Source: Paramylibacter ulvae (GTDB lineage Bacteria > Pseudomonadota > Alphaproteobacteria > Rhodobacterales > Rhodobacteraceae). From it: a stretch of 64,000 nucleotides of DNA. Where the stretch lies: contig NZ_BMZF01000004.1 of NCBI RefSeq assembly GCF_014652655.1, positions 1-64,000 of the forward strand, given 5' to 3'. Below the pieces are notes generated by a model. That model saw nothing but the letters and a program-made list of their open reading frames with translations. It was not told where the DNA came from and searched no databases. Below, in pieces: positions 1 to 64,000 of the stretch (within the stretch, counting starts at the first letter, position 1; each line of letters starts with the position of its first letter). Made by a program: the position numbers and the translations under genes.

Positions 1-2
1 TC

Positions 3-167
3 CGCAAAGCCAGCACGGTCATGTGCCGGTCTATCAATGCGCAGGCGGAGTTCTGGATAAAGGTAGGTATGCTTGCCGAAACAAACCCAAGCATGACTTT
101 CAATGAGATTGTCGCCCAACAGCTCAAGAAAGCCGATGTAACGCTACCAGCAGTTGAAGCGGCATAA
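3..167 (+). CDS. ParD-like antitoxin, C-terminal part (gene starts before the window)
   Basis: The reading frame is open from the left edge to a TAA at 165-167 and encodes 54 residues, including RSINAQAEFWIKVGMLAETN followed by MTFNEIVAQQL. The pattern 'R-S-x-x-A-x-Q-x-E-x-W-x-x-x-G' followed by a short helix resembles the ParD-like antitoxin family of type II toxin-antitoxin systems, in which a ribbon-helix-helix type protein binds DNA and neutralises a RelE/ParE-type toxin. The N-terminus lies outside the window. No toxin-sized frame follows within 280 bases, so any partner would have to be upstream, or the antitoxin is solitary. Family assignment is by pattern only and is moderately sure. 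Confidence 0.6.
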   Translation, partial: RKASTVMCRSINAQAEFWIKVGMLAETNPSMTFNEIVAQQLKKADVTLPAVEAA

Positions 168-447
168 GCAGACCTTGGCGCATGCGCAGCGAAAGCCCAA
201 ATTTCCGCGTAGCCGACCTTGGGCTGCCAAATTTGCTGCGTCAGGTGTCAAGCGGCAGATTTCGAATTTCTACACCGCAGCGATCGACAGAACCGTCGAG
301 GTCTGCTCAGGGACGGAAGCGGCAATTGCGATCTGGGCCACCCCGATATGATGCTGCAATGCAGAAAACGACCGCTTCGAGCCATGAGTGCCGAATGCTG
401 TGGTAATACTGACTGTCGGCTATCAGGTACTTGAAAATTTTAAACGT

Positions 448-2493
448 TCATATGTCCTTTACCAACCTCAGCGCGTCATAGATCGCGGCGTGAGTGTTTC
501 GCGCCGACACAGCATCACCGATGCGGAACAGTTTGAATTTGCCTGCACTGTTGCGTTCTATCGTCTGTGGTTGGCCTGCGATCAGGGCATCGTGATCGAT
601 GGCACCGGCATTCGAACTCAGCGGTTTCAGATCGAAATAAAGCTCATCAAGAGGCAAGGTGCCATAGTTAACAACCACCTGTTCATACTTTTTCAGATTG
701 GTGTGATCGCTATAGTCAGTGCCAATAACCGCCGTCAGAATGTTCCCGGTTTTGGCAACATCCAGCAACCTACGCGCCACCGTAAAGGTGACATCCTTGT
801 CTTGAAGTGACCGCATATAGGGAACCAAATTCATAGCCATTATATCGGGTGCGAAGGTGCGGTCAGGTGTCATGATTTCAACCTTTGCCGCAGCATTGGC
901 CGCAATTTCAGCAGCTTGCAGCGCTGGGTGATCACCGCTTTCGTCATAGATCAACACATTGCTTGCAGGTTTCACATCGCCCGCGATCAGATCCCAGGTG
1001 GAGACGACATTGCTCGCCTCTCTTCCGCTCTCAAAAAGCTCCATGTTAGGCATGCCGCCGGTGGCTATAATCACCACATCAGGGTTCAGGGCAATGACGT
1101 CCTCAACCTCGGCCCATGTATTGAAGTGAAACACAACATCCCGCGCGGCACATTGCGCCATTCGCCAGTCGATGATGGAGATCATTTCGCGGCGTCGCGG
1201 GCTTTGCGCGGTCAGTCTGACTTGGCCACCTGGGTTCGGTTGGGCCTCGAATACAGTGACATGGTGGCCGCGTTCGGCGGCAACGCGGGCGGCTTCCAGA
1301 CCGGCAGGACCAGCGCCAACAATCACCACCTTGCGCTTGATCTCGGCGGGCGCAATCGTATGTGGCATGGTCAATTCACGCCCGGTGGCAGCGTTATGAA
1401 TGCATAAGGCATCCCCTGCCTGATAAATGCGGTCGAGACAATACGTTGCCCCGACACAGGGGCGAATGTCGTCTTCGCGCCCCTCCATGATCTTTTGCAC
1501 CACATGAGGGTCGGCCATATGTGCGCGAGTCATCCCAACCATGTCCAATAGACCCGCCTCGACCGCATGGCGCGCTGTTGCCACATCAGGAATTTTTGCG
1601 GCATGAAATGTGGGCATGCCGGTCAGCTTTTTGACCTGACCCGCGAAATCCAGATGCGGCGCGTTTTTCATCCCCTGAATGGGGATCAGGTCGGTCATCG
1701 CGGGATCGGTGTGGATACGCCCCCGCACAACGTTCAGAAAATCCAACTGCCCCGTCTGAGCTAGCTTTTGCGAGATCAGAAGACCATCTTCTTCAGTGAT
1801 ACCACCCTTTTGCGCTTCGTCCGCGGTATAGCGGAACCCGATGATGAAATTAGGGCCCACACGCTTGCGGACGGCGGCCAATACATCAAGCGGAAATCGC
1901 ATGCGATTTTCCAGAGTATCGGCACCATATGGGCCGACCAGATCATTGGTCAGCGGCGACCAGAATTGATCAAGCAAATGCCCGTAAACCTGCAATTCGA
2001 TACCGTCCATACCGCCCGCTTTCATCCGCTCTGCCGCATCGGCAAAGTCATTGATGATGCGTTCGATATCCCAATCCTCAATCAGCTTGGGAAAGGCGCG
2101 GTGCGCGGGCTCGCGATGTTTGCTGGACGATACCGAGGGCAGCCAATTACCCTTGTTCCACGTTGTGCGGCGACCCAAATGTGTCAATTGGATCATCACT
2201 GCACAACCATGCTCGTGGCAACCGTCTGTCAGGTTTTGGATCCATGGCACAACCTCGTCCTTATATGCGAGCACATTGTTGAACACCGGTGGGCTATCTT
2301 TGGAAACAGCGGCAGAGCCTGCCGTCATCGCCAATGCAACACCCGCCTTGGCGCGTTCTTCGTGATAAGCGCGATAGCGATCCTTGGGCATACCATCCTC
2401 TGGATAGGCTGGCTCGTGACTGGTTGTCATGATTCGATTTTTCAACGTGAGATGCTTAAGTTGATAGGGCTGGAGCAGAGGATCTTTGGTCAT
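448..2493 (-). CDS. NADH:flavin oxidoreductase of the trimethylamine dehydrogenase type (possible N-demethylase)
   Basis: Encodes 681 residues, the length of the trimethylamine/dimethylamine dehydrogenase and 2,4-dienoyl-CoA reductase group. An N-terminal FMN TIM barrel (about 1-340) is followed by a cluster motif (346-364) and a C-terminal dinucleotide-binding domain opening with VVIVGAGPAGLEAARVAAE near 390. In trimethylamine dehydrogenase four cysteines (C-x2-C-x2-C-x12-C) hold a 4Fe-4S cluster. Here the second is alanine (CVGATYC), leaving C346, C352 and C364. Roseobacter-group relatives with this signature are thought to demethylate N-methylated amino acids such as N-methylproline; the substrate here is inference. 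I chose the ATG at 2493, where homologues start, and because an ATG at 2532 has no ribosome site and lies 6 nt from an operator. It is divergent from a TetR gene that probably controls it. Confidence 0.82.
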   Translation of the reverse strand: MTKDPLLQPYQLKHLTLKNRIMTTSHEPAYPEDGMPKDRYRAYHEERAKAGVALAMTAGSAAVSKDSPPVFNNVLAYKDEVVPWIQNLTDGCHEHGCAVMIQLTHLGRRTTWNKGNWLPSVSSSKHREPAHRAFPKLIEDWDIERIINDFADAAERMKAGGMDGIELQVYGHLLDQFWSPLTNDLVGPYGADTLENRMRFPLDVLAAVRKRVGPNFIIGFRYTADEAQKGGITEEDGLLISQKLAQTGQLDFLNVVRGRIHTDPAMTDLIPIQGMKNAPHLDFAGQVKKLTGMPTFHAAKIPDVATARHAVEAGLLDMVGMTRAHMADPHVVQKIMEGREDDIRPCVGATYCLDRIYQAGDALCIHNAATGRELTMPHTIAPAEIKRKVVIVGAGPAGLEAARVAAERGHHVTVFEAQPNPGGQVRLTAQSPRRREMISIIDWRMAQCAARDVVFHFNTWAEVEDVIALNPDVVIIATGGMPNMELFESGREASNVVSTWDLIAGDVKPASNVLIYDESGDHPALQAAEIAANAAAKVEIMTPDRTFAPDIMAMNLVPYMRSLQDKDVTFTVARRLLDVAKTGNILTAVIGTDYSDHTNLKKYEQVVVNYGTLPLDELYFDLKPLSSNAGAIDHDALIAGQPQTIERNSAGKFKLFRIGDAVSARNTHAAIYDALRLVKDI

Positions 2494-2537
2494 GTCTGGC
2501 GTCTCGCGATCTGGAATGTCTGTGTAATTCATAAACT

Positions 2538-2587
2538 TGACACATATGTCATGTTAAAGCTTGCATCACAATTGACATACCTGTCAA
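2538..2587. promoter_or_regulatory. Two TetR-type operator palindromes in the divergent promoter region
   Basis: Two copies of the palindrome TGACA-N4-TGTCA lie at 2538-2551 (spacer CATA) and 2573-2586 (spacer TACC). The second is extended to TTGACA-N4-TGTCAA at 2572-2587. Their centres are 35 bp apart in the short region between the flavoprotein and the TetR gene. Both also overlap TTGACA-like -35 elements. The likely reading is that the TetR protein binds both and represses its own gene and the flavoprotein gene; this is inferred from symmetry and position. Confidence 0.7.
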
Positions 2588-2606
2588 GTATTCTAGCATA
2601 GCGACC

Positions 2607-3242
2607 ATGACGAACACTTCATCGCGCCAGCGCGGATCAAAAGACCTATGGCTTCAGGCCGCTTACGACATGTTGATTTCCGAAGGGATCGACGCTGTTA
2701 AAATCATGCCCTTAGCAAATAAACTGAACCTGACCCGAACCGGATTTTATTGGTTTTTCGAGGACATTGCAGAACTGCACGAAGCCATGATCGCACTTTG
2801 GGAAAGCAAAAATACAGAAATATTGATCACACAGTGCAACAAACCCGCCTCCAATATTTGCCAAGCACTTTTTCACATTATGGACTGCTGGCTCGACTCT
2901 GATCTGTTTGATGCTCCGCTTGATCTTGCTATTCGCAACTGGGCACGCAAAGACGCAAAGCTAAAGCAGCAGCTCGACTCTGCGGACGCCCAACGCATCC
3001 AAGCCGTAGCAGAAATGTTCTCGCGGTTTGAGTTTAACCCGGAGCAAGCTCAGGTGCGCGGCCTGACAGTCATGCTGACACAGATTGGCTATATCTCGAT
3101 GCAGATCAATGAGGCGAGAAACGAACGGCTCGCGCGGGTGCAGCATTACGTGGAGCTGTTTGCAGGGATGTGCCCAGAACAAAACGACGTAGATCAATTT
3201 TTGTTAAGGCATTCAGTGCGCAAGCCTGCCGGGCCGGTATGA
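2607..3242 (+). CDS. TetR/AcrR family transcriptional regulator
   Basis: Encodes 211 residues, normal for the family. The N-terminal helix-turn-helix (about residues 12-60) shows the usual order: a helix with AAYDMLISEGIDAVKI, then NKLNLTRTGFYWFF, where canonical members have 'G-x-x-x-x-x-L-Y-x-H/Y-F'. The remainder is an all-helical ligand domain ending in a dimerisation helix pair. The start ATG lies 20 bp past the second operator palindrome. The gene is divergent from the NADH:flavin oxidoreductase gene, and such pairs usually respond to the enzyme's substrate. The ligand cannot be read from sequence. Confidence 0.85.
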   Translation: MTNTSSRQRGSKDLWLQAAYDMLISEGIDAVKIMPLANKLNLTRTGFYWFFEDIAELHEAMIALWESKNTEILITQCNKPASNICQALFHIMDCWLDSDLFDAPLDLAIRNWARKDAKLKQQLDSADAQRIQAVAEMFSRFEFNPEQAQVRGLTVMLTQIGYISMQINEARNERLARVQHYVELFAGMCPEQNDVDQFLLRHSVRKPAGPV

Positions 3243-4604
3243 TGACATTCGACTAGGCCCTGACCCAGCCAAGATCACTCCCAAAGCCTCTTTAGTGGCC
3301 GTTGATGCATTGGCAGCGCATGCGTAGTTTGCACCCTTGGTGACTTCCTAGCACGTATGATGCTGCAGTTTGGAGTTATGTCAGCTTTCGGCCAAACCGG
3401 CCGTTGCCGATGCCGTCACGCGCAGCGGTGCAGTTACACCAGAACGGACTTTCGCTGCGGCGCGGAATTTAGTGTGTAGCGAACTGGTAAACTGTGGCTT
3501 GTCCGTCATCAAACCCTGCGTACTTCTGGCCCGAGGGATACGCATATGTTGCATTCTGTTTGAATGTCAGAGGATTGGTTATCAAAGCCGACTTTAATCA
3601 TGAACAGCATCCAAGTGCTGTGGTTAATGATTTGCGAACATGGTGGAGCTTTAAAGAAAACGTAGAGCAAGACTCAACTCAAGCAATTGGTTTTTTGGAC
3701 CTGTTCGCGGGAGATCAACCCGAATGGACAATGCGTGGTTTGTTCAAGTCTGGGCAAATCAATTCGGTTGCGAAGCGTTTTTACACTCGTGATAAACCTG
3801 AAGAGATTAAATAGCGTTCAATTTGGGTGAAGCCTGTTTAATGTTGTGAAAGAGAGATTTCGTTATACTGGGGGGTATATATGGGGGTGCAGCATTAAAA
3901 TATAATTTTTATTTCTTTTAATTATAATAACTTACACGTTAAATCACAGTCCGTGTGGGCACCATTTTTCAATTAAATATCAGTGTGTTGTGCGTTTTTT
4001 GCTGCGAGGCGAAAATCGTGTTTTTGGATTCGGAAGCAGTGAGATGTTAAAGTCTTACTGTTGTTGAAAAGAACGGAATCGTTTTTACCTAATACCAATG
4101 TGATTGCCTATAATTTCCATTGTTGAGTTCGTTTGATTTCCATTGACGGTAATTTTGATGAGCAGCGCTTTTCTAGGCGGATACAGTGACATTGTCATGA
4201 TATTCAAGAATGTCTAAATTGGGCGGAAAGTGGACCCTCGCTGCATTTGCGCGGCCGATACCTATTTTGAAGGAAAATATACTTTAGATGCTTCTACAAT
4301 CCAGGCGTGCAATTGTGTTGGCTGCGCCGGCTTTAGCATACATGCTCCAGTAGCAATCTCGTTTTTGTAATCACGAGTTTTAGGCATTCATTTTATGATT
4401 CAGCAAACGATTAACGAAACGAAAATAAAATTCGCAACTTAGAGTTAATTCGCACCTTGTTACATTGGTTTTCGTACGCCAATTTGGCTATGCCGCTGGC
4501 GATATTTACGACGAAATGTAAATTTGGTGTGAATGTTGATTTTCGCGCTTTAATCCCCGTGCACAATACGCCTAGGGTCGGTGCAAATTTGCAAGGAGAA
4601 TGAC
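3243..4604. other. 1.36 kb AT-rich stretch without a convincing gene
   Basis: Composition changes from the neighbours' roughly 50% GC to strongly AT-rich DNA between about 3830 and 4560. No frame on either strand has family similarity. A pair of G-runs, CTGGGGGGTATATATGGGGGTGC (written in two parts: 3869-3880 and 3881-3891), resembles arm-type sites found next to tyrosine integrase genes. It could be a relic of a departed integrated element, but no integrase is visible. Only the weak ORF at 3494-3814 is listed separately. Confidence 0.5.
3494..3814 (+). CDS. Hypothetical protein, doubtful
   Basis: A 106-codon open frame in an otherwise gene-poor region. The predicted product is hydrophilic, with tryptophans and acidic patches (for example NDLRTWWSFKENVEQDS) and a basic C-terminus; it has no signal peptide or membrane segment. 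I do not recognise a family. The start is not preceded by a clear ribosome site, so the true N-terminus, if the gene is real, may be further in. It could be a degenerate remnant of an accessory gene. Confidence 0.3.
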   Translation: MACPSSNPAYFWPEGYAYVAFCLNVRGLVIKADFNHEQHPSAVVNDLRTWWSFKENVEQDSTQAIGFLDLFAGDQPEWTMRGLFKSGQINSVAKRFYTRDKPEEIK

Positions 4605-5465
4605 ATGACATATACCCCACCCAAAGTTTGGACATGGGATGCCGAAAGTGGCGGAAAATTCGCCAGTATTAACCGCCCCATTTCGGGCCCGACCCATGAC
4701 AAAGAATTGCAAACGGGCAAACATCCGTTGCAGCTTTATTCACTTGCAACACCAAACGGGGTTAAGGTGACAGTCATGCTCGAAGAGCTGTTGGCCGCAG
4801 GGCACACAGGTGCGGAATATGATGCATGGATGATCAACATCCAAGAGGGTGATCAATTTGGCAGCGGGTTCGTTGACGTAAACCCAAATTCAAAAATCCC
4901 CGCTCTGTTTGACACCACAACAGGCAGCCGCGTTTTTGAAAGCGGTGCGATTTTGTTATATCTGGCAGAAAAATTTGATGCATTCCTGCCCAAAGATCCT
5001 GCCGCACGCACAGAGGCGTTAAATTGGTTGTTCTGGCTGCAAGGCTCCGCACCGTATCTGGGGGGTGGCTTTGGCCATTTCTATGCCTATGCACCTGAAA
5101 AATTCGAATATGCGATCAATCGTTTCACAATGGAAGCCAAGCGCCAAATGGATGTGTTAGATCGCAATTTGGCTGATCGTCAATTCTTGGGCGGAGACGA
5201 ATATTCCATCGCTGATATCGCAACCGCGCCATGGTATGGTGCCGTGGTGAAAGGCACAGTTTATGATGCCGCAGAGTTTTTGGATACTGGCAGTTATAAA
5301 AACCTGAACCGTTGGGCAGACGAGGTGTTCGCACGCCCTGCATATCAACGCGGAAAAATGGTAAACCGTGGGTGGGGCGAGCCATCCGAGCAACTGCACG
5401 AACGCCATGACGCCAGCGATTTTGAAACCAAAACCCAAGATAAAATCGAAACCGCTGCCGAGTAA
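4605..5465 (+). CDS. yghU: Glutathione S-transferase family protein, YghU type (disulfide-bond reductase)
   Basis: Encodes 286 residues, matching YghU/YfcG-like nu-class transferases, which reduce disulfides and organic peroxides using glutathione. The start ATG at 4605 is preceded by AAGGAG at 4593-4598. The N-terminus YTPPKVWTWD and the LYSLATPNGVKVTVMLEEL thioredoxin-fold segment are typical; nu-class enzymes use a Thr/Asn pair (here T-P-N) rather than a catalytic Tyr, Ser or Cys. The ESGAILLYLAEKF motif is the glutathione gamma-glutamyl site. The C-terminal helical domain carries the N-capping box 'S-I-A-D-I-A'. The gene stands alone and is followed by a strong terminator. It is a cytoplasmic redox enzyme. 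Confidence 0.92.
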   Translation: MTYTPPKVWTWDAESGGKFASINRPISGPTHDKELQTGKHPLQLYSLATPNGVKVTVMLEELLAAGHTGAEYDAWMINIQEGDQFGSGFVDVNPNSKIPALFDTTTGSRVFESGAILLYLAEKFDAFLPKDPAARTEALNWLFWLQGSAPYLGGGFGHFYAYAPEKFEYAINRFTMEAKRQMDVLDRNLADRQFLGGDEYSIADIATAPWYGAVVKGTVYDAAEFLDTGSYKNLNRWADEVFARPAYQRGKMVNRGWGEPSEQLHERHDASDFETKTQDKIETAAE

Positions 5466-5486
5466 AATTTAACAACGATCCAATTC

Positions 5487-5520
5487 AAAGCCCGCGATTA
5501 TTTCGCGGGCTTTTTGTTTT
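5487..5520 (+). terminator. Rho-independent terminator of the yghU gene
   Basis: A perfect 11-bp stem AAAGCCCGCGA (5487-5497) and TCGCGGGCTTT (5503-5513) encloses a 5-nt loop and is followed by a T-rich tail up to 5520. It starts 21 nt after the yghU stop codon. Confidence 0.92.
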
Positions 5521-5756
5521 AGATACAATGTAAATTTCACGCACAGGCAAGCATTGCGGTTACGGATATTGCCAATCTGCGCGATAATTTGGATGGGTTG
5601 TTGCGTCTTTCCAGAGATATGCCCGTCAGCTTGGCGTTGGAGGGGCGGAAAATTACGTTCTTTGATTTTTTGATCGCTCCGTTTTTCAAAGCGTTTAGTC
5701 ATTCACTACAGGATTGATAATTCGCCTAAACTGACGGGGTAGGATCAAGGCCAGCC

Positions 5757-6359
5757 TTAAAACGGCCAAGAGAGCTGTATCGGTTTGCGGCGCAATGCGG
5801 TGATAACTGGGGCGTCTTTGGCGACGGCCTGTGCGTGTAACACCACCATAGCGGCGGCGCGTGCGTCTTCGCCGGCATCGTGATGTTGAAAATCTAGATC
5901 CAACACCTGTTTCAAATTGGCCAGCCCATGACCGCCATTTCCACGCAGCTCTGGCCACGCGGCGCGCGCGATTGTGACGCTATCGTGCCAGTTTAGGCGC
6001 GGGCGGATCAGGCGATGTGCCTTGCATGCTGCGTTGATGGCCTTTTCATCGAAACGGCTGTGCTGCACCATTGGGTGGCGCGCCAGCAATGGTTCCATGT
6101 CGGGCCATAACCGGGCAAAACTATCGGCACCTTGCACCGTGTCTGGCCCGATTCCGTGCAGATCAATGTTAAACGGTGCAAACGGCATCTGCGGATCAAC
6201 ATAAGTGGACCAGGTTTGAATGTGATTGTCATATCCAACACAGGCAATCCCAATTTGACAGATGCTCGCGCTGTCTGCGTTTGCGGTTTCCACATCCAGC
6301 GCGATAAATTGGAAATCTCCATCGGGCATATCACGGGGGCGGGATTTGGATTTGGGCAT
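5757..6359 (-). CDS. 3'-5' exonuclease of the DnaQ/DEDDh superfamily
   Basis: Encodes 200 residues. The three exonuclease motifs are visible: Exo I with D22 and E24 in ALDVETA; Exo II with the aspartate of VQHSRFDEKAI; Exo III with HDAGEDA, the H-x4-D arrangement of DEDDh enzymes. These residues bind two metal ions that hydrolyse the 3' terminal phosphodiester. The protein is free-standing, without polymerase or BRCT domains, so it is a DNA polymerase III epsilon-like exonuclease rather than DnaQ itself. The frame is open upstream into the tRNA gene; the ATG at 6359 is chosen because the upstream part is tRNA and spacer. It is transcribed away from the tRNA-Gly gene on the same strand and may share its transcript. 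Confidence 0.87.
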   Translation of the reverse strand: MPKSKSRPRDMPDGDFQFIALDVETANADSASICQIGIACVGYDNHIQTWSTYVDPQMPFAPFNIDLHGIGPDTVQGADSFARLWPDMEPLLARHPMVQHSRFDEKAINAACKAHRLIRPRLNWHDSVTIARAAWPELRGNGGHGLANLKQVLDLDFQHHDAGEDARAAAMVVLHAQAVAKDAPVITALRRKPIQLSWPF

Positions 6360-6512
6360 CTTTGACCTGTGTAAGATTAATTGTTTTATTGCACTCGCAC
6401 GATGGGCGCACAAGCCCAAGACAGATCCATGATGATGTCGTTGGGTAAGATAAATCGTTTGATCTGAAACGAGACAAGGGTTGCAACATGTGTTGCAACC
6501 CTTTGTTTTATT

Positions 6513-6587
6513 TGGAGCGGGCGAGGCGATTCGAACGCCCGACCCTAACCTTGGCAAGGTTATGCTCTACCCCTGAGCTACGCCCGC
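6513..6587 (-). tRNA. tRNA-Gly (anticodon GCC)
   Basis: On the minus strand a 7-bp acceptor stem GCGGGCG/CGCCCGC, a D arm GCTC..GAGC, an anticodon arm with loop TTGCCAA (anticodon GCC) and a T arm with TTCGAAT fold into a standard cloverleaf. Discriminator T is followed by an encoded CCA (6513-6515). The GCC anticodon reads GGC and GGU glycine codons. Confidence 0.97.
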
Positions 6588-6745
6588 TTCCATATGTGAG
6601 GCTTGTTTCATCCCCTTGGGTAAGGGGCGTTATAAGCATACAGCCGCGACTCGCAAGGGGAAAAACACGCTTTTGCAAAAAATTTTCATCTCTTGCTGAT
6701 TTTGGCCATTTCTGGCCTAACAGGGGAAAGATGAAAGGAAATATC

Positions 6746-7201
6746 ATGGGATTGAATGTGTTTTTATCAGGCGAAATCCACACCGATTGGCGCAATGAAA
6801 TCGAAACGGGCTGTGGTGATGCGGGGCTGGATGTGACATTTGCATCGGCGGTCACGGATCACGGGGCATCGGATGATTGTGGACCTGCCATCATGGGCGC
6901 GGAATCGGATAAATTCTGGCACGATCACAAATCGGCCAAGCTCAACGCGATGCGCATTCGCAAGGGTATTGCGGATGCGGATATTGTTGTGGTGCGCTTT
7001 GGCGACAAATACAAACAATGGAACGCAGCCTTTGACGCGGGCTATGCCGCAGCGCTTGGTAAATCGCTGATCGTGATCCACGGGCCTGATCATCAACATG
7101 CGTTAAAAGAGGTGGACGCCGCCGCACTGGCCGTGTGCGAACACCCTAAGCAGGTTGTTGATATGCTGCGCTATATTTCAAACGGCACATTGCCCGCATA
7201 A
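6746..7201 (+). CDS. ytoQ: YtoQ family protein (nucleoside deoxyribosyltransferase-like fold)
   Basis: Encodes 151 residues beginning MGLNVFLSGEIHTDWR, the signature of YtoQ proteins. Other conserved blocks are VTDHGASDDCG, FWHDHKSAKLNAMRIRKGI, VVVRFGDKYKQWNAAFDAGYA and LKEVDAAALAV. The fold resembles nucleoside 2-deoxyribosyltransferases, but the biochemical role of the family is not established. The ATG at 6746 has AAAGGA 6 nt upstream and gives the family's usual N-terminus; an ATG at 6731 would add five residues. It is a single-gene unit between the divergent tRNA and its own terminator. Confidence 0.92.
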   Translation: MGLNVFLSGEIHTDWRNEIETGCGDAGLDVTFASAVTDHGASDDCGPAIMGAESDKFWHDHKSAKLNAMRIRKGIADADIVVVRFGDKYKQWNAAFDAGYAAALGKSLIVIHGPDHQHALKEVDAAALAVCEHPKQVVDMLRYISNGTLPA

Positions 7202-7206
7202 CAGCA

Positions 7207-7244
7207 CAAACGCCCCGCAACGCGTTTACGTTGCGGGGTTTGTT
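7207..7244 (+). terminator. Rho-independent terminator after ytoQ
   Basis: CCCCGCAACG (7213-7222) pairs perfectly with CGTTGCGGGG (7229-7238) around a 6-nt loop, flanked by A-rich sequence before and TTTGTTT after. Confidence 0.9.
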
Positions 7245-7537
7245 TCATGTGTCATGCAAATGATGCAGTAACAGAAATATATGGGCAGGCCCGCCAAGCG
7301 GTTCGTTCTTTCGGGGTGTTAATCCGAAATGCCAAAGGTTTTTAACCTTGCTCACCAGTGAAATTCAGCAGATTTGCATATGGGATGTCAGCCCCGCAAA
7401 CCAAGAACCACAATTTTGACGTCAACGATGTTATAGCGCAGATGATTTAGCAATCCGTAACCCATGCGTTCGCTGATCTTGGCAATTGCGCATAGCGTGT
7501 GGGATGTATTTAATACCCGCAACACATGGGGGGATAT

Positions 7538-8371
7538 ATGGCTGGTTTTCAGATTACCGATTGGGATGATGCCTATGAAAATTCGGGGCATATCGTTGAT
7601 AGTGCGCTGATCCGCGATGCATGGGCAGTCGATGCAGCGGCGTTTCGCGCCAATGTGACATGCAAATTGGATCTTCCATATAGCGCGGCATTTGGTGCTA
7701 CGGATCGCGCAAAATACGATGTGTTTTTTCCCGATCAAACGCCCAAAGGATTGTTTGTCTTTGTCCATGGTGGATATTGGCAAGCCACGGACAAATCCAT
7801 CTGGTCGCATTTGGCGCAGGGTGCGGTTGATGCGGGATGGGTGGCGGTTTTGCCATCGTATGATCTGTGCCCTGATGTATCCATTGCAACGATTATAAAA
7901 ATGGTTGGGGCGGCGATTGATCATGCGGGTGGGCAATACGGCGGCCCCATTGTGTTGGCAGGGCATTCCGCAGGGGGGCATTTGGTGGCATCCATGTGCC
8001 AAACGGATGCGCCCATTGCGCCCGATATCGCCAAACGAATTCGCCATGTGGTGCCGATTTCGGGGCTGTTTGATTTGCGCCCATTACTACAGACAAAAAT
8101 CAATGATGCGCTGGGCTTGGATATGTCCGCGGCCATTGAAAGCAGCCCAGCATTGAAAATACCACGCAAGGATGCGCGTATCACCGCCTGGGTGGGCGGG
8201 GGTGAGCGTTCGGAATTTTTGCGCCAAAACGCATTGATTGCAAATATCTGGCGCGGGCTTGGGATCTGGAGCGATGAAATCGTGGAACCAGATCGCCACC
8301 ATTTTAATGTGATCGACGGGCTGCGCGATCACAACTCTGCCTTGATGCAAACCATCCTACGCCCATTCTAA
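7538..8371 (+). CDS. Alpha/beta hydrolase, probable kynurenine formamidase
   Basis: Encodes 277 residues of a serine hydrolase. The oxyanion motif HGGYW (in FVFVHGGYWQATDKSIW), the nucleophile elbow GHSAGG, and a late His in DRHHFNVI fit the arylformamidase branch of the HSL-like alpha/beta hydrolases. Such enzymes turn N-formylkynurenine into kynurenine and formate. The gene is followed after 16 nt by kynureninase, which acts on that product, and this strongly supports the role. The ATG at 7538 has GGGGGGA just upstream; an alternative ATG at 7526 would add four residues. No tryptophan 2,3-dioxygenase gene is in the window. Confidence 0.8.
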   Translation: MAGFQITDWDDAYENSGHIVDSALIRDAWAVDAAAFRANVTCKLDLPYSAAFGATDRAKYDVFFPDQTPKGLFVFVHGGYWQATDKSIWSHLAQGAVDAGWVAVLPSYDLCPDVSIATIIKMVGAAIDHAGGQYGGPIVLAGHSAGGHLVASMCQTDAPIAPDIAKRIRHVVPISGLFDLRPLLQTKINDALGLDMSAAIESSPALKIPRKDARITAWVGGGERSEFLRQNALIANIWRGLGIWSDEIVEPDRHHFNVIDGLRDHNSALMQTILRPF

Positions 8372-8387
8372 TTTATCGGAGAACACC

Positions 8388-9566
8388 GTGAAAAAAGACC
8401 TGTTTCAAATCCCAGACGGTGTGATTTACATGGATGGTAATTCACTGGGGCCATTGCCAAAATCCGTGCCCACGCGCCTGTCACAAACCGTTCACGATGA
8501 ATGGGGCGCGATGTTGATCAAAGGTTGGAACGATGCGGGTTGGATGGATATGCCAACGCGATTAGGAGATCGAATTGGTGCCATGTTGGGATGCGCCAAT
8601 GGCAGCGTGGTGTTGGGCGATACCCTGTCGATCAAAGTGTATCAGGCATTGGCAGCGGCGCTCAACCTGAACCCCGACCGCCGTGTTGTATTATCCGACA
8701 ATGGCAATTTTCCGTCTGATTTGTATATGGCGCAAGGATTGCTCAACACACTGAATCGCGGGCATGAATTGCGCGTGGTGGATCCTGATAAAGTGTTGGA
8801 ACATATCACATCTGACGTAGCGGTGTTGATGTTAACGCATATCGATTATCGCAGCGGGCGTATGCATGACATGTTGGCGCTGACCAAGGCCGCACAGGAT
8901 TTGGGTGTGGTGGTGATCTGGGATCTGGCGCATTCGGCGGGGGCGGTTCCCGTTGATATGGGGGCAAGTGGCGCAGAATTTGCGGTTGGTTGCACCTATA
9001 AATATCTGAACGGTGGGCCGGGGGCGCCTGCGTTTATTTATGTACGCCCCGATTTGATTGATCGCATTGATCCGTCATTGTCAGGATGGCTTGGCCATGA
9101 TGCGCCGTTTGCGTTTGAATTGGGGTATCGCCCAGCGGGCGGGATTGATCGCATGCGCGTCGGCACACCGCCGATTTTGCAAATGGCGGCACTGGATGCC
9201 GCGCTTGATGTGTGGGACGGGGTTTCAATGGATGAATTGCGCAGTAATTCCATTGCATTATCAGAACGATTTATCAGTGGTGTTGAACAACACTGCCCCA
9301 CATTAACATTGGCCAGCCCGCGTGATCCGCAACTGCGCGGATCGCAAGTGTCGTTTCAATGTGAAAACGGATATGCAGTGATGCAGGCCTTGATCCACCA
9401 CGGTGTGGTCGGCGATTTTCGTGCACCTGACCTGATCCGATTTGGGTTCACGCCCTTGTATTTAGATAGCGGCGATATTGATCAAGCGGTGGATATATTG
9501 GCGCGGATCATGCGCGATAACCTGTGGCAAGACGCGAAATTTCAAACACGATCCGCCGTGACCTGA
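8388..9566 (+). CDS. kynU: Kynureninase
   Basis: Encodes 392 residues. This PLP enzyme cleaves kynurenine to anthranilate and alanine in tryptophan degradation. The conserved opening YMDGNSLGPLP, the WDLAHSAGAVPVD stretch that holds the cofactor aspartate, and the PLP-binding lysine K205 in CTYKYLNGGPGAP are all present. Start is a GTG with CGGAGAA upstream. It is cotranscribed with the formamidase-like gene. The 3' end overlaps the convergent metallophosphoesterase gene by 25 bp. Confidence 0.95.
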   Translation: MKKDLFQIPDGVIYMDGNSLGPLPKSVPTRLSQTVHDEWGAMLIKGWNDAGWMDMPTRLGDRIGAMLGCANGSVVLGDTLSIKVYQALAAALNLNPDRRVVLSDNGNFPSDLYMAQGLLNTLNRGHELRVVDPDKVLEHITSDVAVLMLTHIDYRSGRMHDMLALTKAAQDLGVVVIWDLAHSAGAVPVDMGASGAEFAVGCTYKYLNGGPGAPAFIYVRPDLIDRIDPSLSGWLGHDAPFAFELGYRPAGGIDRMRVGTPPILQMAALDAALDVWDGVSMDELRSNSIALSERFISGVEQHCPTLTLASPRDPQLRGSQVSFQCENGYAVMQALIHHGVVGDFRAPDLIRFGFTPLYLDSGDIDQAVDILARIMRDNLWQDAKFQTRSAVT

Positions 9567-10381
9567 GACGCGCCATCGCGTTTGGCCGCGCCCGCTTCAA
9601 CGGCGATATCGTAATCTTCGCTGTGGACAACAATGCTGTCATTCGAGACGAAAATAATGCCATAGGCCGCGGGTTCTTCCACCGATAAGGACGGGTCACA
9701 AACATCCGTGACCATCGGCATCTGATGGCAGGTACTTTTGAACATGGAAAAACTCTGTCCCTGTGTTGTGCCCGAAATTGTACGATGCACATGACCCGCG
9801 AAAAAATGGGCGACATTGGGAAAACGGTTTAACAGTGCCAGCAATTCATCGCCATTGCGTATACGGATCATGTCCATCCCTGGAAACCCGATGTCATGGG
9901 GCGGGTGATGCAGGAATAACAATACCCGCGCATCACCTGCATTGATCAATTGTTGTTCCAGCCAAGCCAGACGTGCAGGGCATAAAAAACCCGCATGTCC
10001 CATCAGGCTGTCCAATGAACGATCAACCGTATCAAGCGTGATAATCACATCATCGCCAATGGTTTGCACCGATTGGATGAAACCATCGGGCGCTTGGGGT
10101 GCATTGGGGAATGCCGCCAGAAACGGTTCGCGTTCATCGTGATTGCCGATCAACAATGTGATCGGGATCGGGTATCCATCAATCGCGGATTTTAATGCCT
10201 GATATTGTGCAGGTGTTCCCGCATGGGTCAGATCACCCGTTAAAAATAACGCTTTGGCATCGGGGTGGGTTTTGGCCGCGTGATCAAGTGCGCGTTGAAA
10301 CTGATCCAACGGATCAAGCCCGATAATCGTTTCCCCTGCTTCGCACAGGTGAATATCCGTCATGACCAAGATTTTATGCAT
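9542..10381 (-). CDS. Metallophosphoesterase, CpdA/3',5'-cyclic nucleotide phosphodiesterase-like
   Basis: Encodes 279 residues with the calcineurin-like metal motifs in order: TDIHL (D-x-H), LTGDLTH (G-D), IGNHDER (G-N-H-D/E), FLHHPPHDIG (H), and FAGHVHR (G-H-x-H). These bind the dinuclear metal centre. The arrangement matches class III cyclic-nucleotide phosphodiesterases such as CpdA, although activity on cAMP is inferred. The ATG at 10381 has GAGGG 5 nt upstream; a GTG one codon earlier is also in frame. It is the last gene of a minus-strand run behind pyc and a dehydratase, 28 nt from the latter. Its end overlaps kynU convergently. Confidence 0.85.
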   Translation of the reverse strand: MHKILVMTDIHLCEAGETIIGLDPLDQFQRALDHAAKTHPDAKALFLTGDLTHAGTPAQYQALKSAIDGYPIPITLLIGNHDEREPFLAAFPNAPQAPDGFIQSVQTIGDDVIITLDTVDRSLDSLMGHAGFLCPARLAWLEQQLINAGDARVLLFLHHPPHDIGFPGMDMIRIRNGDELLALLNRFPNVAHFFAGHVHRTISGTTQGQSFSMFKSTCHQMPMVTDVCDPSLSVEEPAAYGIIFVSNDSIVVHSEDYDIAVEAGAAKRDGASQVTADRV

Positions 10382-10409
10382 CACATCCCTCGCAAATCGA
10401 AAATTGCGA

Positions 10410-11387
10410 CTACCCTAGAATGGTTTGAAATTTTTCCAAGCTGATATTTGCACCACAGGCCAAAATGCCCACACGTTTGCCCGCGCAAATATCGCGCAAT
10501 GGGCCGATCAACCCTGCAAGTGCTGCCGCACAGGCGGGTTCTGGCATCAGGTTTAACGATTGATTCATCAACGCCATTGCACGGCGCATTTCATCGTCGT
10601 GCACGCGGTGAATGGCACTGACATTTTGTTGTGTCAGGTCAAATGAAATGGGCAGGGCGGTGGGTGATCCCAGACTATCGGCGATAGTATCCACCGTTGA
10701 AATCTGTTCGGGTTTGCCGCTGGCAAAGCTGCGATACATCGTATCCGCACCAAATGGTTCAATGCCGTAAATCTCGATCGCAGGGTTCAACAGTTTCAGC
10801 GCCGCGCTCGCCCCGCTGATCAACCCACCACCACCCACGGGGAAAATGGCGAAATCTAGATCATCGACTTGGGCATGAAATTCAGCGCCCAATGTGGCCG
10901 AGCCAAGCGACATGGATAACCCTTCGAACGGGTGCAATATGGCGCGGTTTTCAGCGATCGCGATATCTTGCATGGATTGAAATGCATGGGCGATATCATC
11001 ACACAGGATAACGTCAGCCCCCAGTGCACGACAGCCATCAATGCGAATGGCATCGGCATGGCGTGGAATGGCGATTTTGGCGCTGATCCCTGCGGCATTG
11101 GCCGCCCATGACACCGCAAGCGCATGATTGCCGCCACTGGCGGCAACGACACCCGATTTGCGCTGTTCATCGGTGAGGTTTTGCACAGACAGGTAAACGC
11201 CGCGTGCCTTAAACGATCCCGCCATTTGAAACAGTTCCAGTTTCAGTGTCGCACGACATCCATCGGGCAGGGCGTCAACCATTTGGGGTTGGTTCAGATC
11301 AACAATGGGTGTTTTGATAATCTGCCCCGCCAGCGTTTTTTGCGCGGCTTTGATTTGGGGCAGATCAATCGTTGGTATTTGCGTCAC
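10410..11387 (-). CDS. Threonine/serine dehydratase-like PLP enzyme
   Basis: Encodes 325 residues of fold-type II PLP enzymes. The cofactor lysine is K60 in QMAGSFKARG, the substrate loop is SGGNHALAVSWAA, and the phosphate-binding glycine loop is FPVGGGGLISG. There is no C-terminal ACT-type regulatory domain, so it resembles catabolic threonine ammonia-lyase or serine/threo-hydroxyaspartate dehydratases rather than biosynthetic IlvA. The start is a GTG whose last two bases begin the pyc stop (GTGA), giving tight translational coupling to pyruvate carboxylase. Exact substrate is uncertain. Confidence 0.82.
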   Translation of the reverse strand: MTQIPTIDLPQIKAAQKTLAGQIIKTPIVDLNQPQMVDALPDGCRATLKLELFQMAGSFKARGVYLSVQNLTDEQRKSGVVAASGGNHALAVSWAANAAGISAKIAIPRHADAIRIDGCRALGADVILCDDIAHAFQSMQDIAIAENRAILHPFEGLSMSLGSATLGAEFHAQVDDLDFAIFPVGGGGLISGASAALKLLNPAIEIYGIEPFGADTMYRSFASGKPEQISTVDTIADSLGSPTALPISFDLTQQNVSAIHRVHDDEMRRAMALMNQSLNLMPEPACAAALAGLIGPLRDICAGKRVGILACGANISLEKFQTILG

Positions 11388-14300
11388 GCTTCGAATTCGA
11401 TCAACAAATCCTTGGCGTCAACTTGTGAACCTGCGGGGGCGTGGATCGCCTTGATCACGCCATCACGTTCGGCGTTGATGCCTGTTTCCATTTTCATCGC
11501 CTCGATGGTGCACAGCATATCACCCTGTTTCACCTCTTGGCCGACATTGACCACAACGGATGAAATCACACCGGGCATGGGTGCGCCAACATGGGCGGCA
11601 TTGCCAGATTCCGCCGTTGGGCGTTTGGCGCTGGTTGCGGCCTTGGACCGATCTGTTACGCGGATCGTGCGTGGTTGACCGTTCAATTCAAAGAACACGC
11701 GCGCCTGACCGTCATCATCGGTATCACCCACAGCAATCAATTGAATTTCCAGCGTTTTCCCTGGATCAATTTCTGCGGTGATTTCTTCGCGTTGGTTCAT
11801 CCCGTAAAAGAAAACTTTGGTTGGGATGGTGCGCACAGGGCCAAATTTGCGATGGCGTCCCATGTAATCCAAAAACACCTTTGGATACATCAGATAACCG
11901 TTCAAATCCTCATCATCGACCTTGAAACCATCCAGTTCTTTGGACAGTTTTGCACGCTCCGCTTCCAGATCAAGGGGTTTCAGGTGTTCGCCCGGGCGTG
12001 ATGTATCTGGTTTTTCACCTTTCAAAACCTTGGATACGATTCCATCGGGGAAACCGCCCTCTGGTTGGCCCAGATTGCCGCGCATCATATCGACAACACT
12101 GTCAGGGAATGCGACCTCTGTTTCGGGATTTTCCACATCCGCGCGGGTAAGATCCTGTGTTACCATCATCAAGGCCATATCGCCCACAACCTTGGACGAT
12201 GGGGTCACTTTGACGATATCACCAAACATTTGGTTCACATCGGCATAGGTTTTTGCAACCTCTGGCCAGCGATCCTCCAATCCCAATGAACGCGCTTGCG
12301 CTTTGAGGTTGGTAAATTGGCCACCAGGCATTTCGTGCAAGTATACTTCGGATGCGGGGGATGACAGGCCGCTTTCAAATGGTTTGTAAAGGGCGCGCAC
12401 ACCTTCCCAATAATCGTTGATTTCGCGAATATGTGCGATATCCAATCCTGTGTCGCGATCAGTGTGGCGCAATCCTTCGACGATGGACCCAAGACAAGGT
12501 TGCGATGTGCCACCGCTGAAGGCATCCATTGCGGCATCAACCGCATCAACGCCAGCCTCGGCCGCGGCCAAGATTGTGGCACCCGCAATGCCAGATGTAT
12601 CATGGGTGTGGAAATGGATCGGCAATCCGACCTCTTCTTTTAACGCCTTCACCAATACGCGTGCGGCAGATGGTTTTAGCAAACCAGCCATGTCTTTTAG
12701 GCCCAGAACATGTGCGCCTGCGGATTTCAGTTCCTTACCCATTTTGACGTAGTAGTTAAGGTTATATTTGGCACGGTTCGGGTCCAAAATATCGCCTGTA
12801 TAACAAATCGTGCCTTCGCAAACCTTGCCGTTTTCAACAACCGCATCCATTGCGACGCGCATGTTTTCGACCCAGTTCAAACTGTCAAACACGCGGAACA
12901 CATCCACGCCGCTGGTGGCGGCTTGGCGAACGAATTCTTGCACCACGTTATCGGGATAGTTGGTGTAGCCCACACCGTTTGATGCACGCAGCAACATTTG
13001 CGTCATCAGGTTGGGCATGCGACGGCGCAAATCGCGCAAGCGTTGCCATGGGCATTCTTGCAAGAAACGATATGCCACATCAAATGTGGCACCCCCCCAG
13101 CATTCCATTGAAAACAGTTGTGGCAGGTTGTGTGAATATGCCTCGGCGACCTTGATCATATCGTGGCTGCGCATGCGGGTTGCCAACAATGATTGGTGGC
13201 CATCGCGCATGGTGGTGTCGGTGATCAACAGTTGTTTTTGTTCACCCATCCAGTCAGCCACGGCCTGTGGCCCCTTGTCCTCTAGCAGGTTACGCGTACC
13301 GTATGCGGGTTTATCGGCGTGGTTTTTTGGCGCTTTTGGTGCCTTGATTAACGGATCAAGTTCTGCGCGCCCTTCCACATCGGGGTGTCCGTTCACGGTG
13401 ACATCGGCGATATAGTTCAAAATCTTGGTCGCACGATCACGACGCTGTGGGAATTTAAACAGATCGGGTGTCGTGTCGATAAATTTGGTGGTATAGGTGT
13501 TGTCCAAGAATGTTGGATGTTTCAACAGGTTGATTACAAAGGCGATATTGGTCGATACGCCGCGAATACGAAATTCGCGCAGCGCACGATCCATCCGCGC
13601 AATCGCGTTCGCAGGGCTTGGCCCCTTGGCGGTGATTTTCACCAGCAAGCTGTCGTAATAACGTGTGATAACCGCGCCAGAATATGCCGTACCACCATCA
13701 AGACGAATACCCAAACCCGTGGCAGAACGATAGGCGCTGATGCGGCCATAATCGGGGATGAAATTGTTTTGCGGATCTTCGGTGGTGATACGGGTTTGCA
13801 ACGCATGCCCGTTCAATTTGATGTCTGCTTGGCTCGCCGCACCTGTGGCGCGTTCCAATGTGGCGCCTTCGGCGATTTTAATCTGGGCGCGCACGATGTC
13901 GATGCCGGTGACCTCTTCCGTGACGGTATGTTCCACCTGAACGCGCGGGTTCACCTCGATAAAGAAAAATTCGTCTGTGTCCATGTCCATCAGGAATTCA
14001 ACCGTACCTGCACATTCATAGCCAACATGGGCACAGATTTTACGACCCAATTCGCAAAGTTCCGTGCGCTGTTTTTCCGTCAGATAAGGGGCAGGGGCGC
14101 GTTCCACGACCTTTTGGTTGCGACGTTGCACGGAACAGTCGCGTTCAAACAGGTGATAAATATTGCCATGGCTGTCGCCAAGAATTTGCACCTCTACGTG
14201 GCGGGCGCGTTGGACCAGACGTTCAAGGTATCCCTCGCCATTGCCAAATGCGGCCTCTGCCTCGCGTCGTCCTTCCAATACTTTTTCTTCGAGTTCGGAT

Positions 14301-14830
14301 TCATCCATGATCGGGCGCATACCGCGCCCCCCACCACCCCAAGATGCCTTGAGCATGAAAGGATAGCCAACCTCGTCCGCCATGCGGCGTACCTCGGCCA
14401 TATCATCGGGCAACACTTCGGTGGCGGGAACGACAGGCACGCCTGCCTCCATCGCCACGCGCCGTGCCGATGCTTTGTCACCCAATTGGCGCATGGTTTT
14501 TGCCTTGGGACCGATGAATTTAATGCCTGCTTCTTCGCAGGCGTCAACGAAATCGGGGTTTTCGGACAACAGCCCGTAACCGGGATGAATGGCATCCGCG
14601 CCCGACATTTTCGCGACACGAATAATTTCAGGGATGCTCAGATATGCGGCCACTGGCCCCATGCCCTCGCCAATGCGATATGCCTCGTCGGCCTTGAACC
14701 GATGCAGCCCCAACTTATCCTCTTCTGCAAATACGGCGACGGTTTTTTTGCCCATTTCATTGGCAGCACGCATGATGCGAATGGCAATTTCACCGCGGTT
14801 GGCGATCAGAATTTTCTTAAAGGATTTCAT
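11384..14830 (-). CDS. pyc: Pyruvate carboxylase
   Basis: Encodes 1148 residues, the full single-chain alpha4-type enzyme that makes oxaloacetate from pyruvate, bicarbonate and ATP. Domains in order: biotin carboxylase (1-460) with the ATP-grasp glycine loop KASWGGGGRGMR; carboxyltransferase (about 530-810) opening with DTTMRDGHQSLLATR; a PC tetramerisation region; and the biotinyl domain with AMKMETG, biotin on K1113. The start has AGGTGA a few bases upstream. It is likely cotranscribed with the following dehydratase. The lactate dehydrogenase upstream on the same strand (91 bp away) would supply pyruvate. Confidence 0.98.
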   Translation of the reverse strand: MKSFKKILIANRGEIAIRIMRAANEMGKKTVAVFAEEDKLGLHRFKADEAYRIGEGMGPVAAYLSIPEIIRVAKMSGADAIHPGYGLLSENPDFVDACEEAGIKFIGPKAKTMRQLGDKASARRVAMEAGVPVVPATEVLPDDMAEVRRMADEVGYPFMLKASWGGGGRGMRPIMDESELEEKVLEGRREAEAAFGNGEGYLERLVQRARHVEVQILGDSHGNIYHLFERDCSVQRRNQKVVERAPAPYLTEKQRTELCELGRKICAHVGYECAGTVEFLMDMDTDEFFFIEVNPRVQVEHTVTEEVTGIDIVRAQIKIAEGATLERATGAASQADIKLNGHALQTRITTEDPQNNFIPDYGRISAYRSATGLGIRLDGGTAYSGAVITRYYDSLLVKITAKGPSPANAIARMDRALREFRIRGVSTNIAFVINLLKHPTFLDNTYTTKFIDTTPDLFKFPQRRDRATKILNYIADVTVNGHPDVEGRAELDPLIKAPKAPKNHADKPAYGTRNLLEDKGPQAVADWMGEQKQLLITDTTMRDGHQSLLATRMRSHDMIKVAEAYSHNLPQLFSMECWGGATFDVAYRFLQECPWQRLRDLRRRMPNLMTQMLLRASNGVGYTNYPDNVVQEFVRQAATSGVDVFRVFDSLNWVENMRVAMDAVVENGKVCEGTICYTGDILDPNRAKYNLNYYVKMGKELKSAGAHVLGLKDMAGLLKPSAARVLVKALKEEVGLPIHFHTHDTSGIAGATILAAAEAGVDAVDAAMDAFSGGTSQPCLGSIVEGLRHTDRDTGLDIAHIREINDYWEGVRALYKPFESGLSSPASEVYLHEMPGGQFTNLKAQARSLGLEDRWPEVAKTYADVNQMFGDIVKVTPSSKVVGDMALMMVTQDLTRADVENPETEVAFPDSVVDMMRGNLGQPEGGFPDGIVSKVLKGEKPDTSRPGEHLKPLDLEAERAKLSKELDGFKVDDEDLNGYLMYPKVFLDYMGRHRKFGPVRTIPTKVFFYGMNQREEITAEIDPGKTLEIQLIAVGDTDDDGQARVFFELNGQPRTIRVTDRSKAATSAKRPTAESGNAAHVGAPMPGVISSVVVNVGQEVKQGDMLCTIEAMKMETGINAERDGVIKAIHAPAGSQVDAKDLLIEFEA

Positions 14831-14921
14831 ATGGCTTCACCTATTCGGGGTAGAGGTTTGACGTTAGGACAATTTTTAAGCGACAATATCGTGTTTTGTA
14901 AGCAAAATTTGAGATTTAGCG

Positions 14922-16091
14922 TCATTTTGAGGCAATTTGCGGCTGGATTTCCGTTAGCGCTAACGCTTTTGGCGAATGCTTGAGGTTTTTTACCCCCATT
15001 TGCGCCAAATTCGATTCGATATCGGCACGTAAGATATTGATCAAATGGTCAATTCCTGTTGCGCCGAACGCCGCCAATGCATAATGAAACGCCCGCCCCA
15101 ACATGACATAATCAGCGCCCAGTGCATAGGCACGGATGATATCAAGACCCGATTCAACGCCGCTATCAAATATCACAGGGAAATTGGGGCCAAGGGCTGT
15201 GCGAATGGGGGGTAACATTGAAATACTGTCCAACCCACCATCAAATTGGCGCCCCGTGTGATTGGACACCCATATGGCATCAATCCCCGTTTGCGCCAGA
15301 CGGGTGGCATCCGCGGGGGTGGTGACACCTTTTACGATCATCGGGCCATCCCACATATCACGCAGACTGGCCAGATAATCCCAGTCGGGCATGCCGCGAA
15401 TGACGTAACCCGCATGGGCGGTGGATGAAACCTTGCCCCCCAGTTTCAGATAATCCTCGGCAAATCGCAGACGTGGCTTGCCATGTTTCAATATCCCCAT
15501 TGCCCATGTTGGATGGGTGATGGATTGCCAAATCATATTCGGGGTGATGCGCGGCGGGATGGTGAGCTGTGCGCGTTTTTGGCGTTCGCGAATACTGGTC
15601 ATGGGCACATCGACGGTCAGCACCAGCGTGGTGAACCCCGCCGCACGTGCGCGTTTGATCATATCGGCACGAATTTCCAGATCGCGTGCGGGATAGAATT
15701 GAAACCACGCATGTTCGCCCAGATGGGGTGCGATGGTTTCAGGTGTCAGGGTTCCAACCGTGGACATGGAATAGGGGATATTATGTTCGCGCCCCTTATC
15801 CGCCAAAATCGGTTCGGCGTTGGGCCAAATCATCCCCGACATGCCAATGGGCGCAATGCCAAATGGCGTGGCAAAATCATGCCCCAAAAACCGCGTGGAA
15901 ATATCGGGGGTATATTCCCCCTGTAATATTTTGGTGTGAAACAAAACCCGATCAAGCGCGGCGCGATTGCGATGTTTCTGATCCTCTTTGCCCGTCGCGC
16001 TATCAACATATTCCCATGCGAAATGGGGCAGGCGTGATTTTGCGCGGCGTTTAATGTCATCAAGGCTGGGGTATTTGTTTTCTAAATCCAT
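14922..16091 (-). CDS. lldD: FMN-dependent L-lactate dehydrogenase / alpha-hydroxy acid oxidase
   Basis: Encodes 389 residues, the usual length. Blocks of the family are present: PHFAWEYVDSATG at the N-terminus, the FMN-contacting PIGMSGMIWP, TVDVPMTSIRERQ, the active-site VSNHTGRQFDGG (His and Arg binding substrate carboxylate) and YVMLGRAFHYALAA. It oxidises L-lactate or related 2-hydroxy acids to the keto acid and passes electrons to the quinone pool at the membrane. The ATG at 16091 (MDLENKYPSL) is chosen over an upstream one because family members start there. Substrate within the family cannot be decided by sequence alone. Confidence 0.88.
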   Translation of the reverse strand: MDLENKYPSLDDIKRRAKSRLPHFAWEYVDSATGKEDQKHRNRAALDRVLFHTKILQGEYTPDISTRFLGHDFATPFGIAPIGMSGMIWPNAEPILADKGREHNIPYSMSTVGTLTPETIAPHLGEHAWFQFYPARDLEIRADMIKRARAAGFTTLVLTVDVPMTSIRERQKRAQLTIPPRITPNMIWQSITHPTWAMGILKHGKPRLRFAEDYLKLGGKVSSTAHAGYVIRGMPDWDYLASLRDMWDGPMIVKGVTTPADATRLAQTGIDAIWVSNHTGRQFDGGLDSISMLPPIRTALGPNFPVIFDSGVESGLDIIRAYALGADYVMLGRAFHYALAAFGATGIDHLINILRADIESNLAQMGVKNLKHSPKALALTEIQPQIASK

Positions 16092-16198
16092 GAATAAACT
16101 ATGCGAAGATTGCGCGTTCTTGACAATGGCGAAAAATGCGCGGAACAATTACGGAACATGGGTTTTCAAATTTTGCGATGCGGTCTATTGTGGCGGGC

Positions 16199-18562
16199 AT
16201 GAATGAATGGGAAGAATCAGACGCATTTGAGGCCGCAACCCAACCCAGCCTGTCGCAACAGGCGATGGGCATGCGCTCTGCGCCCTATCTGGGTGGGTTG
16301 AACCCAGCGCAACGTGACGCGGTGGAAACCTTGCAAGGGCCGGTGTTGATGTTGGCGGGTGCTGGCACGGGTAAAACCAAAGCGTTGACCACACGCATTG
16401 TGCATTTGATGAATACGGGCATGGCGCGTCCAAATGAAATTTTGGCGGTGACATTCACCAACAAGGCCGCACGCGAAATGAAAATGCGTGTGGGGGGCAT
16501 GTTGGGCGAAATGGTCGAAGGCATGCCCTGGCTTGGCACGTTTCATTCGCTTTGTGTGAAAATCCTGCGCCGTCATGCGGAATTGGTTGGGTTGAAATCC
16601 AATTTCACCATTTTGGATACAGACGATCAGATCCGATTGATGAAACAATTGATCCGCGCCGAAGGGATTGACGAAAAACGCTGGCCGCCGCGATTATTGG
16701 CGGGGATGATTGATGGTTGGAAAAACCGTGCATGGACGCCCGAACATGTTACCGCTGGCGAAGACGGTTTCGATGGCAAGGGGCAAAAATTATACGCGCA
16801 ATATCAGGCGCGATTGATCACGCTCAATGCCGTGGATTTTGGTGATCTGTTGTTGCATGTGGTGATGATTTTTCAAAAGCACGACGATATTTTGCGCCGC
16901 TATCAAAGCTGGTTCAAATATATCCTTGTGGACGAATATCAAGATACCAACGTGGCGCAATATATGTGGTTGCGCCTGTTGGCATCGGAACACAAAAACA
17001 TCTGTTGCGTGGGCGATGACGATCAATCGATTTACGGTTGGCGTGGTGCCGAGGTGGGCAATATCCTGCGCTTTGAAAAGGATTTCGAGGGCGCAAAGGT
17101 TATCCGGCTTGAGCAAAACTATCGATCGACACCCCATATTTTGGGTGCTGCGTCGGGGGTGATTGCGGGCAATACCACGCGACTGGGCAAAACATTGTGG
17201 ACGGATCGGACTGATGGCGAAAAGGTTCGCTTGATCGGCCATTGGGACGGCGAAGAAGAGGCACGCTGGATCGGCGAGGAAATTGAAAATTTCCAACGTG
17301 GAACGCGCGGGCTTGATCCCATCAGCCTTGATCATATGGCAATCCTTGTACGGGCATCACATCAAATGCGAAGCTTTGAGGATCGGTTTTTAACCATTGG
17401 TTTGCCGTATCGCGTGATTGGTGGGCCGCGGTTTTACGAACGCTTGGAAATCCGTGATGCGATGGCGTATTTTCGTGTGGCGGTTTCCCCCGATGATGGA
17501 TTGGCGTTTGAACGCATTGTGAATACGCCCAAACGCGGCATTGGTGACAAGGCACAGCAAACCATCAATCAGGTTGCGCGTGACAATGGCGTGTCACTGT
17601 TAGAAGCGTCGCGCATCTTGGTTGAACAAGGTGGGTTATCTGCCAAGGCACGCAAGGAACTTGGCACGCTGGTTGCTGGGTTTGATCGCTGGTCGGCGGC
17701 GTTGCGCGATGAAACCGTGAGCCATGTTGAATTGGCACAAGTGATATTGGATGAATGCGGATACACGGCATTTTGGCAAAACGATAAAACGCCAGAGGCC
17801 CCCGGTCGGTTGGAAAACCTGAAAGAATTGGTCAAAGCGTTGGAAGAATTTGAAAACCTGCAAGGGTTTTTGGAACATGTCAGCCTGATCATGGAAAATG
17901 ATGCCACGGACGCCACCGAAAAGGTGAGCATCATGACATTGCACGCGGCCAAAGGTTTGGAATTTCCCGTGGTGTTCCTGCCCGGATGGGAAGATGGGTT
18001 GTTTCCTTCCCAACGTTCGATGGATGAATCTGGGCAAAAGGGGGTCGAGGAAGAACGCCGTCTGGCATATGTCGGGATTACGCGAGCCGAGGAACATTGC
18101 ACCATTTCATTTGCCGCCAATCGGCGTGTGTACGGCCAATGGCAATCGCAAATGCCAAGCCGTTTCATTGATGAATTACCCGCCAAACATGTAGAGGTAT
18201 TAACGCCCCCTGGTCTGTATGGTGGAATGGGTGCAGGCAACGATTACAGTTCGGGGTTAACCGAACGAGTGTCGAATGCGGATGCATATGCATCACCCGG
18301 TTGGAAACGGATGCAGGAACGCACATCGTCGCGCGGGTTAAGCCAACCCAAGAAAACCAGCAGTCTGGTGATTGACGCAAAGGTCGTATCCAGTTTTGGC
18401 ATTGGCGATCGTGTGCATCACAGTGCACTTGGCTTTGGCGCGGTGATCGGGGTTGAAGGTGATAAGTTATCCATCGTGTTTGAAAATGGCGGTGCGAAAA
18501 AGGTTGTCGCCAGTTTTGTTACCGCGGCGGATGATGTTTCATCCGATGATGTGCCGTTTTAA
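16199..18562 (+). CDS. uvrD: UvrD/PcrA/Rep-type superfamily 1 DNA helicase
   Basis: Encodes 787 residues. Helicase motifs follow in order: LNPAQRDAV (Q motif), AGAGTGKTKAL (Walker A), AVTFTNKAAREMKMR (Ia), LVDEYQDTN (Walker B), GDDDQSIYGWRGA (III), LEQNYRS (IV), VSIMTLHAAKGLEFPVVFL (V) and LAYVGITRAEE (VI). The C-terminus contains a Tudor-like tail (GDRVHHSALGFGAVIGVEGD) typical of UvrD/PcrA that binds RNA polymerase. It unwinds DNA 3'-5' in excision and mismatch repair. Start at 16199 (MNEWEES) is a judgement; in-frame ATGs upstream extend into the lldD promoter region. Confidence 0.94.
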   Translation: MNEWEESDAFEAATQPSLSQQAMGMRSAPYLGGLNPAQRDAVETLQGPVLMLAGAGTGKTKALTTRIVHLMNTGMARPNEILAVTFTNKAAREMKMRVGGMLGEMVEGMPWLGTFHSLCVKILRRHAELVGLKSNFTILDTDDQIRLMKQLIRAEGIDEKRWPPRLLAGMIDGWKNRAWTPEHVTAGEDGFDGKGQKLYAQYQARLITLNAVDFGDLLLHVVMIFQKHDDILRRYQSWFKYILVDEYQDTNVAQYMWLRLLASEHKNICCVGDDDQSIYGWRGAEVGNILRFEKDFEGAKVIRLEQNYRSTPHILGAASGVIAGNTTRLGKTLWTDRTDGEKVRLIGHWDGEEEARWIGEEIENFQRGTRGLDPISLDHMAILVRASHQMRSFEDRFLTIGLPYRVIGGPRFYERLEIRDAMAYFRVAVSPDDGLAFERIVNTPKRGIGDKAQQTINQVARDNGVSLLEASRILVEQGGLSAKARKELGTLVAGFDRWSAALRDETVSHVELAQVILDECGYTAFWQNDKTPEAPGRLENLKELVKALEEFENLQGFLEHVSLIMENDATDATEKVSIMTLHAAKGLEFPVVFLPGWEDGLFPSQRSMDESGQKGVEEERRLAYVGITRAEEHCTISFAANRRVYGQWQSQMPSRFIDELPAKHVEVLTPPGLYGGMGAGNDYSSGLTERVSNADAYASPGWKRMQERTSSRGLSQPKKTSSLVIDAKVVSSFGIGDRVHHSALGFGAVIGVEGDKLSIVFENGGAKKVVASFVTAADDVSSDDVPF

Positions 18563-18626
18563 AAACTTTACCAATGTTTCGTGACGTGTTTTGTTTTGGA
18601 TACCTCCAAAACGAAAGCAATTTATC

Positions 18627-18995
18627 ATGAACACGACAGAGCGTGGACGCGCATTATCCGAAGAATTAAACCCCGGCATGGAAGACGCATTAAATGAACG
18701 ATATGGGCATTTGGTGCCGGGCATGGCCGAAGGCGTGGTTGATTTCGCCTATGGTCGTCAATACGCACGCGATGGTTTGGATTTGAAATCCCGCTATATC
18801 GCAACGATTGCGGCGTTGACCGCGCTCGGTGGGCATACCAAACCACAGTTAAAGGTGAATATCGCAGGTGGGCGCAAAGCGGGGTTAACCCAACAAGAAA
18901 TCGGCGAAGTGATTTGGCAAATGGCGCTGTATGGTGGGTTTCCTGCCGCGATCAATGGATTGAACGCAGCATTGGAAGTTTTCGACGCAGAATAA
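18627..18995 (+). CDS. Carboxymuconolactone decarboxylase family protein
   Basis: Encodes 122 residues. The small all-helical fold is recognisable from [37 protein letters not shown] and [20 protein letters not shown], close to PcaC (4-carboxymuconolactone decarboxylase). There is no C-x-x-C peroxidatic motif as in AhpD, so a decarboxylase-like or structural role fits better than peroxidase. No other protocatechuate-pathway genes are nearby, so the true substrate is unknown. It lies 64 nt downstream of the helicase gene on the same strand and convergent to the DUF1127/sRNA locus. Confidence 0.82.
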
Positions 18996-19035
18996 AAAAA
19001 CGGCGATGCACGAGGGAGGAGTGTGCATCGCCGTT
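18994..19035 (-). ncRNA. CcsR/cuckoo-type hairpin with CUCCUCCC loop, doubling as terminator
   Basis: On the minus strand AACGGCGATGCAC and GTGCATCGCCGTT (arms at 19023-19035 and 18999-19011) form a perfect 13-bp stem. The loop reads ACUCCUCCCUC, containing CUCCUCCC. Seven U follow (18994-19000), so the hairpin is also an intrinsic terminator for the minus-strand transcript that includes the DUF1127 gene. In Rhodobacter sphaeroides, CcsR sRNAs with this loop motif are cotranscribed with a DUF1127 gene (CcaF1). Two more hairpins lie between this one and the ORF: 19049-19070 (loop with five C) and 19075-19098. Confidence 0.82.
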
Positions 19036-19112
19036 AATATTTAAAGGTTTGCGTACTAGGGGGAACGCAACAACCCTTGTTCATTGCCTAATACAAGGCC
19101 GTGAAGAATCTC

Positions 19113-19325
19113 TTAAGCGCCGTAGGCTGCGTCGCGTGCAATCGCACGGATTTGACCGCGGCCAATACCCAGATCGTTAAGATCGCGGGTTGAAAGCTCT
19201 GACAGTTCTGCAACGGTGCGTGCGTAAACGCGGTATTGTGCATATGATTTTTTCAAACCGTCGATTTTGTCTGCCAAGATGTTCAGCAATGATGGTTTAG
19301 TCTGTGTTTGTGTTAGAAAAGCCAT
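19113..19325 (-). CDS. DUF1127 small protein, CcaF1-like
   Basis: Encodes 70 residues. The C-terminal half, TVAELSELSTRDLNDLGIGRGQIRAIARDA, is the DUF1127 motif (arginine-rich helix, 'L-x-D-L-G-I-x-R-x-x-I'). The N-terminal half is a basic helix. The start has AAGGAA upstream. In Rhodobacter sphaeroides the DUF1127 protein CcaF1 (71 residues) binds RNA and helps mature the CcsR sRNAs encoded next to it; the same pairing exists here, with CUCCUCCC hairpins on both sides. Expected roles are in stress-dependent RNA turnover. The link to that system is inferred from synteny, size and motif. Confidence 0.88.
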   Translation of the reverse strand: MAFLTQTQTKPSLLNILADKIDGLKKSYAQYRVYARTVAELSELSTRDLNDLGIGRGQIRAIARDAAYGA

Positions 19326-19450
19326 TTTGTTTTCCTTCGTTCGTGTTCCGTTAACCCATACATAAGGGTTTCAGCCATGTTGAGTAGGCATAGTTTTGCA
19401 TTTCCGCTTTTCGCAAAATGCATAGCTAAATAATTGTTCTTAAAACGAAA

Positions 19451-19564
19451 AACGGCGATGCTCTGGGAGGAGGTAGAGCATCACCGTTCTTTTATAAAGC
19501 GTCTCCATACGGGAGGAGGTGTATATCAACGCTTCTATTTCGGCGCCCGGGAGGAGGTGGGCGC
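19451..19564 (-). ncRNA. Three tandem hairpins with identical ACCUCCUCCC loops upstream of the DUF1127 gene
   Basis: Minus-strand order is: 19543-19564, 6-bp stem GCGCCC/GGGCGC; 19497-19534, stem AAGCGT/ACGCTT with an internal loop and ATAC/GTAT; 19451-19488, 14-bp stem whose single non-Watson-Crick pair is G-U on the minus strand but C-A on the plus strand. All three loops are exactly ACCUCCUCCC. This sequence resembles the anti-Shine-Dalgarno tail of 16S rRNA and is the CcsR/cuckoo RNA signature. The last hairpin is followed by a U-rich run (19442-19450). The region 19565-19720 towards tupA has no ORF and probably holds the promoter, near the AT-rich 19588-19620. Processing boundaries are unknown. 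Confidence 0.82.
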
Positions 19565-19720
19565 GGAGTGGCTCTCGCCGCTCTTGTGATAATATTTAGC
19601 TTATCATTGTGATTTTTCTAGGGCTGAAATGTGCAAATCCGCTATGCGTTCGGCGCATGACTTAGCGTCACTTCATGCATTTGTGCAGAAACTCTGACCT
19701 ATTTTGGCGATTTTGACTAA

Positions 19721-20557
19721 TTACTGGGCAGGACATGCGTCATCAGGTGTTTGTTCCTGTTCTGACTGCTGATTTGCGTTGGGGCAGAATAGCTGTTTGC
19801 CAGCGACTCGCACATCACCAATGGCGGTTTGACCCGTATCGGAAATCAACCACTGCGCGAATTGTATGGCCAAATCGGATTTTACATGGGGGAAACGATC
19901 CGAATCCACCACCATCACGCCGTAAGGATTGCGTAGATCTTTGTCTTGTTGCCAGATGATTCCCAGATCACCCTTGTTCCCAAATGACAACCAAGTACCC
20001 CGATCTGTCAGGGTAAATCCATTGATTGCGCTGGCCATGTTTAACGTGGCCCCCATGCCAGACCCGATTTCGCGATACCAATCACCCGCAGGCATGGATT
20101 CTGCGTATTTCGCCCAAAGCTCGCGTTCGCGTTTATGTGTGCCACTGTCGTCGCCGCGTGAAATGAAGGTTTGGTCACCCGTTTTCACAAAATGATTCAG
20201 CAATTCATCCAACGATGAGGGTGCAAAATCTGTTTTAGGGCCAACAATGATGAAATCGTTATACATCACATCAAACCGTTGCTTGGCATAGCCTTCGGCG
20301 ACGAATGCATCCTCTGACGCGCGGTGATGTACCAGTAACACATCCGCATCACCGTTTTGCGCGATACGGATTGCTTGGCCAGTGCCAACGGCCACGACAC
20401 GCACCTCTATTCCTGTTTGGGCGGTGAACTGGGGCAGGATTTGATCATAGAGCCCTGAATTTTGTGTTGAAGTGGTTGATGCCACGGTGATGAAATCGGC
20501 CATTGCCATGCTGGCGGTGCTGATCGCGATGGTGAGGGCGGCGATGAATGGGCGCAT
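19721..20557 (-). CDS. tupA: Tungstate ABC transporter, substrate-binding protein
   Basis: Encodes 278 residues with a signal peptide (about 1-20: MRPFIAALTIAISTASMAMA). The mature protein opens with ITVASTTSTQNSGLYDQI, the TupA oxyanion-binding signature (TTST). GDADVLLVHHRASED, YNDFIIVGP and SRGDDSGTHKRERELW are further family blocks. It captures tungstate (possibly molybdate) in the periplasm. The start ATG overlaps the upstream ATPase stop as TAATG. A longer frame upstream runs inside the ATPase gene and is rejected because it places the signal peptide internally. Cysteines in the C-terminal tail (FCPNANQ..DDACPAQ) are unusual and may form a disulfide. Confidence 0.93.
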   Translation of the reverse strand: MRPFIAALTIAISTASMAMADFITVASTTSTQNSGLYDQILPQFTAQTGIEVRVVAVGTGQAIRIAQNGDADVLLVHHRASEDAFVAEGYAKQRFDVMYNDFIIVGPKTDFAPSSLDELLNHFVKTGDQTFISRGDDSGTHKRERELWAKYAESMPAGDWYREIGSGMGATLNMASAINGFTLTDRGTWLSFGNKGDLGIIWQQDKDLRNPYGVMVVDSDRFPHVKSDLAIQFAQWLISDTGQTAIGDVRVAGKQLFCPNANQQSEQEQTPDDACPAQ

Positions 20558-21258
20558 TATATTTCTCCGTTCAGGTATCGTTTGGCCGCATCTGATCTGG
20601 TCATGCGGAAAAAATCCTCGGCGCTGGAATCTTCGCAAATTTTACCGCGCTCCATAAATATCACCTGATCCGCACAACGTTGTGCCTGTGCGCGATCATG
20701 GGTGGCCCAAATAAATCCAACTCCTGCGGATTTAACCGCTGTTATGATGGCCTCGAATTGGGCGGTGGCGCCTGGATCCATGCTGGATGTGGGTTCATCC
20801 ATCATTACGATGCTGGGATCGTTGATCAATGCACGCGCTAATGCCATGCGCTGTGCTTCTCCCCCAGATAATAATGCGGCGGGTTGATCGGCGCGATCAC
20901 GCAGTTGCACCATGGTTAGCAATTCATCAACCCGTTCGGATTTCTGCGATGGTGACATATTGCTGGTCGCAAGCGCGAATGCCACGTTTTGCGCCACGGA
21001 TCGGCGCATCAATACGTTGTTTTGGAAAATGAAGCCCCGTGTGCGGCGTGTTTCGCGCACATCTTGCCCATCAATTTCAACCCGCCCGTCGGTGGGGCGC
21101 AACATGCCATGGGCCAATTGCAAAAACAGCGATTTGCCAGCTCCGTTATGACCCAACAATGCCGTCACACCCGTTGCATCAAGCGTGATATTCAACGGCC
21201 CGACCAAGGATTGGCCATCCGCGTCATAGGTGGTTTTGTGAAATACGATCAACGTCAT
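20557..21258 (-). CDS. tupC: Tungstate ABC transporter, ATP-binding protein
   Basis: Encodes 233 residues. Walker A is GHNGAGKS, the ABC signature is LLSGGEAQRMALARAL, Walker B is IVMMDEPTSSMD and the H-loop is ATHD. It powers uptake through TupB. The gene lies between tupB and tupA on the minus strand, overlapping tupB by ATGA and tupA by one base of TAATG, so the three are translated as a coupled operon in the order tupB-tupC-tupA. Specificity is assigned from the TupA neighbour. Confidence 0.92.
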   Translation of the reverse strand: MTLIVFHKTTYDADGQSLVGPLNITLDATGVTALLGHNGAGKSLFLQLAHGMLRPTDGRVEIDGQDVRETRRTRGFIFQNNVLMRRSVAQNVAFALATSNMSPSQKSERVDELLTMVQLRDRADQPAALLSGGEAQRMALARALINDPSIVMMDEPTSSMDPGATAQFEAIITAVKSAGVGFIWATHDRAQAQRCADQVIFMERGKICEDSSAEDFFRMTRSDAAKRYLNGEI

Positions 21259-21956
21259 TGGCGCGTCACCTGATAGCGTTGGCCAATGCGGGCAACCCCG
21301 TGCATGGCTGCGTTGATGATCAATGCCAGCAGGATTAAAATCAGCCCAAGCGCAAGGGCGAGTTCAAGATTACCCTTTGAACTTTCAAGTGCGATGGTGG
21401 TGGTCATCACACGGGTTTGCCCGTTGATATTGCCCCCCACCAAGATCACCGCGCCCACCTCTGCCAAGGCACGACCAAACCCTGCGAGCACCGCAGTATA
21501 AATTGCAAATCGCGCATCCCAAATCATGGTGCGAAGCCGTAACATGGGTGGCACATCCAATGCGTTCATCAAATGGGAATAGTCGCGTTTGATGGGTTTC
21601 AATGCCTCGACCGTCAAAACCAAAACGATGGGGAAAATTAACATGGTTTGGGCAATGATCATGGCACTAGGTGTATAGAGAAGCCCCCATTCCCCAAGCG
21701 GCCCAGATCGCGACAACATCAGATAAACCAGCAAGCCAACCACAACAGGGGGCAGGGCCATGAATGCGGATGCCACAACCATGATCGCGCGTTTGCCGGT
21801 GAAATCATAATTGGTCAGCATTGCGCCAAATGGAATGGCCAAACAGGATGCGATGAATGTCGCGGTAAAGCTCACGCGCAGTGATAATAAAACGATTTGG
21901 AATAAATCATGATCGCCGCTGAAAATCAGTTGAATGGATTTGGAAATGACGTCCAT
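21255..21956 (-). CDS. tupB: Tungstate ABC transporter, permease
   Basis: Encodes 233 residues with about five membrane segments. The EAA-type loop is ALAEVGAVILVGGNINGQTRVMTT. It belongs to the molybdate/tungstate permease group and forms the channel with TupC in the inner membrane. It is the first gene of the operon and divergent from the Mrp gene; the 90-bp intergenic region must hold both promoters. No molybdate-responsive ModE or riboswitch element was recognised there. Confidence 0.92.
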   Translation of the reverse strand: MDVISKSIQLIFSGDHDLFQIVLLSLRVSFTATFIASCLAIPFGAMLTNYDFTGKRAIMVVASAFMALPPVVVGLLVYLMLSRSGPLGEWGLLYTPSAMIIAQTMLIFPIVLVLTVEALKPIKRDYSHLMNALDVPPMLRLRTMIWDARFAIYTAVLAGFGRALAEVGAVILVGGNINGQTRVMTTTIALESSKGNLELALALGLILILLALIINAAMHGVARIGQRYQVTRQ

Positions 21957-22046
21957 TTAATTAAACGATGCTTTCTGCTTGCCCTTTCTTTCTATTTGGC
22001 CAATTTAGTGGTCGCAGTCTAGGGCAATGTGAAAAAAGGTATACTT

Positions 22047-23108
22047 ATGTCGATCACGAAACAGGCCATTTTGGAACAGTTGGAAACGGTGCATTTGCCA
22101 AATGGTAAAAACATCGTCGCACTTGATATGGTGCGTGCCATAACGATTGATGGATCCGATGTGCGTTTTGTGATCGAGGTATCGGCCGAAGATGGGCCGC
22201 GTATGGAACCTGTGCGCGCCGCGGCGCAACAGGTGGTGGAACAGATTTCGGGCATTGGCAAAGTGTCCGTGATCCTAACATCCCCATCTGCGCCAAAGGC
22301 ACCGCCAAGTTTGAAAATTGGTGGCCACCCAAAACCGGCCGCGGATTCACAATCCATTCCAGGTGTTGATCGGATATTGGCCATTGCATCGGGCAAGGGG
22401 GGCGTTGGCAAATCCACCGTTTCATCCAATCTGGCGGTGGCGCTGGCCAAACAGGGGCGGCGCGTTGGATTATTGGATGCCGACATCCATGGACCAAGCC
22501 AGCCGCGCATGATGGGGGTGAGCAAACGCCCAGCATCGCCCGATGGTAAAACCATTATTCCATTGCAAGCGCATGGCGTGACCATGATGTCGCTGGGATT
22601 GATGTTGGACGAAGATCAGGCCGTGATTTGGCGCGGGCCGATGTTGATGGGTGCATTGCAACAAATGTTGGGACAGGTTGAATGGGGTGAACTTGATGTT
22701 CTGATTATTGACCTGCCACCGGGGACAGGTGATGTGCAATTGACATTGGCGCAAAAATCCAAAGTGACGGGCGCGGTGATCGTATCCACACCTCAAGACG
22801 TGGCATTGTTGGATGCGCGCAAGGCGATGAATATGTTCAATCAGTTGAAAACGCCCATCGTAGGCATGATTGAAAACATGTCGCATTATGTGTGCCCCGA
22901 TTGCGGGAAAGAGGCGCATATTTTCGGCCATGGCGGCGCACGCGCCGAGGCGGAAAAACAAGGGTTGCCATTTTTAGGTGAAATCCCATTGGATATGGAA
23001 ATCCGTTTGGCAGGGGACGGTGGCACACCGATTGCCGCAACAGACAGCCCAATTGCCGATGCCTATGCCAAGATCGCCAAAGGATTGATCGACGCGGATA
23101 TGGCATAA
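22047..23108 (+). CDS. apbC: Mrp/NBP35 family P-loop ATPase, Fe-S cluster carrier (ApbC)
   Basis: Encodes 353 residues. The N-terminal 80 residues are a MIP18/DUF59-type domain. The ATPase follows with the deviant Walker [21 protein letters not shown], switch [30 protein letters not shown] and, near the C-terminus, CPDC, the cysteine pair that binds a 4Fe-4S cluster at the dimer interface. It transfers Fe-S clusters to target enzymes. The ATG at 22047 is preferred (AAAAGG 9 nt upstream) over the GTG at 22029. It begins a plus-strand series with YbjN, proC and others. Confidence 0.95.
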
Positions 23109-23250
23109 CGCCCGTCACAGATTGGCATACGCCTTTCATTGATATTTTAACAGATTGATGCGGTTTTCTTGTGGATAACCGCAACTTTTCTGTGGGTAAA
23201 CCAAGCCTTGCCCAAGTTTTTCCTTTACTTACATCTGATTTGCGCACACC

Positions 23251-23336
23251 ATATCTAGTAAGGGGATCAATCAGAAACCCCGATACCTAGCAAGGCACCC
23301 TATACCTAGGGGGTTTTGCCCTTAAAGCCGAATTAA
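23251..23336 (+). promoter_or_regulatory. Direct repeats ATAYCTAG and a TTAA-N7-TTAA site upstream of the YbjN gene
   Basis: Three copies of ATAYCTAG with flanking A/G runs lie at 23251-23258, 23283-23290 and 23302-23309 (spacing 32 and 19 bp). They are followed by a perfect TTAA-N7-TTAA at 23322-23336, the form of a CtrA box, 13 bp before the YbjN start. The repeats look like a regulator's sites, but no regulator is known to me; the CtrA-like site could arise by chance once in a window this size. Confidence 0.4.
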
Positions 23337-23349
23337 AAGGGGACAGGGC

Positions 23350-23853
23350 ATGGCAGCGACAGAGCAGTATTTCGAAACCACCGACATTCACCCGATTGAC
23401 ATCGTCGAAAACCTCGCCGAAAGCCGCGATTGGGATTTTGATCGCGTTGGCGAAGATCAAATCGCACTGACCGTCGAAGGATCATGGCGTAGCTATACAT
23501 TAACGCTTGCTTGGTCTGGATTTGACGAAACCTTGCGGTTGGTCTGTACATTTGAAATGGAACCCCCCGCCGAAAAAATGGCGGAATTGTACGAGGTTTT
23601 GAACCTGACCAATGATCGGCTTTGGACGGGTAGTTTTTCAATGTGGAACGAAGAACGCATTATGATTTATCGCTACGGATTAACCCTGTCAGGGGGTGCG
23701 ATTGCGCTGCCTGATCAGATTGATCAGATGATGCATAATGCGGTTTTGGCCTGTGAAAAGTTTTACCCGGCATTTCAATTGGTCTGCTGGGGCGACCAAT
23801 CACCAGCAGAATCCATGAATGTTGCCATTTCCGAGGCTTACGGGCGCGCATAA
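23350..23853 (+). CDS. YbjN domain-containing protein
   Basis: Encodes 167 residues. The YbjN fold (type III secretion chaperone-like) is recognised from the pattern DIVENLAESRDWDFDRVGEDQIAL, LRLVCTFEMEPP, LYEVLNLTNDRLWTGSFSMW and EERIMIYRYGLTLSGG. There is no signal peptide or membrane segment. YbjN proteins in enterobacteria affect stress responses and motility when overexpressed; the molecular role is unsettled. Start ATG has AAGGGGACAGGG just upstream. It precedes proC by 41 nt on the same strand and is often found beside proC in Rhodobacterales. Confidence 0.88.
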   Translation: MAATEQYFETTDIHPIDIVENLAESRDWDFDRVGEDQIALTVEGSWRSYTLTLAWSGFDETLRLVCTFEMEPPAEKMAELYEVLNLTNDRLWTGSFSMWNEERIMIYRYGLTLSGGAIALPDQIDQMMHNAVLACEKFYPAFQLVCWGDQSPAESMNVAISEAYGRA

Positions 23854-23894
23854 ACCGTGTTATCCCAAACCAGTGAATCGACTGGGATGGAAAA

Positions 23895-24719
23895 ATGACA
23901 TTATCACGCGTGAATGAAAACGGTCTGGTTTTGCTGGGCTGTGGCAAGATGGGTTCGGCCATGTTGCAAGGCTGGCTGACACAAGGTTTAAACGCAAATA
24001 GTGTCACCGTGATCGACCCGCATCCATCCCAATGGGTGCAAGGATTGGTGCAACAAGGTTTGCATCTGAATGAGCCGCTTCCCGATAATCCCGCGATTTG
24101 TATTATTGCCGTCAAACCCCAAAAGATGGGCGATGCGTTGCCTGCGTTGCGCGCACTTGGCAACGGTTCAACCGTGTTTCTATCCATTGCGGCGGGCACA
24201 TCAATTGGCGCATTTGCAGATGCGCTTGGCGATCAATCCCCGATAATTCGCGCCATGCCCAATACGCCAGCGGCGGTGGGACAGGGCATTACCGCATTGA
24301 TCGGAAATCCCCATATCAATGATGCAGATATGCAAATGGGCGAAGCATTGCTGGGCGCGGTTGGCCAAACCGTGCGTTTAGCGTCAGAAGATCAAATGGA
24401 TGCGGTGACGGCTGTTTCGGGGTCTGGCCCTGCATATGTTTTTCATCTGATTGAAACATTGGCCGCGGCGGGTGTGGCGCAAGGCTTGCCCAAAGATATG
24501 GCATTGCAATTGGCGAAGGCAACGGTGGCTGGTGCTGGGGCATTGGCACAAGCGGCGGATGAAGATCCAACGCAACTGCGCATCAATGTCACTTCGCCTA
24601 ACGGCACCACCGCGGCGGCGCTAGAGGTCTTGATGAATGAAACCGATGGGTTTCCAGCCCTGTTAGACCGCGCAGTCACCGCCGCCGCAGATCGTAGCCG
24701 CGAATTAGGAAAAGAATAA
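23895..24719 (+). CDS. proC: Pyrroline-5-carboxylate reductase
   Basis: Encodes 274 residues. The Rossmann fold opens with VLLGCGKMGSAMLQGWL; AVKPQKM, RAMPNTPAAVGQG and AVSGSGPAYVFHLIE are the family's cofactor and catalytic blocks, and the C-terminal dimer domain has TSPNGTTAAALEVL. It reduces 1-pyrroline-5-carboxylate to proline with NAD(P)H in the cytoplasm. Its stop overlaps the next gene's start as TAATG. Confidence 0.96.
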   Translation: MTLSRVNENGLVLLGCGKMGSAMLQGWLTQGLNANSVTVIDPHPSQWVQGLVQQGLHLNEPLPDNPAICIIAVKPQKMGDALPALRALGNGSTVFLSIAAGTSIGAFADALGDQSPIIRAMPNTPAAVGQGITALIGNPHINDADMQMGEALLGAVGQTVRLASEDQMDAVTAVSGSGPAYVFHLIETLAAAGVAQGLPKDMALQLAKATVAGAGALAQAADEDPTQLRINVTSPNGTTAAALEVLMNETDGFPALLDRAVTAAADRSRELGKE

Positions 24720-25057
24720 TGGACAAAATAAGTTTTGACGATTTCATGCGCGTTGATGTGCGCGTTGGCACAGTGACCCGCGCCGAACCATTCCCAGAGG
24801 CACGCAAACCCGCGATCAAGCTATGGATCGATTTTGGTGGCGAGATTGGTGAAAAGAAATCATCGGCACAGATTACCAAACATTACACACCCGAAACCCT
24901 GATCGGGCGCCAAGTGATGGCGGTGGTGAATTTTCCACCGCGCCAAATCGGCCCTGTGATGTCAGAAGTGCTGGTTCTGGGCCTGCCAGACGGAGACAAG
25001 GAAATTGTGTTGCTGACCCCTGATATGGTGGTGCCCGATGGTGGGCGGATGCATTAA
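24719..25057 (+). CDS. csaA: CsaA-like tRNA-binding protein
   Basis: Encodes 112 residues, essentially one tRNA-binding OB fold as in CsaA and the C-terminus of methionyl-tRNA synthetase. Blocks are DFMRVDVRVGTVTRAEPFPEA, KLWIDFGGEIG, SSAQITKHYTPETLIGRQV and EVLVLGLPDGDKEIVLLTPD. CsaA is described as a secretion-related chaperone with tRNA-binding ability. It shares a TAATG overlap with proC upstream and another TAATG overlap with the dehydrogenase downstream, so the three are translated in a chain. Confidence 0.92.
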   Translation: MDKISFDDFMRVDVRVGTVTRAEPFPEARKPAIKLWIDFGGEIGEKKSSAQITKHYTPETLIGRQVMAVVNFPPRQIGPVMSEVLVLGLPDGDKEIVLLTPDMVVPDGGRMH

Positions 25058-26013
25058 TGCGCCCCTGTATCTATATTTCCCGCCCCTTGCCAAATGTGGT
25101 GGTTGAACGCGCAGAGGAACATTTTGATGTGACCATGCGCCTTGATACTTCGCCCATGACCAAGGGTGAAATCCGCGAAGTGTTATCACAATATGACGGG
25201 TTTTTACCAACCCTGCGCGATCCGCTGGACGGCGATGTGTTTGATGGGGGGATCAAAACCAAGGTGATTGCCAATTTTGGGGTGGGGTATAACCATATTG
25301 ATGTCGCGGCGGCGAACGGCGCGGGGATTGTTGTGTGCAATACACCCGGTGCCGTAACCGATGCCACCGCAGATATCGCGATGATGCTGGCCCTGATGAC
25401 AGCGCGGCGCGCATCCGAAGGCGAAGCATTATTGCGCGCGGGTAAATGGGAAGGCTGGCATCCGACACAGTTGTTGGGGATGCATCTGGGTGGCAAGACG
25501 CTTGGCATTATTGGCATGGGCAATATCGGCAAGGCGATGGCCAAACGTGCGCATTTTGGGTTTGGCATGGATGTAGTGTTTTACAACCGATCCCGCGTTG
25601 ACGATTTTGGTGTTCCCGCCAAACAGATGGATAGCATCATCGATGTGATGCGTGCGAGCGATGTTGTCTCGCTTCATATTCCAGGGGGTGGTGCAAACCG
25701 CCACATGATTGGCGCGGCGGAGTTAGCGGCGATGAAACCGCAGGCGATTTTGGTTAACACCGCGCGGGGCGATGTGATTGATGAGACAGCGTTGATCAAG
25801 GCATTGAACGCTGGCACCATCGCTGGGGCGGGACTGGATGTGTTCGAACATGAACCAGAAGTGCCAGAGGCGTTGATAGCAATGAAAAACGTCACCTTGT
25901 TACCCCATCTTGGCACGGCATCATTGGACGTGCGCAGCGATATGGGATTGTTGGCGGTGGAAAATCTGCGAGTCTTTTTCACAGGTGACACACCGCCCAA
26001 TCAAATTGGCTAG
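25057..26013 (+). CDS. D-2-hydroxyacid dehydrogenase, glyoxylate/hydroxypyruvate reductase-like
   Basis: Encodes 318 residues. NAD(P) motif GIIGMGNIGKAMAKRA, catalytic Arg in LVNTARGDVID, Glu in FEHEPEVPEAL and His in LLPHLGTAS define the D-isomer-specific 2-hydroxyacid dehydrogenases. VCNTPGAVTDATADIAMMLAL is typical of the glyoxylate reductase (GhrB/GyaR) group. It probably reduces glyoxylate or hydroxypyruvate. Start overlaps csaA (TAATG). Its final CTAG (26010-26013) provides the TAG stop of this gene and, on the other strand, the TAG stop of the PACE gene. Confidence 0.9.
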   Translation: MRPCIYISRPLPNVVVERAEEHFDVTMRLDTSPMTKGEIREVLSQYDGFLPTLRDPLDGDVFDGGIKTKVIANFGVGYNHIDVAAANGAGIVVCNTPGAVTDATADIAMMLALMTARRASEGEALLRAGKWEGWHPTQLLGMHLGGKTLGIIGMGNIGKAMAKRAHFGFGMDVVFYNRSRVDDFGVPAKQMDSIIDVMRASDVVSLHIPGGGANRHMIGAAELAAMKPQAILVNTARGDVIDETALIKALNAGTIAGAGLDVFEHEPEVPEALIAMKNVTLLPHLGTASLDVRSDMGLLAVENLRVFFTGDTPPNQIG

Positions 26014-26438
26014 GATGTTTGTTCGTTGTTTGGGATCGGGAATATCAAATCATATGCCCAGTTAAATACGAACGCATAGATCAGATAGAACAGCGCGAAT
26101 GAGATATCCATAATCAGCGCCTGCATCAGAGATATTTGCAAATACCACGCCACGAATGGAAGCAAAACAATAAGCAGGCCAAGTTCAAACAACAGCGCAT
26201 GTATGATGCGCATGGGAATGGTTTTGTGAACCGACCCGCGGATGCGCAACATGGCGCGATCAAAAATCAGATTATAAATATAGTTCCAAAGTGTCGCGAG
26301 CGTTGCCGCCAAAATGGCGACGATGCCAATATCGTGGATCGGCATGTGAAATGCCAATGCGCCAAGAGGCGTGATGACCAACAGGCCAATAATTTCAAAG
26401 CTGAGTGCGTGGCGGATACGATCAAATGTGGTGCGCAT
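26010..26438 (-). CDS. PACE efflux transporter (AceI-like)
   Basis: Encodes 142 residues with four membrane helices arranged as two bacterial transmembrane pair domains. Each repeat has the family motif: RIRHALSFE and RIIHALLFE at the first helix of each pair, WNYIYNLIFD and FNWAYDLIFP at the second. PACE proteins export biocides such as chlorhexidine, and possibly short diamines, with the proton gradient. Single gene, convergent with the dehydrogenase, sharing a palindromic CTAG as both stops. The natural substrate is unknown. Confidence 0.93.
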   Translation of the reverse strand: MRTTFDRIRHALSFEIIGLLVITPLGALAFHMPIHDIGIVAILAATLATLWNYIYNLIFDRAMLRIRGSVHKTIPMRIIHALLFELGLLIVLLPFVAWYLQISLMQALIMDISFALFYLIYAFVFNWAYDLIFPIPNNEQTS

Positions 26439-26751
26439 GGTTGAACCCTTTTAATCGGGTCGTCCCGCTGTGATGCCCATAATGGGGGAGGTCGTCCTCA
26501 CATGTGGTTTCTAGCGCGGGGGGATATGTTCGGCAAGGGGGTGAAATATTGATCACCTGCTTGTCAGCGTGCGCGTTGCGGTTTATCATTCCCCAAACCC
26601 AGATGGAGATTTTATGTCCCGTTAAAAAGGGAAGGCAGAGCGCCCTTCCGTTTCAAACCCACCACAAAGATGTGCCCGATTGATCGGGGGTTTTGCGGTG
26701 TGATGAATTCATTTTGAAAATAAATGTGCTGCGTAAAATACGTGGCAGGAC
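26439..26751. other. Intergenic region between the PACE and rsgA genes
   Basis: 313 bp with no supported ORF. It holds short G-rich stretches, a weak stem CCCGA/TCGGG near 26679-26692 followed by GGTTTT, and presumably divergent promoters for the PACE gene and rsgA. Nothing else stands out. Confidence 0.5.
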
Positions 26752-27831
26752 ATGAAAGATAAGACCATGACCAAAGACTACTCAGCGTTTTTTGGCGGCA
26801 ATTTGGGAACACCGCGCAAATTATCAACACTGGAAACCCAAGGCTGGAGCAGCTTTTTCGCACAGCAAACCGACGTGGATGAAATGGCCACGCATCCGCC
26901 GGTGCGGATTACACAGGTACACCGTAGCCTGTTTCAGGTAATGGGCGATGGTATTGATATGCAAATCCCCGCCCAGATAGATGCCACCGTGGGGGATTGG
27001 ATGTTGCTTGATCGCGATAGCCCTGCGCATAGCCGCCGATTGGAACGCAAATCCGTGATGAAGCGCCGCGCCGCGGGCCATGAGCGCGCCGTGCAATTGA
27101 TCGGGACTAATATCGACACCGCGTTTATCGTGACATCCTGTAACCAAGATTTCAACATTGCGCGGCTGGAACGCTATTTAGCGGTGGTTTTCGAGGCGGA
27201 TGTCACCCCCGTGATCATCCTGACCAAAGCGGATTTATGCGATGATGTTGAGACATATCGCACCCAAGCAGAAACGATATCCGATCTGGTGTCCGTTGTG
27301 GTTGTTGATGCGCGTAGTGACGATGTGACTGGGATTTTGTCCCAATGGTGCAAGCCTGGAAAAACCGTGGCCTTTGTTGGATCATCGGGCGTGGGGAAAT
27401 CCACGCTGACCAATGCATTATCCGCGGGCAATATCGCGACTCAAGGTATCCGCGAGGATGATGCAAAAGGGCGCCATACCACCACGCGGCGTCATCTGCA
27501 TTTTATCACCGATGGATGCGCGGTGTTGGACACGCCCGGTATGCGCGAATTGCAATTAACCGATGTGTCCGCAGGGTTGGAGGATGTGTTTGGCGATCTG
27601 GCCGATCTAGGGCGGCAATGTCATTTCAACGATTGCAAACATGAAAGCGAGCCAAAATGCGCGGTGCTGGCCGCCGTCGCCGATGGCACGGTTGATCCCG
27701 CACGATTGCAACGCTGGCGTAAATTGGTGGCAGAGGATGAATTTAATTCCACAAGCCTGTCAGAGCGGCGCGCCAAGGATAAATCATTTCAGAAAATGGT
27801 GAACCGTGCGATCAAGCAAAAGAAACGCTGA
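26752..27831 (+). CDS. rsgA: Ribosome small-subunit-dependent GTPase A
   Basis: Encodes 359 residues. The circularly permuted GTPase order is seen: N-terminal OB fold, then TKAD (G4), a G5 region, FVGSSGVGKSTLTNAL (G1), and DTPGMRE (G3). The C-terminal zinc finger is CHFNDCKHESEPKC. RsgA binds the 30S subunit and promotes late 16S maturation. The ATG at 26752 has AGGA two bases away, rather close; an ATG at 26767 (MTKDYSAF) is a plausible alternative start. Confidence 0.95.
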   Translation: MKDKTMTKDYSAFFGGNLGTPRKLSTLETQGWSSFFAQQTDVDEMATHPPVRITQVHRSLFQVMGDGIDMQIPAQIDATVGDWMLLDRDSPAHSRRLERKSVMKRRAAGHERAVQLIGTNIDTAFIVTSCNQDFNIARLERYLAVVFEADVTPVIILTKADLCDDVETYRTQAETISDLVSVVVVDARSDDVTGILSQWCKPGKTVAFVGSSGVGKSTLTNALSAGNIATQGIREDDAKGRHTTTRRHLHFITDGCAVLDTPGMRELQLTDVSAGLEDVFGDLADLGRQCHFNDCKHESEPKCAVLAAVADGTVDPARLQRWRKLVAEDEFNSTSLSERRAKDKSFQKMVNRAIKQKKR

Positions 27832-27844
27832 TTAACAGCGTTTC
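27822..27844. terminator. Hairpin spanning the two convergent stop codons
   Basis: GAAACGCTG (27822-27830) pairs perfectly with CAGCGTTTC (27836-27844) around ATTAA. The stem is built from the last codons of rsgA and of the minus-strand KAS III gene, whose stops adjoin at 27829-27834. On the minus strand it is followed by TTTCTTTT-like sequence, so it can terminate that transcript; plus-strand termination is weaker. Confidence 0.7.
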
Positions 27845-28953
27845 AACAACACGCTGCCAACGGAATAGCCTGCGCCAAAGGAACAGATCAAACCGATGTC
27901 GTCGGGTTTCATATCATCGGAATTTTTCGAAAATGCGATGATGGAACCCGCCGATGATGTATTGGCGTAATCTTGTAAAATATTGGGTTGTTCCGCTGGT
28001 TCTGGGACACGGCCCATGACCTTGCGCCCGATATAATCATTCATGGATTTGTTGGCTTGGTGCAACCACATGCGCGACAGTTGGGTGTTTTCAATGCCTT
28101 CATCCGCCATGTGTTGCAAAATATGGGCGCTGACCATTGGCACGACCTCTTTGAACACCTTGCGCCCGTTTTGCATAAACTGCATATCGCGGCGATCTTT
28201 CATGCCGTCGGGGCGGGTGCGGCGCAAGAAACCATCGTTGTTGCGGATGTTGTTGGAAAACTGTGTCGCACAACGTGTGGAGATAATTTCAAAATGATCG
28301 CCTGTTGCGTCTTCTTTGCGTTCAATCAAGGTTGCGGTGCACACATCGCCAAAAATGAAATGGCAATCGCGATCGCGCCATTCCAGATGCGCCGAACAAA
28401 TTTCGGGATTCACGACAAGTGCGCTTCGGATTGAGCCGCTGCGCACCATATCTGCTGCGGCTTGGATGCCGAATGTGGCACTGCTACAGGCGACATTCAT
28501 ATCAAAACCAAACCCTTTGATCCCCATCAAATCTTGGATTTCGACGGCAATGGCGGGGTATGCGCGTTCGTGGTTTGATGCCGCCACAATCACGGCATCA
28601 ACATCGGCGGCGGTTTTGCCCGCATCGGCCAATGCCTTGGCACAGGCATCAAGCGCCATTTCTGCCATGACACCTGGTTCATCGTCACTGCGCTGGCGCA
28701 GGCTTGGATGCATAATGTCGGGGTTCAAGATGCCCGTTTTATCCAAAACATAGCGCTGTTCGATGCCTGATGCGTTGAAAATGAACTCTGCATTCGACAT
28801 CGGCATTTCATCCACGTCACCCGATGCAATTTGATCGGCGTGATCCACGTTGAATTTTTGTGCATATGTATTAAAACACGCGACCAATTCGTCGTTCGTG
28901 ATGGTGTTTTCTGGCGTGAAAACGCCCGTGCCGGTGATCGCTGGTGTGTACAT
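27832..28953 (-). CDS. Beta-ketoacyl-ACP synthase III-family enzyme (long form)
   Basis: Encodes 373 residues, longer than FabH (about 320). The thiolase-fold catalytic triad is visible: C156 in NVACSSATFG, His in WLHQANKSMN and Asn in DYANTSSAGS. The insert between the N-terminal strands (NAEFIFNASGIEQRYV region) is seen in the long KAS III group, including a Pseudomonas enzyme that uses octanoyl-CoA. It therefore probably condenses an acyl-CoA with malonyl-ACP. The start at 28953 has GAGGGAGAA upstream. It is not in a fab cluster, suggesting a shunt or special primer role, which is inference. Confidence 0.85.
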   Translation of the reverse strand: MYTPAITGTGVFTPENTITNDELVACFNTYAQKFNVDHADQIASGDVDEMPMSNAEFIFNASGIEQRYVLDKTGILNPDIMHPSLRQRSDDEPGVMAEMALDACAKALADAGKTAADVDAVIVAASNHERAYPAIAVEIQDLMGIKGFGFDMNVACSSATFGIQAAADMVRSGSIRSALVVNPEICSAHLEWRDRDCHFIFGDVCTATLIERKEDATGDHFEIISTRCATQFSNNIRNNDGFLRRTRPDGMKDRRDMQFMQNGRKVFKEVVPMVSAHILQHMADEGIENTQLSRMWLHQANKSMNDYIGRKVMGRVPEPAEQPNILQDYANTSSAGSIIAFSKNSDDMKPDDIGLICSFGAGYSVGSVLLKRC

Positions 28954-29097
28954 GAATTTCTCCCTCATACCTAAATGATGGTTCGGGCGCGAATGGTCAA
29001 CCCGTTCGCCACGTCAAAGCGTGTGTTTCGTCACATGCAGGCACGCGGCATGATGATAGTGACGTAAACACAGTTTTAAATCATTTTAGGTGAAATC

Positions 29098-29694
29098 ATG
29101 GATATTATCGCAGCAGGCGAACTGGTTCGCCATGCCTATGCCAATACATTGTTAAACGTATCGCACCGATTTGATGTTGGTGGCGCACAGGCATTTTTCT
29201 TAGATGACGAAACACTGGTTATTCCAGGCAGCAATGAAATTTCGGATTACCCTGAATTCAATCTGGATATATCAAAGATCAAAGGCGACAGCGGGCGGTT
29301 TTATCACCGTGGGTTTTTACGCCACGCACAATTGGTGTTTACGTTTGCCAAAGGGTTACAACCCAAATTTGTAATCGGTCATTCGCTCGGCGGTGCCAGC
29401 GCGCAAATTGTCGGAAGCTCGCTTGGCATTCCCACGATTGCATTTGCATCGCCCAAGGTTTTAAGCGGCGCGAAAAAGGTTCGCGGTGAACATCATGTGG
29501 TGAATTACCAACGCATGGATGATCCGATTTGTTTTATGCCGCCGGGCAAAAAGAAGTTCCGCCATATTGGCAAAACCTATTGGATGGCACCCAATACGCT
29601 GGATATTGGGTTTAACCATAAGGTGTTGGAATATATCAAAATTATCAAGGCTGCGCGCACCAATCCCAAATTACCGCAACGTTGGCCGGTGTGA
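29098..29694 (+). CDS. Small lipase-like alpha/beta hydrolase
   Basis: Encodes 198 residues without a signal peptide. The nucleophile elbow FVIGHSLGGASAQIVG, a later Asp in YQRMDDPICFMPPG and a His in GFNHKVLEYI form a candidate triad in class 3 (Rhizomucor-type) lipase order. The protein is shorter than known lipases, lacking most of the lid. It begins 145 bp from the divergent KAS III gene and ends exactly before the convergent MAPEG gene. Substrate unknown. Confidence 0.72.
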   Translation: MDIIAAGELVRHAYANTLLNVSHRFDVGGAQAFFLDDETLVIPGSNEISDYPEFNLDISKIKGDSGRFYHRGFLRHAQLVFTFAKGLQPKFVIGHSLGGASAQIVGSSLGIPTIAFASPKVLSGAKKVRGEHHVVNYQRMDDPICFMPPGKKKFRHIGKTYWMAPNTLDIGFNHKVLEYIKIIKAARTNPKLPQRWPV

Positions 29695-30117
29695 TTACAT
29701 TAAGGCGATAATCGCCAAAAGCGCCAAGGCAAGATTGATCAACAAGCCCGCGACATAGGCAATTGTGCGCGGTCCACCCGCATCCGCACCCACGCGCATG
29801 ACGTAAAACACCCAGTGCAACATGCGCAACACCACGGCGCTGACCACCAGATAGGTTACCCAAACGGGGCTGGCACCCGCGATCATCGCCAAGAGCGATG
29901 CCGCCATCAGGGCAGAAAAATTTTCAACGCTGTTTTCGTGGCTGCGCACCACGCGAAATGTGCGGTGTTCAATGTTGCCGCGTACGGTGACGCCAGCGTC
30001 TTGCCCCGAAATCACGTTTTTCACAATACCTGCAATTGTGGCCTGTATCACCATGACAAATGACAAAACGGCAAGCGCCAACAGCGCGGTGGAATAATTT
30101 GCAACAAGTTCTGGCAT
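29695..30117 (-). CDS. MAPEG family membrane protein
   Basis: Encodes 140 residues with four membrane helices. The MAPEG pattern is seen as GNIEHRTFRVVRSHENSVENF, where the E-R-x-x-x-A-x-x-N-x-x-E region of glutathione-dependent enzymes lies, followed by LRMLHWVFYVMR. Eukaryotic relatives are leukotriene C4 and prostaglandin E synthases and microsomal glutathione transferases; bacterial roles are mostly unknown. The ATG at 30117 has an ideal AGGAGG ribosome site 5-6 nt upstream. Its stop abuts the lipase-like gene's stop. Confidence 0.88.
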   Translation of the reverse strand: MPELVANYSTALLALAVLSFVMVIQATIAGIVKNVISGQDAGVTVRGNIEHRTFRVVRSHENSVENFSALMAASLLAMIAGASPVWVTYLVVSAVVLRMLHWVFYVMRVGADAGGPRTIAYVAGLLINLALALLAIIALM

Positions 30118-30225
30118 GGTTTCCTCCTGTTTTGACAATAGGGTATCGAAAATGCGTGAAAAATCAAAACGTTTTGTGAAACTGCATGTCTCGCGTTGGT
30201 GGAATACACGTGGTAGTTTGTTGCC

Positions 30226-30648
30226 ATGAAACATGCGTCGGTGATCATGAATTGGTTGGTTTTTGGTGGGATTGGTTTAATCACCTATCTGGGGGCGCCG
30301 ACACGCATTGAACCTGCAAAGCCTGCCCCAAATGCTACGTTTTCAGGCGTGGTGAAATGGGTGACGGATGGCGATACATTTTTGGTCGATGGGCATGATT
30401 GGCCTGTGCGGGTTTGGGGCATTGATGCGCCAGAACGCGATACCGATGCAGGGGTTACATCGCGTGCATATTTAACCGATATGATCAAGGGGCAGGTCGT
30501 GCGCTGTGATAAAGTGGTTGTCGATCAATATAAGCGCACGGTTGCGCGGTGTTATCAGGGCGACAATGATATTGGCGCCATGATGATCGCGACAAGACAG
30601 GCGCAGGAATATTGCAGTTTTAGCAATGGGGCATATGGCACCTGTTAA
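30226..30648 (+). CDS. Thermonuclease-family (SNase-like) nuclease, membrane-anchored or secreted
   Basis: Encodes 140 residues. An N-terminal hydrophobic stretch (about 5-23) serves as signal or anchor. The SNase OB fold has VTDGDTFLV (metal-binding Asp), VRVWGIDAPERD (catalytic Arg and Asp) and DQYKRTVARCY (second Arg). It probably cleaves DNA or RNA in the periplasm. The product has an unusually Cys-rich C-terminus (YCSFSNGAYGTC), which could form a disulfide. The start may be 30226 or 30247. A strong bidirectional terminator follows. Confidence 0.85.
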   Translation: MKHASVIMNWLVFGGIGLITYLGAPTRIEPAKPAPNATFSGVVKWVTDGDTFLVDGHDWPVRVWGIDAPERDTDAGVTSRAYLTDMIKGQVVRCDKVVVDQYKRTVARCYQGDNDIGAMMIATRQAQEYCSFSNGAYGTC

Positions 30649-30652
30649 ACGC

Positions 30653-30682
30653 AAAACGCCCGAACGGATGCTCGGGCGTTTT
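30653..30682. terminator. Bidirectional terminator between the nuclease gene and carB
   Basis: AAAACGCCCGA (30653-30663) and TCGGGCGTTTT (30672-30682) form a perfect 11-bp stem around an 8-nt loop; A- and T-runs on either side allow termination on both strands of the converging genes. Confidence 0.92.
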
Positions 30683-30700
30683 GATTGATATTCAACAGGT

Positions 30701-33700
30701 TTAATAATTTTGCAGCGCGTTCACTTCGATTTCACTCTCGCTCATATTGCGGATTGCCTTGGCGGCGGCGTTACTGGCAGCGGCGGTGGTGTAATATGCG
30801 ATTTTACCGTAAAGCGCGGCAGATCGAATATCGCGGCTATCTTCCAATGATTGCGACCCTTCGGTGGTGTTAAAGATCAGATCAACACCGCCGTCTTTGA
30901 GCGTATCAACAATATTCGGGCGACCCTCGAATACCTTTAAGACTTTGGTGTTTTTGATGCCATTCTCGGTCAGCCACGTTGACGTGCCACCCGTGGCAAG
31001 GATGTTAAACCCAAGGTCAGACAAGATTGTTGCCGCCTCTGAAATCAGCGGGGTTTTATCCAAATCTTTGATTGAAATGAACACAGTGCCCGATGATGGT
31101 AACGGTGTACCCGCACCCAATTGTGATTTCAAAAATGCGCGTTCAAAGGTTTTGTCCAACCCCATCACCTCGCCAGTGGAGCGCATTTCTGGTCCCAACA
31201 ATGGATCAACACCGGGGAAACGGTTGAATGGCAATACCGCCTCTTTCACCGCGAAATGATCGGGGTGGGGTGATTTCAATTCAAAATTGGTCAGCGGTTC
31301 ACCTGCCATCACACGCGCCGCAATGGATGCAATCGGGCTGTTAATCGCCTTGGCCACGAATGGCACGGTACGTGATGCACGCGGGTTGACCTCTAGGATG
31401 AAAATTTCGCCATCTTTGATGGCGAATTGCACGTTCATCAGACCAACCACGTTGAGGCCAATTGCCATTGCTTCGGTTTGGCGTTTCATTTCCTCGATCA
31501 GGTCATCGGACAATGAATAGGGTGGCAATGAACACGCACTGTCGCCTGAATGTACGCCTGCTTCTTCGATATGTTGCATGATGCCTGCGACATGGACATT
31601 CTTGCCATCAGACAGCGCGTCAACGTCAACCTCTATCGCGCCAACGAGATAGCTGTCGAGCAATACGGGGCTGTCGCCTGATACATTCACCGCGGTGGTG
31701 ATATAGCGTTTCAGTTGCGCATCATCGCGCACGATTTCCATCGCACGACCACCCAAAACATAAGATGGGCGAATGACCAGCGGGTATCCAACATCCTGTG
31801 CGATTTCAAACGCCTGTTCGGGCGAGCTGGCGATACCATTGTATGGTTGTTTCAGATCCAGATCATGGAGCAATTGTTGGAACCGCTCGCGATCCTCTGC
31901 CAGATCAATCGCATCGGGGGTTGTACCCAGAATTGGAATGCCTTCGGCCTCTAAATCATTGGCGAGTTTCAGGGGGGTTTGGCCGCCAAACTGTACGATC
32001 ACACCATGAAGTGTTCCGTTTTCCTGTTCCACGCGCAGGATCTCCATCACGTTTTCCATGGTCAGCGGTTCGAAATACAAACGATCCGATGTGTCGTAAT
32101 CGGTGGATACCGTTTCGGGGTTACAGTTCACCATGATGGTTTCATAACCCGCATCTGTCAGCGCATAACACGCATGACAACAGCAGTAATCAAATTCGAT
32201 GCCTTGGCCGATGCGGTTTGGTCCACCGCCCAGAATGACAACCTTTTTGGCGTCTGATGGGCGTGCTTCGCATTCGACCTCGCCCATCGCATCTGATTCA
32301 TATGTTGAATACATATATGGCGTTTGGGCCTCGAATTCGGCAGCACAGGTATCAATGCGTTTGAATACGGCGGTAACGCCCGCCTTTGTACGGGTGATGC
32401 GGATATCGCGTTCGGCTTGGCCTGTTAATGTGGCAAGGCGTGCATCAGAAAAGCCGTACATTTTCACACGGCGCAGTGCCGCGGTTTCTGTTGGCAATCC
32501 GTTTTCGCGAATGTCATTTTCCATATCAATGATTTCGCGGATACGCGCAAGGAACCAAGGATCGAATGATGTGACCTCGTTGATTTCATCATTGGTCAGC
32601 CCATGACGCATGGCCTGTGCAATCAGTAACATACGGTCTGGTGTTTGTTTGCTGATCGCTTTGATGATCGCGGATTTTTCGGGTGCACCTTCGATGATTT
32701 GTTCATCAAAACCTGACAGGCCAGTTTCCATCGATGCCAATGCTTTTTGCAATGATTCATGGATTGTACGCCCGATTGACATCACCTCGCCCACGGATTT
32801 CATCGCTGTGGTCAATGATGCTTCGGCACCTGGGAATTTTTCAAATGCGAAACGTGGGATTTTGGTGACCACGTAATCAATGGATGGTTCAAACGATGCT
32901 GGTGTCACCTTGGTGATGTCGTTGTCGAGTTCATCCAATGTGTAACCAACCGCCAGTTTTGCGGCGATTTTTGCAATCGGGAAACCTGTGGCCTTGGATG
33001 CAAGTGCAGATGAACGAGACACACGTGGGTTCATTTCAATCACAACCATACGTCCATCGGCTGGGTTTACCGACCACTGGACATTGGAGCCACCCGTTTC
33101 CACACCAATTTCACGCAGTACATTAATCGAATGTGTCCGCATCATTTGATATTCTTTATCCGTCAGGGTTAGGGCAGGGGCGACAGTGATACTATCGCCT
33201 GTGTGGACACCCATTGGATCGATGTTTTCAATCGCACAAACGATAATGGCGTTGTCCGCTTTGTCGCGCACCACTTCCATTTCGTATTCTTTCCAACCCA
33301 ACAACGATTCATCAATCAAGATTTGATTAACGGGGCTGGCATCAATGCCGCTGGCACAGATTTTTTCGTAATCTTCGCGGTTATAGGCAATACCGCCACC
33401 CGTACCACCCATGGTGAATGCGGGGCGAATGATTGCCGGCAGACCAACCGTTTCAATGGCGGCCATTGCCTCTTCCATTGATTCAGCGATTGTGGCGCGC
33501 GGGTTTTCGATGCCCAAACGATCCATTGCCTCGCGGAATAATTTGCGATCTTCGGCCATTTCAATCGCCTTGCGATCCGCACCGATCAATTCGATGTTGA
33601 ATTTTTCAAGTGTGCCGTCTTCGTCTAATGAAAGGGCGGTGTTCAAACCTGTTTGCCCGCCCATCGTGGGCAAGAGAACCATTTTATCATTGGGGTGTAG

Positions 33701-33949
33701 ATTGATTTCTTTTTCAATGATTTTTGCGACGACCTCTGGTGTGATGGGCTCGATATAGGTGGCATCGGCCATATTTGGGTCGGTCATAATCGTGGCAGGA
33801 TTGGAATTGACCAAGACCACGCGGTAACCTTCTTCTTTGAGCGCCTTACAGGCCTGTGCACCAGAATAGTCGAATTCGCAGGCTTGGCCGATAATAATGG
33901 GGCCCGCACCGATGATCATAACTGTGTTGATGTCGGTTCTTTTTGGCAT
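30701..33949 (-). CDS. carB: Carbamoyl-phosphate synthase large subunit
   Basis: Encodes 1082 residues, full length. Two homologous ATP-grasp halves are evident, each starting with a 'I-I-G-A/G-G-P' loop: [20 protein letters not shown] and [29 protein letters not shown] marks the first carboxyphosphate ATP site; [12 protein letters not shown] marks the carbamate site. The C-terminal allosteric domain follows [21 protein letters not shown]. It makes carbamoyl phosphate from glutamine-derived ammonia, bicarbonate and two ATP for pyrimidines and arginine. The ATG at 33949 (MPKRTDI) is the usual start. carA is not in the window. Confidence 0.98.
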
Positions 33950-34268
33950 AGCGCGTGGCCCCTGATGGTGTGCATGTCCAATCCCGTGGCAGCGGAATCG
34001 CCGTGCAGTTTGCAAATTATCGTGGGTGTAATGATTTGGCGCGTTTGGTTCAAGGATGAATTGCGCGGATTTACGTGTTTTTTAAAGGTTCGAATGCCTG
34101 CGGCGCGGATATTTGGAACATTTGGAAAATGGAGGATGCCATAGGCGAAGTGTATATATGTTGAGGTTGTTGTTGAGGCAGATGGTTGTTACGCTTGAAA
34201 GGATAATTGATGTGTAAGATTGAGAGTATTTTATCACGCTGCGCCATATCGCAATAATCGTATCCGCA
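33950..34268. other. Intergenic region upstream of carB and of the TPR gene
   Basis: 319 bp with no supported ORF. It must contain the carB promoter on the minus strand. A dispersed repeat copy lies at 34097-34114 (listed separately). The part next to the TPR gene is AT-rich. Confidence 0.5.
34097..34114 (+). repeat. Copy 1 of an 18-bp dispersed intergenic repeat
   Basis: CCTGCGGCGCGGATATTT occurs here and again, identically, at 54243-54260; both copies are followed by a less conserved tail with AAAATGG and GGGAG/GGAGGA. Similar intergenic elements are common after genes in Rhodobacteraceae genomes. Function unknown. Confidence 0.7.
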
Positions 34269-35372
34269 ATGGCGATATCCCTGACGATTTTTAATGCCAC
34301 CCGAAAGCCCGTTTTGATAATCCGACCCATCGTGGCGGAGCATAATGGATGTGTTAACAACAAACAAAAAGCCGCTGATATTATTGCGGCCTGTACCAAG
34401 GTTTCAGCGCGTGATGTCGATGAAACGTTTGAACATCAGTATTATAAAAGCCGCGCTTGGGCGCATAGGCGGGCGGGCGATTACGACAAAGCGTTATCCG
34501 ACATTGACGCGGCGATTACATTGCAGCCCAAGAATGTGAATGATTTGGAATAGCGGGCGTATATCCACAACGCAGCAGGTGATATTGATGCGGCAGAGGC
34601 CGATTTTGAAACGGCAATTGCGTTGCGGCCAACGCGGTTCCACACATATTTGAACCGTGCAAAGTTTTATAAAAAACGCGGTGAATATGGCAAAGCATTG
34701 CGTGATTTTCAGCAGGTGCTGGAAATGAAACCTTCGAATTACGCCGCACTAAATGGTGTTTCGGCAATGCATTTGAAAGCGCAAAATTATGACCAGTTGG
34801 TTGGCTTTTTGAACGAAACCGCACAACGGTGGGAGAACAAACAGCTGCCATATTTTTTTCTTGGTTTGTTACATGTTCAACAGACGGGCGATTATGAAAA
34901 GGCATTGGCGGCATTCACCACAGTAGCACAATTGGAGCCAGAACATGAAGCAAGGCATATCCTGTTGGCAATGGCGCATTTTAAGTTGAACGATGATACA
35001 CAAGCAAAGATTTATATCGAGAAAGATGTGGAAGCAGCGTTGCTCGCACGAGCAGCTCGAAGTGACCTATGGGATACGTTTCTATTTTTCTTCGGCAAAC
35101 ACATCTTGGGTATGGATACAGATGAATTGATCCGTGGGGTAGCATATAGTGCCGCTGGACGCCCCGAAGAAGGCGCGCGGGCGTTTGCAAGGTTCATTGA
35201 AAAGGGCGGTGTTGCGTCGCGAAAGGCGATGAATGCAATGTTTCAAGAGCAGGGCATTGAGCCAATCTCTGAATCGCCAATTGATAATGCAAACATTACG
35301 CAAAACCTGCGTGAACTTGCCAACAAGATAGAACAGTTATTCTCATTAGAAGAGCTTGCAAAGAAGTTGTAA
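34269..35372 (+). pseudogene. Tetratricopeptide-repeat protein gene interrupted by an in-frame TAG
   Basis: One frame encodes a TPR protein from 34269 to 35372 except for a TAG at 34551-34553. The codons on both sides continue the same 34-residue repeat pattern: SRAWAHRRAGDYDKALSDID before it, then, directly after it, RAYIHNAAGDIDAAEADFET and NRAKFYKKRGEYGKALRDFQ. The stop stands at the repeat position just before the conserved R. Without the stop the product would be 367 residues. The N-terminus is also poor: a weak hydrophobic start and no clear ribosome site. Options are a recent pseudogene, amber readthrough, or a separate downstream product starting at an alternative codon near 34623. 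The downstream half is otherwise intact for 270 codons, so any decay is recent. A sequencing error cannot be excluded. Confidence 0.75.
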
Positions 35373-35450
35373 TACGCGGCATATTTCACGTTTCTCTCTG
35401 GCATAGATGTGATCGGGTGATTACATAGGTGTGCAAGTAAGGGATGGCGT

Positions 35451-36605
35451 GTGAGCGAGCGGTTTATCATATTTGACACGGGGCCAAATGGTGATTTGGC
35501 GGGATTTGTTGATCCAAGCGAAGTGATTGTCGCATGGGACGCGGACGATGTGGCGGATGCGTTTGCGCGCATCGAGGCGGCGCGAGCGGCTGGTAAATGG
35601 CTGGCGGGGTTTGCGTCATACGAGCTTGGCTATGTGTTTGAGCCGCGATTGGCGCCGCGTATGCCAGAGGGACGGCAAAGCCCGTTGTTATGTTTTGGCG
35701 TGTTTGATGGTGTGGAAATGGCCGCAACGCGTGGGTTGATGCATCGCGCACAAAGTGAAGCGGCGCAAGCGACACTGGATGCGCCAAGCCCCAAATGGTC
35801 AGCGGATGAATATGGTACTGCATTTGCGCAGGTGGCGGAATATATCGCCGCTGGTGATTTTTATCAGACCAATCTGACATTCCCGATGGACAGTAAATTC
35901 AAAGGTTCGCCCCTTGGTCTTTACGCCGCATTGCGCCATGGGCAGCCTGTGAATTATGGTGGGATTGTTCAACTGGGGCAGGGGCCGATATTGGTGAGCC
36001 GCTCGCCAGAGCTGTTTTTCAAAGTGGACGCAGCGGGTGTGATTTCAACGCGCCCGATGAAAGGCACGGTACCACGGGGCAAGACCGCGGGTGAGGATGC
36101 CGATCTCAAAGCATTCTTGCAAAGTGATGAGAAAAACCGTGCGGAAAACCTGATGATTGTGGATTTGTTGCGCAATGATATTTCACGCGTGGCCAAGGTG
36201 GGATCGGTGCGTGTGCCTGAATTGTTCACCATCGAGAGTTACGCCACCGTGCATCAGATGACATCGCTGGTCGAGGCGGATTTGCAAGATGGGTTAAGCG
36301 TAGAAGATCTGTTTCAAGCGCTGTTCCCCTGTGGATCGATCACAGGCGCGCCCAAGTTGCGCGCGATGGAAGTGATTAATGATCTGGAACCATTCCCGCG
36401 TGATATTTATTGCGGGTCCATTGGGTGGATCGCACCATCTGGGGAAATGGCGTTTAATGTGGCAATCCGCACATTAAGCCTGTTTGACGATCAATCGGTG
36501 CGACTAAACGTAGGTGGCGGGGTTGTTTATGATTCAACCGCGGACAGCGAATATGAGGAAGCATTGTGGAAAGCACGCTATACCAAAATTCGCCCGATGG
36601 GCTGA
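35451..36605 (+). CDS. pabB: Aminodeoxychorismate synthase component I
   Basis: Encodes 384 residues beginning with GTG preceded by AAGGGA. The chorismate-binding domain has SRSPELFF, STRPMKGTVPRG, ENLMIVDLLRNDISRVAKVG, PCGSITGAPKLRAMEVI and YCGSIGW. It converts chorismate with ammonia to 4-amino-4-deoxychorismate for folate synthesis. It overlaps pabC by 40 nt, so the two steps to p-aminobenzoate are coupled. The glutaminase PabA is not encoded here. The N-terminal tryptophan-pocket region is short, as expected for PabB rather than TrpE. Confidence 0.93.
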   Translation: MSERFIIFDTGPNGDLAGFVDPSEVIVAWDADDVADAFARIEAARAAGKWLAGFASYELGYVFEPRLAPRMPEGRQSPLLCFGVFDGVEMAATRGLMHRAQSEAAQATLDAPSPKWSADEYGTAFAQVAEYIAAGDFYQTNLTFPMDSKFKGSPLGLYAALRHGQPVNYGGIVQLGQGPILVSRSPELFFKVDAAGVISTRPMKGTVPRGKTAGEDADLKAFLQSDEKNRAENLMIVDLLRNDISRVAKVGSVRVPELFTIESYATVHQMTSLVEADLQDGLSVEDLFQALFPCGSITGAPKLRAMEVINDLEPFPRDIYCGSIGWIAPSGEMAFNVAIRTLSLFDDQSVRLNVGGGVVYDSTADSEYEEALWKARYTKIRPMG

Positions 36606-37204
36606 TTGTAATTGAAACCTTGCGGTTTGATGGGCAGGACGGATTCGTGCGTCTTGGGCTGCATCTGGATCGCGCGGCGCGTAGTTGTGAAACGCTCGGG
36701 GTTTCGTTTGATCGTGCAGATGCGTTGCAAACCTTGGGGGCGGCTGTTGGTGATGCCACATGCCGCGTGCGCTTAACGATTGCAAAAACAGGTGCGATTG
36801 TGGTTGAAACATTCGCGTTCACACCGATTGCGCGCGATTGGAATGTCGCAATTGCACCGCGCCGATTGCAATCGGATGATCCGTGGTTAAGGGTAAAAAC
36901 AAACCAGCGCGCTGGATATGATCAGGATCGCGCCAATCTGCCCGATGGGGTGGATGAATATATTTATCAAAACGAACGGGGGGAACTGTGCGAGGGTGCG
37001 ATTACCAATCTGTTTGTGGAGATTGATGGCCAGTTATGCACGCCGCCGCTGCAATCGGGTTTGCTGCCTGGTATTTTGCGCCAATCCATGTTGGATGAAC
37101 ATCGCGTTCGCGAAGCAATTTTAACACCCGCTGATTTGAAAGTGGCCAGTGCGATTTATGTTGGCAATTCGCTCCGCGGCCTTATTCGTGCCAAGTTGAT
37201 TTGA
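36566..37204 (+). CDS. pabC: Aminodeoxychorismate lyase-like class IV aminotransferase
   Basis: Encodes 212 residues, shorter than typical PabC (about 270) but with the core: the PLP lysine in LRVKTNQRAGYDQ, the NERGELCEGAITNLFVE cofactor segment and TPPLQSGLLPGILRQ. It releases pyruvate from aminodeoxychorismate to give p-aminobenzoate. It starts with GTG inside pabB (40-nt overlap). The short form without the long N-terminal strand pair is common beside pabB in alphaproteobacteria. Confidence 0.88.
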   Translation: MESTLYQNSPDGLIVIETLRFDGQDGFVRLGLHLDRAARSCETLGVSFDRADALQTLGAAVGDATCRVRLTIAKTGAIVVETFAFTPIARDWNVAIAPRRLQSDDPWLRVKTNQRAGYDQDRANLPDGVDEYIYQNERGELCEGAITNLFVEIDGQLCTPPLQSGLLPGILRQSMLDEHRVREAILTPADLKVASAIYVGNSLRGLIRAKLI

Positions 37205-37253
37205 CAGGCTGAGCCGCAATACGCAAAGCTGTGCGAAACAATAGGAGAGTTCA

Positions 37254-38072
37254 ATGCGGTATCTTATTTCATGTGTCGCCATCGTTTTTACAATTGCGAC
37301 ATCTGTGCAGGCCTATGAAGACACGCGCGGTGGTAAATTGTTGACCCTGATGGGATTTGATGTGGCGATTGCCAGCTTGGTGCCACAAATGAAGGCCGTC
37401 AAAGATAACGCACCCGATATGGGCGACGAGGTTTTTGACGATTGGGACGTGGTTGTTGAACAAGTTTACCAGCCAGACGCCATCATGCAGGCCACAGCAG
37501 AGGCGCTGACAAATGCGTTGACTGCAACGCAGTCCGAAACGCTGACTACTTATTTTTCATCGGGCATCGGATATGAAATGACGCAGTTGGAAAATGCGGC
37601 CAATGGTGTGGAAAGTATTGGTATGGCCGAAACCTATGGCCCCGGTATTTTGCAAGAATTGTCAGAGGTAAATCCAGAACGTCTGGGGCAAATCAATGAT
37701 TTGATCGATGCGCTGGGCATTGTTGAAAATAGCACGGCGGGTGCGATGAATATGGGGTTTGCGCTGACCATGGGGATGATCAGTGCGAGCGACAATCCAT
37801 TGGGTGTGACAGAACAACAAGTGTTGCGTCATATGGCGGCGCAACATGATGAAATCGCCAATGGTATGAAGCTGGACATTTTGAATGGCACCGCGTTCAC
37901 ATATCAAAACGCATCCAATGAAGAGTTCGCAGAATATGTGGAATTTTTGAAATCTGACCTCGCACAAAAACTGTATCGTACTGTGCGTGATGTCGAAAAT
38001 GAAATGATCAACGGTTTTTCACGCAAATTGGGCCGTGAACTGGTGAAGCGCGCATCGGCACGTAAATTATAG
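37254..38072 (+). CDS. DUF2059 domain protein, exported
   Basis: Encodes 272 residues with an N-terminal signal peptide (MRYLISCVAIVFTIATSVQA, cut before YEDTRG). The DUF2059-like helical region is repeated, as in LTNALTATQSETLTTYFSSG and the later SNEEFAEYVEFLKSDLAQKL, both with the 'L-x-x-Y-x-x-F-x-S-x-x-G/A' spacing. Function of the family is not known; location is periplasmic. An AGGAGAG ribosome site precedes the ATG. Its TAG stop lies directly beside the oxyR stop on the other strand. Confidence 0.78.
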   Translation: MRYLISCVAIVFTIATSVQAYEDTRGGKLLTLMGFDVAIASLVPQMKAVKDNAPDMGDEVFDDWDVVVEQVYQPDAIMQATAEALTNALTATQSETLTTYFSSGIGYEMTQLENAANGVESIGMAETYGPGILQELSEVNPERLGQINDLIDALGIVENSTAGAMNMGFALTMGMISASDNPLGVTEQQVLRHMAAQHDEIANGMKLDILNGTAFTYQNASNEEFAEYVEFLKSDLAQKLYRTVRDVENEMINGFSRKLGRELVKRASARKL

Positions 38073-39002
38073 GTTGGGAAAACAGGCGCGGGTTGCCTCT
38101 GTTTTTTCGCGTCCTGCATCGGCGAGGATATCGGCGATTTGGGTGACGTCCATCGCGCGATCCAAGTTGCGTTTCGTGACCAACGATATTTTGCGATCGG
38201 GTTGGGGTTCGGCCAATCGTAATACCGATAGGTTTTCATCGCGATACGATGGATCAAACGCAAGTTCGGGCAATAATGTAGCACCATACCCCCCCGCCGC
38301 AAGTTGCGTGAGGGTTAACAATGAACTCGCCCCGATTTGGTTCAATGTTTCTTGGCTAGCATAACGGCACAGGCTTTGTGCTTGGTCGCGCAAACAATGA
38401 CCTTCTGACAATAATAGCAATTTCAGGGGTGCCATATCGGTGAGCGCGATTTCACCATCTGCTAAAAACATTGCCGCCGCTTGGTCGGCATGTATGGCCA
38501 ACATGAAACGGTCATCGAACAAATGGCGTTGGCGCAAATTATCATTGAGCACGTCGGTTGCAATGACACAGGCATCAAGCTGTCCGTTTTGCAACTCTTC
38601 CAGCAAAATGTCGGTTTGTGCTTCGCGCAGGTGCAGATCCAGATCAGGCAGATTTGATTGAATTTTGGCAATCGCACTCGGCAATAGATAGGGCGCCACG
38701 GTTGGGATCACCCCAAGGCTAAACCGCCCCTGTAATCCGCGTTTCAGGCGTGCCGCATTTTCCAGATCATGCACATCGGTCAAAATTGATTTTGACCGCG
38801 CCAATATATCCGCCCCAAACGGCGTTGGCGATATGGGGCGTGCAGTGCGATCTATTAATGCACTGCCCAATGTTTCCTCCAACTCTTTGATTTTTACGGA
38901 AAGTGCGGGTTGAGATACATTTGCCGCTGCCGCCGCACGGCCAAAATGGCCATGCTGACACAAACTTTGGAAATATTGCAATTGACGCAAAGATACTTTC
39001 AT
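38067..39002 (-). CDS. oxyR: Hydrogen peroxide-inducible regulator OxyR (LysR family)
   Basis: Encodes 311 residues. The N-terminal LysR helix-turn-helix is LRQLQYFQSLCQHGHFGRAA with AANVSQPALSVKIKELE. The peroxide-sensing cysteines are C203 and C212 in SEGHCLRDQAQSLCRYAS, with exactly the C199-C208 spacing of E. coli OxyR. Oxidation forms a disulfide and activates transcription. It is divergent from katA across 105 bp, the classic alphaproteobacterial arrangement, so katA is the evident target. Confidence 0.95.
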   Translation of the reverse strand: MKVSLRQLQYFQSLCQHGHFGRAAAAANVSQPALSVKIKELEETLGSALIDRTARPISPTPFGADILARSKSILTDVHDLENAARLKRGLQGRFSLGVIPTVAPYLLPSAIAKIQSNLPDLDLHLREAQTDILLEELQNGQLDACVIATDVLNDNLRQRHLFDDRFMLAIHADQAAAMFLADGEIALTDMAPLKLLLLSEGHCLRDQAQSLCRYASQETLNQIGASSLLTLTQLAAGGYGATLLPELAFDPSYRDENLSVLRLAEPQPDRKISLVTKRNLDRAMDVTQIADILADAGREKTEATRACFPNL

Positions 39003-39107
39003 AACTTTTACCTATCAAAATTAAATTATTTTGCAATTTTAAATTATCATTTTTCTAGATTACTCTGTTTTTAAGAACAGTTGATTCCATAACCAGAGGA
39101 GAGCCAG
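39003..39107. promoter_or_regulatory. oxyR-katA divergent control region
   Basis: A strongly AT-rich block (39014-39050) contains the related elements CAAAATTAAATTAT and CAATTTTAAATTATCA about one to two helical turns apart, plausible OxyR contact sites. CTGTT-N6-AACAG (39065-39080) is a further dyad. The katA ribosome site is AGAGGAGAG at 39095-39103. Binding is inferred from location and symmetry. Confidence 0.5.
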
Positions 39108-40559
39108 ATGTCTGACAAAACCAAGCGATTAACCACCACCGCAGGTGCGCCAATCGGAGATAACCAAAATTCACAAACCGCAGGTGAACGCGGCCCTGTA
39201 TTGATGCAGGATTACCAATTGATCGAAAAGTTGGCGCATCAAAACCGCGAACGTATCCCAGAACGTGTTGTACACGCCAAAGGTTGGGGTGCACACGGGA
39301 CATTGACCATCACCAACGACATTTCCAAATACACCAAGGCGGATATTTTTTCCAAAGTAGGCAAACAAACATCGATGATTTGCCGCTTTTCTACGGTAGC
39401 AGGTGAATTGGGTGCGGCGGACAACGAACGCGATGTGCGTGGTTTTGCGCTGAAATTTTACACGGACGAGGGCAACTGGGATCTGGTTGGCAATAACACA
39501 CCTGTGTTTTTCCTGCGCGACCCTTACAAATTCCCAGATTTCATCCACACGCAAAAACGCCACCCGCGCACCAACCTGCGTAGCGCCACCGCGATGTGGG
39601 ATTACTGGTCGCAAAGCCCAGAGGCATTGCATCAGGTAACAATCTTGATGTCCGATCGCGGTTGCCCAACAACACCAATGAACATGAACGGCTACGGCAG
39701 CCATACATATGCGATGATCAATGCGGATAATGAACGTGTTTGGGTGAAGTTCCACTTTAAAACACAACAAGGCCACGCGCATTTGACAAACGAAGAAGCG
39801 GGCCAAAAAATTGGCGAAACCCGCGAGGGATACCAAGAATCCTTGTTCGGTACGATTGAATCTGGTGAATTCCCAAAATGGGACATGAAAATTCAGGTGA
39901 TGACCGAGGAACAAGCCGCGCAAACACCATATAACCCGTTTGATCTGACCAAGGTTTGGCCGCATGGCGATTTCCCATTGATCGACGTGGGCACATTGGA
40001 ATTGAACCGCAATGCCGATAACTATTTCGCGGAAATTGAAACGGCTGCGTATAGCCCATCAAACATCGTACCCGGCATCGGGTTTAGCCCAGATAAGGTT
40101 CTGCAAGCGCGTATATTCAGTTATGCGGATGCGCATCGCTATCGGATTGGCACACATTACGAACAACTGCCTGTGAACCAGCCAAAATGCCCTGTGCATC
40201 ATTATCACAAAGATGGTGCTATGAATGTGTTGGGTCAGGTGACAGGTGCGAAAGATGCCTATTACGAGCCAAACTCAATGGGTGGCGCAACTGAATCACC
40301 CGACTTTAACGAGCCAGCATTGCCACTTGATGGAAATGCCGATCGTTTCAATCACCGTGATGGCAATGATGACTACGGTCAGCCACGCGCGTTGCATGAT
40401 TTGATGAACGCTGACCAACAGGCGCGGCTGTATTCAAACACCGCCGCATCCATGGTGGGCGTGCCCGATCATATCGTAGATTTGGCGCTGAGCCACTATG
40501 CGAAGATCAGCCAGCAATACGCAGACGGCATTCGCTCAGCATTGAATGGCATGTCGTAA
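39108..40559 (+). CDS. katA: Catalase, monofunctional haem enzyme (small-subunit clade)
   Basis: Encodes 483 residues, typical of clade 3 catalases. The distal haem His is H56 in [15 protein letters not shown]; the distal Asn lies in [20 protein letters not shown]; the proximal Tyr is Y339 in [14 protein letters not shown]. It destroys hydrogen peroxide in the cytoplasm and is the probable target of the divergent OxyR. There is no signal peptide. It is followed by a strong terminator. Confidence 0.96.
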
Positions 40560-40585
40560 TTCACGACTTTTGATCATTAAAATTG

Positions 40586-40611
40586 CGGCGTCCCATTGGG
40601 GCGCCGTTTTT
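40586..40611 (+). terminator. Rho-independent terminator of katA
   Basis: CGGCGTCCC (40586-40594) pairs with GGGGCGCCG (40598-40606), one U-G pair, loop ATT, then five T (40607-40611). It lies 27 nt after the katA stop. Confidence 0.9.
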
Positions 40612-40768
40612 GGTTCTGTCAGATCGCGGTTTTTCCCGAACCGATGGAAAACAACGTCGATCCGTGTTGTTTGGCGGTTTTATGCGCCCAAGGCTTGACA
40701 ATTTGGCGATAAACAAGTGTATCAGCGCAACAGAATAATCCAAATTTAAACCCTTGAAGGGATGTCCG

Positions 40769-42553
40769 ATGCACAGCTACCGCAGCCATACTTGCGCAGA
40801 TCTTAACGCGAAACATGTTGGCGAAAATGTTCGCCTGTCTGGTTGGGTGCATCGTGTGCGCGATCACGGCGGGATTTTGTTCATCGACCTGCGCGATCAT
40901 TACGGCATTACACAGGTTTTGGCCGATCCCGACAGCCCTGCGTTTTCTGAACTGGAAAAGGTCCGTTCAGAATGGTGCATTCGCATTGATGGCGAGGTAA
41001 AGGCACGCGCACCAGAATTGGTAAACAAAAACATTCCCACGGGCGAAGTGGAAATTTTTGTGCGTGATATGGAAGTGTTGGGCGCCTCCAAAGAATTGCC
41101 ATTGCAAGTGTTCGACGAACCAGATTTCCCCGAAGAAACCCGCCTGAAATATCGTTTCTTGGACCTGCGCCGTGAAACATTGCACAACAATATTATCCTG
41201 CGTTCAAACGTCGTGAAATCCATCCGTAGCCGCATGGATGGACAGGGTTTCAACGAATTTCAAACGCCAATTATCACCGCATCATCACCAGAGGGTGCAC
41301 GCGATTTTTTGGTGCCATCACGCCTGCACCCGGGCAAGTTTTACGCCCTGCCACAAGCCCCGCAACAGTTCAAACAAATGATCATGGTCGCGGGTTTTGA
41401 TAAATACTTCCAAATCGCACCGTGTTTCCGTGACGAAGACCCGCGCGCCGACCGAAGCCCAACCGATTTTTACCAGCTCGATCTGGAAATGTCCTTTGTA
41501 AATCAACAAGATGTGTTCGATACGATTGAGCCAGTGGTTAAGGGTATTTTTGAGGAATTTGGCAAGGGTCGCCCCGTGTCTCAAGACTGGCCACAGATTT
41601 CATACAAAGATTCCGCGCTGTGGTATGGCACCGATAAACCAGACCTGCGTAACCCGATTAAAATGCAGGTTGTGTCTGAACATTTCGCAGGCTCTGGTTT
41701 CGCAATTTTTGCCAAGCTTTTGGAAAACGAAGGCACTGAAATTCGTGCGATCCCGGCGCCCAAGGGTGGGTCGCGGAAATTCTGTGATCGGATGAACAAA
41801 TTTGCGCAACAAGAAGGGTTGCCCGGCATGGGCTATATTTTCTGGCGCGATCAGGGCGAAGGGATGGAGGCCGCGGGGCCGTTGGCAAAAAACATCGGGC
41901 CAGAGCGTACAGAGGCGATCCGTCAACAGCTTGGCCTTGCGGTTGGCGATGCTGCGTTTTTCTTGGGCGGCAAACCAGCGGCATTTGAATCGGTTGCGGG
42001 GCGTGCGCGCACCGTGATTGGCGAAGAGCTGGAATTGACCGATAAGGACAGTTTCCAATTCGCATGGATCGTCGATTTCCCGATGTATGAGCGCGATCCA
42101 GAAAGCGGCAAGGTCGATTTCAGCCACAACCCATTTTCCATGCCACAAGGCGGGATGGATGCGTTGAGCGCAGAAGACCCCGAAACGATTTTGGGTTACC
42201 AATACGATCTGGCCTGTAACGGTTACGAGCTGATTTCGGGTGCGATCCGAAACCACCAGCCCGAAATCATGTACAAGGCATTTGAAATCGCGGGATACCC
42301 CAAAGAAGAGGTTGAAAAACGCTTTGGCGGGATGGTCAATGCGTTCACATATGGCGCGCCACCCCATGGTGGTTGTGCGGCAGGGATTGACCGTATTGTG
42401 ATGCTGTTGGCCGATGAATCAAACATCCGCCAAGTGATCATGTTCCCGATGAACCAACGCGCCGAAGATTTGATGCTGGGCGGCCCATCAGAGCCGACAA
42501 ATGAACAGCTTCGTGAATTGCACCTGCGGGTTATTCCCGCAGAGGATAAATAA
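40769..42553 (+). CDS. aspS: Aspartate-tRNA ligase
   Basis: Encodes 594 residues. Order: OB-fold anticodon domain ([21 protein letters not shown]), class II catalytic core with motif 1 region, motif 2 ([20 protein letters not shown]), a bacterial-type GAD insertion (about 280-420), and motif 3 ([20 protein letters not shown]). It charges tRNA-Asp. The ATG at 40769 has GAAGGGA at 40756-40762; an in-frame start 15 nt earlier is not needed. Whether it also charges tRNA-Asn (non-discriminating type) depends on gatCAB, not in this window. Confidence 0.97.
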
Positions 42554-42663
42554 TTCTGCGCAGATTTGCGACATAAAATCAAAGACTTGCCCGATCACAA
42601 AACTTTGGGCAAGTCGTTGCTGGAAATTTTGCGAATAAGGATTAGGTTGCATTCTAACAAAGG

Positions 42664-43353
42664 ATGAAACCGATGATATTCAGCGATTTTCAGAAAGCCA
42701 TTTCACAATTAAATGATAGCCGATTTTTGCGCGTCATGGGATATGGCGTGGCGTTGACGGTTGCGTTGCTGGCCACCGTGACCATGGGGGTGCAATGGAT
42801 TTTACCCGATACGATTAGCCTGCCTTGGGTCGGCGAAATTGCTTGGTTAAGCAGCCTGTTGTCTGGCTTTGTTCTGTTCGCAATGATCGGCATGTCGGTG
42901 TTTTTAATGGTGCCTGTGGCATCAATTTTCACAGGGTTCTTTTTGGAACAAGTGGCCGATGCGGTGGAGGATAAACATTACCCCACGCTGGCGGATGTCA
43001 GCCCCGTTCCGTTCATGGATATGCTGATTGATAGCGCGAAATTTTTGGCATTGTTGGTGGTGGTGAACCTGTGCGCACTGGTGCTGTATTTGATATTTAC
43101 ACCGATTGCACCGATCCTGTTTTGGGCGGTGAATGGGATGTTATTGGGGCGTGAATATTTCCAACTTGTCGCGATGCGAAAACTGGGCCGTGCGGGCGCA
43201 AATGCAATGCGTAAAAAACACCGATTTCAGATTTTCCTGGCAGGATTTTTGATGGCGGTACCGCTGTCGGTTCCGTTCATAAACCTGTTCATCCCCGTGC
43301 TGGGTGTGGCCACATTTACCCACCTGTTTCACCGTATCAACACCGCGAAATAG
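42664..43353 (+). CDS. EI24 domain membrane protein (CysZ-like)
   Basis: Encodes 229 residues with about four to five membrane segments (near 27-47, 65-90, 135-165, 195-220). The EI24 pattern is recognised from WLSSLLSGFVLFAMIGMSVF, PVASIFTGFFLEQVADAVED, NGMLLGREYFQLVAMRKLG and PLSVPFINLFIPVLGVATFTHLFH. CysZ members carry sulfate across the inner membrane; whether this protein does so is uncertain. It is 110 nt downstream of aspS; the gap holds a hairpin (42584-42592 with 42607-42615) that lacks a T-tract. Confidence 0.85.
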   Translation: MKPMIFSDFQKAISQLNDSRFLRVMGYGVALTVALLATVTMGVQWILPDTISLPWVGEIAWLSSLLSGFVLFAMIGMSVFLMVPVASIFTGFFLEQVADAVEDKHYPTLADVSPVPFMDMLIDSAKFLALLVVVNLCALVLYLIFTPIAPILFWAVNGMLLGREYFQLVAMRKLGRAGANAMRKKHRFQIFLAGFLMAVPLSVPFINLFIPVLGVATFTHLFHRINTAK

Positions 43354-43370
43354 CCCCGATTTTGGGTGTA

Positions 43371-43425
43371 GGACATCCGTCGGACATGCGGGGGACACGT
43401 GGCGGACAGATGGGGGGCATGGTTC
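43371..43425. repeat. Tandem repeat with 11-bp period (GGACA units)
   Basis: Units read GGACATCCGTC, GGACATGCGGG, GGACACGTGGC, GGACAGATGGG and the decayed GGGCATGGTTC, each exactly 11 bp. It lies just after the EI24 gene's stop and before the AT-rich insert. The spacing matches one helical turn, so the GGACA motifs face the same side of the DNA. Confidence 0.85.
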
Positions 43426-43444
43426 AAGGGCAAAAAGACTAGGT

Positions 43445-44224
43445 TTACATTCTTTGTTCACGTAAGGCTTCTGCATCACTCAAAGAGCGAAAAGTTTGTG
43501 CATCCCATGAACCACTTGGAAATATACCTAATTCATTTTGTGCTTTTTCTAGATATGACTTGCCGTTGTTTGACATCACTATCAGGTCGCGTTGGTAATC
43601 TACGACCATCAAAGAATTTTCAATTTGACCTATAGAATTGATCGACGAATTTTCTATATTTGCGAATGATGCAAAGCCAGCTGCTTGAGCAAAAACCCCA
43701 AATTCGTAAGCGGATATTGAACGCCCTTCGTTTAGCAAAGACCATTGGAGGTTATTTGCTGACTCTGCTGCTTTTGAAACATTTGCGGATTCGACTGCTT
43801 GTTGGAACTCTACAAAATAATTCCTTGAGGTAATTGGGTAGCTTTCCTGATTTTCTTGACTGATCCGCCTTAAGACACTTTCAACTAACCCAGCTTGGAT
43901 TGTCGGGGTCATTTCGAGCTCTACTGGCACAGGATCGCAATTTTTGCGCGCCATCGTATGTGTTCCCCAGATCGAGCGTGCCTCGATTTTGACGTTAGCA
44001 TCACACATTTTCAGCTTTGCGTTTCGATAGCCGTTTTCGTTCGTGCGAAACTCTTGAATTGAATCGTCTGGATAGATGACTTTTATATCTGCTTGAACGC
44101 CAGTTTCTTTGGATAGAGAAGAATAAGTATTAAACTCAATTTGAAATTCCTGAGCTCTCGCTAGTTGGAGGGGCGCTACCAGTGCCGCTAGGACTATGGG
44201 TATTGGAAGTTTCAGCTTGCGCAT
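43445..44224 (-). CDS. Hypothetical exported protein
   Basis: Encodes 259 residues. The start ATG at 44224 has GGGAG 8 nt upstream and gives a signal peptide (MRKLKLPIPIVLAALVAPLQ, then LARAQEF). The mature part starts with a beta-rich region resembling a small carboxypeptidase-regulatory or Ig-like segment (VQADIKVIYPDDSIQEFRTN, then a Cys pair in MCDANVKI and KNCDPV). The C-terminal half is helical, ending in a peptidoglycan-binding-like pattern (LEKAQNELGIFPSGSWDAQT), reminiscent of L-G-F/Y-x-x-G-x-x-D. I do not recognise the family. The 5' end overlaps the upstream gene by 89 nt. AT-rich relative to neighbours. Confidence 0.68.
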   Translation of the reverse strand: MRKLKLPIPIVLAALVAPLQLARAQEFQIEFNTYSSLSKETGVQADIKVIYPDDSIQEFRTNENGYRNAKLKMCDANVKIEARSIWGTHTMARKNCDPVPVELEMTPTIQAGLVESVLRRISQENQESYPITSRNYFVEFQQAVESANVSKAAESANNLQWSLLNEGRSISAYEFGVFAQAAGFASFANIENSSINSIGQIENSLMVVDYQRDLIVMSNNGKSYLEKAQNELGIFPSGSWDAQTFRSLSDAEALREQRM

Positions 44225-44855
44225 TTTGTCGTCTCCCATTTGGTACGATTTTTTTAAAGTAAGGCTTAATTTCATTGAGAAGGTGTTTGGCCACATAAAT
44301 TGCGAAGACAATTGATGTAATGGCAAAAGCGTAGATGAGGGCTGAATCAAAGTGTTTGATAACACTGCTTTGCAAATTTTTTTCAAAGAACTTTGGATTG
44401 CTTTCTTTAGATACAACGTTTTTTGAAGGAAAGTACTGGAACCGAAAGTTCTTTAGGGGGTAGTCAGATTGAAAAATAATCTCGACCGATGCGGAGGGAG
44501 GAATCCAAGCCGTAACTTTTATGGTGCCACCTAGAGGCGACATCGTTGGGTCGATTTCGTTTGATAAATTATAAGGTGTTACAATACGGTATTGTGGTTT
44601 GTTATTATTAGACACGTCAAAGCAGGGAGCCGAACTATCTTGCGATAGGCACGTGAGCGTAAATTCACCTTCGAAAACATTTTCTCTAGATATGTTTTCA
44701 AGTCGAAATACAGAGCCAGATTGAGATTTTGAAAAAGAATATATCAATGAAAGCCGGTCACTTAACGCCTCTTGCAAAGTTGAAATATACCAACCTAGCG
44801 CAGCGACGAAAATGACAATAGCAAAAGGCGCAGTTTCACTCTTGAATATATTCAT
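44136..44855 (-). CDS. Hypothetical membrane protein with two transmembrane helices
   Basis: Encodes 239 residues. Predicted membrane helices lie near 9-26 (APFAIVIFVAALGWYIST) and 170-192 (ALIYAFAITSIVFAIYVAKH). The intervening part of about 140 residues would face the periplasm and is beta-rich, with a Cys pair (LTCLSQDSSAPCF). The cytoplasmic tail is rich in Ser, Gly, Pro and Thr. I do not recognise it. It is the upstream member of a two-gene operon with the exported protein; the 89-nt overlap in another frame suggests a long-standing pair. Low GC suggests transfer. Confidence 0.66.
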   Translation of the reverse strand: MNIFKSETAPFAIVIFVAALGWYISTLQEALSDRLSLIYSFSKSQSGSVFRLENISRENVFEGEFTLTCLSQDSSAPCFDVSNNNKPQYRIVTPYNLSNEIDPTMSPLGGTIKVTAWIPPSASVEIIFQSDYPLKNFRFQYFPSKNVVSKESNPKFFEKNLQSSVIKHFDSALIYAFAITSIVFAIYVAKHLLNEIKPYFKKIVPNGRRQNAQAETSNTHSPSGTGSAPPTSESSGISN

Positions 44856-44976
44856 TCTCGAATTCTCTTCCGAGCAAATTTATTACTCTGTTTTTCAATT
44901 ACTTAAATATTGTGGCACAATAGCAAGAAAATAAAATTTTTTCAACTATAGGTGGTTTTTTGTTTGCTCGTTATTC

Positions 44977-45008
44977 ACAAAAAAACGGCCAAGGTTTCCC
45001 TTGACCGT
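44977..45008 (-). terminator. Rho-independent terminator of the DUF2158/RGG gene
   Basis: On the minus strand ACGGTCAAGG pairs with CCTTGGCCGT (one U-G pair that would be C-A on the other strand) and is followed by seven U. It lies 40 nt after the stop of the 45048-45443 gene. Confidence 0.9.
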
Positions 45009-45047
45009 CTCCTAATTCTTTACCCGCGCGTTACCGCGCCCAACGGA

Positions 45048-45443
45048 TCAATCTTTGCGAAAGAATGATTTGTCTTTGTTGGGTTTGTCAAAGCTTTTGC
45101 CTTCGAACGGTTTGCCGCGACCCTTGTCGCCGCCACGATCACCACCGCGATCACCGCCCTTAAAGCCGCCTTTGCCGCCGCGATCTCCACCACGGTCGCC
45201 GCCTTTGAATCCGCCACGGTCACCACCGCGGTCGCCACCCTTGAAACCGCCACGATCACCGCCACGGTCGCCACCTGCTGGGGCCTCCCATTTGCGAATG
45301 AGGGCGATATCGAATGTATCGCGATTGACGCTGCCTTCGTTGATCCAAACAACAGAGATGGCTTTGCCAGTGATTTTTTCGACTGCCAAACGTGGCGAGC
45401 CAGAGACGAGTACGACGATATCGCCTTCGGTAAGTACAGACAT
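45048..45443 (-). CDS. DUF2158 protein with an RGG/FKGG-repeat tail
   Basis: Encodes 131 residues. Residues 1-53 are a small beta-barrel of the DUF2158 type (TEGDIVVLVSGSPRLAVEKI, then VVWINEG). Residues 57-110 are a low-complexity tail of GGDRGG and GGFK units: GGDRGGDRGGFK occurs in near-perfect tandem, ending in GRGKPFEGKSFDKPNK. Arg-Gly-Gly repeats are characteristic of RNA-binding and phase-separating proteins; DUF2158 alone is usually about 70 residues. The combination suggests a nucleic-acid-binding role; this is inference. Own terminator follows. Confidence 0.8.
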   Translation of the reverse strand: MSVLTEGDIVVLVSGSPRLAVEKITGKAISVVWINEGSVNRDTFDIALIRKWEAPAGGDRGGDRGGFKGGDRGGDRGGFKGGDRGGDRGGKGGFKGGDRGGDRGGDKGRGKPFEGKSFDKPNKDKSFFRKD

Positions 45444-45478
45444 GTTATGTTCCTTTGAACAGAGGTTTCCACCTGCCC

Positions 45479-45751
45479 CTAGTTGGATTCAATGATATTG
45501 TAAATGTCCATTTGTTCCGCTGTGATCAAACCAGATGAAATCAGCCACACAAAAAACAGCCAGAGCGGGATGGAAATTATCGTCACGATCAGCATGCGTT
45601 TTTTGATTTGCGGATCGGCCGGGGCGCTGGCAGGAGTACCAGGCACCACGTTGTTATCCTCGCCCTGTGATTTCAGGCGGATGGGCAGGACGATAAACAG
45701 AACCATAAACCATGTGACGGCCAAGAGGACGAGTGCGGCGCTGATGTTCAT
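45479..45751 (-). CDS. DUF1467 family membrane protein
   Basis: Encodes 90 residues. Two membrane helices (about 4-24 and 53-74) flank a short soluble loop; the family signature LLAVTWFMVLFIVLPIRLKS is clear. Its function is unknown, but it is conserved in alphaproteobacteria, typically next to methylmalonyl-CoA epimerase as here. The start overlaps the epimerase stop as TAATG, so it is translationally coupled to it. Confidence 0.92.
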   Translation of the reverse strand: MNISAALVLLAVTWFMVLFIVLPIRLKSQGEDNNVVPGTPASAPADPQIKKRMLIVTIISIPLWLFFVWLISSGLITAEQMDIYNIIESN

Positions 45752-46155
45752 TACACTTGTTCCAATTCGATCAAGGTGCCGTTGAAATCTTTGGGGTGCA
45801 GAAACAGCACGGGTTTGCCATGCGCCCCGATTTTGGGTTCGCCCTTGCCAAGGACGCGCGCGCCATTGGCGATCAGTTTGTCACGTGAAGCGATGATATC
45901 GTCCACCTCATAACACATGTGATGGATGCCGCCATCGGGGTTTTTGGCCAAAAAGTTATTGATCGGGCTATCGTCACCCAGTGGATAGATCAGCTCTATT
46001 TTTGTGTTGGGCAGGGTGATGAACACCACCGTCACACCGTGTTCGGGTTGATCAAATGGTTCTGCCACATCTGCACCCAATGTATCGCGATACATCGCCA
46101 TCGCGCTGTTCAAATCTGGCACTGCGATGGCCACGTGGTTTAATCGTCCAATCAT
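45751..46155 (-). CDS. mce: Methylmalonyl-CoA epimerase
   Basis: Encodes 134 residues of the vicinal-oxygen-chelate fold. The metal ligands are seen as the His of RLNHVAIAVPDL, the His/Glu of GGIHHMCYEVDDI and the C-terminal Glu of GTLIELEQV. It interconverts (R)- and (S)-methylmalonyl-CoA in propionyl-CoA and branched-chain degradation. Mutase and propionyl-CoA carboxylase genes are not in the window. The promoter lies in the 140-bp region shared with the divergent response regulator gene. Confidence 0.95.
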   Translation of the reverse strand: MIGRLNHVAIAVPDLNSAMAMYRDTLGADVAEPFDQPEHGVTVVFITLPNTKIELIYPLGDDSPINNFLAKNPDGGIHHMCYEVDDIIASRDKLIANGARVLGKGEPKIGAHGKPVLFLHPKDFNGTLIELEQV

Positions 46156-46298
46156 TGTGGTCTCCTTTGGGGGTATCTAGGCCAAATGGATTTAGGCTTG
46201 CAAGGGAATTAGCGGGGCAAATGCGCGCGGCGTTAGGGCGATATTAGGATTCAATTGGTTTTATAAAAATACGCTGCAATTTGACTGGAGAACCGAAA

Positions 46299-47027
46299 AT
46301 GGAAGAATTTGCCAGTGATGACAATCACTTAGCCCCGCGCAGAACCGCCAAACGCCCGCTGTTGGGGTTGACGATTCTGTTGATCGAAGACAGCCGTTAT
46401 TTCGCCGATGCGGTGCGACTGTTGGCCATTCGCAGCGGTGCGCGTTTGCGCCGTGCGGATTGTTTGGAATCGGCGCGCAAACATATCCGCATTTACCGCC
46501 CCGATGTGGTGATCGTTGATATGGGCCTGCCAGATGGATCTGGTGTGGATTTTATCACCCAAATTGTCGCGATCGGGCAAGGGGCGCCAAAGGTGATCGC
46601 AATGAGCGGTGCAGATTATTTGCGCGGCGATGCGCTGGCATCTGGCGCGGCGCAATTCATCGAAAAACCGTTCTTTGATTTGGCAGGATTTCAACAATCG
46701 GTGTTGTCGGTATTGGATGCGAGCGAAAAATCGGCGGATTTTGTACCGCGGGTTGCGGGCGATGCGGTTGAACCAGATGAAGACGCATACGAAGAAGATT
46801 TGCGCGACATTGCCAAAATGATGGATGCCGCAATTATTCGCGCGGATCACGAGGTGTTGCAATACACCGCACAATTTTTGCAATCCGTTGCGCGCGTGGC
46901 GCATGACCAGGAAATGATGGAATGCGCAACGCGGTTTGCGGCGCGACTGGCCGGTGATGATTGGAAAAGCAATCTGCGCGATTTGCAATGTCTAGTGCGT
47001 GGGCGTTTAACACAGGCATCGGTCTGA
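46299..47027 (+). CDS. Orphan response regulator with a helical C-terminal extension
   Basis: Encodes 242 residues. The receiver domain (about 22-140) has the acidic pair in LLIEDSRYF, phospho-acceptor D74 in VIVDMGLPDGSGVDF, the Ser of IAMSGADYL and K123 in FIEKPFF. The C-terminal part (about 150-242) is acidic then alpha-helical, without DNA-binding, GGDEF or Hpt motifs that I can see. No histidine kinase gene is adjacent. The ATG at 46299 has GGAG 8 nt upstream. It probably acts by protein-protein contact. Confidence 0.82.
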   Translation: MEEFASDDNHLAPRRTAKRPLLGLTILLIEDSRYFADAVRLLAIRSGARLRRADCLESARKHIRIYRPDVVIVDMGLPDGSGVDFITQIVAIGQGAPKVIAMSGADYLRGDALASGAAQFIEKPFFDLAGFQQSVLSVLDASEKSADFVPRVAGDAVEPDEDAYEEDLRDIAKMMDAAIIRADHEVLQYTAQFLQSVARVAHDQEMMECATRFAARLAGDDWKSNLRDLQCLVRGRLTQASV

Positions 47028-47085
47028 ATGCGCTTGGATTTTGTGATACGCCACCTATAATCGCCGCAAATTATAGAGGTGCGTT

Positions 47086-47850
47086 ATGGAAACGGGTATA
47101 GTATTTTTTAAAAAAGCCATTGCGATGGTTGGCGACAATATCAACGATGCAGTTCGGGTGAGCGCGGTTATTTATATCGTGCAATTTGTGATTGTCACGG
47201 CGTTGATGGTCTCTATCACTGGCGGTTTTGACGCGGCACAATTACAAGACCCTGCACAAATGGCACAACGCGCGGGGGGTGCCACGATCAGCGCATTGTT
47301 GATTGTTGTTGTCACCATCTTGTCGTTGTCGTGGATCGCGGTTGCGTGGCATCGATTTGTATTGTTGGAAGAATACGCCCAAGGTGTTGTGCCCGCGTGG
47401 AACCGTGCACGTGTGATGGCGTATATTTGGAAATCAATTTTATTGGGGTTGTTAATCATCGGAATCGCAATCATCCCCATGATGATCGTGGGGATGCTGG
47501 CAGCGGTTTCGCCGATTTTATCAGGGCTTGGTATGATCGCGTTGTTTGCAGGTATTATCTGGTTGTCGACACGATTGGCGATGGTGTTACCCGCCACCGC
47601 GATCGGGAGCGAAATGACATTTGCACAGGCTTGGAAACACACGGAAAGCCGTAGCAAAGATATCTTTGTCGCGGCTGTTTTGATGTCGTTGATATTCAGC
47701 ATCACCGGACAGGTATTGCAATCATTCCTGCCCGTGAATGTGATCGGCGCGGTTGTGATGGGTGCGTTTCAATGGGTTGCAACGATGGTGGGGTTGTCGT
47801 TAATCACCACCATTTATGGCGCCTGTGTGGAAGGGCGCGAAATCGCGTAA
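47086..47850 (+). CDS. Hypothetical multi-pass membrane protein
   Basis: Encodes 254 residues with about six membrane segments (near 22-45, 65-88, 115-140, 145-165, 190-210, 220-243) and a cytoplasmic helix AWHRFVLLEEYAQGVVPAW between helices 2 and 3. The pattern is common among alphaproteobacterial inner-membrane proteins of unknown function (a glycerophosphoryl-diester-phosphodiesterase membrane-domain-like layout). No signal peptide or catalytic motif. The preceding RR gene ends 58 nt upstream. A terminator follows. Confidence 0.72.
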   Translation: METGIVFFKKAIAMVGDNINDAVRVSAVIYIVQFVIVTALMVSITGGFDAAQLQDPAQMAQRAGGATISALLIVVVTILSLSWIAVAWHRFVLLEEYAQGVVPAWNRARVMAYIWKSILLGLLIIGIAIIPMMIVGMLAAVSPILSGLGMIALFAGIIWLSTRLAMVLPATAIGSEMTFAQAWKHTESRSKDIFVAAVLMSLIFSITGQVLQSFLPVNVIGAVVMGAFQWVATMVGLSLITTIYGACVEGREIA

Positions 47851-47854
47851 CGGC

Positions 47855-47880
47855 AAGCCGCGGGAATTATTCCGCGGCTT
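47855..47880. terminator. Terminator overlapping the topA stop codon
   Basis: AAGCCGCGG (47855-47863) pairs perfectly with CCGCGGCTT (47872-47880) around an 8-nt loop, followed by TGGTTTTT on the plus strand. It serves the membrane-protein gene and contains the topA stop (47867-47869) in its loop. Confidence 0.82.
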
Positions 47881-50500
47881 TGGTTTTTGAAGCGGCCTTT
47901 TTGGGGGCCGCTTTTTTTGCAGGTGCCTTTTTCTTGGCTGCCGCTTTTTTCTTGGGCGCAGCTTTCTTGCGCGCAGGTTTTGCCTTGCCTGCCTTTTCTG
48001 TGATCAATTCCACAGCCTTTTCCATTGTCACATCTGCAGGTTCGATGTCCTTTGGCAATGTTGCATTAACCTTGGCCCATTTGACATAGGGGCCATATCG
48101 ACCGTCCATGACGTTCACTGAGCCACCCTCGGTTGGGTGTTCACCCAATTCTTTCAACGGTGTCGCCGCGGCGCCGCGCCCAGTTTTATTGGCCTTTTCT
48201 GTGATCAATTCCACCGCGCGGTTCATGCCAACGGTAAAAACCTCTTCTGGGTCTTTCATGTTGGCATAGATTTTTTGTGCGGTTTTCTTACCTTCTTCCA
48301 GTGGTTTTTCCCACATCACATAGGGACCAAAACGCCCGATTGCGGCGGTGATTGTGCCCCCATCGGGATGGTCGCCAACCTTGCGCGGCAGGGATAACAA
48401 TTGCAATGCACGCTCGAGCCCTACCTCGCTGAGATCCGACCCTTTGGGGATGGATGCACGTGGTGGTTTTGGAATTTCATCCGTTGCATTGCCGCGCTGA
48501 ACATAGGGGCCAAAACGACCTGTTCGCAAGGTGATGGTTTCGCCGTCATCATCAAGCCCTAGCGGTTTCCCGTCGGGGCCTGCGATATCGCCACCCTCGA
48601 GTTCACCTGCCAATGGACGGGTGTATCGGCATTCGGGATAATTCGAACAGCCAATAAATGCACCACCTGATCGTGCGGTACGCATGGACAAACGCCCTGT
48701 GCCACATGTTTTACACACGCGTGGATCTGATCCATCCTCGGTTGGGGGGAACAGGTGGGGTTCCAACACCTCGTTGATTTTTTCCAATACTTCGGTGATG
48801 CGCAAATCGGCGGTTTCACCGATCGCAGCGGAAAAATCACGCCAGAAACGGGTCAGAACATCGATGTAATTAGCGTCACCTGCGGAAATTTCATCAAGTT
48901 CTTCTTCCAACTGGGCGGTGAAATTATAGCCCACGTATTGGCGGAAATAGTTTTCCAAAAAGGCGATCACCAATCGCCCTTTATCCTCGGCGATCAGGCG
49001 ATTTTTTTCTTTGCGCACATATTCGCGCGTTTGAATTGTTGTGACGATTGATGCATATGTCGATGGGCGACCGATGCCCAATTCTTCCATGCGTTTGACC
49101 AATGTCGCCTCTGTGTAACGGGGCGGTGGTTGGGTGAAATGCTGGTTCGGTGTGACCGATTTTTTCGCGCAAGCCTCGCCATTGGTTAGCTGTGGTAAAC
49201 GCTTGTCATCATCATCAATCACCGCGTCATCATCGCGACCTTCTTCGTAAACCTTTAAGAAACCTTCGAACGTGATCACTTGACCCGTGGCGCGCAGGCC
49301 AACCTGACCGTCATCCGATCCGATGTCGACCGTGGTACGTTCGATTTTGGCCGATGACATTTGGCTGGCAAGCGTACGTTTCCAAATCAAATCGTATAAT
49401 TTGCGTTGATCCGCTTCCAATTTGGACAGGCTTTCTGGCGTTGCGTCCATCACGGTTGGGCGAATACATTCGTGCGCCTCTTGTGCGTTTTTCGCTTTGT
49501 TTTTGTAAATGCGCGGCTCCGGTGACACAAATTCTTTGCCGTAGAGGCCAGAAATTGCGGTGCGTGCTTCGGTCACGGCTTCGGGAGCCATGTCGATGCC
49601 ATCGGTACGCATATATGTGATGTGTCCAGCCTCGTATAAACGTTGCGCGGTGGACATGGTTTGACGTGCGCCAAAGCCAAATTTGCGGCTTGCTTCTTGT
49701 TGCAGGGTCGATGTCATAAACGGTGCGGATGGGTTGCGATTGGCAGGTTTACTTTCGACCGATTGCACCGACAAATCACGCGAGGTGACGGCCTGAACCG
49801 CCATTTCCGCGCTGACCTCGTTTTCAAGATCGTATTTCTCAAGCTTTTTGCCGGCAAGCATACGCAAACTGGTATCAAAATCTTGGCCACGCGAATTGGT
49901 TAGGGTGGTTTTCACCGACCAATATTCGCGCGGTTTGAATTTTTCAATTTCCATTTCGCGTTCAACAATCAAACGCAGACATACGGATTGCACGCGCCCT
50001 GCGGATTTTGAACCGGGCAATTTGCGCCACAATACGGGCGAGAGGTTAAAACCCACCAGATAATCAAGCGCACGGCGTGCCAAATATGCCTCGACCAGTT
50101 CCATATCAACGGCGCGGGGATTTTTCATCGCTTCGGTTACGGCGGTTTTTGTGATGGCGTTGAACACAACGCGGCTTACGGCCGTGGACTTTTTGATCGC
50201 TTTGCGTTTGCGCAAAGTTTCTTCGAGATGCCAACTGATGGCTTCGCCTTCGCGGTCGGGGTCGGTTGCGAGGATCAGTTCATCATCGCTCTTAAGCGCA
50301 TCGGCAATGGCCTTGATGTGTTTGCGGCTGTCGTTTGCGACCTCCCATTTCATATCGAAATTATTGTCGGTATCAACCGAACCATCCTTGGGCGGCAGAT
50401 CACGCACGTGACCATAAGAGGCAAGCACGGTGTAGTCTTTGCCAAGGTATTTATTAATGGTCTTTGCTTTGGCAGGAGACTCGACAACAACAACAGGCAT
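47867..50500 (-). CDS. topA: DNA topoisomerase I
   Basis: Encodes 877 residues. Toprim domain (VVVVESPAKAKTINKYLG, ATDPDREGEAISWHL), catalytic Tyr in HITYMRTDG, then a single clear four-cysteine zinc ribbon (VCKTCGTGRL with IGCSNYPEC) followed by several zinc-less repeats (RTGRFGPYVQRG, AIGRFGPYVMWE, MDGRYGPYVKWA). The last 50 residues are Lys/Ala-rich (KKAAPKKAASK), a histone H1-like tail common in alphaproteobacterial TopA that strengthens DNA binding. It relaxes negative supercoils. AAAGGAA precedes the ATG. It lies downstream of dprA on the same strand, the usual dprA-topA order. Confidence 0.97.
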   Translation of the reverse strand: MPVVVVESPAKAKTINKYLGKDYTVLASYGHVRDLPPKDGSVDTDNNFDMKWEVANDSRKHIKAIADALKSDDELILATDPDREGEAISWHLEETLRKRKAIKKSTAVSRVVFNAITKTAVTEAMKNPRAVDMELVEAYLARRALDYLVGFNLSPVLWRKLPGSKSAGRVQSVCLRLIVEREMEIEKFKPREYWSVKTTLTNSRGQDFDTSLRMLAGKKLEKYDLENEVSAEMAVQAVTSRDLSVQSVESKPANRNPSAPFMTSTLQQEASRKFGFGARQTMSTAQRLYEAGHITYMRTDGIDMAPEAVTEARTAISGLYGKEFVSPEPRIYKNKAKNAQEAHECIRPTVMDATPESLSKLEADQRKLYDLIWKRTLASQMSSAKIERTTVDIGSDDGQVGLRATGQVITFEGFLKVYEEGRDDDAVIDDDDKRLPQLTNGEACAKKSVTPNQHFTQPPPRYTEATLVKRMEELGIGRPSTYASIVTTIQTREYVRKEKNRLIAEDKGRLVIAFLENYFRQYVGYNFTAQLEEELDEISAGDANYIDVLTRFWRDFSAAIGETADLRITEVLEKINEVLEPHLFPPTEDGSDPRVCKTCGTGRLSMRTARSGGAFIGCSNYPECRYTRPLAGELEGGDIAGPDGKPLGLDDDGETITLRTGRFGPYVQRGNATDEIPKPPRASIPKGSDLSEVGLERALQLLSLPRKVGDHPDGGTITAAIGRFGPYVMWEKPLEEGKKTAQKIYANMKDPEEVFTVGMNRAVELITEKANKTGRGAAATPLKELGEHPTEGGSVNVMDGRYGPYVKWAKVNATLPKDIEPADVTMEKAVELITEKAGKAKPARKKAAPKKKAAAKKKAPAKKAAPKKAASKTKAAE

Positions 50501-50610
50501 AACTGATTCCTTTAAGCGAATTTGGCCATAGGCTATGGGCGCGGAACATGTGTTGGTTATCGGTACAATGTCAATGGGGCGGACAAAAATAAGATTTGAA
50601 GCGGGGTGAA

Positions 50611-51735
50611 TTATGCCTTTCTTGCCAGCTTGCCACCTGGGTGGCGCGAAATATCGCCCGTGATTTCAAGTGCGGTGATTTGGGGGGAAACGGAATTTGT
50701 TGGCAAGCCTGTATCGCGGATCACGTCATCCTCGGAGACCGCAGAAGGGCCAAGCAGATTTAGAATCCGATCGGCAATTTGGCGCGCAGACAGGCGCGGG
50801 ATTTCAGCGGCGGGTGGTTCGGCAAACGCCATTTGCGATTGTTCGGGGCGGTCAAGTGACTCAAGGATGTCTGCACCGCTTCGGATTAATGTGGCCCCTT
50901 CGCGGATTAATATATTGCACCCTGTGGCGCGCCCATCCATGGGATTGCCGGGCACGGCCATCACCTCGCGCCCCAATTCGGCGGCGATACGTGCGGTGAT
51001 TAAACTGCCTGATCTTGCGGCACCTTCCACCACAACAATGGCGGATGAAACACCCGCGATGATACGGTTGCGTTGGGGAAAATGGCGTGCCTGTGGGATT
51101 AATCCGATGGGTTGTTCGGACAGGCGCAGACCCGATTGTGCGATATCATTTGTGAGTGCGTCATTTTCTTTGGGATAAATCACATCAAGGCCACCCGCTT
51201 GCACCGCGATTGTTCCCGTTTGCAAGCTTGCCTGATGTGCGGCGGCGTCGATACCACGCGCCAAACCCGATGCAACGCAAACGCCAGCTGCGCCCAATTC
51301 ACGCGCGATATTCCCCGCAATGCGCCGCCCCAACGATGATGCGTTGCGCGCACCAACCATGGCCACGATGTCGCGTTGCCCAAGTGTGATATTTCCCTGT
51401 GCCCATAAAAATGGCGGTGCGTCGGGGGCTTCGTTTAATAGCGTTGGATAATCTGGATGACCCAGAAATAACGGGGTGAACCCCAAATGCCGCCCCGCAT
51501 CATATTCGCGTTCGGCGACGCCAACGTTACAGGTTGTGTATTTTGAAACACCTGCGTCGCGCGCGATGTTTGGCAATGCGTCAAGTGCCGCATCAACCGA
51601 TTCATATTCATTCAACAGACGGATGAATGTCGCGGGCCCCACCCGGCGCGATCGGGTCAGGCGCAGCCAGTTGATCTGATCCTTCACGGATTTCGGCATG
51701 CGGTTGGGTGGTATTTTGTGGAATCGTTCGCTCAT
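50611..51735 (-). CDS. dprA: DNA-processing protein DprA (Smf)
   Basis: Encodes 374 residues. An N-terminal SAM-like part (LRLTRSRRVGPATFIRLL) precedes the Rossmann domain with VAMVGARNASSLGRRIA, ASGLARGIDAAAHQASL, AVQAGGLDVIYPKEN and HFPQRNRIIAG, VVVEGAARSGSLITARIA. The C-terminal winged helix (residues 310-374) is of the DprA type (LLGPSAVSEDDVIRDTGLPT). DprA loads RecA on incoming single strands in transformation. The start region overlaps the last gene of the Tat-paralogue array: with the ATG at 51735 the overlap is 128 nt, and no good ribosome site is seen, so translation is probably coupled. A start at 51699 (MPKSVKD) is possible. Confidence 0.94.
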   Translation of the reverse strand: MSERFHKIPPNRMPKSVKDQINWLRLTRSRRVGPATFIRLLNEYESVDAALDALPNIARDAGVSKYTTCNVGVAEREYDAGRHLGFTPLFLGHPDYPTLLNEAPDAPPFLWAQGNITLGQRDIVAMVGARNASSLGRRIAGNIARELGAAGVCVASGLARGIDAAAHQASLQTGTIAVQAGGLDVIYPKENDALTNDIAQSGLRLSEQPIGLIPQARHFPQRNRIIAGVSSAIVVVEGAARSGSLITARIAAELGREVMAVPGNPMDGRATGCNILIREGATLIRSGADILESLDRPEQSQMAFAEPPAAEIPRLSARQIADRILNLLGPSAVSEDDVIRDTGLPTNSVSPQITALEITGDISRHPGGKLARKA

Positions 51736-52195
51736 GTTCTGACTGTGTCACCTGATGGTTAACAGAGTTTGAATCATTTGATTCAATTTCACCCGCTTCA
51801 TCATCATTCAACATTTTTTCAGCACGTTCGCGCAGATTGGATTTCAACGAAGCCTGATCGGTATTTTGGGAATACAGGTTCGCAACACGTTCAGCCGAAC
51901 GCCCGAATGGTTTCAGTGTTTTACTGACCCCCAGCGCATCCGGCATCGTAATGACGTTTTCCTTAAGCAGCACATCATAGACATGTTGTGCCATTTCATC
52001 GGTTAGCGCCAATTGGCGTTTGAACATGGCTGGGGATGCTTTGTCATGGATGCGCGCCGTGAATGCGGCCCAGCTATACGGGTGTTGAAACATATGAAGC
52101 GGCGTTGTCGTCGCGGTTTTTGCAAGTGCTGCGGCGGGGATTGCGGGCGCGCTGATCAATGCGGCGAGCGATTGGGTGAATTGACGACGGTTCAT
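51608..52195 (-). CDS. Tat-type exported paralogue 5 (last of the array, overlaps dprA)
   Basis: Encodes 195 residues. Signal MNRRQFTQSLAALISAPAIP with a twin-arginine motif (N-R-R-Q-F) and an A-x-A cut site near residue 25. The shared core follows: an aromatic helix (YSWAAFTARIHDKASPAMF), ALTDEMAQHVYDVLLKENVI and a 'P-D-A-L-G-V-S-K-T-L-K-P' end. The tail from about 110 is polar, with repeated Asn/Gln/Glu/Asp, and its last 43 codons lie inside the dprA start region in another frame. The ATG overlaps the previous gene's stop as ATGA. Function unknown. Confidence 0.78.
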   Translation of the reverse strand: MNRRQFTQSLAALISAPAIPAAALAKTATTTPLHMFQHPYSWAAFTARIHDKASPAMFKRQLALTDEMAQHVYDVLLKENVITMPDALGVSKTLKPFGRSAERVANLYSQNTDQASLKSNLRERAEKMLNDDEAGEIESNDSNSVNHQVTQSEHERTIPQNTTQPHAEIREGSDQLAAPDPIAPGGARDIHPSVE

Positions 52196-52605
52196 ATGGT
52201 TGGTTCCTGTGGCAACGCAGTTTTGGTTCCATCCTCGTCCGCGATGATGCGATTTGCCAGTTTTTTAACATTGGTGGTGTCGAAATTTAGACTGGTTCGA
52301 TTCATGGTGGCAATATCGGGGCGGATGGTTTGATACACGCCTTGGGCATTTGCGGCGGTGACTACGTTGGTTTTAACCAGATGCCGCATCACGTCTTGTG
52401 CCAGTGGTTGGGGAATTTGCAAGATAGAGGTCAGCGTTTTGGCGGTGATGTCTGGGCGTGCCTGCGCAATGCCGCGCCCCCATAAATGTGCATATTGTGC
52501 CGATTTCGCACCGAGCGTTTTTGTTACGCCTGACGGTGTCGCAATTGATATGTTTGGCATAACAGCAGCTGCGCCAAGTGCGAGTGTGAATTGACGCCGG
52601 TTCAT
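52192..52605 (-). CDS. Tat-type exported paralogue 4
   Basis: Encodes 137 residues. Signal MNRRQFTLALGAAAVMPNIS. The core is AQYAHLWGRGIAQARPDI, then LQIPQPLAQDVMRHLVKTNV and TAANAQGVYQTIRPDI. Its middle helix and 'K-T-N-V-[VI]-x-[AP]-A-N-A-Q-G-V' stretch are almost the same as those of the first array gene (54140), showing close paralogy. The tail is short and polar. Overlaps both neighbours by ATGA. No catalytic motif recognised. Confidence 0.8.
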   Translation of the reverse strand: MNRRQFTLALGAAAVMPNISIATPSGVTKTLGAKSAQYAHLWGRGIAQARPDITAKTLTSILQIPQPLAQDVMRHLVKTNVVTAANAQGVYQTIRPDIATMNRTSLNFDTTNVKKLANRIIADEDGTKTALPQEPTI

Positions 52606-53042
52606 GATGTTTCCTCAGGTGTTGATTGCGCTGTTTCCTGTGGATCTGTTTCCACGGGTTCATCAATGATACGTTCAATCGTGGATCTGATATCTGGTTT
52701 TTTGACGATGTTGGAAACGGTCACCGCGCTTTGTTGTGCGACGCGCAATGCGGCATCGGACAATTTCCAATAGGGCGCAATGGCGCGTACAAAACCGTTT
52801 TCATCGGGAACTGAAATCACATTTTGTGATTGCAATTTGGCAATGATGGATAGTGTTTCATCCTCTGTCGTGTTGAGCACACCCATAAACATTTCAGGTG
52901 CGGCACGATCCCAGAGGTTTGCGTAGTACACCGCGCGTTCATACAGATTGGATTGCGTAAGCCCGCCCAACCCAAATGTGAGCGGTTTGATCGGTGCGGA
53001 TGCGATGGCGCCAAGGCCTTGTGTGAATTGGCGACGGTTCAT
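52602..53042 (-). CDS. Tat-type exported paralogue 3
   Basis: Encodes 146 residues. Signal MNRRQFTQGLGAIASAPIKP; the cleavage site is not evident (TFGLGG follows) so it may stay anchored. Core: RAVYYANLWDRAAPEMFMG, NTTEDETLSIIAKLQSQNVI and VPDENGFVRAIAPYWK. The tail is acidic (ERIIDEPVETDPQETAQSTP). The start overlaps the previous stop as ATGA. Compared with the others its second helix is more acidic. Unknown function. Confidence 0.8.
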   Translation of the reverse strand: MNRRQFTQGLGAIASAPIKPLTFGLGGLTQSNLYERAVYYANLWDRAAPEMFMGVLNTTEDETLSIIAKLQSQNVISVPDENGFVRAIAPYWKLSDAALRVAQQSAVTVSNIVKKPDIRSTIERIIDEPVETDPQETAQSTPEETS

Positions 53043-53707
53043 AACATTGGTTCCTGATCTGAAAGGGTGTGTGGTGATTGATCACCAAGTACAGTGGCGT
53101 TTGCGTGATCGCGCAGCGTTGTTTCAGCGTCGGCAGTTTGTGCAAACAGATGACAAATGGATGTTCCGTTGTGAATGTAAAACCCCACAGGCGCACCAAT
53201 GGCACCGATGACGATAGTGTTGGCAAGTTCGGTATGAAGGTATGTATTGATGTCTTCGCAAGGTTGATCTGAGTTTTGTTCCCAGATTTCCGCGAGCGCT
53301 GGTATATCGTCTTGGACAGCGTTGCGTGGTTGTTCGTGGGGTTGTGGGGTGTTTGTCGTATTTGTGCGTTTGGCTTGCTGTTTTGGTTCAACTGTTTTTG
53401 ACGCGGCATGTGGAATGGATTTTGGTTGGCGTGCGACCAAGTTGGGGTGGGCAGCACCACTGGCGGTGAGGTAATTTTCAGCGATCAGTTGTGCGTGAAT
53501 GAGTTTTGCTGTGCTTTGATCAATGCGCAAAAAAGGCGCGAGCATTTGTGGGCTACAGACCTTGTGCATACGCGTAAGATAATCCGCCCAGCAATAGGCC
53601 ATGCTGGGCACCGCAGTTTGTGCAACAGGTGTCGCCAATGCTGCCGTTGGCAATGCGGGTGCAGCGAAAAGGGCGGCGATGGATTGGGAGAATTGGCGCC
53701 TATTCAT
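53039..53707 (-). CDS. Tat-type exported paralogue 2, enlarged
   Basis: Encodes 222 residues, the longest of the array. Signal MNRRQFSQSIAALFAAPALP with a good A-L-A site. The core aromatic helix and P-L helix are kept (MAYCWADYLTRMHKVCSPQM, RIDQSTAKLIHAQLIAENYL) but the 'N-V-I-x-P-N-A-x-G-V' turn is altered to NYLTASGAAHP. A Gln/Pro/Thr/Asn-rich linker (90-135) leads to an extra C-terminal segment with a hydrophobic patch (NTIVIGAIGAPVGFYIH) not seen in the others. The ATG at 53707 was chosen by the shared MNRRQF start. It overlaps the first gene by 8 nt. Confidence 0.78.
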   Translation of the reverse strand: MNRRQFSQSIAALFAAPALPTAALATPVAQTAVPSMAYCWADYLTRMHKVCSPQMLAPFLRIDQSTAKLIHAQLIAENYLTASGAAHPNLVARQPKSIPHAASKTVEPKQQAKRTNTTNTPQPHEQPRNAVQDDIPALAEIWEQNSDQPCEDINTYLHTELANTIVIGAIGAPVGFYIHNGTSICHLFAQTADAETTLRDHANATVLGDQSPHTLSDQEPML

Positions 53708-54140
53708 CTGTTTCAGGCTCTTTGATCGGTTCAACCGAAATGTCGCACTCGTCAAAATGGTGTTTGATCTGTGAAAGCGATTTTCGTGCGTCGGGCTGTT
53801 TGGCCGCAATGTTTTGAATTGGCGCAGGTGTGTCGAAATAATCTATCGCCTTGAACACGCCCTGCGCATTTGCCGGCGCGATGACATTTGTTTTGATCAG
53901 ATGTTGCATCAAGTCTGTCGCGACATCGGGTGGAAATGAATAATTATGGATGAATGTTTCGAGCGTCAGATTATCGTGAATACGTGCGGCAAATCCCGCC
54001 ATCCCATATGCATCGAGCCCTGTTTTGGCAACGTAGGCCGCAGCGGGTGATGTGCCCATTGCACCGATGGCAAAGCGCGTGGGCGCGGCAAGTGCGCCAC
54101 CCGTGGCGAGGATGGATTGTGTAAATTGGCGTCTGTTCAT
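53700..54140 (-). CDS. Tat-type exported paralogue 1 (first of the array)
   Basis: Encodes 146 residues. Signal MNRRQFTQSILATGGALAAP. The core is DAYGMAGFAARIHDNLTLET, FPPDVATDLMQHLIKTNVI and APANAQGVFKAIDYFD. The helix-turn-helix-like order (short helix, 'D-x-A-x-x-L-x-x-x-L-x-x-x-N-V-I' helix, then a wing-like 'N-A-x-G-V') resembles a winged helix, although an exported winged helix would be unusual. It is the promoter-proximal gene; 146 bp separate it from tldD's stop on the same strand, and that spacer carries a dispersed repeat. Confidence 0.8.
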   Translation of the reverse strand: MNRRQFTQSILATGGALAAPTRFAIGAMGTSPAAAYVAKTGLDAYGMAGFAARIHDNLTLETFIHNYSFPPDVATDLMQHLIKTNVIAPANAQGVFKAIDYFDTPAPIQNIAAKQPDARKSLSQIKHHFDECDISVEPIKEPETDE

Positions 54141-54242
54141 GCCATATTATATAGGGCGTGACCACCAAATTGCGAGTCATTCGCAACTAAAAATGTAGAC
54201 GGAGCGCTGCACCGACGAAAAATCCCACTTGCCGTGCGGATA

Positions 54243-54260
54243 CCTGCGGCGCGGATATTT
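54243..54260 (+). repeat. Copy 2 of the 18-bp dispersed intergenic repeat
   Basis: Identical to 34097-34114 over 18 bp (CCTGCGGCGCGGATATTT), here between the exported-paralogue array and tldD and followed by TTGCAAAATGGCGATGGGAG. It lies close to the 3' end of tldD on the opposite strand. Confidence 0.7.
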
Positions 54261-54286
54261 TTGCAAAATGGCGATGGGAGAGGGGT

Positions 54287-55714
54287 TTAAGTTTGTGAGC
54301 CACCCACGGTGAGCCCACCGATCAACAATGTTGGCTGACCAACGCCCACGGGCACCCATTGACCCGCCTTGCCACAATTACCCATGCCGGGGTCAAGTGC
54401 CATATCGTTGCCAATGGCGCGGATATGTTTCAGGGCGGTTGCCCCATCGCCGATTAGTGTTGCCCCTTTGACGGGTGCGCCGATTTTACCGTTTTTGACA
54501 CGGTAAGCCTCGGTACAGGAAAACACGAATTTTCCGTTGGTGATATCGACCTGACCACCGCCAAACCCAACGGCATATATACCATCTTTAATGTCGGCAA
54601 CGATTTCAGAAGGATCCGCATTGCCGCCTTCCATATAGGTGTTGGTCATGCGCGGCATTGGGGCATGCGCATAGCTTTCGCGTCGTCCATTGCCCGTGGG
54701 GGCGACACCCATCAAGCGTGCATTTTGACGATCTTGCATATAGCCGACCAGAATACCGTCTTCGATCAGGGTGTTTTTTTGTGATTGTGTGCCTTCGTCA
54801 TCAAAGCTGATGGAGCCGCGACGATCAGGGATTGTGCCATCGTCCAGAACGGTGACACCTTTGGCGGCGACTTGTTTCCCCATCAGCCCCGCAAAGGCAG
54901 AGGTTTTTTTGCGGTTAAAATCGCCTTCTAGTCCGTGGCCGACAGCCTCGTGTAGCAAGATACCCGGCCAGCCATTGCCAAGGGCTACGTCAAACACACC
55001 TGCGGGGGCAGGTTCGGCATCAAGATTAACAAGCGCGATGCGCAATGCCTCTTTCGCGGTTTTTTGCCAGTGATCAGATTGCAAAAGTGGGGAAAGCAAA
55101 TAGCGGCCACCGCCTCCTGCGGATCCGCTTTCGCGCCGCCCGTTTTGTTCAACAATGACGCTGACGTTTAGGCGGGTCATCGGGCGCACATCGCGCAAAA
55201 TTGTACCCTCGGGTCGCATGATTTCAACCTCTTGTAGGCTGGCGGCGATTGTCGCGCTGACCTGTACCACGCGTTTATCGAGGGTTCGGGTGAAATCGTC
55301 GATCTCTTTCAGGGTTTCGATTTTGACAGAAAATTCTGCATCGGCCATTGGATCGGCATCGGTGTAAAGGCGTTGATTGGTTGCCTGTGGTGCGCTTGCA
55401 AGGGTGGCACCACCCGCGCCAACCGCGAGGCGAGCAGTTTCAGCGGCGCGTTTCAGTGCGGATTCGGTCATTGTTGTGGAATGGGCATAACCCGCAGTTT
55501 CACCGCGCACGGCGCGAAGGCCAAAACCCTCTGACGCGTTGTAGCTGGCGTTTTTGAGACGGCCATCATCGAATACCAATGCCTCTGATTTACGCCGTTC
55601 CAGAAATAATTCCCCATCATCGGCACCCGCTACTGCGTTTTGCAGAGTTTTTAGGGCAGCTTTTTCGTCGATATCGGTTTCAAACGGGCGAAAGGGCGCT
55701 GTTTGGTTGTTCAT
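54287..55714 (-). CDS. tldD: Metalloprotease TldD
   Basis: Encodes 475 residues. The modified zinc site HEAVGHGLEGD (H-E-x-x-x-H) is present, with further family blocks ERRKSEALVFDDGRLKNASY, GFGLRAVRGETAGYAHST, GNGRRESYAHAPMPRMTNTY and FVFSCTEAYRVKNG. TldD works with TldE/PmbA in degrading peptides and CcdA-type antitoxins; the partner gene is not here. The ATG at 55714 has AAAGGA upstream. It is divergent from ctaC, as in many Rhodobacterales. Confidence 0.97.
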   Translation of the reverse strand: MNNQTAPFRPFETDIDEKAALKTLQNAVAGADDGELFLERRKSEALVFDDGRLKNASYNASEGFGLRAVRGETAGYAHSTTMTESALKRAAETARLAVGAGGATLASAPQATNQRLYTDADPMADAEFSVKIETLKEIDDFTRTLDKRVVQVSATIAASLQEVEIMRPEGTILRDVRPMTRLNVSVIVEQNGRRESGSAGGGGRYLLSPLLQSDHWQKTAKEALRIALVNLDAEPAPAGVFDVALGNGWPGILLHEAVGHGLEGDFNRKKTSAFAGLMGKQVAAKGVTVLDDGTIPDRRGSISFDDEGTQSQKNTLIEDGILVGYMQDRQNARLMGVAPTGNGRRESYAHAPMPRMTNTYMEGGNADPSEIVADIKDGIYAVGFGGGQVDITNGKFVFSCTEAYRVKNGKIGAPVKGATLIGDGATALKHIRAIGNDMALDPGMGNCGKAGQWVPVGVGQPTLLIGGLTVGGSQT

Positions 55715-55890
55715 TTGTGCTGTCCTTTTGATAAATCTGTCCAAAAGCGGCTGAATGCCGCAAAGGGAATACTTGTTCTTTTGCCCTTATTATGGTTTTT
55801 CAGGCCAAGGAAACAACTGGGGATTCTCTTGTTACATTGTAAGAGCCCCGAAAAATGGCTAAAACAGCCAAGAATGACAGGATCGGACGC

Positions 55891-56814
55891 ATGGCGATTT
55901 CAAAGGTTTTGAATAGATTTGGCGCAACACTGGCAGGTGTAATGGCCGCGGGGAGTGCATTGGCACAAGATTCGCTGCAAGGTTTGGAATCAATTGGTAA
56001 ACCCGTTGATGGTGCTATGGGCTGGCAGCCCGCCGTGACAGAATTGGCGCGTGATATCCATTGGATGGATAATTTCCTGTTGATTATCATTACGATTATC
56101 ACTGTTTTTGTGACGCTTTTGTTGGTTTGGGTGATTATTCGCTATAACCGTCGTCGCAACCCAACACCTGCGACATTCACCCACAACACTGCGATTGAAA
56201 TCGCGTGGACGTTTATTCCTGTTCTGGTGCTGATCTTTATGGTCGGCCCAAGCTTGAACCGTTTGAACAAGCAACAAATCATTCCAGAGGCGGATATCAC
56301 CATCAAGGCGATTGGCAACCAATGGTACTGGACACATGAATATGTGGATCACGGTTTTGGTTTTGACAGCTATATGTTGGGCCACCCTGCGACCATGCCC
56401 GAGGGTACAGAGGGCGATGAATTCAAATTGTCACCATCCGTGAAAACTTTGCTGGCCGACAAAGGTTACAGCGAAGACGAATTTTTGCTGGCAACAGACA
56501 CAGCCGTTGTTGTGCCCGTTGGTAAAACCGTTGTTGTACAGGTGACGGGCGCGGATGTGATCCATTCATGGACAATACCAGCGTTTGGCGTAAAGCAAGA
56601 CGCAGTTCCTGGTCGTTTGGCAGAGCTTTGGTTTAACGCTGAAAAAGAAGGCGTTTATTTTGGCCAGTGTTCAGAATTGTGCGGTAAAGACCACACATAT
56701 ATGCCGATCACGGTCAAGGTTGTGAGCGAAGAAGTATATGAAAACTGGTTGGATGGCGCGATCGAAGAATATGCAGGCATCCCACGTGACGTGAAAGTTG
56801 CAACTGCAAACTAA
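55891..56814 (+). CDS. ctaC: Cytochrome c oxidase subunit II
   Basis: Encodes 307 residues from the ATG at 55891 (AGGA 8 nt upstream); an in-frame ATG at 55855 would lengthen the signal sequence. A signal peptide ending SALAQD is followed by two membrane helices ([20 protein letters not shown] and [16 protein letters not shown]). The CuA site is intact: His in [15 protein letters not shown], then [18 protein letters not shown] with both Cys, Glu, His and Met. It accepts electrons from cytochrome c. An extra loop (about 165-200) is typical of alphaproteobacterial subunit II. It opens the cox operon; subunit I (ctaD) is not in the window. Confidence 0.96.
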
Positions 56815-56871
56815 TCCCTATCGCGGATGGGTCGATGACCTGTCCGCGCTGCAATTTGGGCAGGAACAACC

Positions 56872-57807
56872 GTGACAAATCAATCCTATGACGCCGAATT
56901 CGGCGATTTTTTTGCATTGTTAAAACCACGAGTCATGTCGTTGGTGGTTTTTACCGCTGCGGTTGGATTGTTGGTGGCACCCGTTTCCATGAACCCTGTT
57001 TTGGCGTTTTCTGCCGTATTGTTCATTGCGTTGGGCGCGGGTGCGTCAGGTGCGTTGAACATGTGGTGGGATGCCGACATTGATCAGATTATGAAGCGCA
57101 CACAAGGGCGCCCCATTCCATCTGGGCGTGTAACGCCAAGCAATGCATTGATCATGGGATTGTGGTTATCTGTGTTGGCGGTTGGCATGTTGGGGCTGAC
57201 TTCCAATTGGGTGGCGGCGGGATTGCTGGCATTTACCATCTTTTTCTATGCGGTGGTGTATTCGATGTGGCTGAAACGCTCGACCCCGCAAAACATCGTG
57301 ATTGGTGGTGCGGCGGGCGCATTCCCACCGATGGTGGGTTGGGCCGCGGCAACGGGTGGCGTTTCTGTTGAAAGCGTGTTGATGTTTTCGTTGATTTTTA
57401 TGTGGACTCCACCCCATTTTTGGTCGCTGGCATTGTTTATGAACCATGATTATTCGGCGGCGGGGGTGCCGATGATGACTGTGACACATGGCAAACCATA
57501 TACGCGTAAACAAATTTTAATTTACACGATCTTGTTGGCGCCCGTTACCCTTGCGCTGGCATTCACAAGTATTGGTGGCCCAGTGTATTTCGCCGCTGCG
57601 GTGATATTAAGCGTTGGATTTTTACGCGGGGCGTGGGGATTGTTTCAACGCAGTGAAGACGTTGCAACCAGTGACGATTATCGCGCCGAGCGCGGCGTTT
57701 TTAAATTTTCGCTGTTATACTTGTTCACCTTGTTTTTCGCACTGTTGATAGAGGCCGCGTTGCGCGGCTTGAACCTTACTTGGGGCGCTTGGCCCGTTTG
57801 GATATAA
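56872..57807 (+). CDS. ctaB: Protohaem IX farnesyltransferase
   Basis: Encodes 311 residues starting with GTG (AGGAACAACC before it). A UbiA-type prenyltransferase with nine membrane segments; both aspartate-rich motifs are present, NMWWDADIDQIMKRTQGRPIP near 65-85 and the later DYRAERGVFKFS region. It converts haem B to haem O, the first step to haem A for the oxidase. It follows ctaC after 57 nt and is followed one base later by the small ORF. Confidence 0.96.
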   Translation: MTNQSYDAEFGDFFALLKPRVMSLVVFTAAVGLLVAPVSMNPVLAFSAVLFIALGAGASGALNMWWDADIDQIMKRTQGRPIPSGRVTPSNALIMGLWLSVLAVGMLGLTSNWVAAGLLAFTIFFYAVVYSMWLKRSTPQNIVIGGAAGAFPPMVGWAAATGGVSVESVLMFSLIFMWTPPHFWSLALFMNHDYSAAGVPMMTVTHGKPYTRKQILIYTILLAPVTLALAFTSIGGPVYFAAAVILSVGFLRGAWGLFQRSEDVATSDDYRAERGVFKFSLLYLFTLFFALLIEAALRGLNLTWGAWPVWI

Positions 57808-57808
57808 A

Positions 57809-57979
57809 ATGACGATACGAAAAGATCACGAAGTGCATAAACGCCGCGGCAAAACCAATATGACATTGGGCATTGTATTGGGCGCATTTGTCCTGTTGGT
57901 TTTTGCGATTACCATTTCTAAGATGGTGGGCGAAGCACAACGTGTGCAATCTGAAAACGCAACAACACAGGCCGAGTGA
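57809..57979 (+). CDS. Small single-span protein between ctaB and ctaG (CoxF-like)
   Basis: Encodes 56 residues: a basic N-terminus (MTIRKDHEVHKRRGKTNMTL), one membrane helix (GIVLGAFVLLVFAITISKMV) and a short polar tail. Such a small frame sits at this spot in the ctaB-ctaG interval of many Rhodobacterales and Paracoccus-type oxidase operons. The start ATG lies one base after the ctaB stop, and its TGA overlaps the ctaG ATG (TGATG). It is probably an oxidase assembly or small accessory protein. Confidence 0.85.
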   Translation: MTIRKDHEVHKRRGKTNMTLGIVLGAFVLLVFAITISKMVGEAQRVQSENATTQAE

Positions 57980-58563
57980 TGGCAATGAACCAAAACAACA
58001 AAATCGCATTCCGTTTCTTAGGGGTTGCCGCATTCATGCTGGCAATGTCATTTGCGGCGGTGCCGTTTTATGATTGGTTCTGCCGTGTCACTGGATTTGG
58101 TGGCGTGACACAAGTTGCCGTGCAACAAAGCGATGAAATCTTGGATGAAACCATGAATGTTCGTTTTGATGGGTCGCTTGAATCTGGGATGCCTTGGGAA
58201 TTTAAACCCGTTGAACGCAAGATGAAAATCAAAATTGGCGAAACCGGTTTGGCATTTTACGAAGCCTATAACCCAACCGATAAACCCATTGCAGGCACGG
58301 CCAGCTATAACGTTTACCCATATGTTGCCGGTGCATATTTCACAAAAATCGATTGTTTTTGTTTTGAAATGCAGGTTTTGCAACCAGGCGAGCGGGTGCA
58401 AATGCCAGTGACTTTCTTTGTTGATCCCGAAATCAAGGACGATCCAGAGACAAGTTTGATCAAATCCATCACTTTATCTTACACATTCCATGTGACAGAT
58501 TTACCTAATACACAAGCAAGTCTTGCCACGGACGACAAAAGCCAAGTAAAAGCGGCTCAATAA
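57979..58563 (+). CDS. ctaG: Cytochrome c oxidase assembly protein CtaG/Cox11
   Basis: Encodes 194 residues. One N-terminal membrane helix (FLGVAAFMLAMSFAAVPFYDW) precedes a periplasmic Ig-like domain with the copper-binding KIDCFCFEMQ motif (C-F-C-F). It inserts copper into the CuB site of subunit I. The ATG at 57979 shares TGATG with the small upstream gene; a GTG one codon earlier is possible but less likely. Confidence 0.96.
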   Translation: MAMNQNNKIAFRFLGVAAFMLAMSFAAVPFYDWFCRVTGFGGVTQVAVQQSDEILDETMNVRFDGSLESGMPWEFKPVERKMKIKIGETGLAFYEAYNPTDKPIAGTASYNVYPYVAGAYFTKIDCFCFEMQVLQPGERVQMPVTFFVDPEIKDDPETSLIKSITLSYTFHVTDLPNTQASLATDDKSQVKAAQ

Positions 58564-58579
58564 CAAGGGAACTTGATTC

Positions 58580-59422
58580 ATGGCGCATGAAAAAAATCAC
58601 GACTATCACATTCTTCAACCCAGCATTTGGCCTGCATTTGGTGCGTTAAGCGCGTTTACAATGTTGTTCGGCGCTGTTTTGGCATCGCACCACTTGGGGC
58701 GTGGCAATGATCCGGTAACATTTGTTGGCATTCCAATGTCACCTTGGTTGTTCATCCTTGGCCTTGTGATGGTGTTATACACCATGTTCGGCTGGTGGTC
58801 AGAGGTTGTCAAAGAATCCCATGTCGGCGATCATACACCCGTTGTTGTGATTGGTCTGCGTTACGGCGTGATCATGTTCATCATGTCAGAGGTAATGTTC
58901 TTTGCCGCTTGGTTCTGGTCATTCTTTAAACATGCAATGTACCCAATGACAGAGGGCTCCCCTGCAATCGATGGCGTTTGGCCACCCGTTGGGATTGAAA
59001 CATTCGATCCATGGCATTTGCCACTGATCAACACGTTGATTTTGTTGTGCTCTGGTTGTTTCGCAACATGGGCGCACCACGCATTGGCACATGAAAATGA
59101 CCGCAAAGGTTTGGTGTGGGGGCTGGTTGGCGCGATTGTTCTGGGCGCGATCTTTACCGTGTTCCAAGCATATGAATATGGCCATGCCGCGTTTAGCTTC
59201 CGCGAAAATATTTACGGTGCGAACTTCTTCATGGCGACAGGGTTCCACGGCTTCCACGTGATCATCGGTACGATCTTTTTGGCGGTATGTCTGGCGCGCG
59301 CGCTCAAAGGTCACTTTACCCAAGAACGCCACGTCGGGTTCGAGGCCGCCGCATGGTACTGGCACTTTGTTGATGTTGTATGGTTGTTCTTGTTCGCAGC
59401 CGTTTACATCTGGGGTGGCTGA
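58580..59422 (+). CDS. ctaE: Cytochrome c oxidase subunit III
   Basis: Encodes 280 residues with seven membrane helices. The N-terminal [20 protein letters not shown], then [54 protein letters not shown] and [20 protein letters not shown] are family-defining. It stabilises the oxidase and helps proton uptake. It follows ctaG by 16 nt with AAGGGAAC upstream. Confidence 0.97.
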
Positions 59423-59444
59423 ACCATCCATCAATAACTAATTT

Positions 59445-59474
59445 AAAAGCGTAGGGCGATTGTCCTGCGCTTTT
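59445..59474 (+). terminator. Terminator or attenuator between ctaE and the SURF1 gene
   Basis: AAAAGCGTAGG (59445-59455) and CCTGCGCTTTT (59464-59474) form an 11-bp stem with one U-G pair and an 8-nt loop; the U-rich 3' arm is followed by GCATTT. It would reduce readthrough into SURF1 and thrC. Confidence 0.72.
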
Positions 59475-59491
59475 GCATTTGTAGGGCACGA

Positions 59492-60187
59492 ATGACAAAA
59501 CGAATGATCTTACCGCTGATCTTTGGGGTGGCGGGCATTGCGGTGTTGCTTTGGCTAGGGCTGTGGCAGATGCAGCGGCTGGAATGGAAGCTGGGCATCA
59601 TTGACGCAATTGAAACGCGCATGGCAGCAGAGCCTGTGGCGCTGGCTGAATTACCGCAACAATTGAGCAAGGATGTAAATAATTATCAGCGTGTGAAATT
59701 AAACGCGACCCTGACGGGGCGCGAAATGCATGTGCTGACCTCGATCAAATTCAAGGGCCCTGGGTTTCGTGTGGTGGCAGAGGCGATTTGGAATGACCAA
59801 ACGATCTTGGTCGATCTTGGGTTTGTGTTAGAGGAATCAAAAAACACTCCGCGTACGGGTGAAGAATTGCAATTCATCGGCAATCTGATTTGGCCAAATG
59901 AATGGGATCCAGCGTTCACACCTGAACCTGATTTGACCAAAAACATTTGGTTTGCACGCGATTTACCGCGCATGTCTGAAAATTTCAAAACCGCGCCAAT
60001 TATGGTTGTGATGCAATCTGCAACACTTGTGGATGGGGGCGAATATAACGACACACTGCCCCAACCCGTGAGCGTGAATATCACCAATGATCATTTGCAA
60101 TATGCGATCACATGGTTTTCGCTGGCATTGGTATGGTTTGGGATGACACTCTATCTGCTTTGGCGTATTAAGCGCAAAACCGTGTAA
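59492..60187 (+). CDS. SURF1 family protein
   Basis: Encodes 231 residues. Two membrane helices, one N-terminal (LIFGVAGIAVLLWLGLWQMQ, followed by RLEWK) and one C-terminal (ITWFSLALVWFGMTLYLLW), enclose a periplasmic domain with the NYQRVKLNATL block and PGFRVVAEA. SURF1/Shy1 proteins assist haem A insertion into cytochrome oxidase. It follows the cox genes and is 11 nt from thrC, so it is probably transcribed with both. The terminator-like hairpin upstream may make its level lower than that of the oxidase genes. Confidence 0.93.
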   Translation: MTKRMILPLIFGVAGIAVLLWLGLWQMQRLEWKLGIIDAIETRMAAEPVALAELPQQLSKDVNNYQRVKLNATLTGREMHVLTSIKFKGPGFRVVAEAIWNDQTILVDLGFVLEESKNTPRTGEELQFIGNLIWPNEWDPAFTPEPDLTKNIWFARDLPRMSENFKTAPIMVVMQSATLVDGGEYNDTLPQPVSVNITNDHLQYAITWFSLALVWFGMTLYLLWRIKRKTV

Positions 60188-60198
60188 GGCTTGATCAC

Positions 60199-61590
60199 AT
60201 GAAATATATTTCCACACGCGGGCAGGCGCCCGAACTCACCTTCGAAGAAGCGATGCTGACGGGTTTGGCACGTGATGGAGGGCTTTATGTTCCTGAAACA
60301 TGGCCAACGTTAAGCGTCGATGAAATCGCTGGTTTTGCAGGGCAAAAATACGAAGACGTTGCATTCGCGGTAATGAAACCATTCATTGGCGATACATTTA
60401 GCGATGCAGAGTTTCGCGAAATTTTGGCCAAGTCATACGCATCATTCGAACATGATGCGCGTTGCCCGCTTGTGCAACTGGACGAAAACCATTTCTTGTT
60501 GGAATTGTTCCACGGGCCGACATTGGCATTCAAAGATGTGGCCATGCAATTGATCGGACAAATGTTCGAAGTGGCGCTGAAACGCCGTGGTGAAACCGTC
60601 ACAATCGTGGGGGCAACATCGGGCGATACGGGTTCCGCCGCGATGGAAGCATTCAAAGGTTTGGACGCGGTTAATCTATTCATTATGTACCCACATGGGC
60701 GTGTATCCGATGTGCAGCGATTACAGATGACAACACCATCAGAATCAAATGTTCACGCCTTGGCGGTGGATGGTGATTTTGACACCTGTCAGGCCTTGCT
60801 CAAGGATATGTTCAACGATTTCGAATTTCGTGACGGTGTGAAATTGGCCGGCGTGAATTCTATTAACTGGGCGCGAGTTTTGGCGCAGGTGGTGTATTAT
60901 TTCACCTCTGCCGTTGCACTTGGTGCGCCACATCGCAAGGTTTCATTCACCGTGCCCACGGGCAATTTTGGCGATATTTTTGCAGGCTACGTTGCCAAAC
61001 GCATGGGGTTGCCGATTGATCGTTTGGTGATTGCGACCAATCAAAACGACATCTTGCATCGCACAATGGAAAGCGGGGATCACGCCAAAACCGGTGTGAC
61101 TCCATCCATCAGCCCGTCAATGGATATTCAGGTTAGCTCGAATTTTGAACGCTTGGTTTTTGATCTTTATGATCGCGAAGGATTGGCCGTGGCGCAATTG
61201 TTTGATGCGCTGAAAACGGATGGCAATTTTGCGCTATCGCAAGGTGCGCTTGGTAAATTGCGCGATGAATTTGATAGCGGCCGTTGTTCAGAAGGTGAAA
61301 CAAGTGCGACCATCAAATCAATGGCGGCACGTACCGGTGAAATCCTCTGCCCGCACAGCGCCGTTGGCGTAAAGGTTGCAAATGAACACCGCGATGGTGC
61401 GACACCGATGATCACATTGGCCACCGCACATCCCGCAAAATTCCCCGCAGCGGTAAAAGATGCCTGTGGCATTCACCCCGAACTGCCCCCACGCATGGCC
61501 GATCTGTTTGATCGCGATGAACGTTTTACCCGTGTTGACGGTACATTGGATGCCGTGACCAAATTGATTAAGGATCGCATAGGCGCATGA
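60199..61590 (+). CDS. thrC: Threonine synthase
   Basis: Encodes 463 residues of the long bacterial/fungal type. The N-terminal YISTRGQAPELTFEEAML, the PLP lysine K112 in FHGPTLAFKDVAMQ, and the phosphate loop GATSGDTGSAAMEAFKG are all typical. It converts O-phosphohomoserine to threonine. The stop overlaps the M16 peptidase start as ATGA. Confidence 0.97.
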   Translation: MKYISTRGQAPELTFEEAMLTGLARDGGLYVPETWPTLSVDEIAGFAGQKYEDVAFAVMKPFIGDTFSDAEFREILAKSYASFEHDARCPLVQLDENHFLLELFHGPTLAFKDVAMQLIGQMFEVALKRRGETVTIVGATSGDTGSAAMEAFKGLDAVNLFIMYPHGRVSDVQRLQMTTPSESNVHALAVDGDFDTCQALLKDMFNDFEFRDGVKLAGVNSINWARVLAQVVYYFTSAVALGAPHRKVSFTVPTGNFGDIFAGYVAKRMGLPIDRLVIATNQNDILHRTMESGDHAKTGVTPSISPSMDIQVSSNFERLVFDLYDREGLAVAQLFDALKTDGNFALSQGALGKLRDEFDSGRCSEGETSATIKSMAARTGEILCPHSAVGVKVANEHRDGATPMITLATAHPAKFPAAVKDACGIHPELPPRMADLFDRDERFTRVDGTLDAVTKLIKDRIGA

Positions 61591-62855
61591 AAGACCGCGT
61601 TGAAATAACAACCCTTGCAAACGGGTTTCGCATTGTATCCGAGCGCATGCCCGGTCTGGCATCTGCATCGATTGGTGTATGGGTTAGTGCGGGTGGCCGC
61701 CATGAACGCGTGGAACAAAACGGTATCGCGCATTTCTTGGAACATATGGCGTTCAAGGGCACAAAGCGGCGCAATGCATTGGAAATTGCCGAGGCGATTG
61801 AAAATGTCGGCGGGTTTATCAATGCCTATACCAGCCGCGAAATGACGGCCTATTACGTGCGCGTTTTGGAAAATGATGTACCGCTCGCATTTGATGTGAT
61901 TTCTGACATTGTTTTGAATTCAGTATTCGATCCGCGTGAATTGGAAATCGAACGCGGTGTGATATTACAGGAAATCGGGCAAACATTGGATACGCCTGAT
62001 GACATCGTATTCGACTGGCTACAAGAAGTTGCATATCCAGATCAACCCATTGGTCGATCTATCCTTGGCCCTGCTGAACGTGTGCAAAATTTTTCGCGTG
62101 CAGATTTGCAGGGTTTCGTTGGCGAACATTACGGGCCTGAACAAATGGTGCTGGCCGCCGCCGGTGCGGTGGATCACGATGCGTTGGTACGCGCCGCAGA
62201 GGCCACATTTGGTCATCTGCAAAAACAGGTGCAAAAACCAGCACTAGTGGCACAGTTCAAAGGTGGCGAATATCGTCAATCCAAGGATTTGGAACAGGCA
62301 CATTTCACGCTGGCGCTGGAAACGGTTGGCTATCGCGATGATGACATTTACACCGCACAGATTTACGCCAGTGCGCTTGGCGGGGGCATGTCATCGCGAT
62401 TGTTTCAAGAAATCCGTGAAAAACGTGGGCTATGTTATTCGATTTACGCATCCGCTGGCGGATTTGTCGATACGGGTTTGTTGACCATTTATGCGGGGAC
62501 AAGTGGTGGTGATCTGGCAGGGCTTGCCGAATTGACCATTGATGAAATTAAACGCAGCGCCAAAGACATGACATTGGCAGAGGTTGATCGCGCCCGTGTT
62601 CAGCTTAAGGCGGGGATGTTGATGGGGCTGGAAAGCCCATCGTCACGTTGCGAACGTCTGGCACGTATGGTTTGTATTTGGAATCGCGTGCCAACATTGG
62701 ACGAAGTCGTGGCCAAGGTTGATGCCGTCACACTTGAAAAAGTGGCTGCATTTGCCGACGGGTTACAACAGGGCGGCGCACCTGCGGTTGCGCTTTATGG
62801 GCCGGTGGATGATGCGCCAACGCATGGTGAATTATCTGATCGTTTGGCGGCGTAA
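61587..62855 (+). CDS. M16 family zinc metallopeptidase (processing peptidase-like)
   Basis: Encodes 422 residues. The inverted zinc motif GIAHFLEHMAFKGT (H-x-x-E-H) and the downstream Glu in EIERGVILQEIGQ complete the zinc site. The C-terminal glycine-rich LGGGMSSRLFQEIREKRGL is the mitochondrial processing peptidase/PqqL hallmark. It probably degrades peptides in the cytoplasm or periplasm; there is no signal peptide. Conserved neighbour of thrC in Rhodobacterales. Confidence 0.95.
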   Translation: MKDRVEITTLANGFRIVSERMPGLASASIGVWVSAGGRHERVEQNGIAHFLEHMAFKGTKRRNALEIAEAIENVGGFINAYTSREMTAYYVRVLENDVPLAFDVISDIVLNSVFDPRELEIERGVILQEIGQTLDTPDDIVFDWLQEVAYPDQPIGRSILGPAERVQNFSRADLQGFVGEHYGPEQMVLAAAGAVDHDALVRAAEATFGHLQKQVQKPALVAQFKGGEYRQSKDLEQAHFTLALETVGYRDDDIYTAQIYASALGGGMSSRLFQEIREKRGLCYSIYASAGGFVDTGLLTIYAGTSGGDLAGLAELTIDEIKRSAKDMTLAEVDRARVQLKAGMLMGLESPSSRCERLARMVCIWNRVPTLDEVVAKVDAVTLEKVAAFADGLQQGGAPAVALYGPVDDAPTHGELSDRLAA

Positions 62856-62858
62856 CAC

Positions 62859-63443
62859 ATGTTTTTGCGCGCTCCCAAAGTTCGTATCGAAGCACCGCGT
62901 TTATATCTACGCCTCCCCGAAATGACGGATCATTTGCATTGGGTGGCATTGCGCGAACAGGGTGTTGAGTTTTTGCGCCAATGGGAACCCGATTGGGCAA
63001 GCAATCATTTTTCCAAACGCGCCTTTCAAAACCGAGTTTACTGGGCGCGCAAATCATTTGATAGCGACGATGGCATGCCGCTGTTTTTGATCAACAAAGA
63101 AACCGATCAATTGATGGGTGCAATCACGCTTGATAATATTCGTCGTGGCCCGGCACAGGCGGGTACAATTGGATATTGGGTTGGCCAAGAATTCGCCCGC
63201 GCGGGTTATATGACCGAGGCAATAAATGCGGTTGTGAACTACGCATTCGCCAAAATGGACCTAAGCAGAATAGAGGCCGCAACATTACCCGAAAACGCAC
63301 CATCACGCGGCGTTTTGGAAAAGACCGGGTTTAAATACGAAGGCGTTGCGCAAAGCTATCTTCAAATTAATGGACGCTGGCGCACCCATGTTTTATACGC
63401 AAATTTGCGCAATGATCGCCGTGGGAAAACCGACGCCGGTTAA
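62859..63443 (+). CDS. GNAT family N-acetyltransferase, RimJ/RimL-like
   Basis: Encodes 194 residues. The acetyl-CoA loop is seen as TIGYWVGQEFARAGYMTEAI and the later LSRIEAATLPENAPSRGVLEKTGF (split here into LSRIEAATLPEN and APSRGVLEKTGF), as in ribosomal-protein alanine acetyltransferases. It begins 3 nt after the peptidase stop, so it is cotranscribed with thrC and M16. The target may be a ribosomal protein N-terminus, not proven. Confidence 0.92.
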   Translation: MFLRAPKVRIEAPRLYLRLPEMTDHLHWVALREQGVEFLRQWEPDWASNHFSKRAFQNRVYWARKSFDSDDGMPLFLINKETDQLMGAITLDNIRRGPAQAGTIGYWVGQEFARAGYMTEAINAVVNYAFAKMDLSRIEAATLPENAPSRGVLEKTGFKYEGVAQSYLQINGRWRTHVLYANLRNDRRGKTDAG

Positions 63444-63506
63444 TGTTACTTTGTGCTTTCCCAAACATCGGGTAGCATCCCTATCATAGCGACAAGGGAA
63501 TGTAAC

Positions 63507-64000
63507 ATGAAACGCATTTTGTTTGGACTATCACTTTTACTGGCACCGATGGCACAGGCCGAACGCATGCCAAGCCATTGTTTGGCATTTGCAGAGCGCG
63601 CGCCAACCAACCCAATTCGACTTGCCAGCACGCAATTGGCGCAAGACGAAATCAACCTGACCTTCATCGATCATTCGATGTACCAGATTGATACATATGG
63701 TGGCCTGTCGGTCGTAACCGATTTTAACGGGCGCGTGCCAAGCCCACCTGACGTTGTCACCATGAACCACGCACATTCAAGCCATTACACTTCTAACCCA
63801 CACCCAGATATTAAACATGTTTTACGGGGTTGGGACCCAAACGGGGGCAGGGCGGAACATGCGCTGGAACTTGATGAAATGCTGATCCGCAATGTGACCA
63901 CGGATATTCGATCAGGTTACACTGGGATAGAACCAGACGGAAATTCGATTTTCATATTCGAGGTGGCGGGATTATGTATTGGGCATCTGGGTCATATTCA
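63507..64000 (+). CDS. Exported MBL-fold metallohydrolase-like protein (3' end beyond the window)
   Basis: At least 164 residues, open at the right edge. A signal peptide (MKRILFGLSLLLAPMAQA) leads to a mature domain with INLTFIDHSMYQIDT and the metal motif MNHAHSSHYTS. The pattern resembles the UlaG-like branch of the metallo-beta-lactamase fold, where H-x-H-x-D-H is expected. Here the motif is HAHSSH, with Ser in place of the Asp that binds the second metal. AAGGGAA precedes the ATG. Substrate unknown. Confidence 0.78.
   Translation, partial: MKRILFGLSLLLAPMAQAERMPSHCLAFAERAPTNPIRLASTQLAQDEINLTFIDHSMYQIDTYGGLSVVTDFNGRVPSPPDVVTMNHAHSSHYTSNPHPDIKHVLRGWDPNGGRAEHALELDEMLIRNVTTDIRSGYTGIEPDGNSIFIFEVAGLCIGHLGHI

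Follow-up and report, generated by a model that had tools for sequence, protein, structure and literature searches.

We describe a family of small proteins whose core, as judged by profile comparison and structure modelling, is a winged-helix relative of the gamma domain in FtsK, a DNA translocase. Five members are encoded by tandem, tightly overlapping genes in the stretch of DNA analysed here (64,000 nucleotides of Paramylibacter ulvae; "the window"). The genes share this core, the residues with which FtsK reads KOPS have been lost from it, and all five genes evolve with dN/dS below 1. The identity of the core as an FtsK gamma-like winged helix is newly recognised; in the open-licence literature we found neither a description of the family nor an exported, array-expanded DNA-binding fold of chromosome segregation. 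The features of the region are as follows.

53700..54140, minus strand: P0002, first gene, 146 aa; predicted Tat-type leader, FtsK gamma-like winged helix and short acidic tail (basis: open reading frame, E 8.9e-54, dN/dS 0.18, tail charge)
53039..53707, minus strand: P0001, second gene, 222 aa; predicted leader, winged helix and a truncated, degenerate GNAT fold
52602..53042, minus strand: P0003, third gene, 146 aa; predicted leader, winged helix and acidic tail
52192..52605, minus strand: P0004, fourth gene, 137 aa; predicted leader, winged helix and a tail without net charge
51608..52195, minus strand: P0005, fifth gene, 195 aa; predicted leader, winged helix, long helix and acidic tail
51902..52090, minus strand: predicted FtsK gamma-like winged helix of P0005, approximately residues 36–98 (structure model, profile comparison)
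50611..51735, minus strand: dprA, downstream neighbour, outside the family; DprA_N, DNA_processg_A and DprA_WH
54287..55744, minus strand: tldD, upstream neighbour, outside the family
47867..50500, minus strand: topA, further downstream

A preliminary description of this DNA had reported five overlapping genes at 51608–54140 that all open with MNRRQF(T/S) and run into dprA, and this is the arrangement we find, on the minus strand. Consecutive genes, from P0002 through P0001, P0003 and P0004 to P0005, overlap by 8, 4, 4 and 4 nt. The 3′ end of P0005 overprints the first part of dprA, sharing 128 nt with the longest dprA ORF (ATG at 51735), or 92 nt if the ATG at 51699 is the dprA start. The order tldD, array, dprA, topA is conserved. 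The tails of the five proteins are variable, and four of the five are acidic. The shared core also stands, but the residue patterns first given for it were too strict: NVI is replaced by NYL in P0001, and AxGVxKAI by NGFVRAI in P0003. The claim that the five form an expanded set of paralogues is borne out beyond chance, since a search of the same genome with P0005 recovers the other four at E values of 4.2e-12 to 2.6e-7. A sixth copy lies elsewhere in this genome (G000:C1, ~497 kb). When the leader is left out, a core-only profile still recovers 21 of 25 members from further afield, with E values from 9.3e-21 for the best to 5e-4 for the weakest, these 25 having been picked through matches to a leader-plus-core profile.

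The nearest named relative found, Amylibacter kogurei, has the same array. Relative to it, dN/dS is 0.18 for P0002 and 0.14, 0.13 and 0.17 for P0001, P0003 and P0004, the last three being rough values because dS exceeds 1; for P0005 it is 0.26, or 0.17 outside the dprA overlap. The neighbours dprA and tldD have values of 0.05 and 0.02. By these ratios the five appear to be functional genes, and pseudogenes or an overprinting artefact are rejected.

Several lines of evidence relate the core to the gamma domain of FtsK/SpoIIIE (PF09397; 2ve8, 2ve9, 2j5o, 2j5p), with which it appears to share its fold. Profile–profile alignment (hhalign) pairs the family with FtsK gamma at 96% probability, ungapped over 51 columns, whereas 50 shuffled controls reach at most 1.4%. 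The AF2 model of P0005 has block mean pLDDT values of 91–95 over residues 41–90, and FtsK gamma chains take ranks 1–4 when it is compared with 1000 aligned structures, two of them with a clear lead and two separated from the following structure by no more than the tie margin. Whole-genome searches with the family profile likewise place FtsK as the main runner-up. Pfam FtsK_gamma matches 10 of 42 members, all scored matches seen falling below the cut-off of 30.6 bits; among matches below the cut-off at E <0.1 in 41 genomes, only four of nine are family members. Counting against our best explanation (see below), the family profile reaches FtsK among solved sequences at no better than E 0.74, with a HORMA-domain protein (0.028), eIF3 subunit E (0.055) and eS25 (0.058) all scoring ahead of it. 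P0004 gives a weak match to the TrmB winged helix (E 0.018). The five window proteins have no match above a curated Pfam or NCBIfam cut-off. Mimicry of the DprA winged helix (PF17782) is ruled out, with an hhalign probability of 1%. The preliminary description had missed the FtsK gamma-like nature of the core.

The family differs from FtsK in what surrounds the domain and in its surface. Pfam finds no motor in the window proteins (137–222 aa); the family is without the motor and the N-terminal membrane domain of FtsK, a Tat-type leader stands in the motor's place, and the genes are small and often in tandem arrays. At least two of the three KOPS-reading residues (R1300, E1303 and E1306) are kept in 31/31 FtsK sequences and in 0/51 family members. 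The XerD-contact residue R1289 is R in 18 of the 51; in the GYN that follows it (surface RQFRIGYNR), G is kept in none and N in one. The recognition helix carries 0–1 K/R in 39/51 members versus 2–3 in 25/26 FtsK. By contrast, net charge does not favour a DNA-blind domain, because the domain is about as positive as FtsK gamma: the family median is +3 (range −4 to +6; −4 to +3 in the five window proteins) versus +2. The 31 FtsK sequences comprise the 30 best-scoring loci and the copy from the same genome. In a first comparison, a motif filter removed five of the 31 and itself required E at position 1306; the hhalign comparison and the residue counts were redone with all 31, and the charge counts rest on the first comparison. 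Residue and leader counts refer to a 51-member alignment, drawn from 67 listed members by leaving out 14 near-duplicate copies and two fragments (L098, at a contig end, and L103, with a misplaced start); Pfam counts refer to a 42-member set.

The five proteins had been taken for a Tat-exported set. The Tat-type leader holds up as a prediction from sequence: the family shares an RRxF leader with a weakly hydrophobic h-region and an AxA-like end, and export of its proteins by Tat would follow from that leader. RR is present in 51/51 members, a count partly built in because the profiles used to find them contained the leader. A hydrophobic residue occupies RR+2 in 49/51, and the h-region is uncharged in 46/51. 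The hydrophobic stretch is mild (median best 12-residue hydropathy 1.62), and the AxA-like pattern is permissive and was scored without a control. Pfam TAT_signal (PF10518) matches 9/42 members at E up to 1, and TatC is encoded in the genome (E 2.9e-66). Typical Tat substrates carry cofactors, and winged helices and GNAT enzymes are normally cytoplasmic; to our knowledge, a winged-helix cargo would be unusual for Tat.

The extra C-terminal domain of P0001 aligns with GNAT domains fused to family members elsewhere and appears to be a truncated GNAT fold; unlike GNAT (PF00583 and relatives), it has neither the acetyl-CoA loop nor the C-terminal portion of a GNAT domain. All 50 structural matches listed for the P0001 model align to residues 115–221, i.e., the GNAT part; all are GNAT, and the absence of FtsK gamma among them is evidence neither way. 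In four genomes (G003, G005, G027 and G035) the leader is followed by a fused GNAT domain, which counts against export, and the domains of G005 and G027 score above Pfam cut-offs. Three of the four fusions keep an internal Met at one and the same position, immediately ahead of the GNAT part.

The family occurs patchily, in 11/33 congeneric genomes and in 16/296 genomes sampled from the taxonomic family. These samples are draws; three surveys scored at most 12, 11 and 15 candidates per genome (15 in the 296-genome survey), and the figures of the survey with at most 11 are from among the matches listed. Leaderless relatives would be missed or ranked low, because all members were found with leader-including profiles; three weak core-only matches fall in short frames (G057, G056 and G323). 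Arrays recur in tightly packed form, with 4-nt overlaps at 18/25 junctions. All 11 carrier congeners have at least one copy at the tldD–dprA site (in G005 the contig begins inside the array, with tldD beyond view), and 30/43 copies lie there. Other copies lie beside leuC/leuD, at HNH–dsbB, after ettA or facing argG, and sites are kept across species. dprA was found in 25/33 congeneric genomes; where it is present and the family is lacking, no family gene lies within 1.5 kb before it (14/14 genomes). Among 14 carriers outside the genus, only G035 has a copy at tldD–dprA; in the other 13, tldD, dprA and topA were not found in the fetched flanks of the copies, which stop at contig ends (one weak copy, in G142, is excluded). 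The link to dprA is thus not constant across genomes.

Our best guess, tentative and held at rather less than even confidence, is that the family proteins are exported, DNA-blind winged-helix subunits that act as periplasmic adaptors and assemble with one another. The winged helix would have descended from, or be sister to, FtsK gamma, with the KOPS residues replaced and the hydrophobic scaffold kept. It would fold in the cytoplasm, Tat would export the folded protein, and in the periplasm it would serve as a protein-binding module rather than a DNA reader. The ATGA overlaps would cause the paralogues to be made in fixed proportion, and different subtypes would assemble together, forming an accessory complex of the envelope. 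Tat export, coupled translation in the cell, assembly and a role in the envelope are inferences. That an FtsK gamma tip without its DNA-reading residues acquired a Tat leader and was multiplied into co-translated subunits, giving a new periplasmic machine in which a cytoplasmic fold has become a building block of the envelope, we regard as unlikely; its place of work may be the one where FtsK itself is found, the division site or the formation of vesicles. Our confidence in the adaptor explanation is lowered because the tree gives limited support to a fixed order of subtypes: 14/48 inner branches are well supported, the bootstrap is unsettled, and P0002, P0003 and P0004 have long branches.

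The adaptor explanation has to be weighed against four others. The leader may not serve export, with the uncleaved leader holding the proteins at the cytoplasmic face as motor-less mini-FtsK proteins or DNA-binding regulators. The normally cytoplasmic nature of both domains, the GNAT fusions, the internal Met kept in 3/4 of them and the median charge of +3 versus +2 for FtsK gamma speak for this; we nonetheless consider it somewhat unlikely, given the RR in 51/51 members (partly by selection), the mild hydrophobic stretch uncharged in 46/51, the loss of KOPS-reading residues and the domain charge of −4 to +3 in the window proteins. That loss, in all 51 members compared, and the K/R-poor recognition helix also argue against DNA binding in the periplasm, e.g., of incoming DNA or dif-region vesicle DNA, as do the frequency of dprA without the family in the genus and the lack of dprA beside the fetched copies in 13/14 outside carriers. 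A DNA-binding fold, a net charge like that of FtsK gamma, an array preceding dprA and, in the related roseobacter Dinoroseobacter shibae, vesicle DNA reported to be rich in dif (PMC7901474) fit periplasmic DNA binding, which we judge improbable all the same.

At a similarly low probability, the family could be a genomic passenger, i.e., a small gene that takes up position among housekeeping genes, multiplies in place and brings its host little advantage. Patchy occurrence, unrelated sites and long branches would be expected of a passenger, whereas dN/dS of 0.13–0.26 in all five genes between related species and the keeping of the same sites across species would not. The preliminary description had suggested a competence link through dprA. 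A surface or periplasmic machine for competence, linked to DprA, would account for the copies at the dprA site in all 11 carrier congeners; as the main reading it is rejected on the unlinking of dprA and the family (14/14 family-lacking congeners; one of 14 outside carriers at tldD–dprA), and with an hhalign probability of 1% against the DprA winged helix we consider it highly improbable.

If the proteins are exported, a DNA-binding fold of the chromosome segregation machinery would have found a second use beyond the cytoplasm and multiplied into arrays. Previously unannotated genes become a named family with testable predictions: Tat dependence, mutual stabilisation and no KOPS binding. An FtsK_gamma domain outside FtsK is also described for the small terminase of phages Sam46 and Sam112, and stand-alone phage genes encode a domain like it; the accessible text reports that DNA-binding sites are conserved in both phage domains, unlike in the present family, and mentions no export leader (PMC8190038). 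A phage or plasmid origin is rejected on one sequence each: at an E threshold of 0.01, the family member L097 matches none of 50,697 phage records, and P0005 has no match among plasmids. In a PHROGs scan, 4/10 members have any match at E 0.1, the best being that of L097 to phrog_13700, "FtsK/SpoIIIE-like protein" (1.8e-5); by eye, a transposase-like ORF lies ~7 kb from the L097 copy. Promoter-like sites number 3 versus 3.4 expected, and terminator-like sites on both strands number 12 versus 4.9 expected, which we leave uninterpreted. In seven of 14 congeners without the family, a lone GNAT gene lies between tldD and dprA.

At 51608-54140 on the minus strand, the five ORFs (P0002, P0001, P0003, P0004 and P0005, in order) lie between tldD and dprA exactly where the preliminary description had placed them, with successive overlaps of 8, 4, 4 and 4 nt. 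As it had also reported, all five proteins begin MNRRQF(T/S). The other array proteins share only 23-29% identity with P0002. Comparison with Amylibacter kogurei (Rhodobacteraceae), the closest named relative found (its P0005 orthologue is 79% identical), gave dN/dS values of 0.13-0.26 for the five array genes, as against 0.05 for dprA and 0.02 for tldD; the array genes therefore look functional and faster-evolving. Over 51608-51735, P0005 ends on DNA that also encodes the start of dprA; the overprinted stretch reaches into the conserved DprA_N domain, which starts at residue 19 of the ORF beginning at ATG-51735, and covers its first residues. P0005 dS is 0.445 with the overlapping stretch included and 0.615 without it.

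The core of these proteins is very likely akin to the winged helix of FtsK gamma. Domain net charge is similar (median +3 in the family, +2 in FtsK gamma), and two scaffold columns of the recognition helix are retained, with A in 48/51 members and L or M in all 51. The residues that read DNA are not. R1300, E1303 and E1306 contribute to recognition of the KOPS sequence by FtsK gamma (PMC2680272); at least two of them are retained in none of the 51 members, versus 31/31 FtsK proteins. R1289, which belongs to the XerD contact surface at residues 1289-1297 (PMC5052618), is retained in 18/51.

The leader is probably of the Tat type, judged by sequence. RR is present in 51/51 members; position RR+2 is hydrophobic in 49 of them, and no charge lies across RR+5 to +16 in 46. 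An AxA-like motif occurs in 49/51 leaders, the pattern being permissive and lacking a control, and hydropathy is modest (median 1.62 across the 51). All these figures are partly built in, because members were retrieved with profiles that include the leader. The genome encodes TatC. That the leader serves as a Tat signal and the proteins are actually exported is an inference towards which we lean. In the best-supported reading, Tat would export the DNA-blind winged helices, these would serve as protein-binding subunits, and coupled translation would yield the subunits together. Assembly into one joint complex is a more doubtful proposition.

Fusions to a GNAT acetyltransferase domain bear on export from both sides. 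GNAT models match 4/42 family members; the domain is fused behind a member in the compared genomes G003, G005, G027 and G035, and a lone GNAT gene adjoins a family gene in G017 and G032. In the window and in A. kogurei, the fused domain is shortened and lacks the acetyl-CoA loop. The GNAT part of P0001 (53057-53338) models as a truncated GNAT fold in a gene with a dN/dS of 0.14, making P0001 a possible pseudo-enzyme. Losing the acetyl-CoA site is consistent with export, since that cofactor is not present where the protein would go. The fusions with a fuller domain argue against export, unless an internal Met, conserved at the same position in three of the four fusions, serves as a separate start.

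Within the genus, 43 copies occur in 11/33 genomes, 30 of them at tldD-dprA. In 14 congeners that lack the family, dprA could be located; none of these has a family gene in the tldD-dprA gap, and seven have a lone GNAT gene there (a weak match in G012, 28.8%, was left out). No dprA match was found in 8/33 congeners; G002, G007 and G030, 92-99% complete, have none at E 1e-20. In one MAG, dprA is broken across two reading frames (G022:C1:778907-779957; locus L040, 5791-6967).

A search of the 3.17-Mb genome, whose contig 4 contains the window, with P0005 retrieves the four other array members and, on contig 1, a sixth copy. This copy has an HNH endonuclease gene on one side and dsbB, in convergent orientation, on the other. 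A copy adjoins the HNH gene in seven genus genomes; in G019 the dsbB side lies beyond the contig end. The sixth-copy tail is antisense to the dsbB end (L008, 5853-5936), with similar tail words in congeners, and part of its conservation may be due to dsbB.

Leader-plus-core matches at E 1.5e-24 or better occur in 16/296 genomes drawn from the taxonomic family. In a class-wide draw of 387 genomes, such matches came from the own genome; the next best (1.1e-9, G388) is FtsK gamma. Beyond the genus, according to protein-family models of the neighbouring genes, leuC precedes copies in G370, G186 and G150, leuD follows copies in G206 and G186, ettA lies upstream in G186 and G241 (with one intervening ORF in G241), and argG faces the copy in G244. 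Two MAGs labelled as Rhizobiaceae group, labels as given, also carry the family. In one, a Glyoxalase_8 (PF20066) gene precedes the family gene (L096, 7460-7930); in the other, a gene similar by eye does so (L097, 7416-7886). Weak core-only matches in short open frames of 92-292 aa (G057:C16:18999-19256, G056:C19:38601-38834 and G323:C25:24065-24241) are possible leaderless relatives. At L153 (G568:C88:124198-124446), a 358-aa frame matches FtsK gamma (E 1.2e-8, local profile); a second FtsK gamma match in that genome lies in an 826-aa frame.

The titles and partial abstracts returned by searches of open-licence papers, including searches on Tat paralogues of Rhodobacteraceae, contain no description of twin-arginine or exported FtsK gamma or winged-helix proteins of this sort. 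Phages have stand-alone FtsK_gamma-like genes of unknown role (PMC8190038). What is new here is therefore a form of a domain already known; the fold is not of a novel type.

Across 12 arrays, the 25 junctions comprise 18 overlaps of 4 nt, four of 8 nt, one of 14 nt and two short gaps. In a tree of the 51 members, with 14/48 inner branches well supported, P0005 groups with the gene that ends the G019 array (100/99), P0001 with the G005 fusion gene (98/96), and P0002 and P0004 with the next-to-last G019 gene (98/92; P0004 with that gene alone, only 84/36). Another well-supported group (99/95) unites the genes closing the G104 and G370 arrays with those that stand singly at the leuC site in G206, G186 and G150; only from its own sequence and the tree do we take the four-gene G104 array to sit at that site. 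Some subtypes are therefore older than the species; the deeper branching order is unsure.
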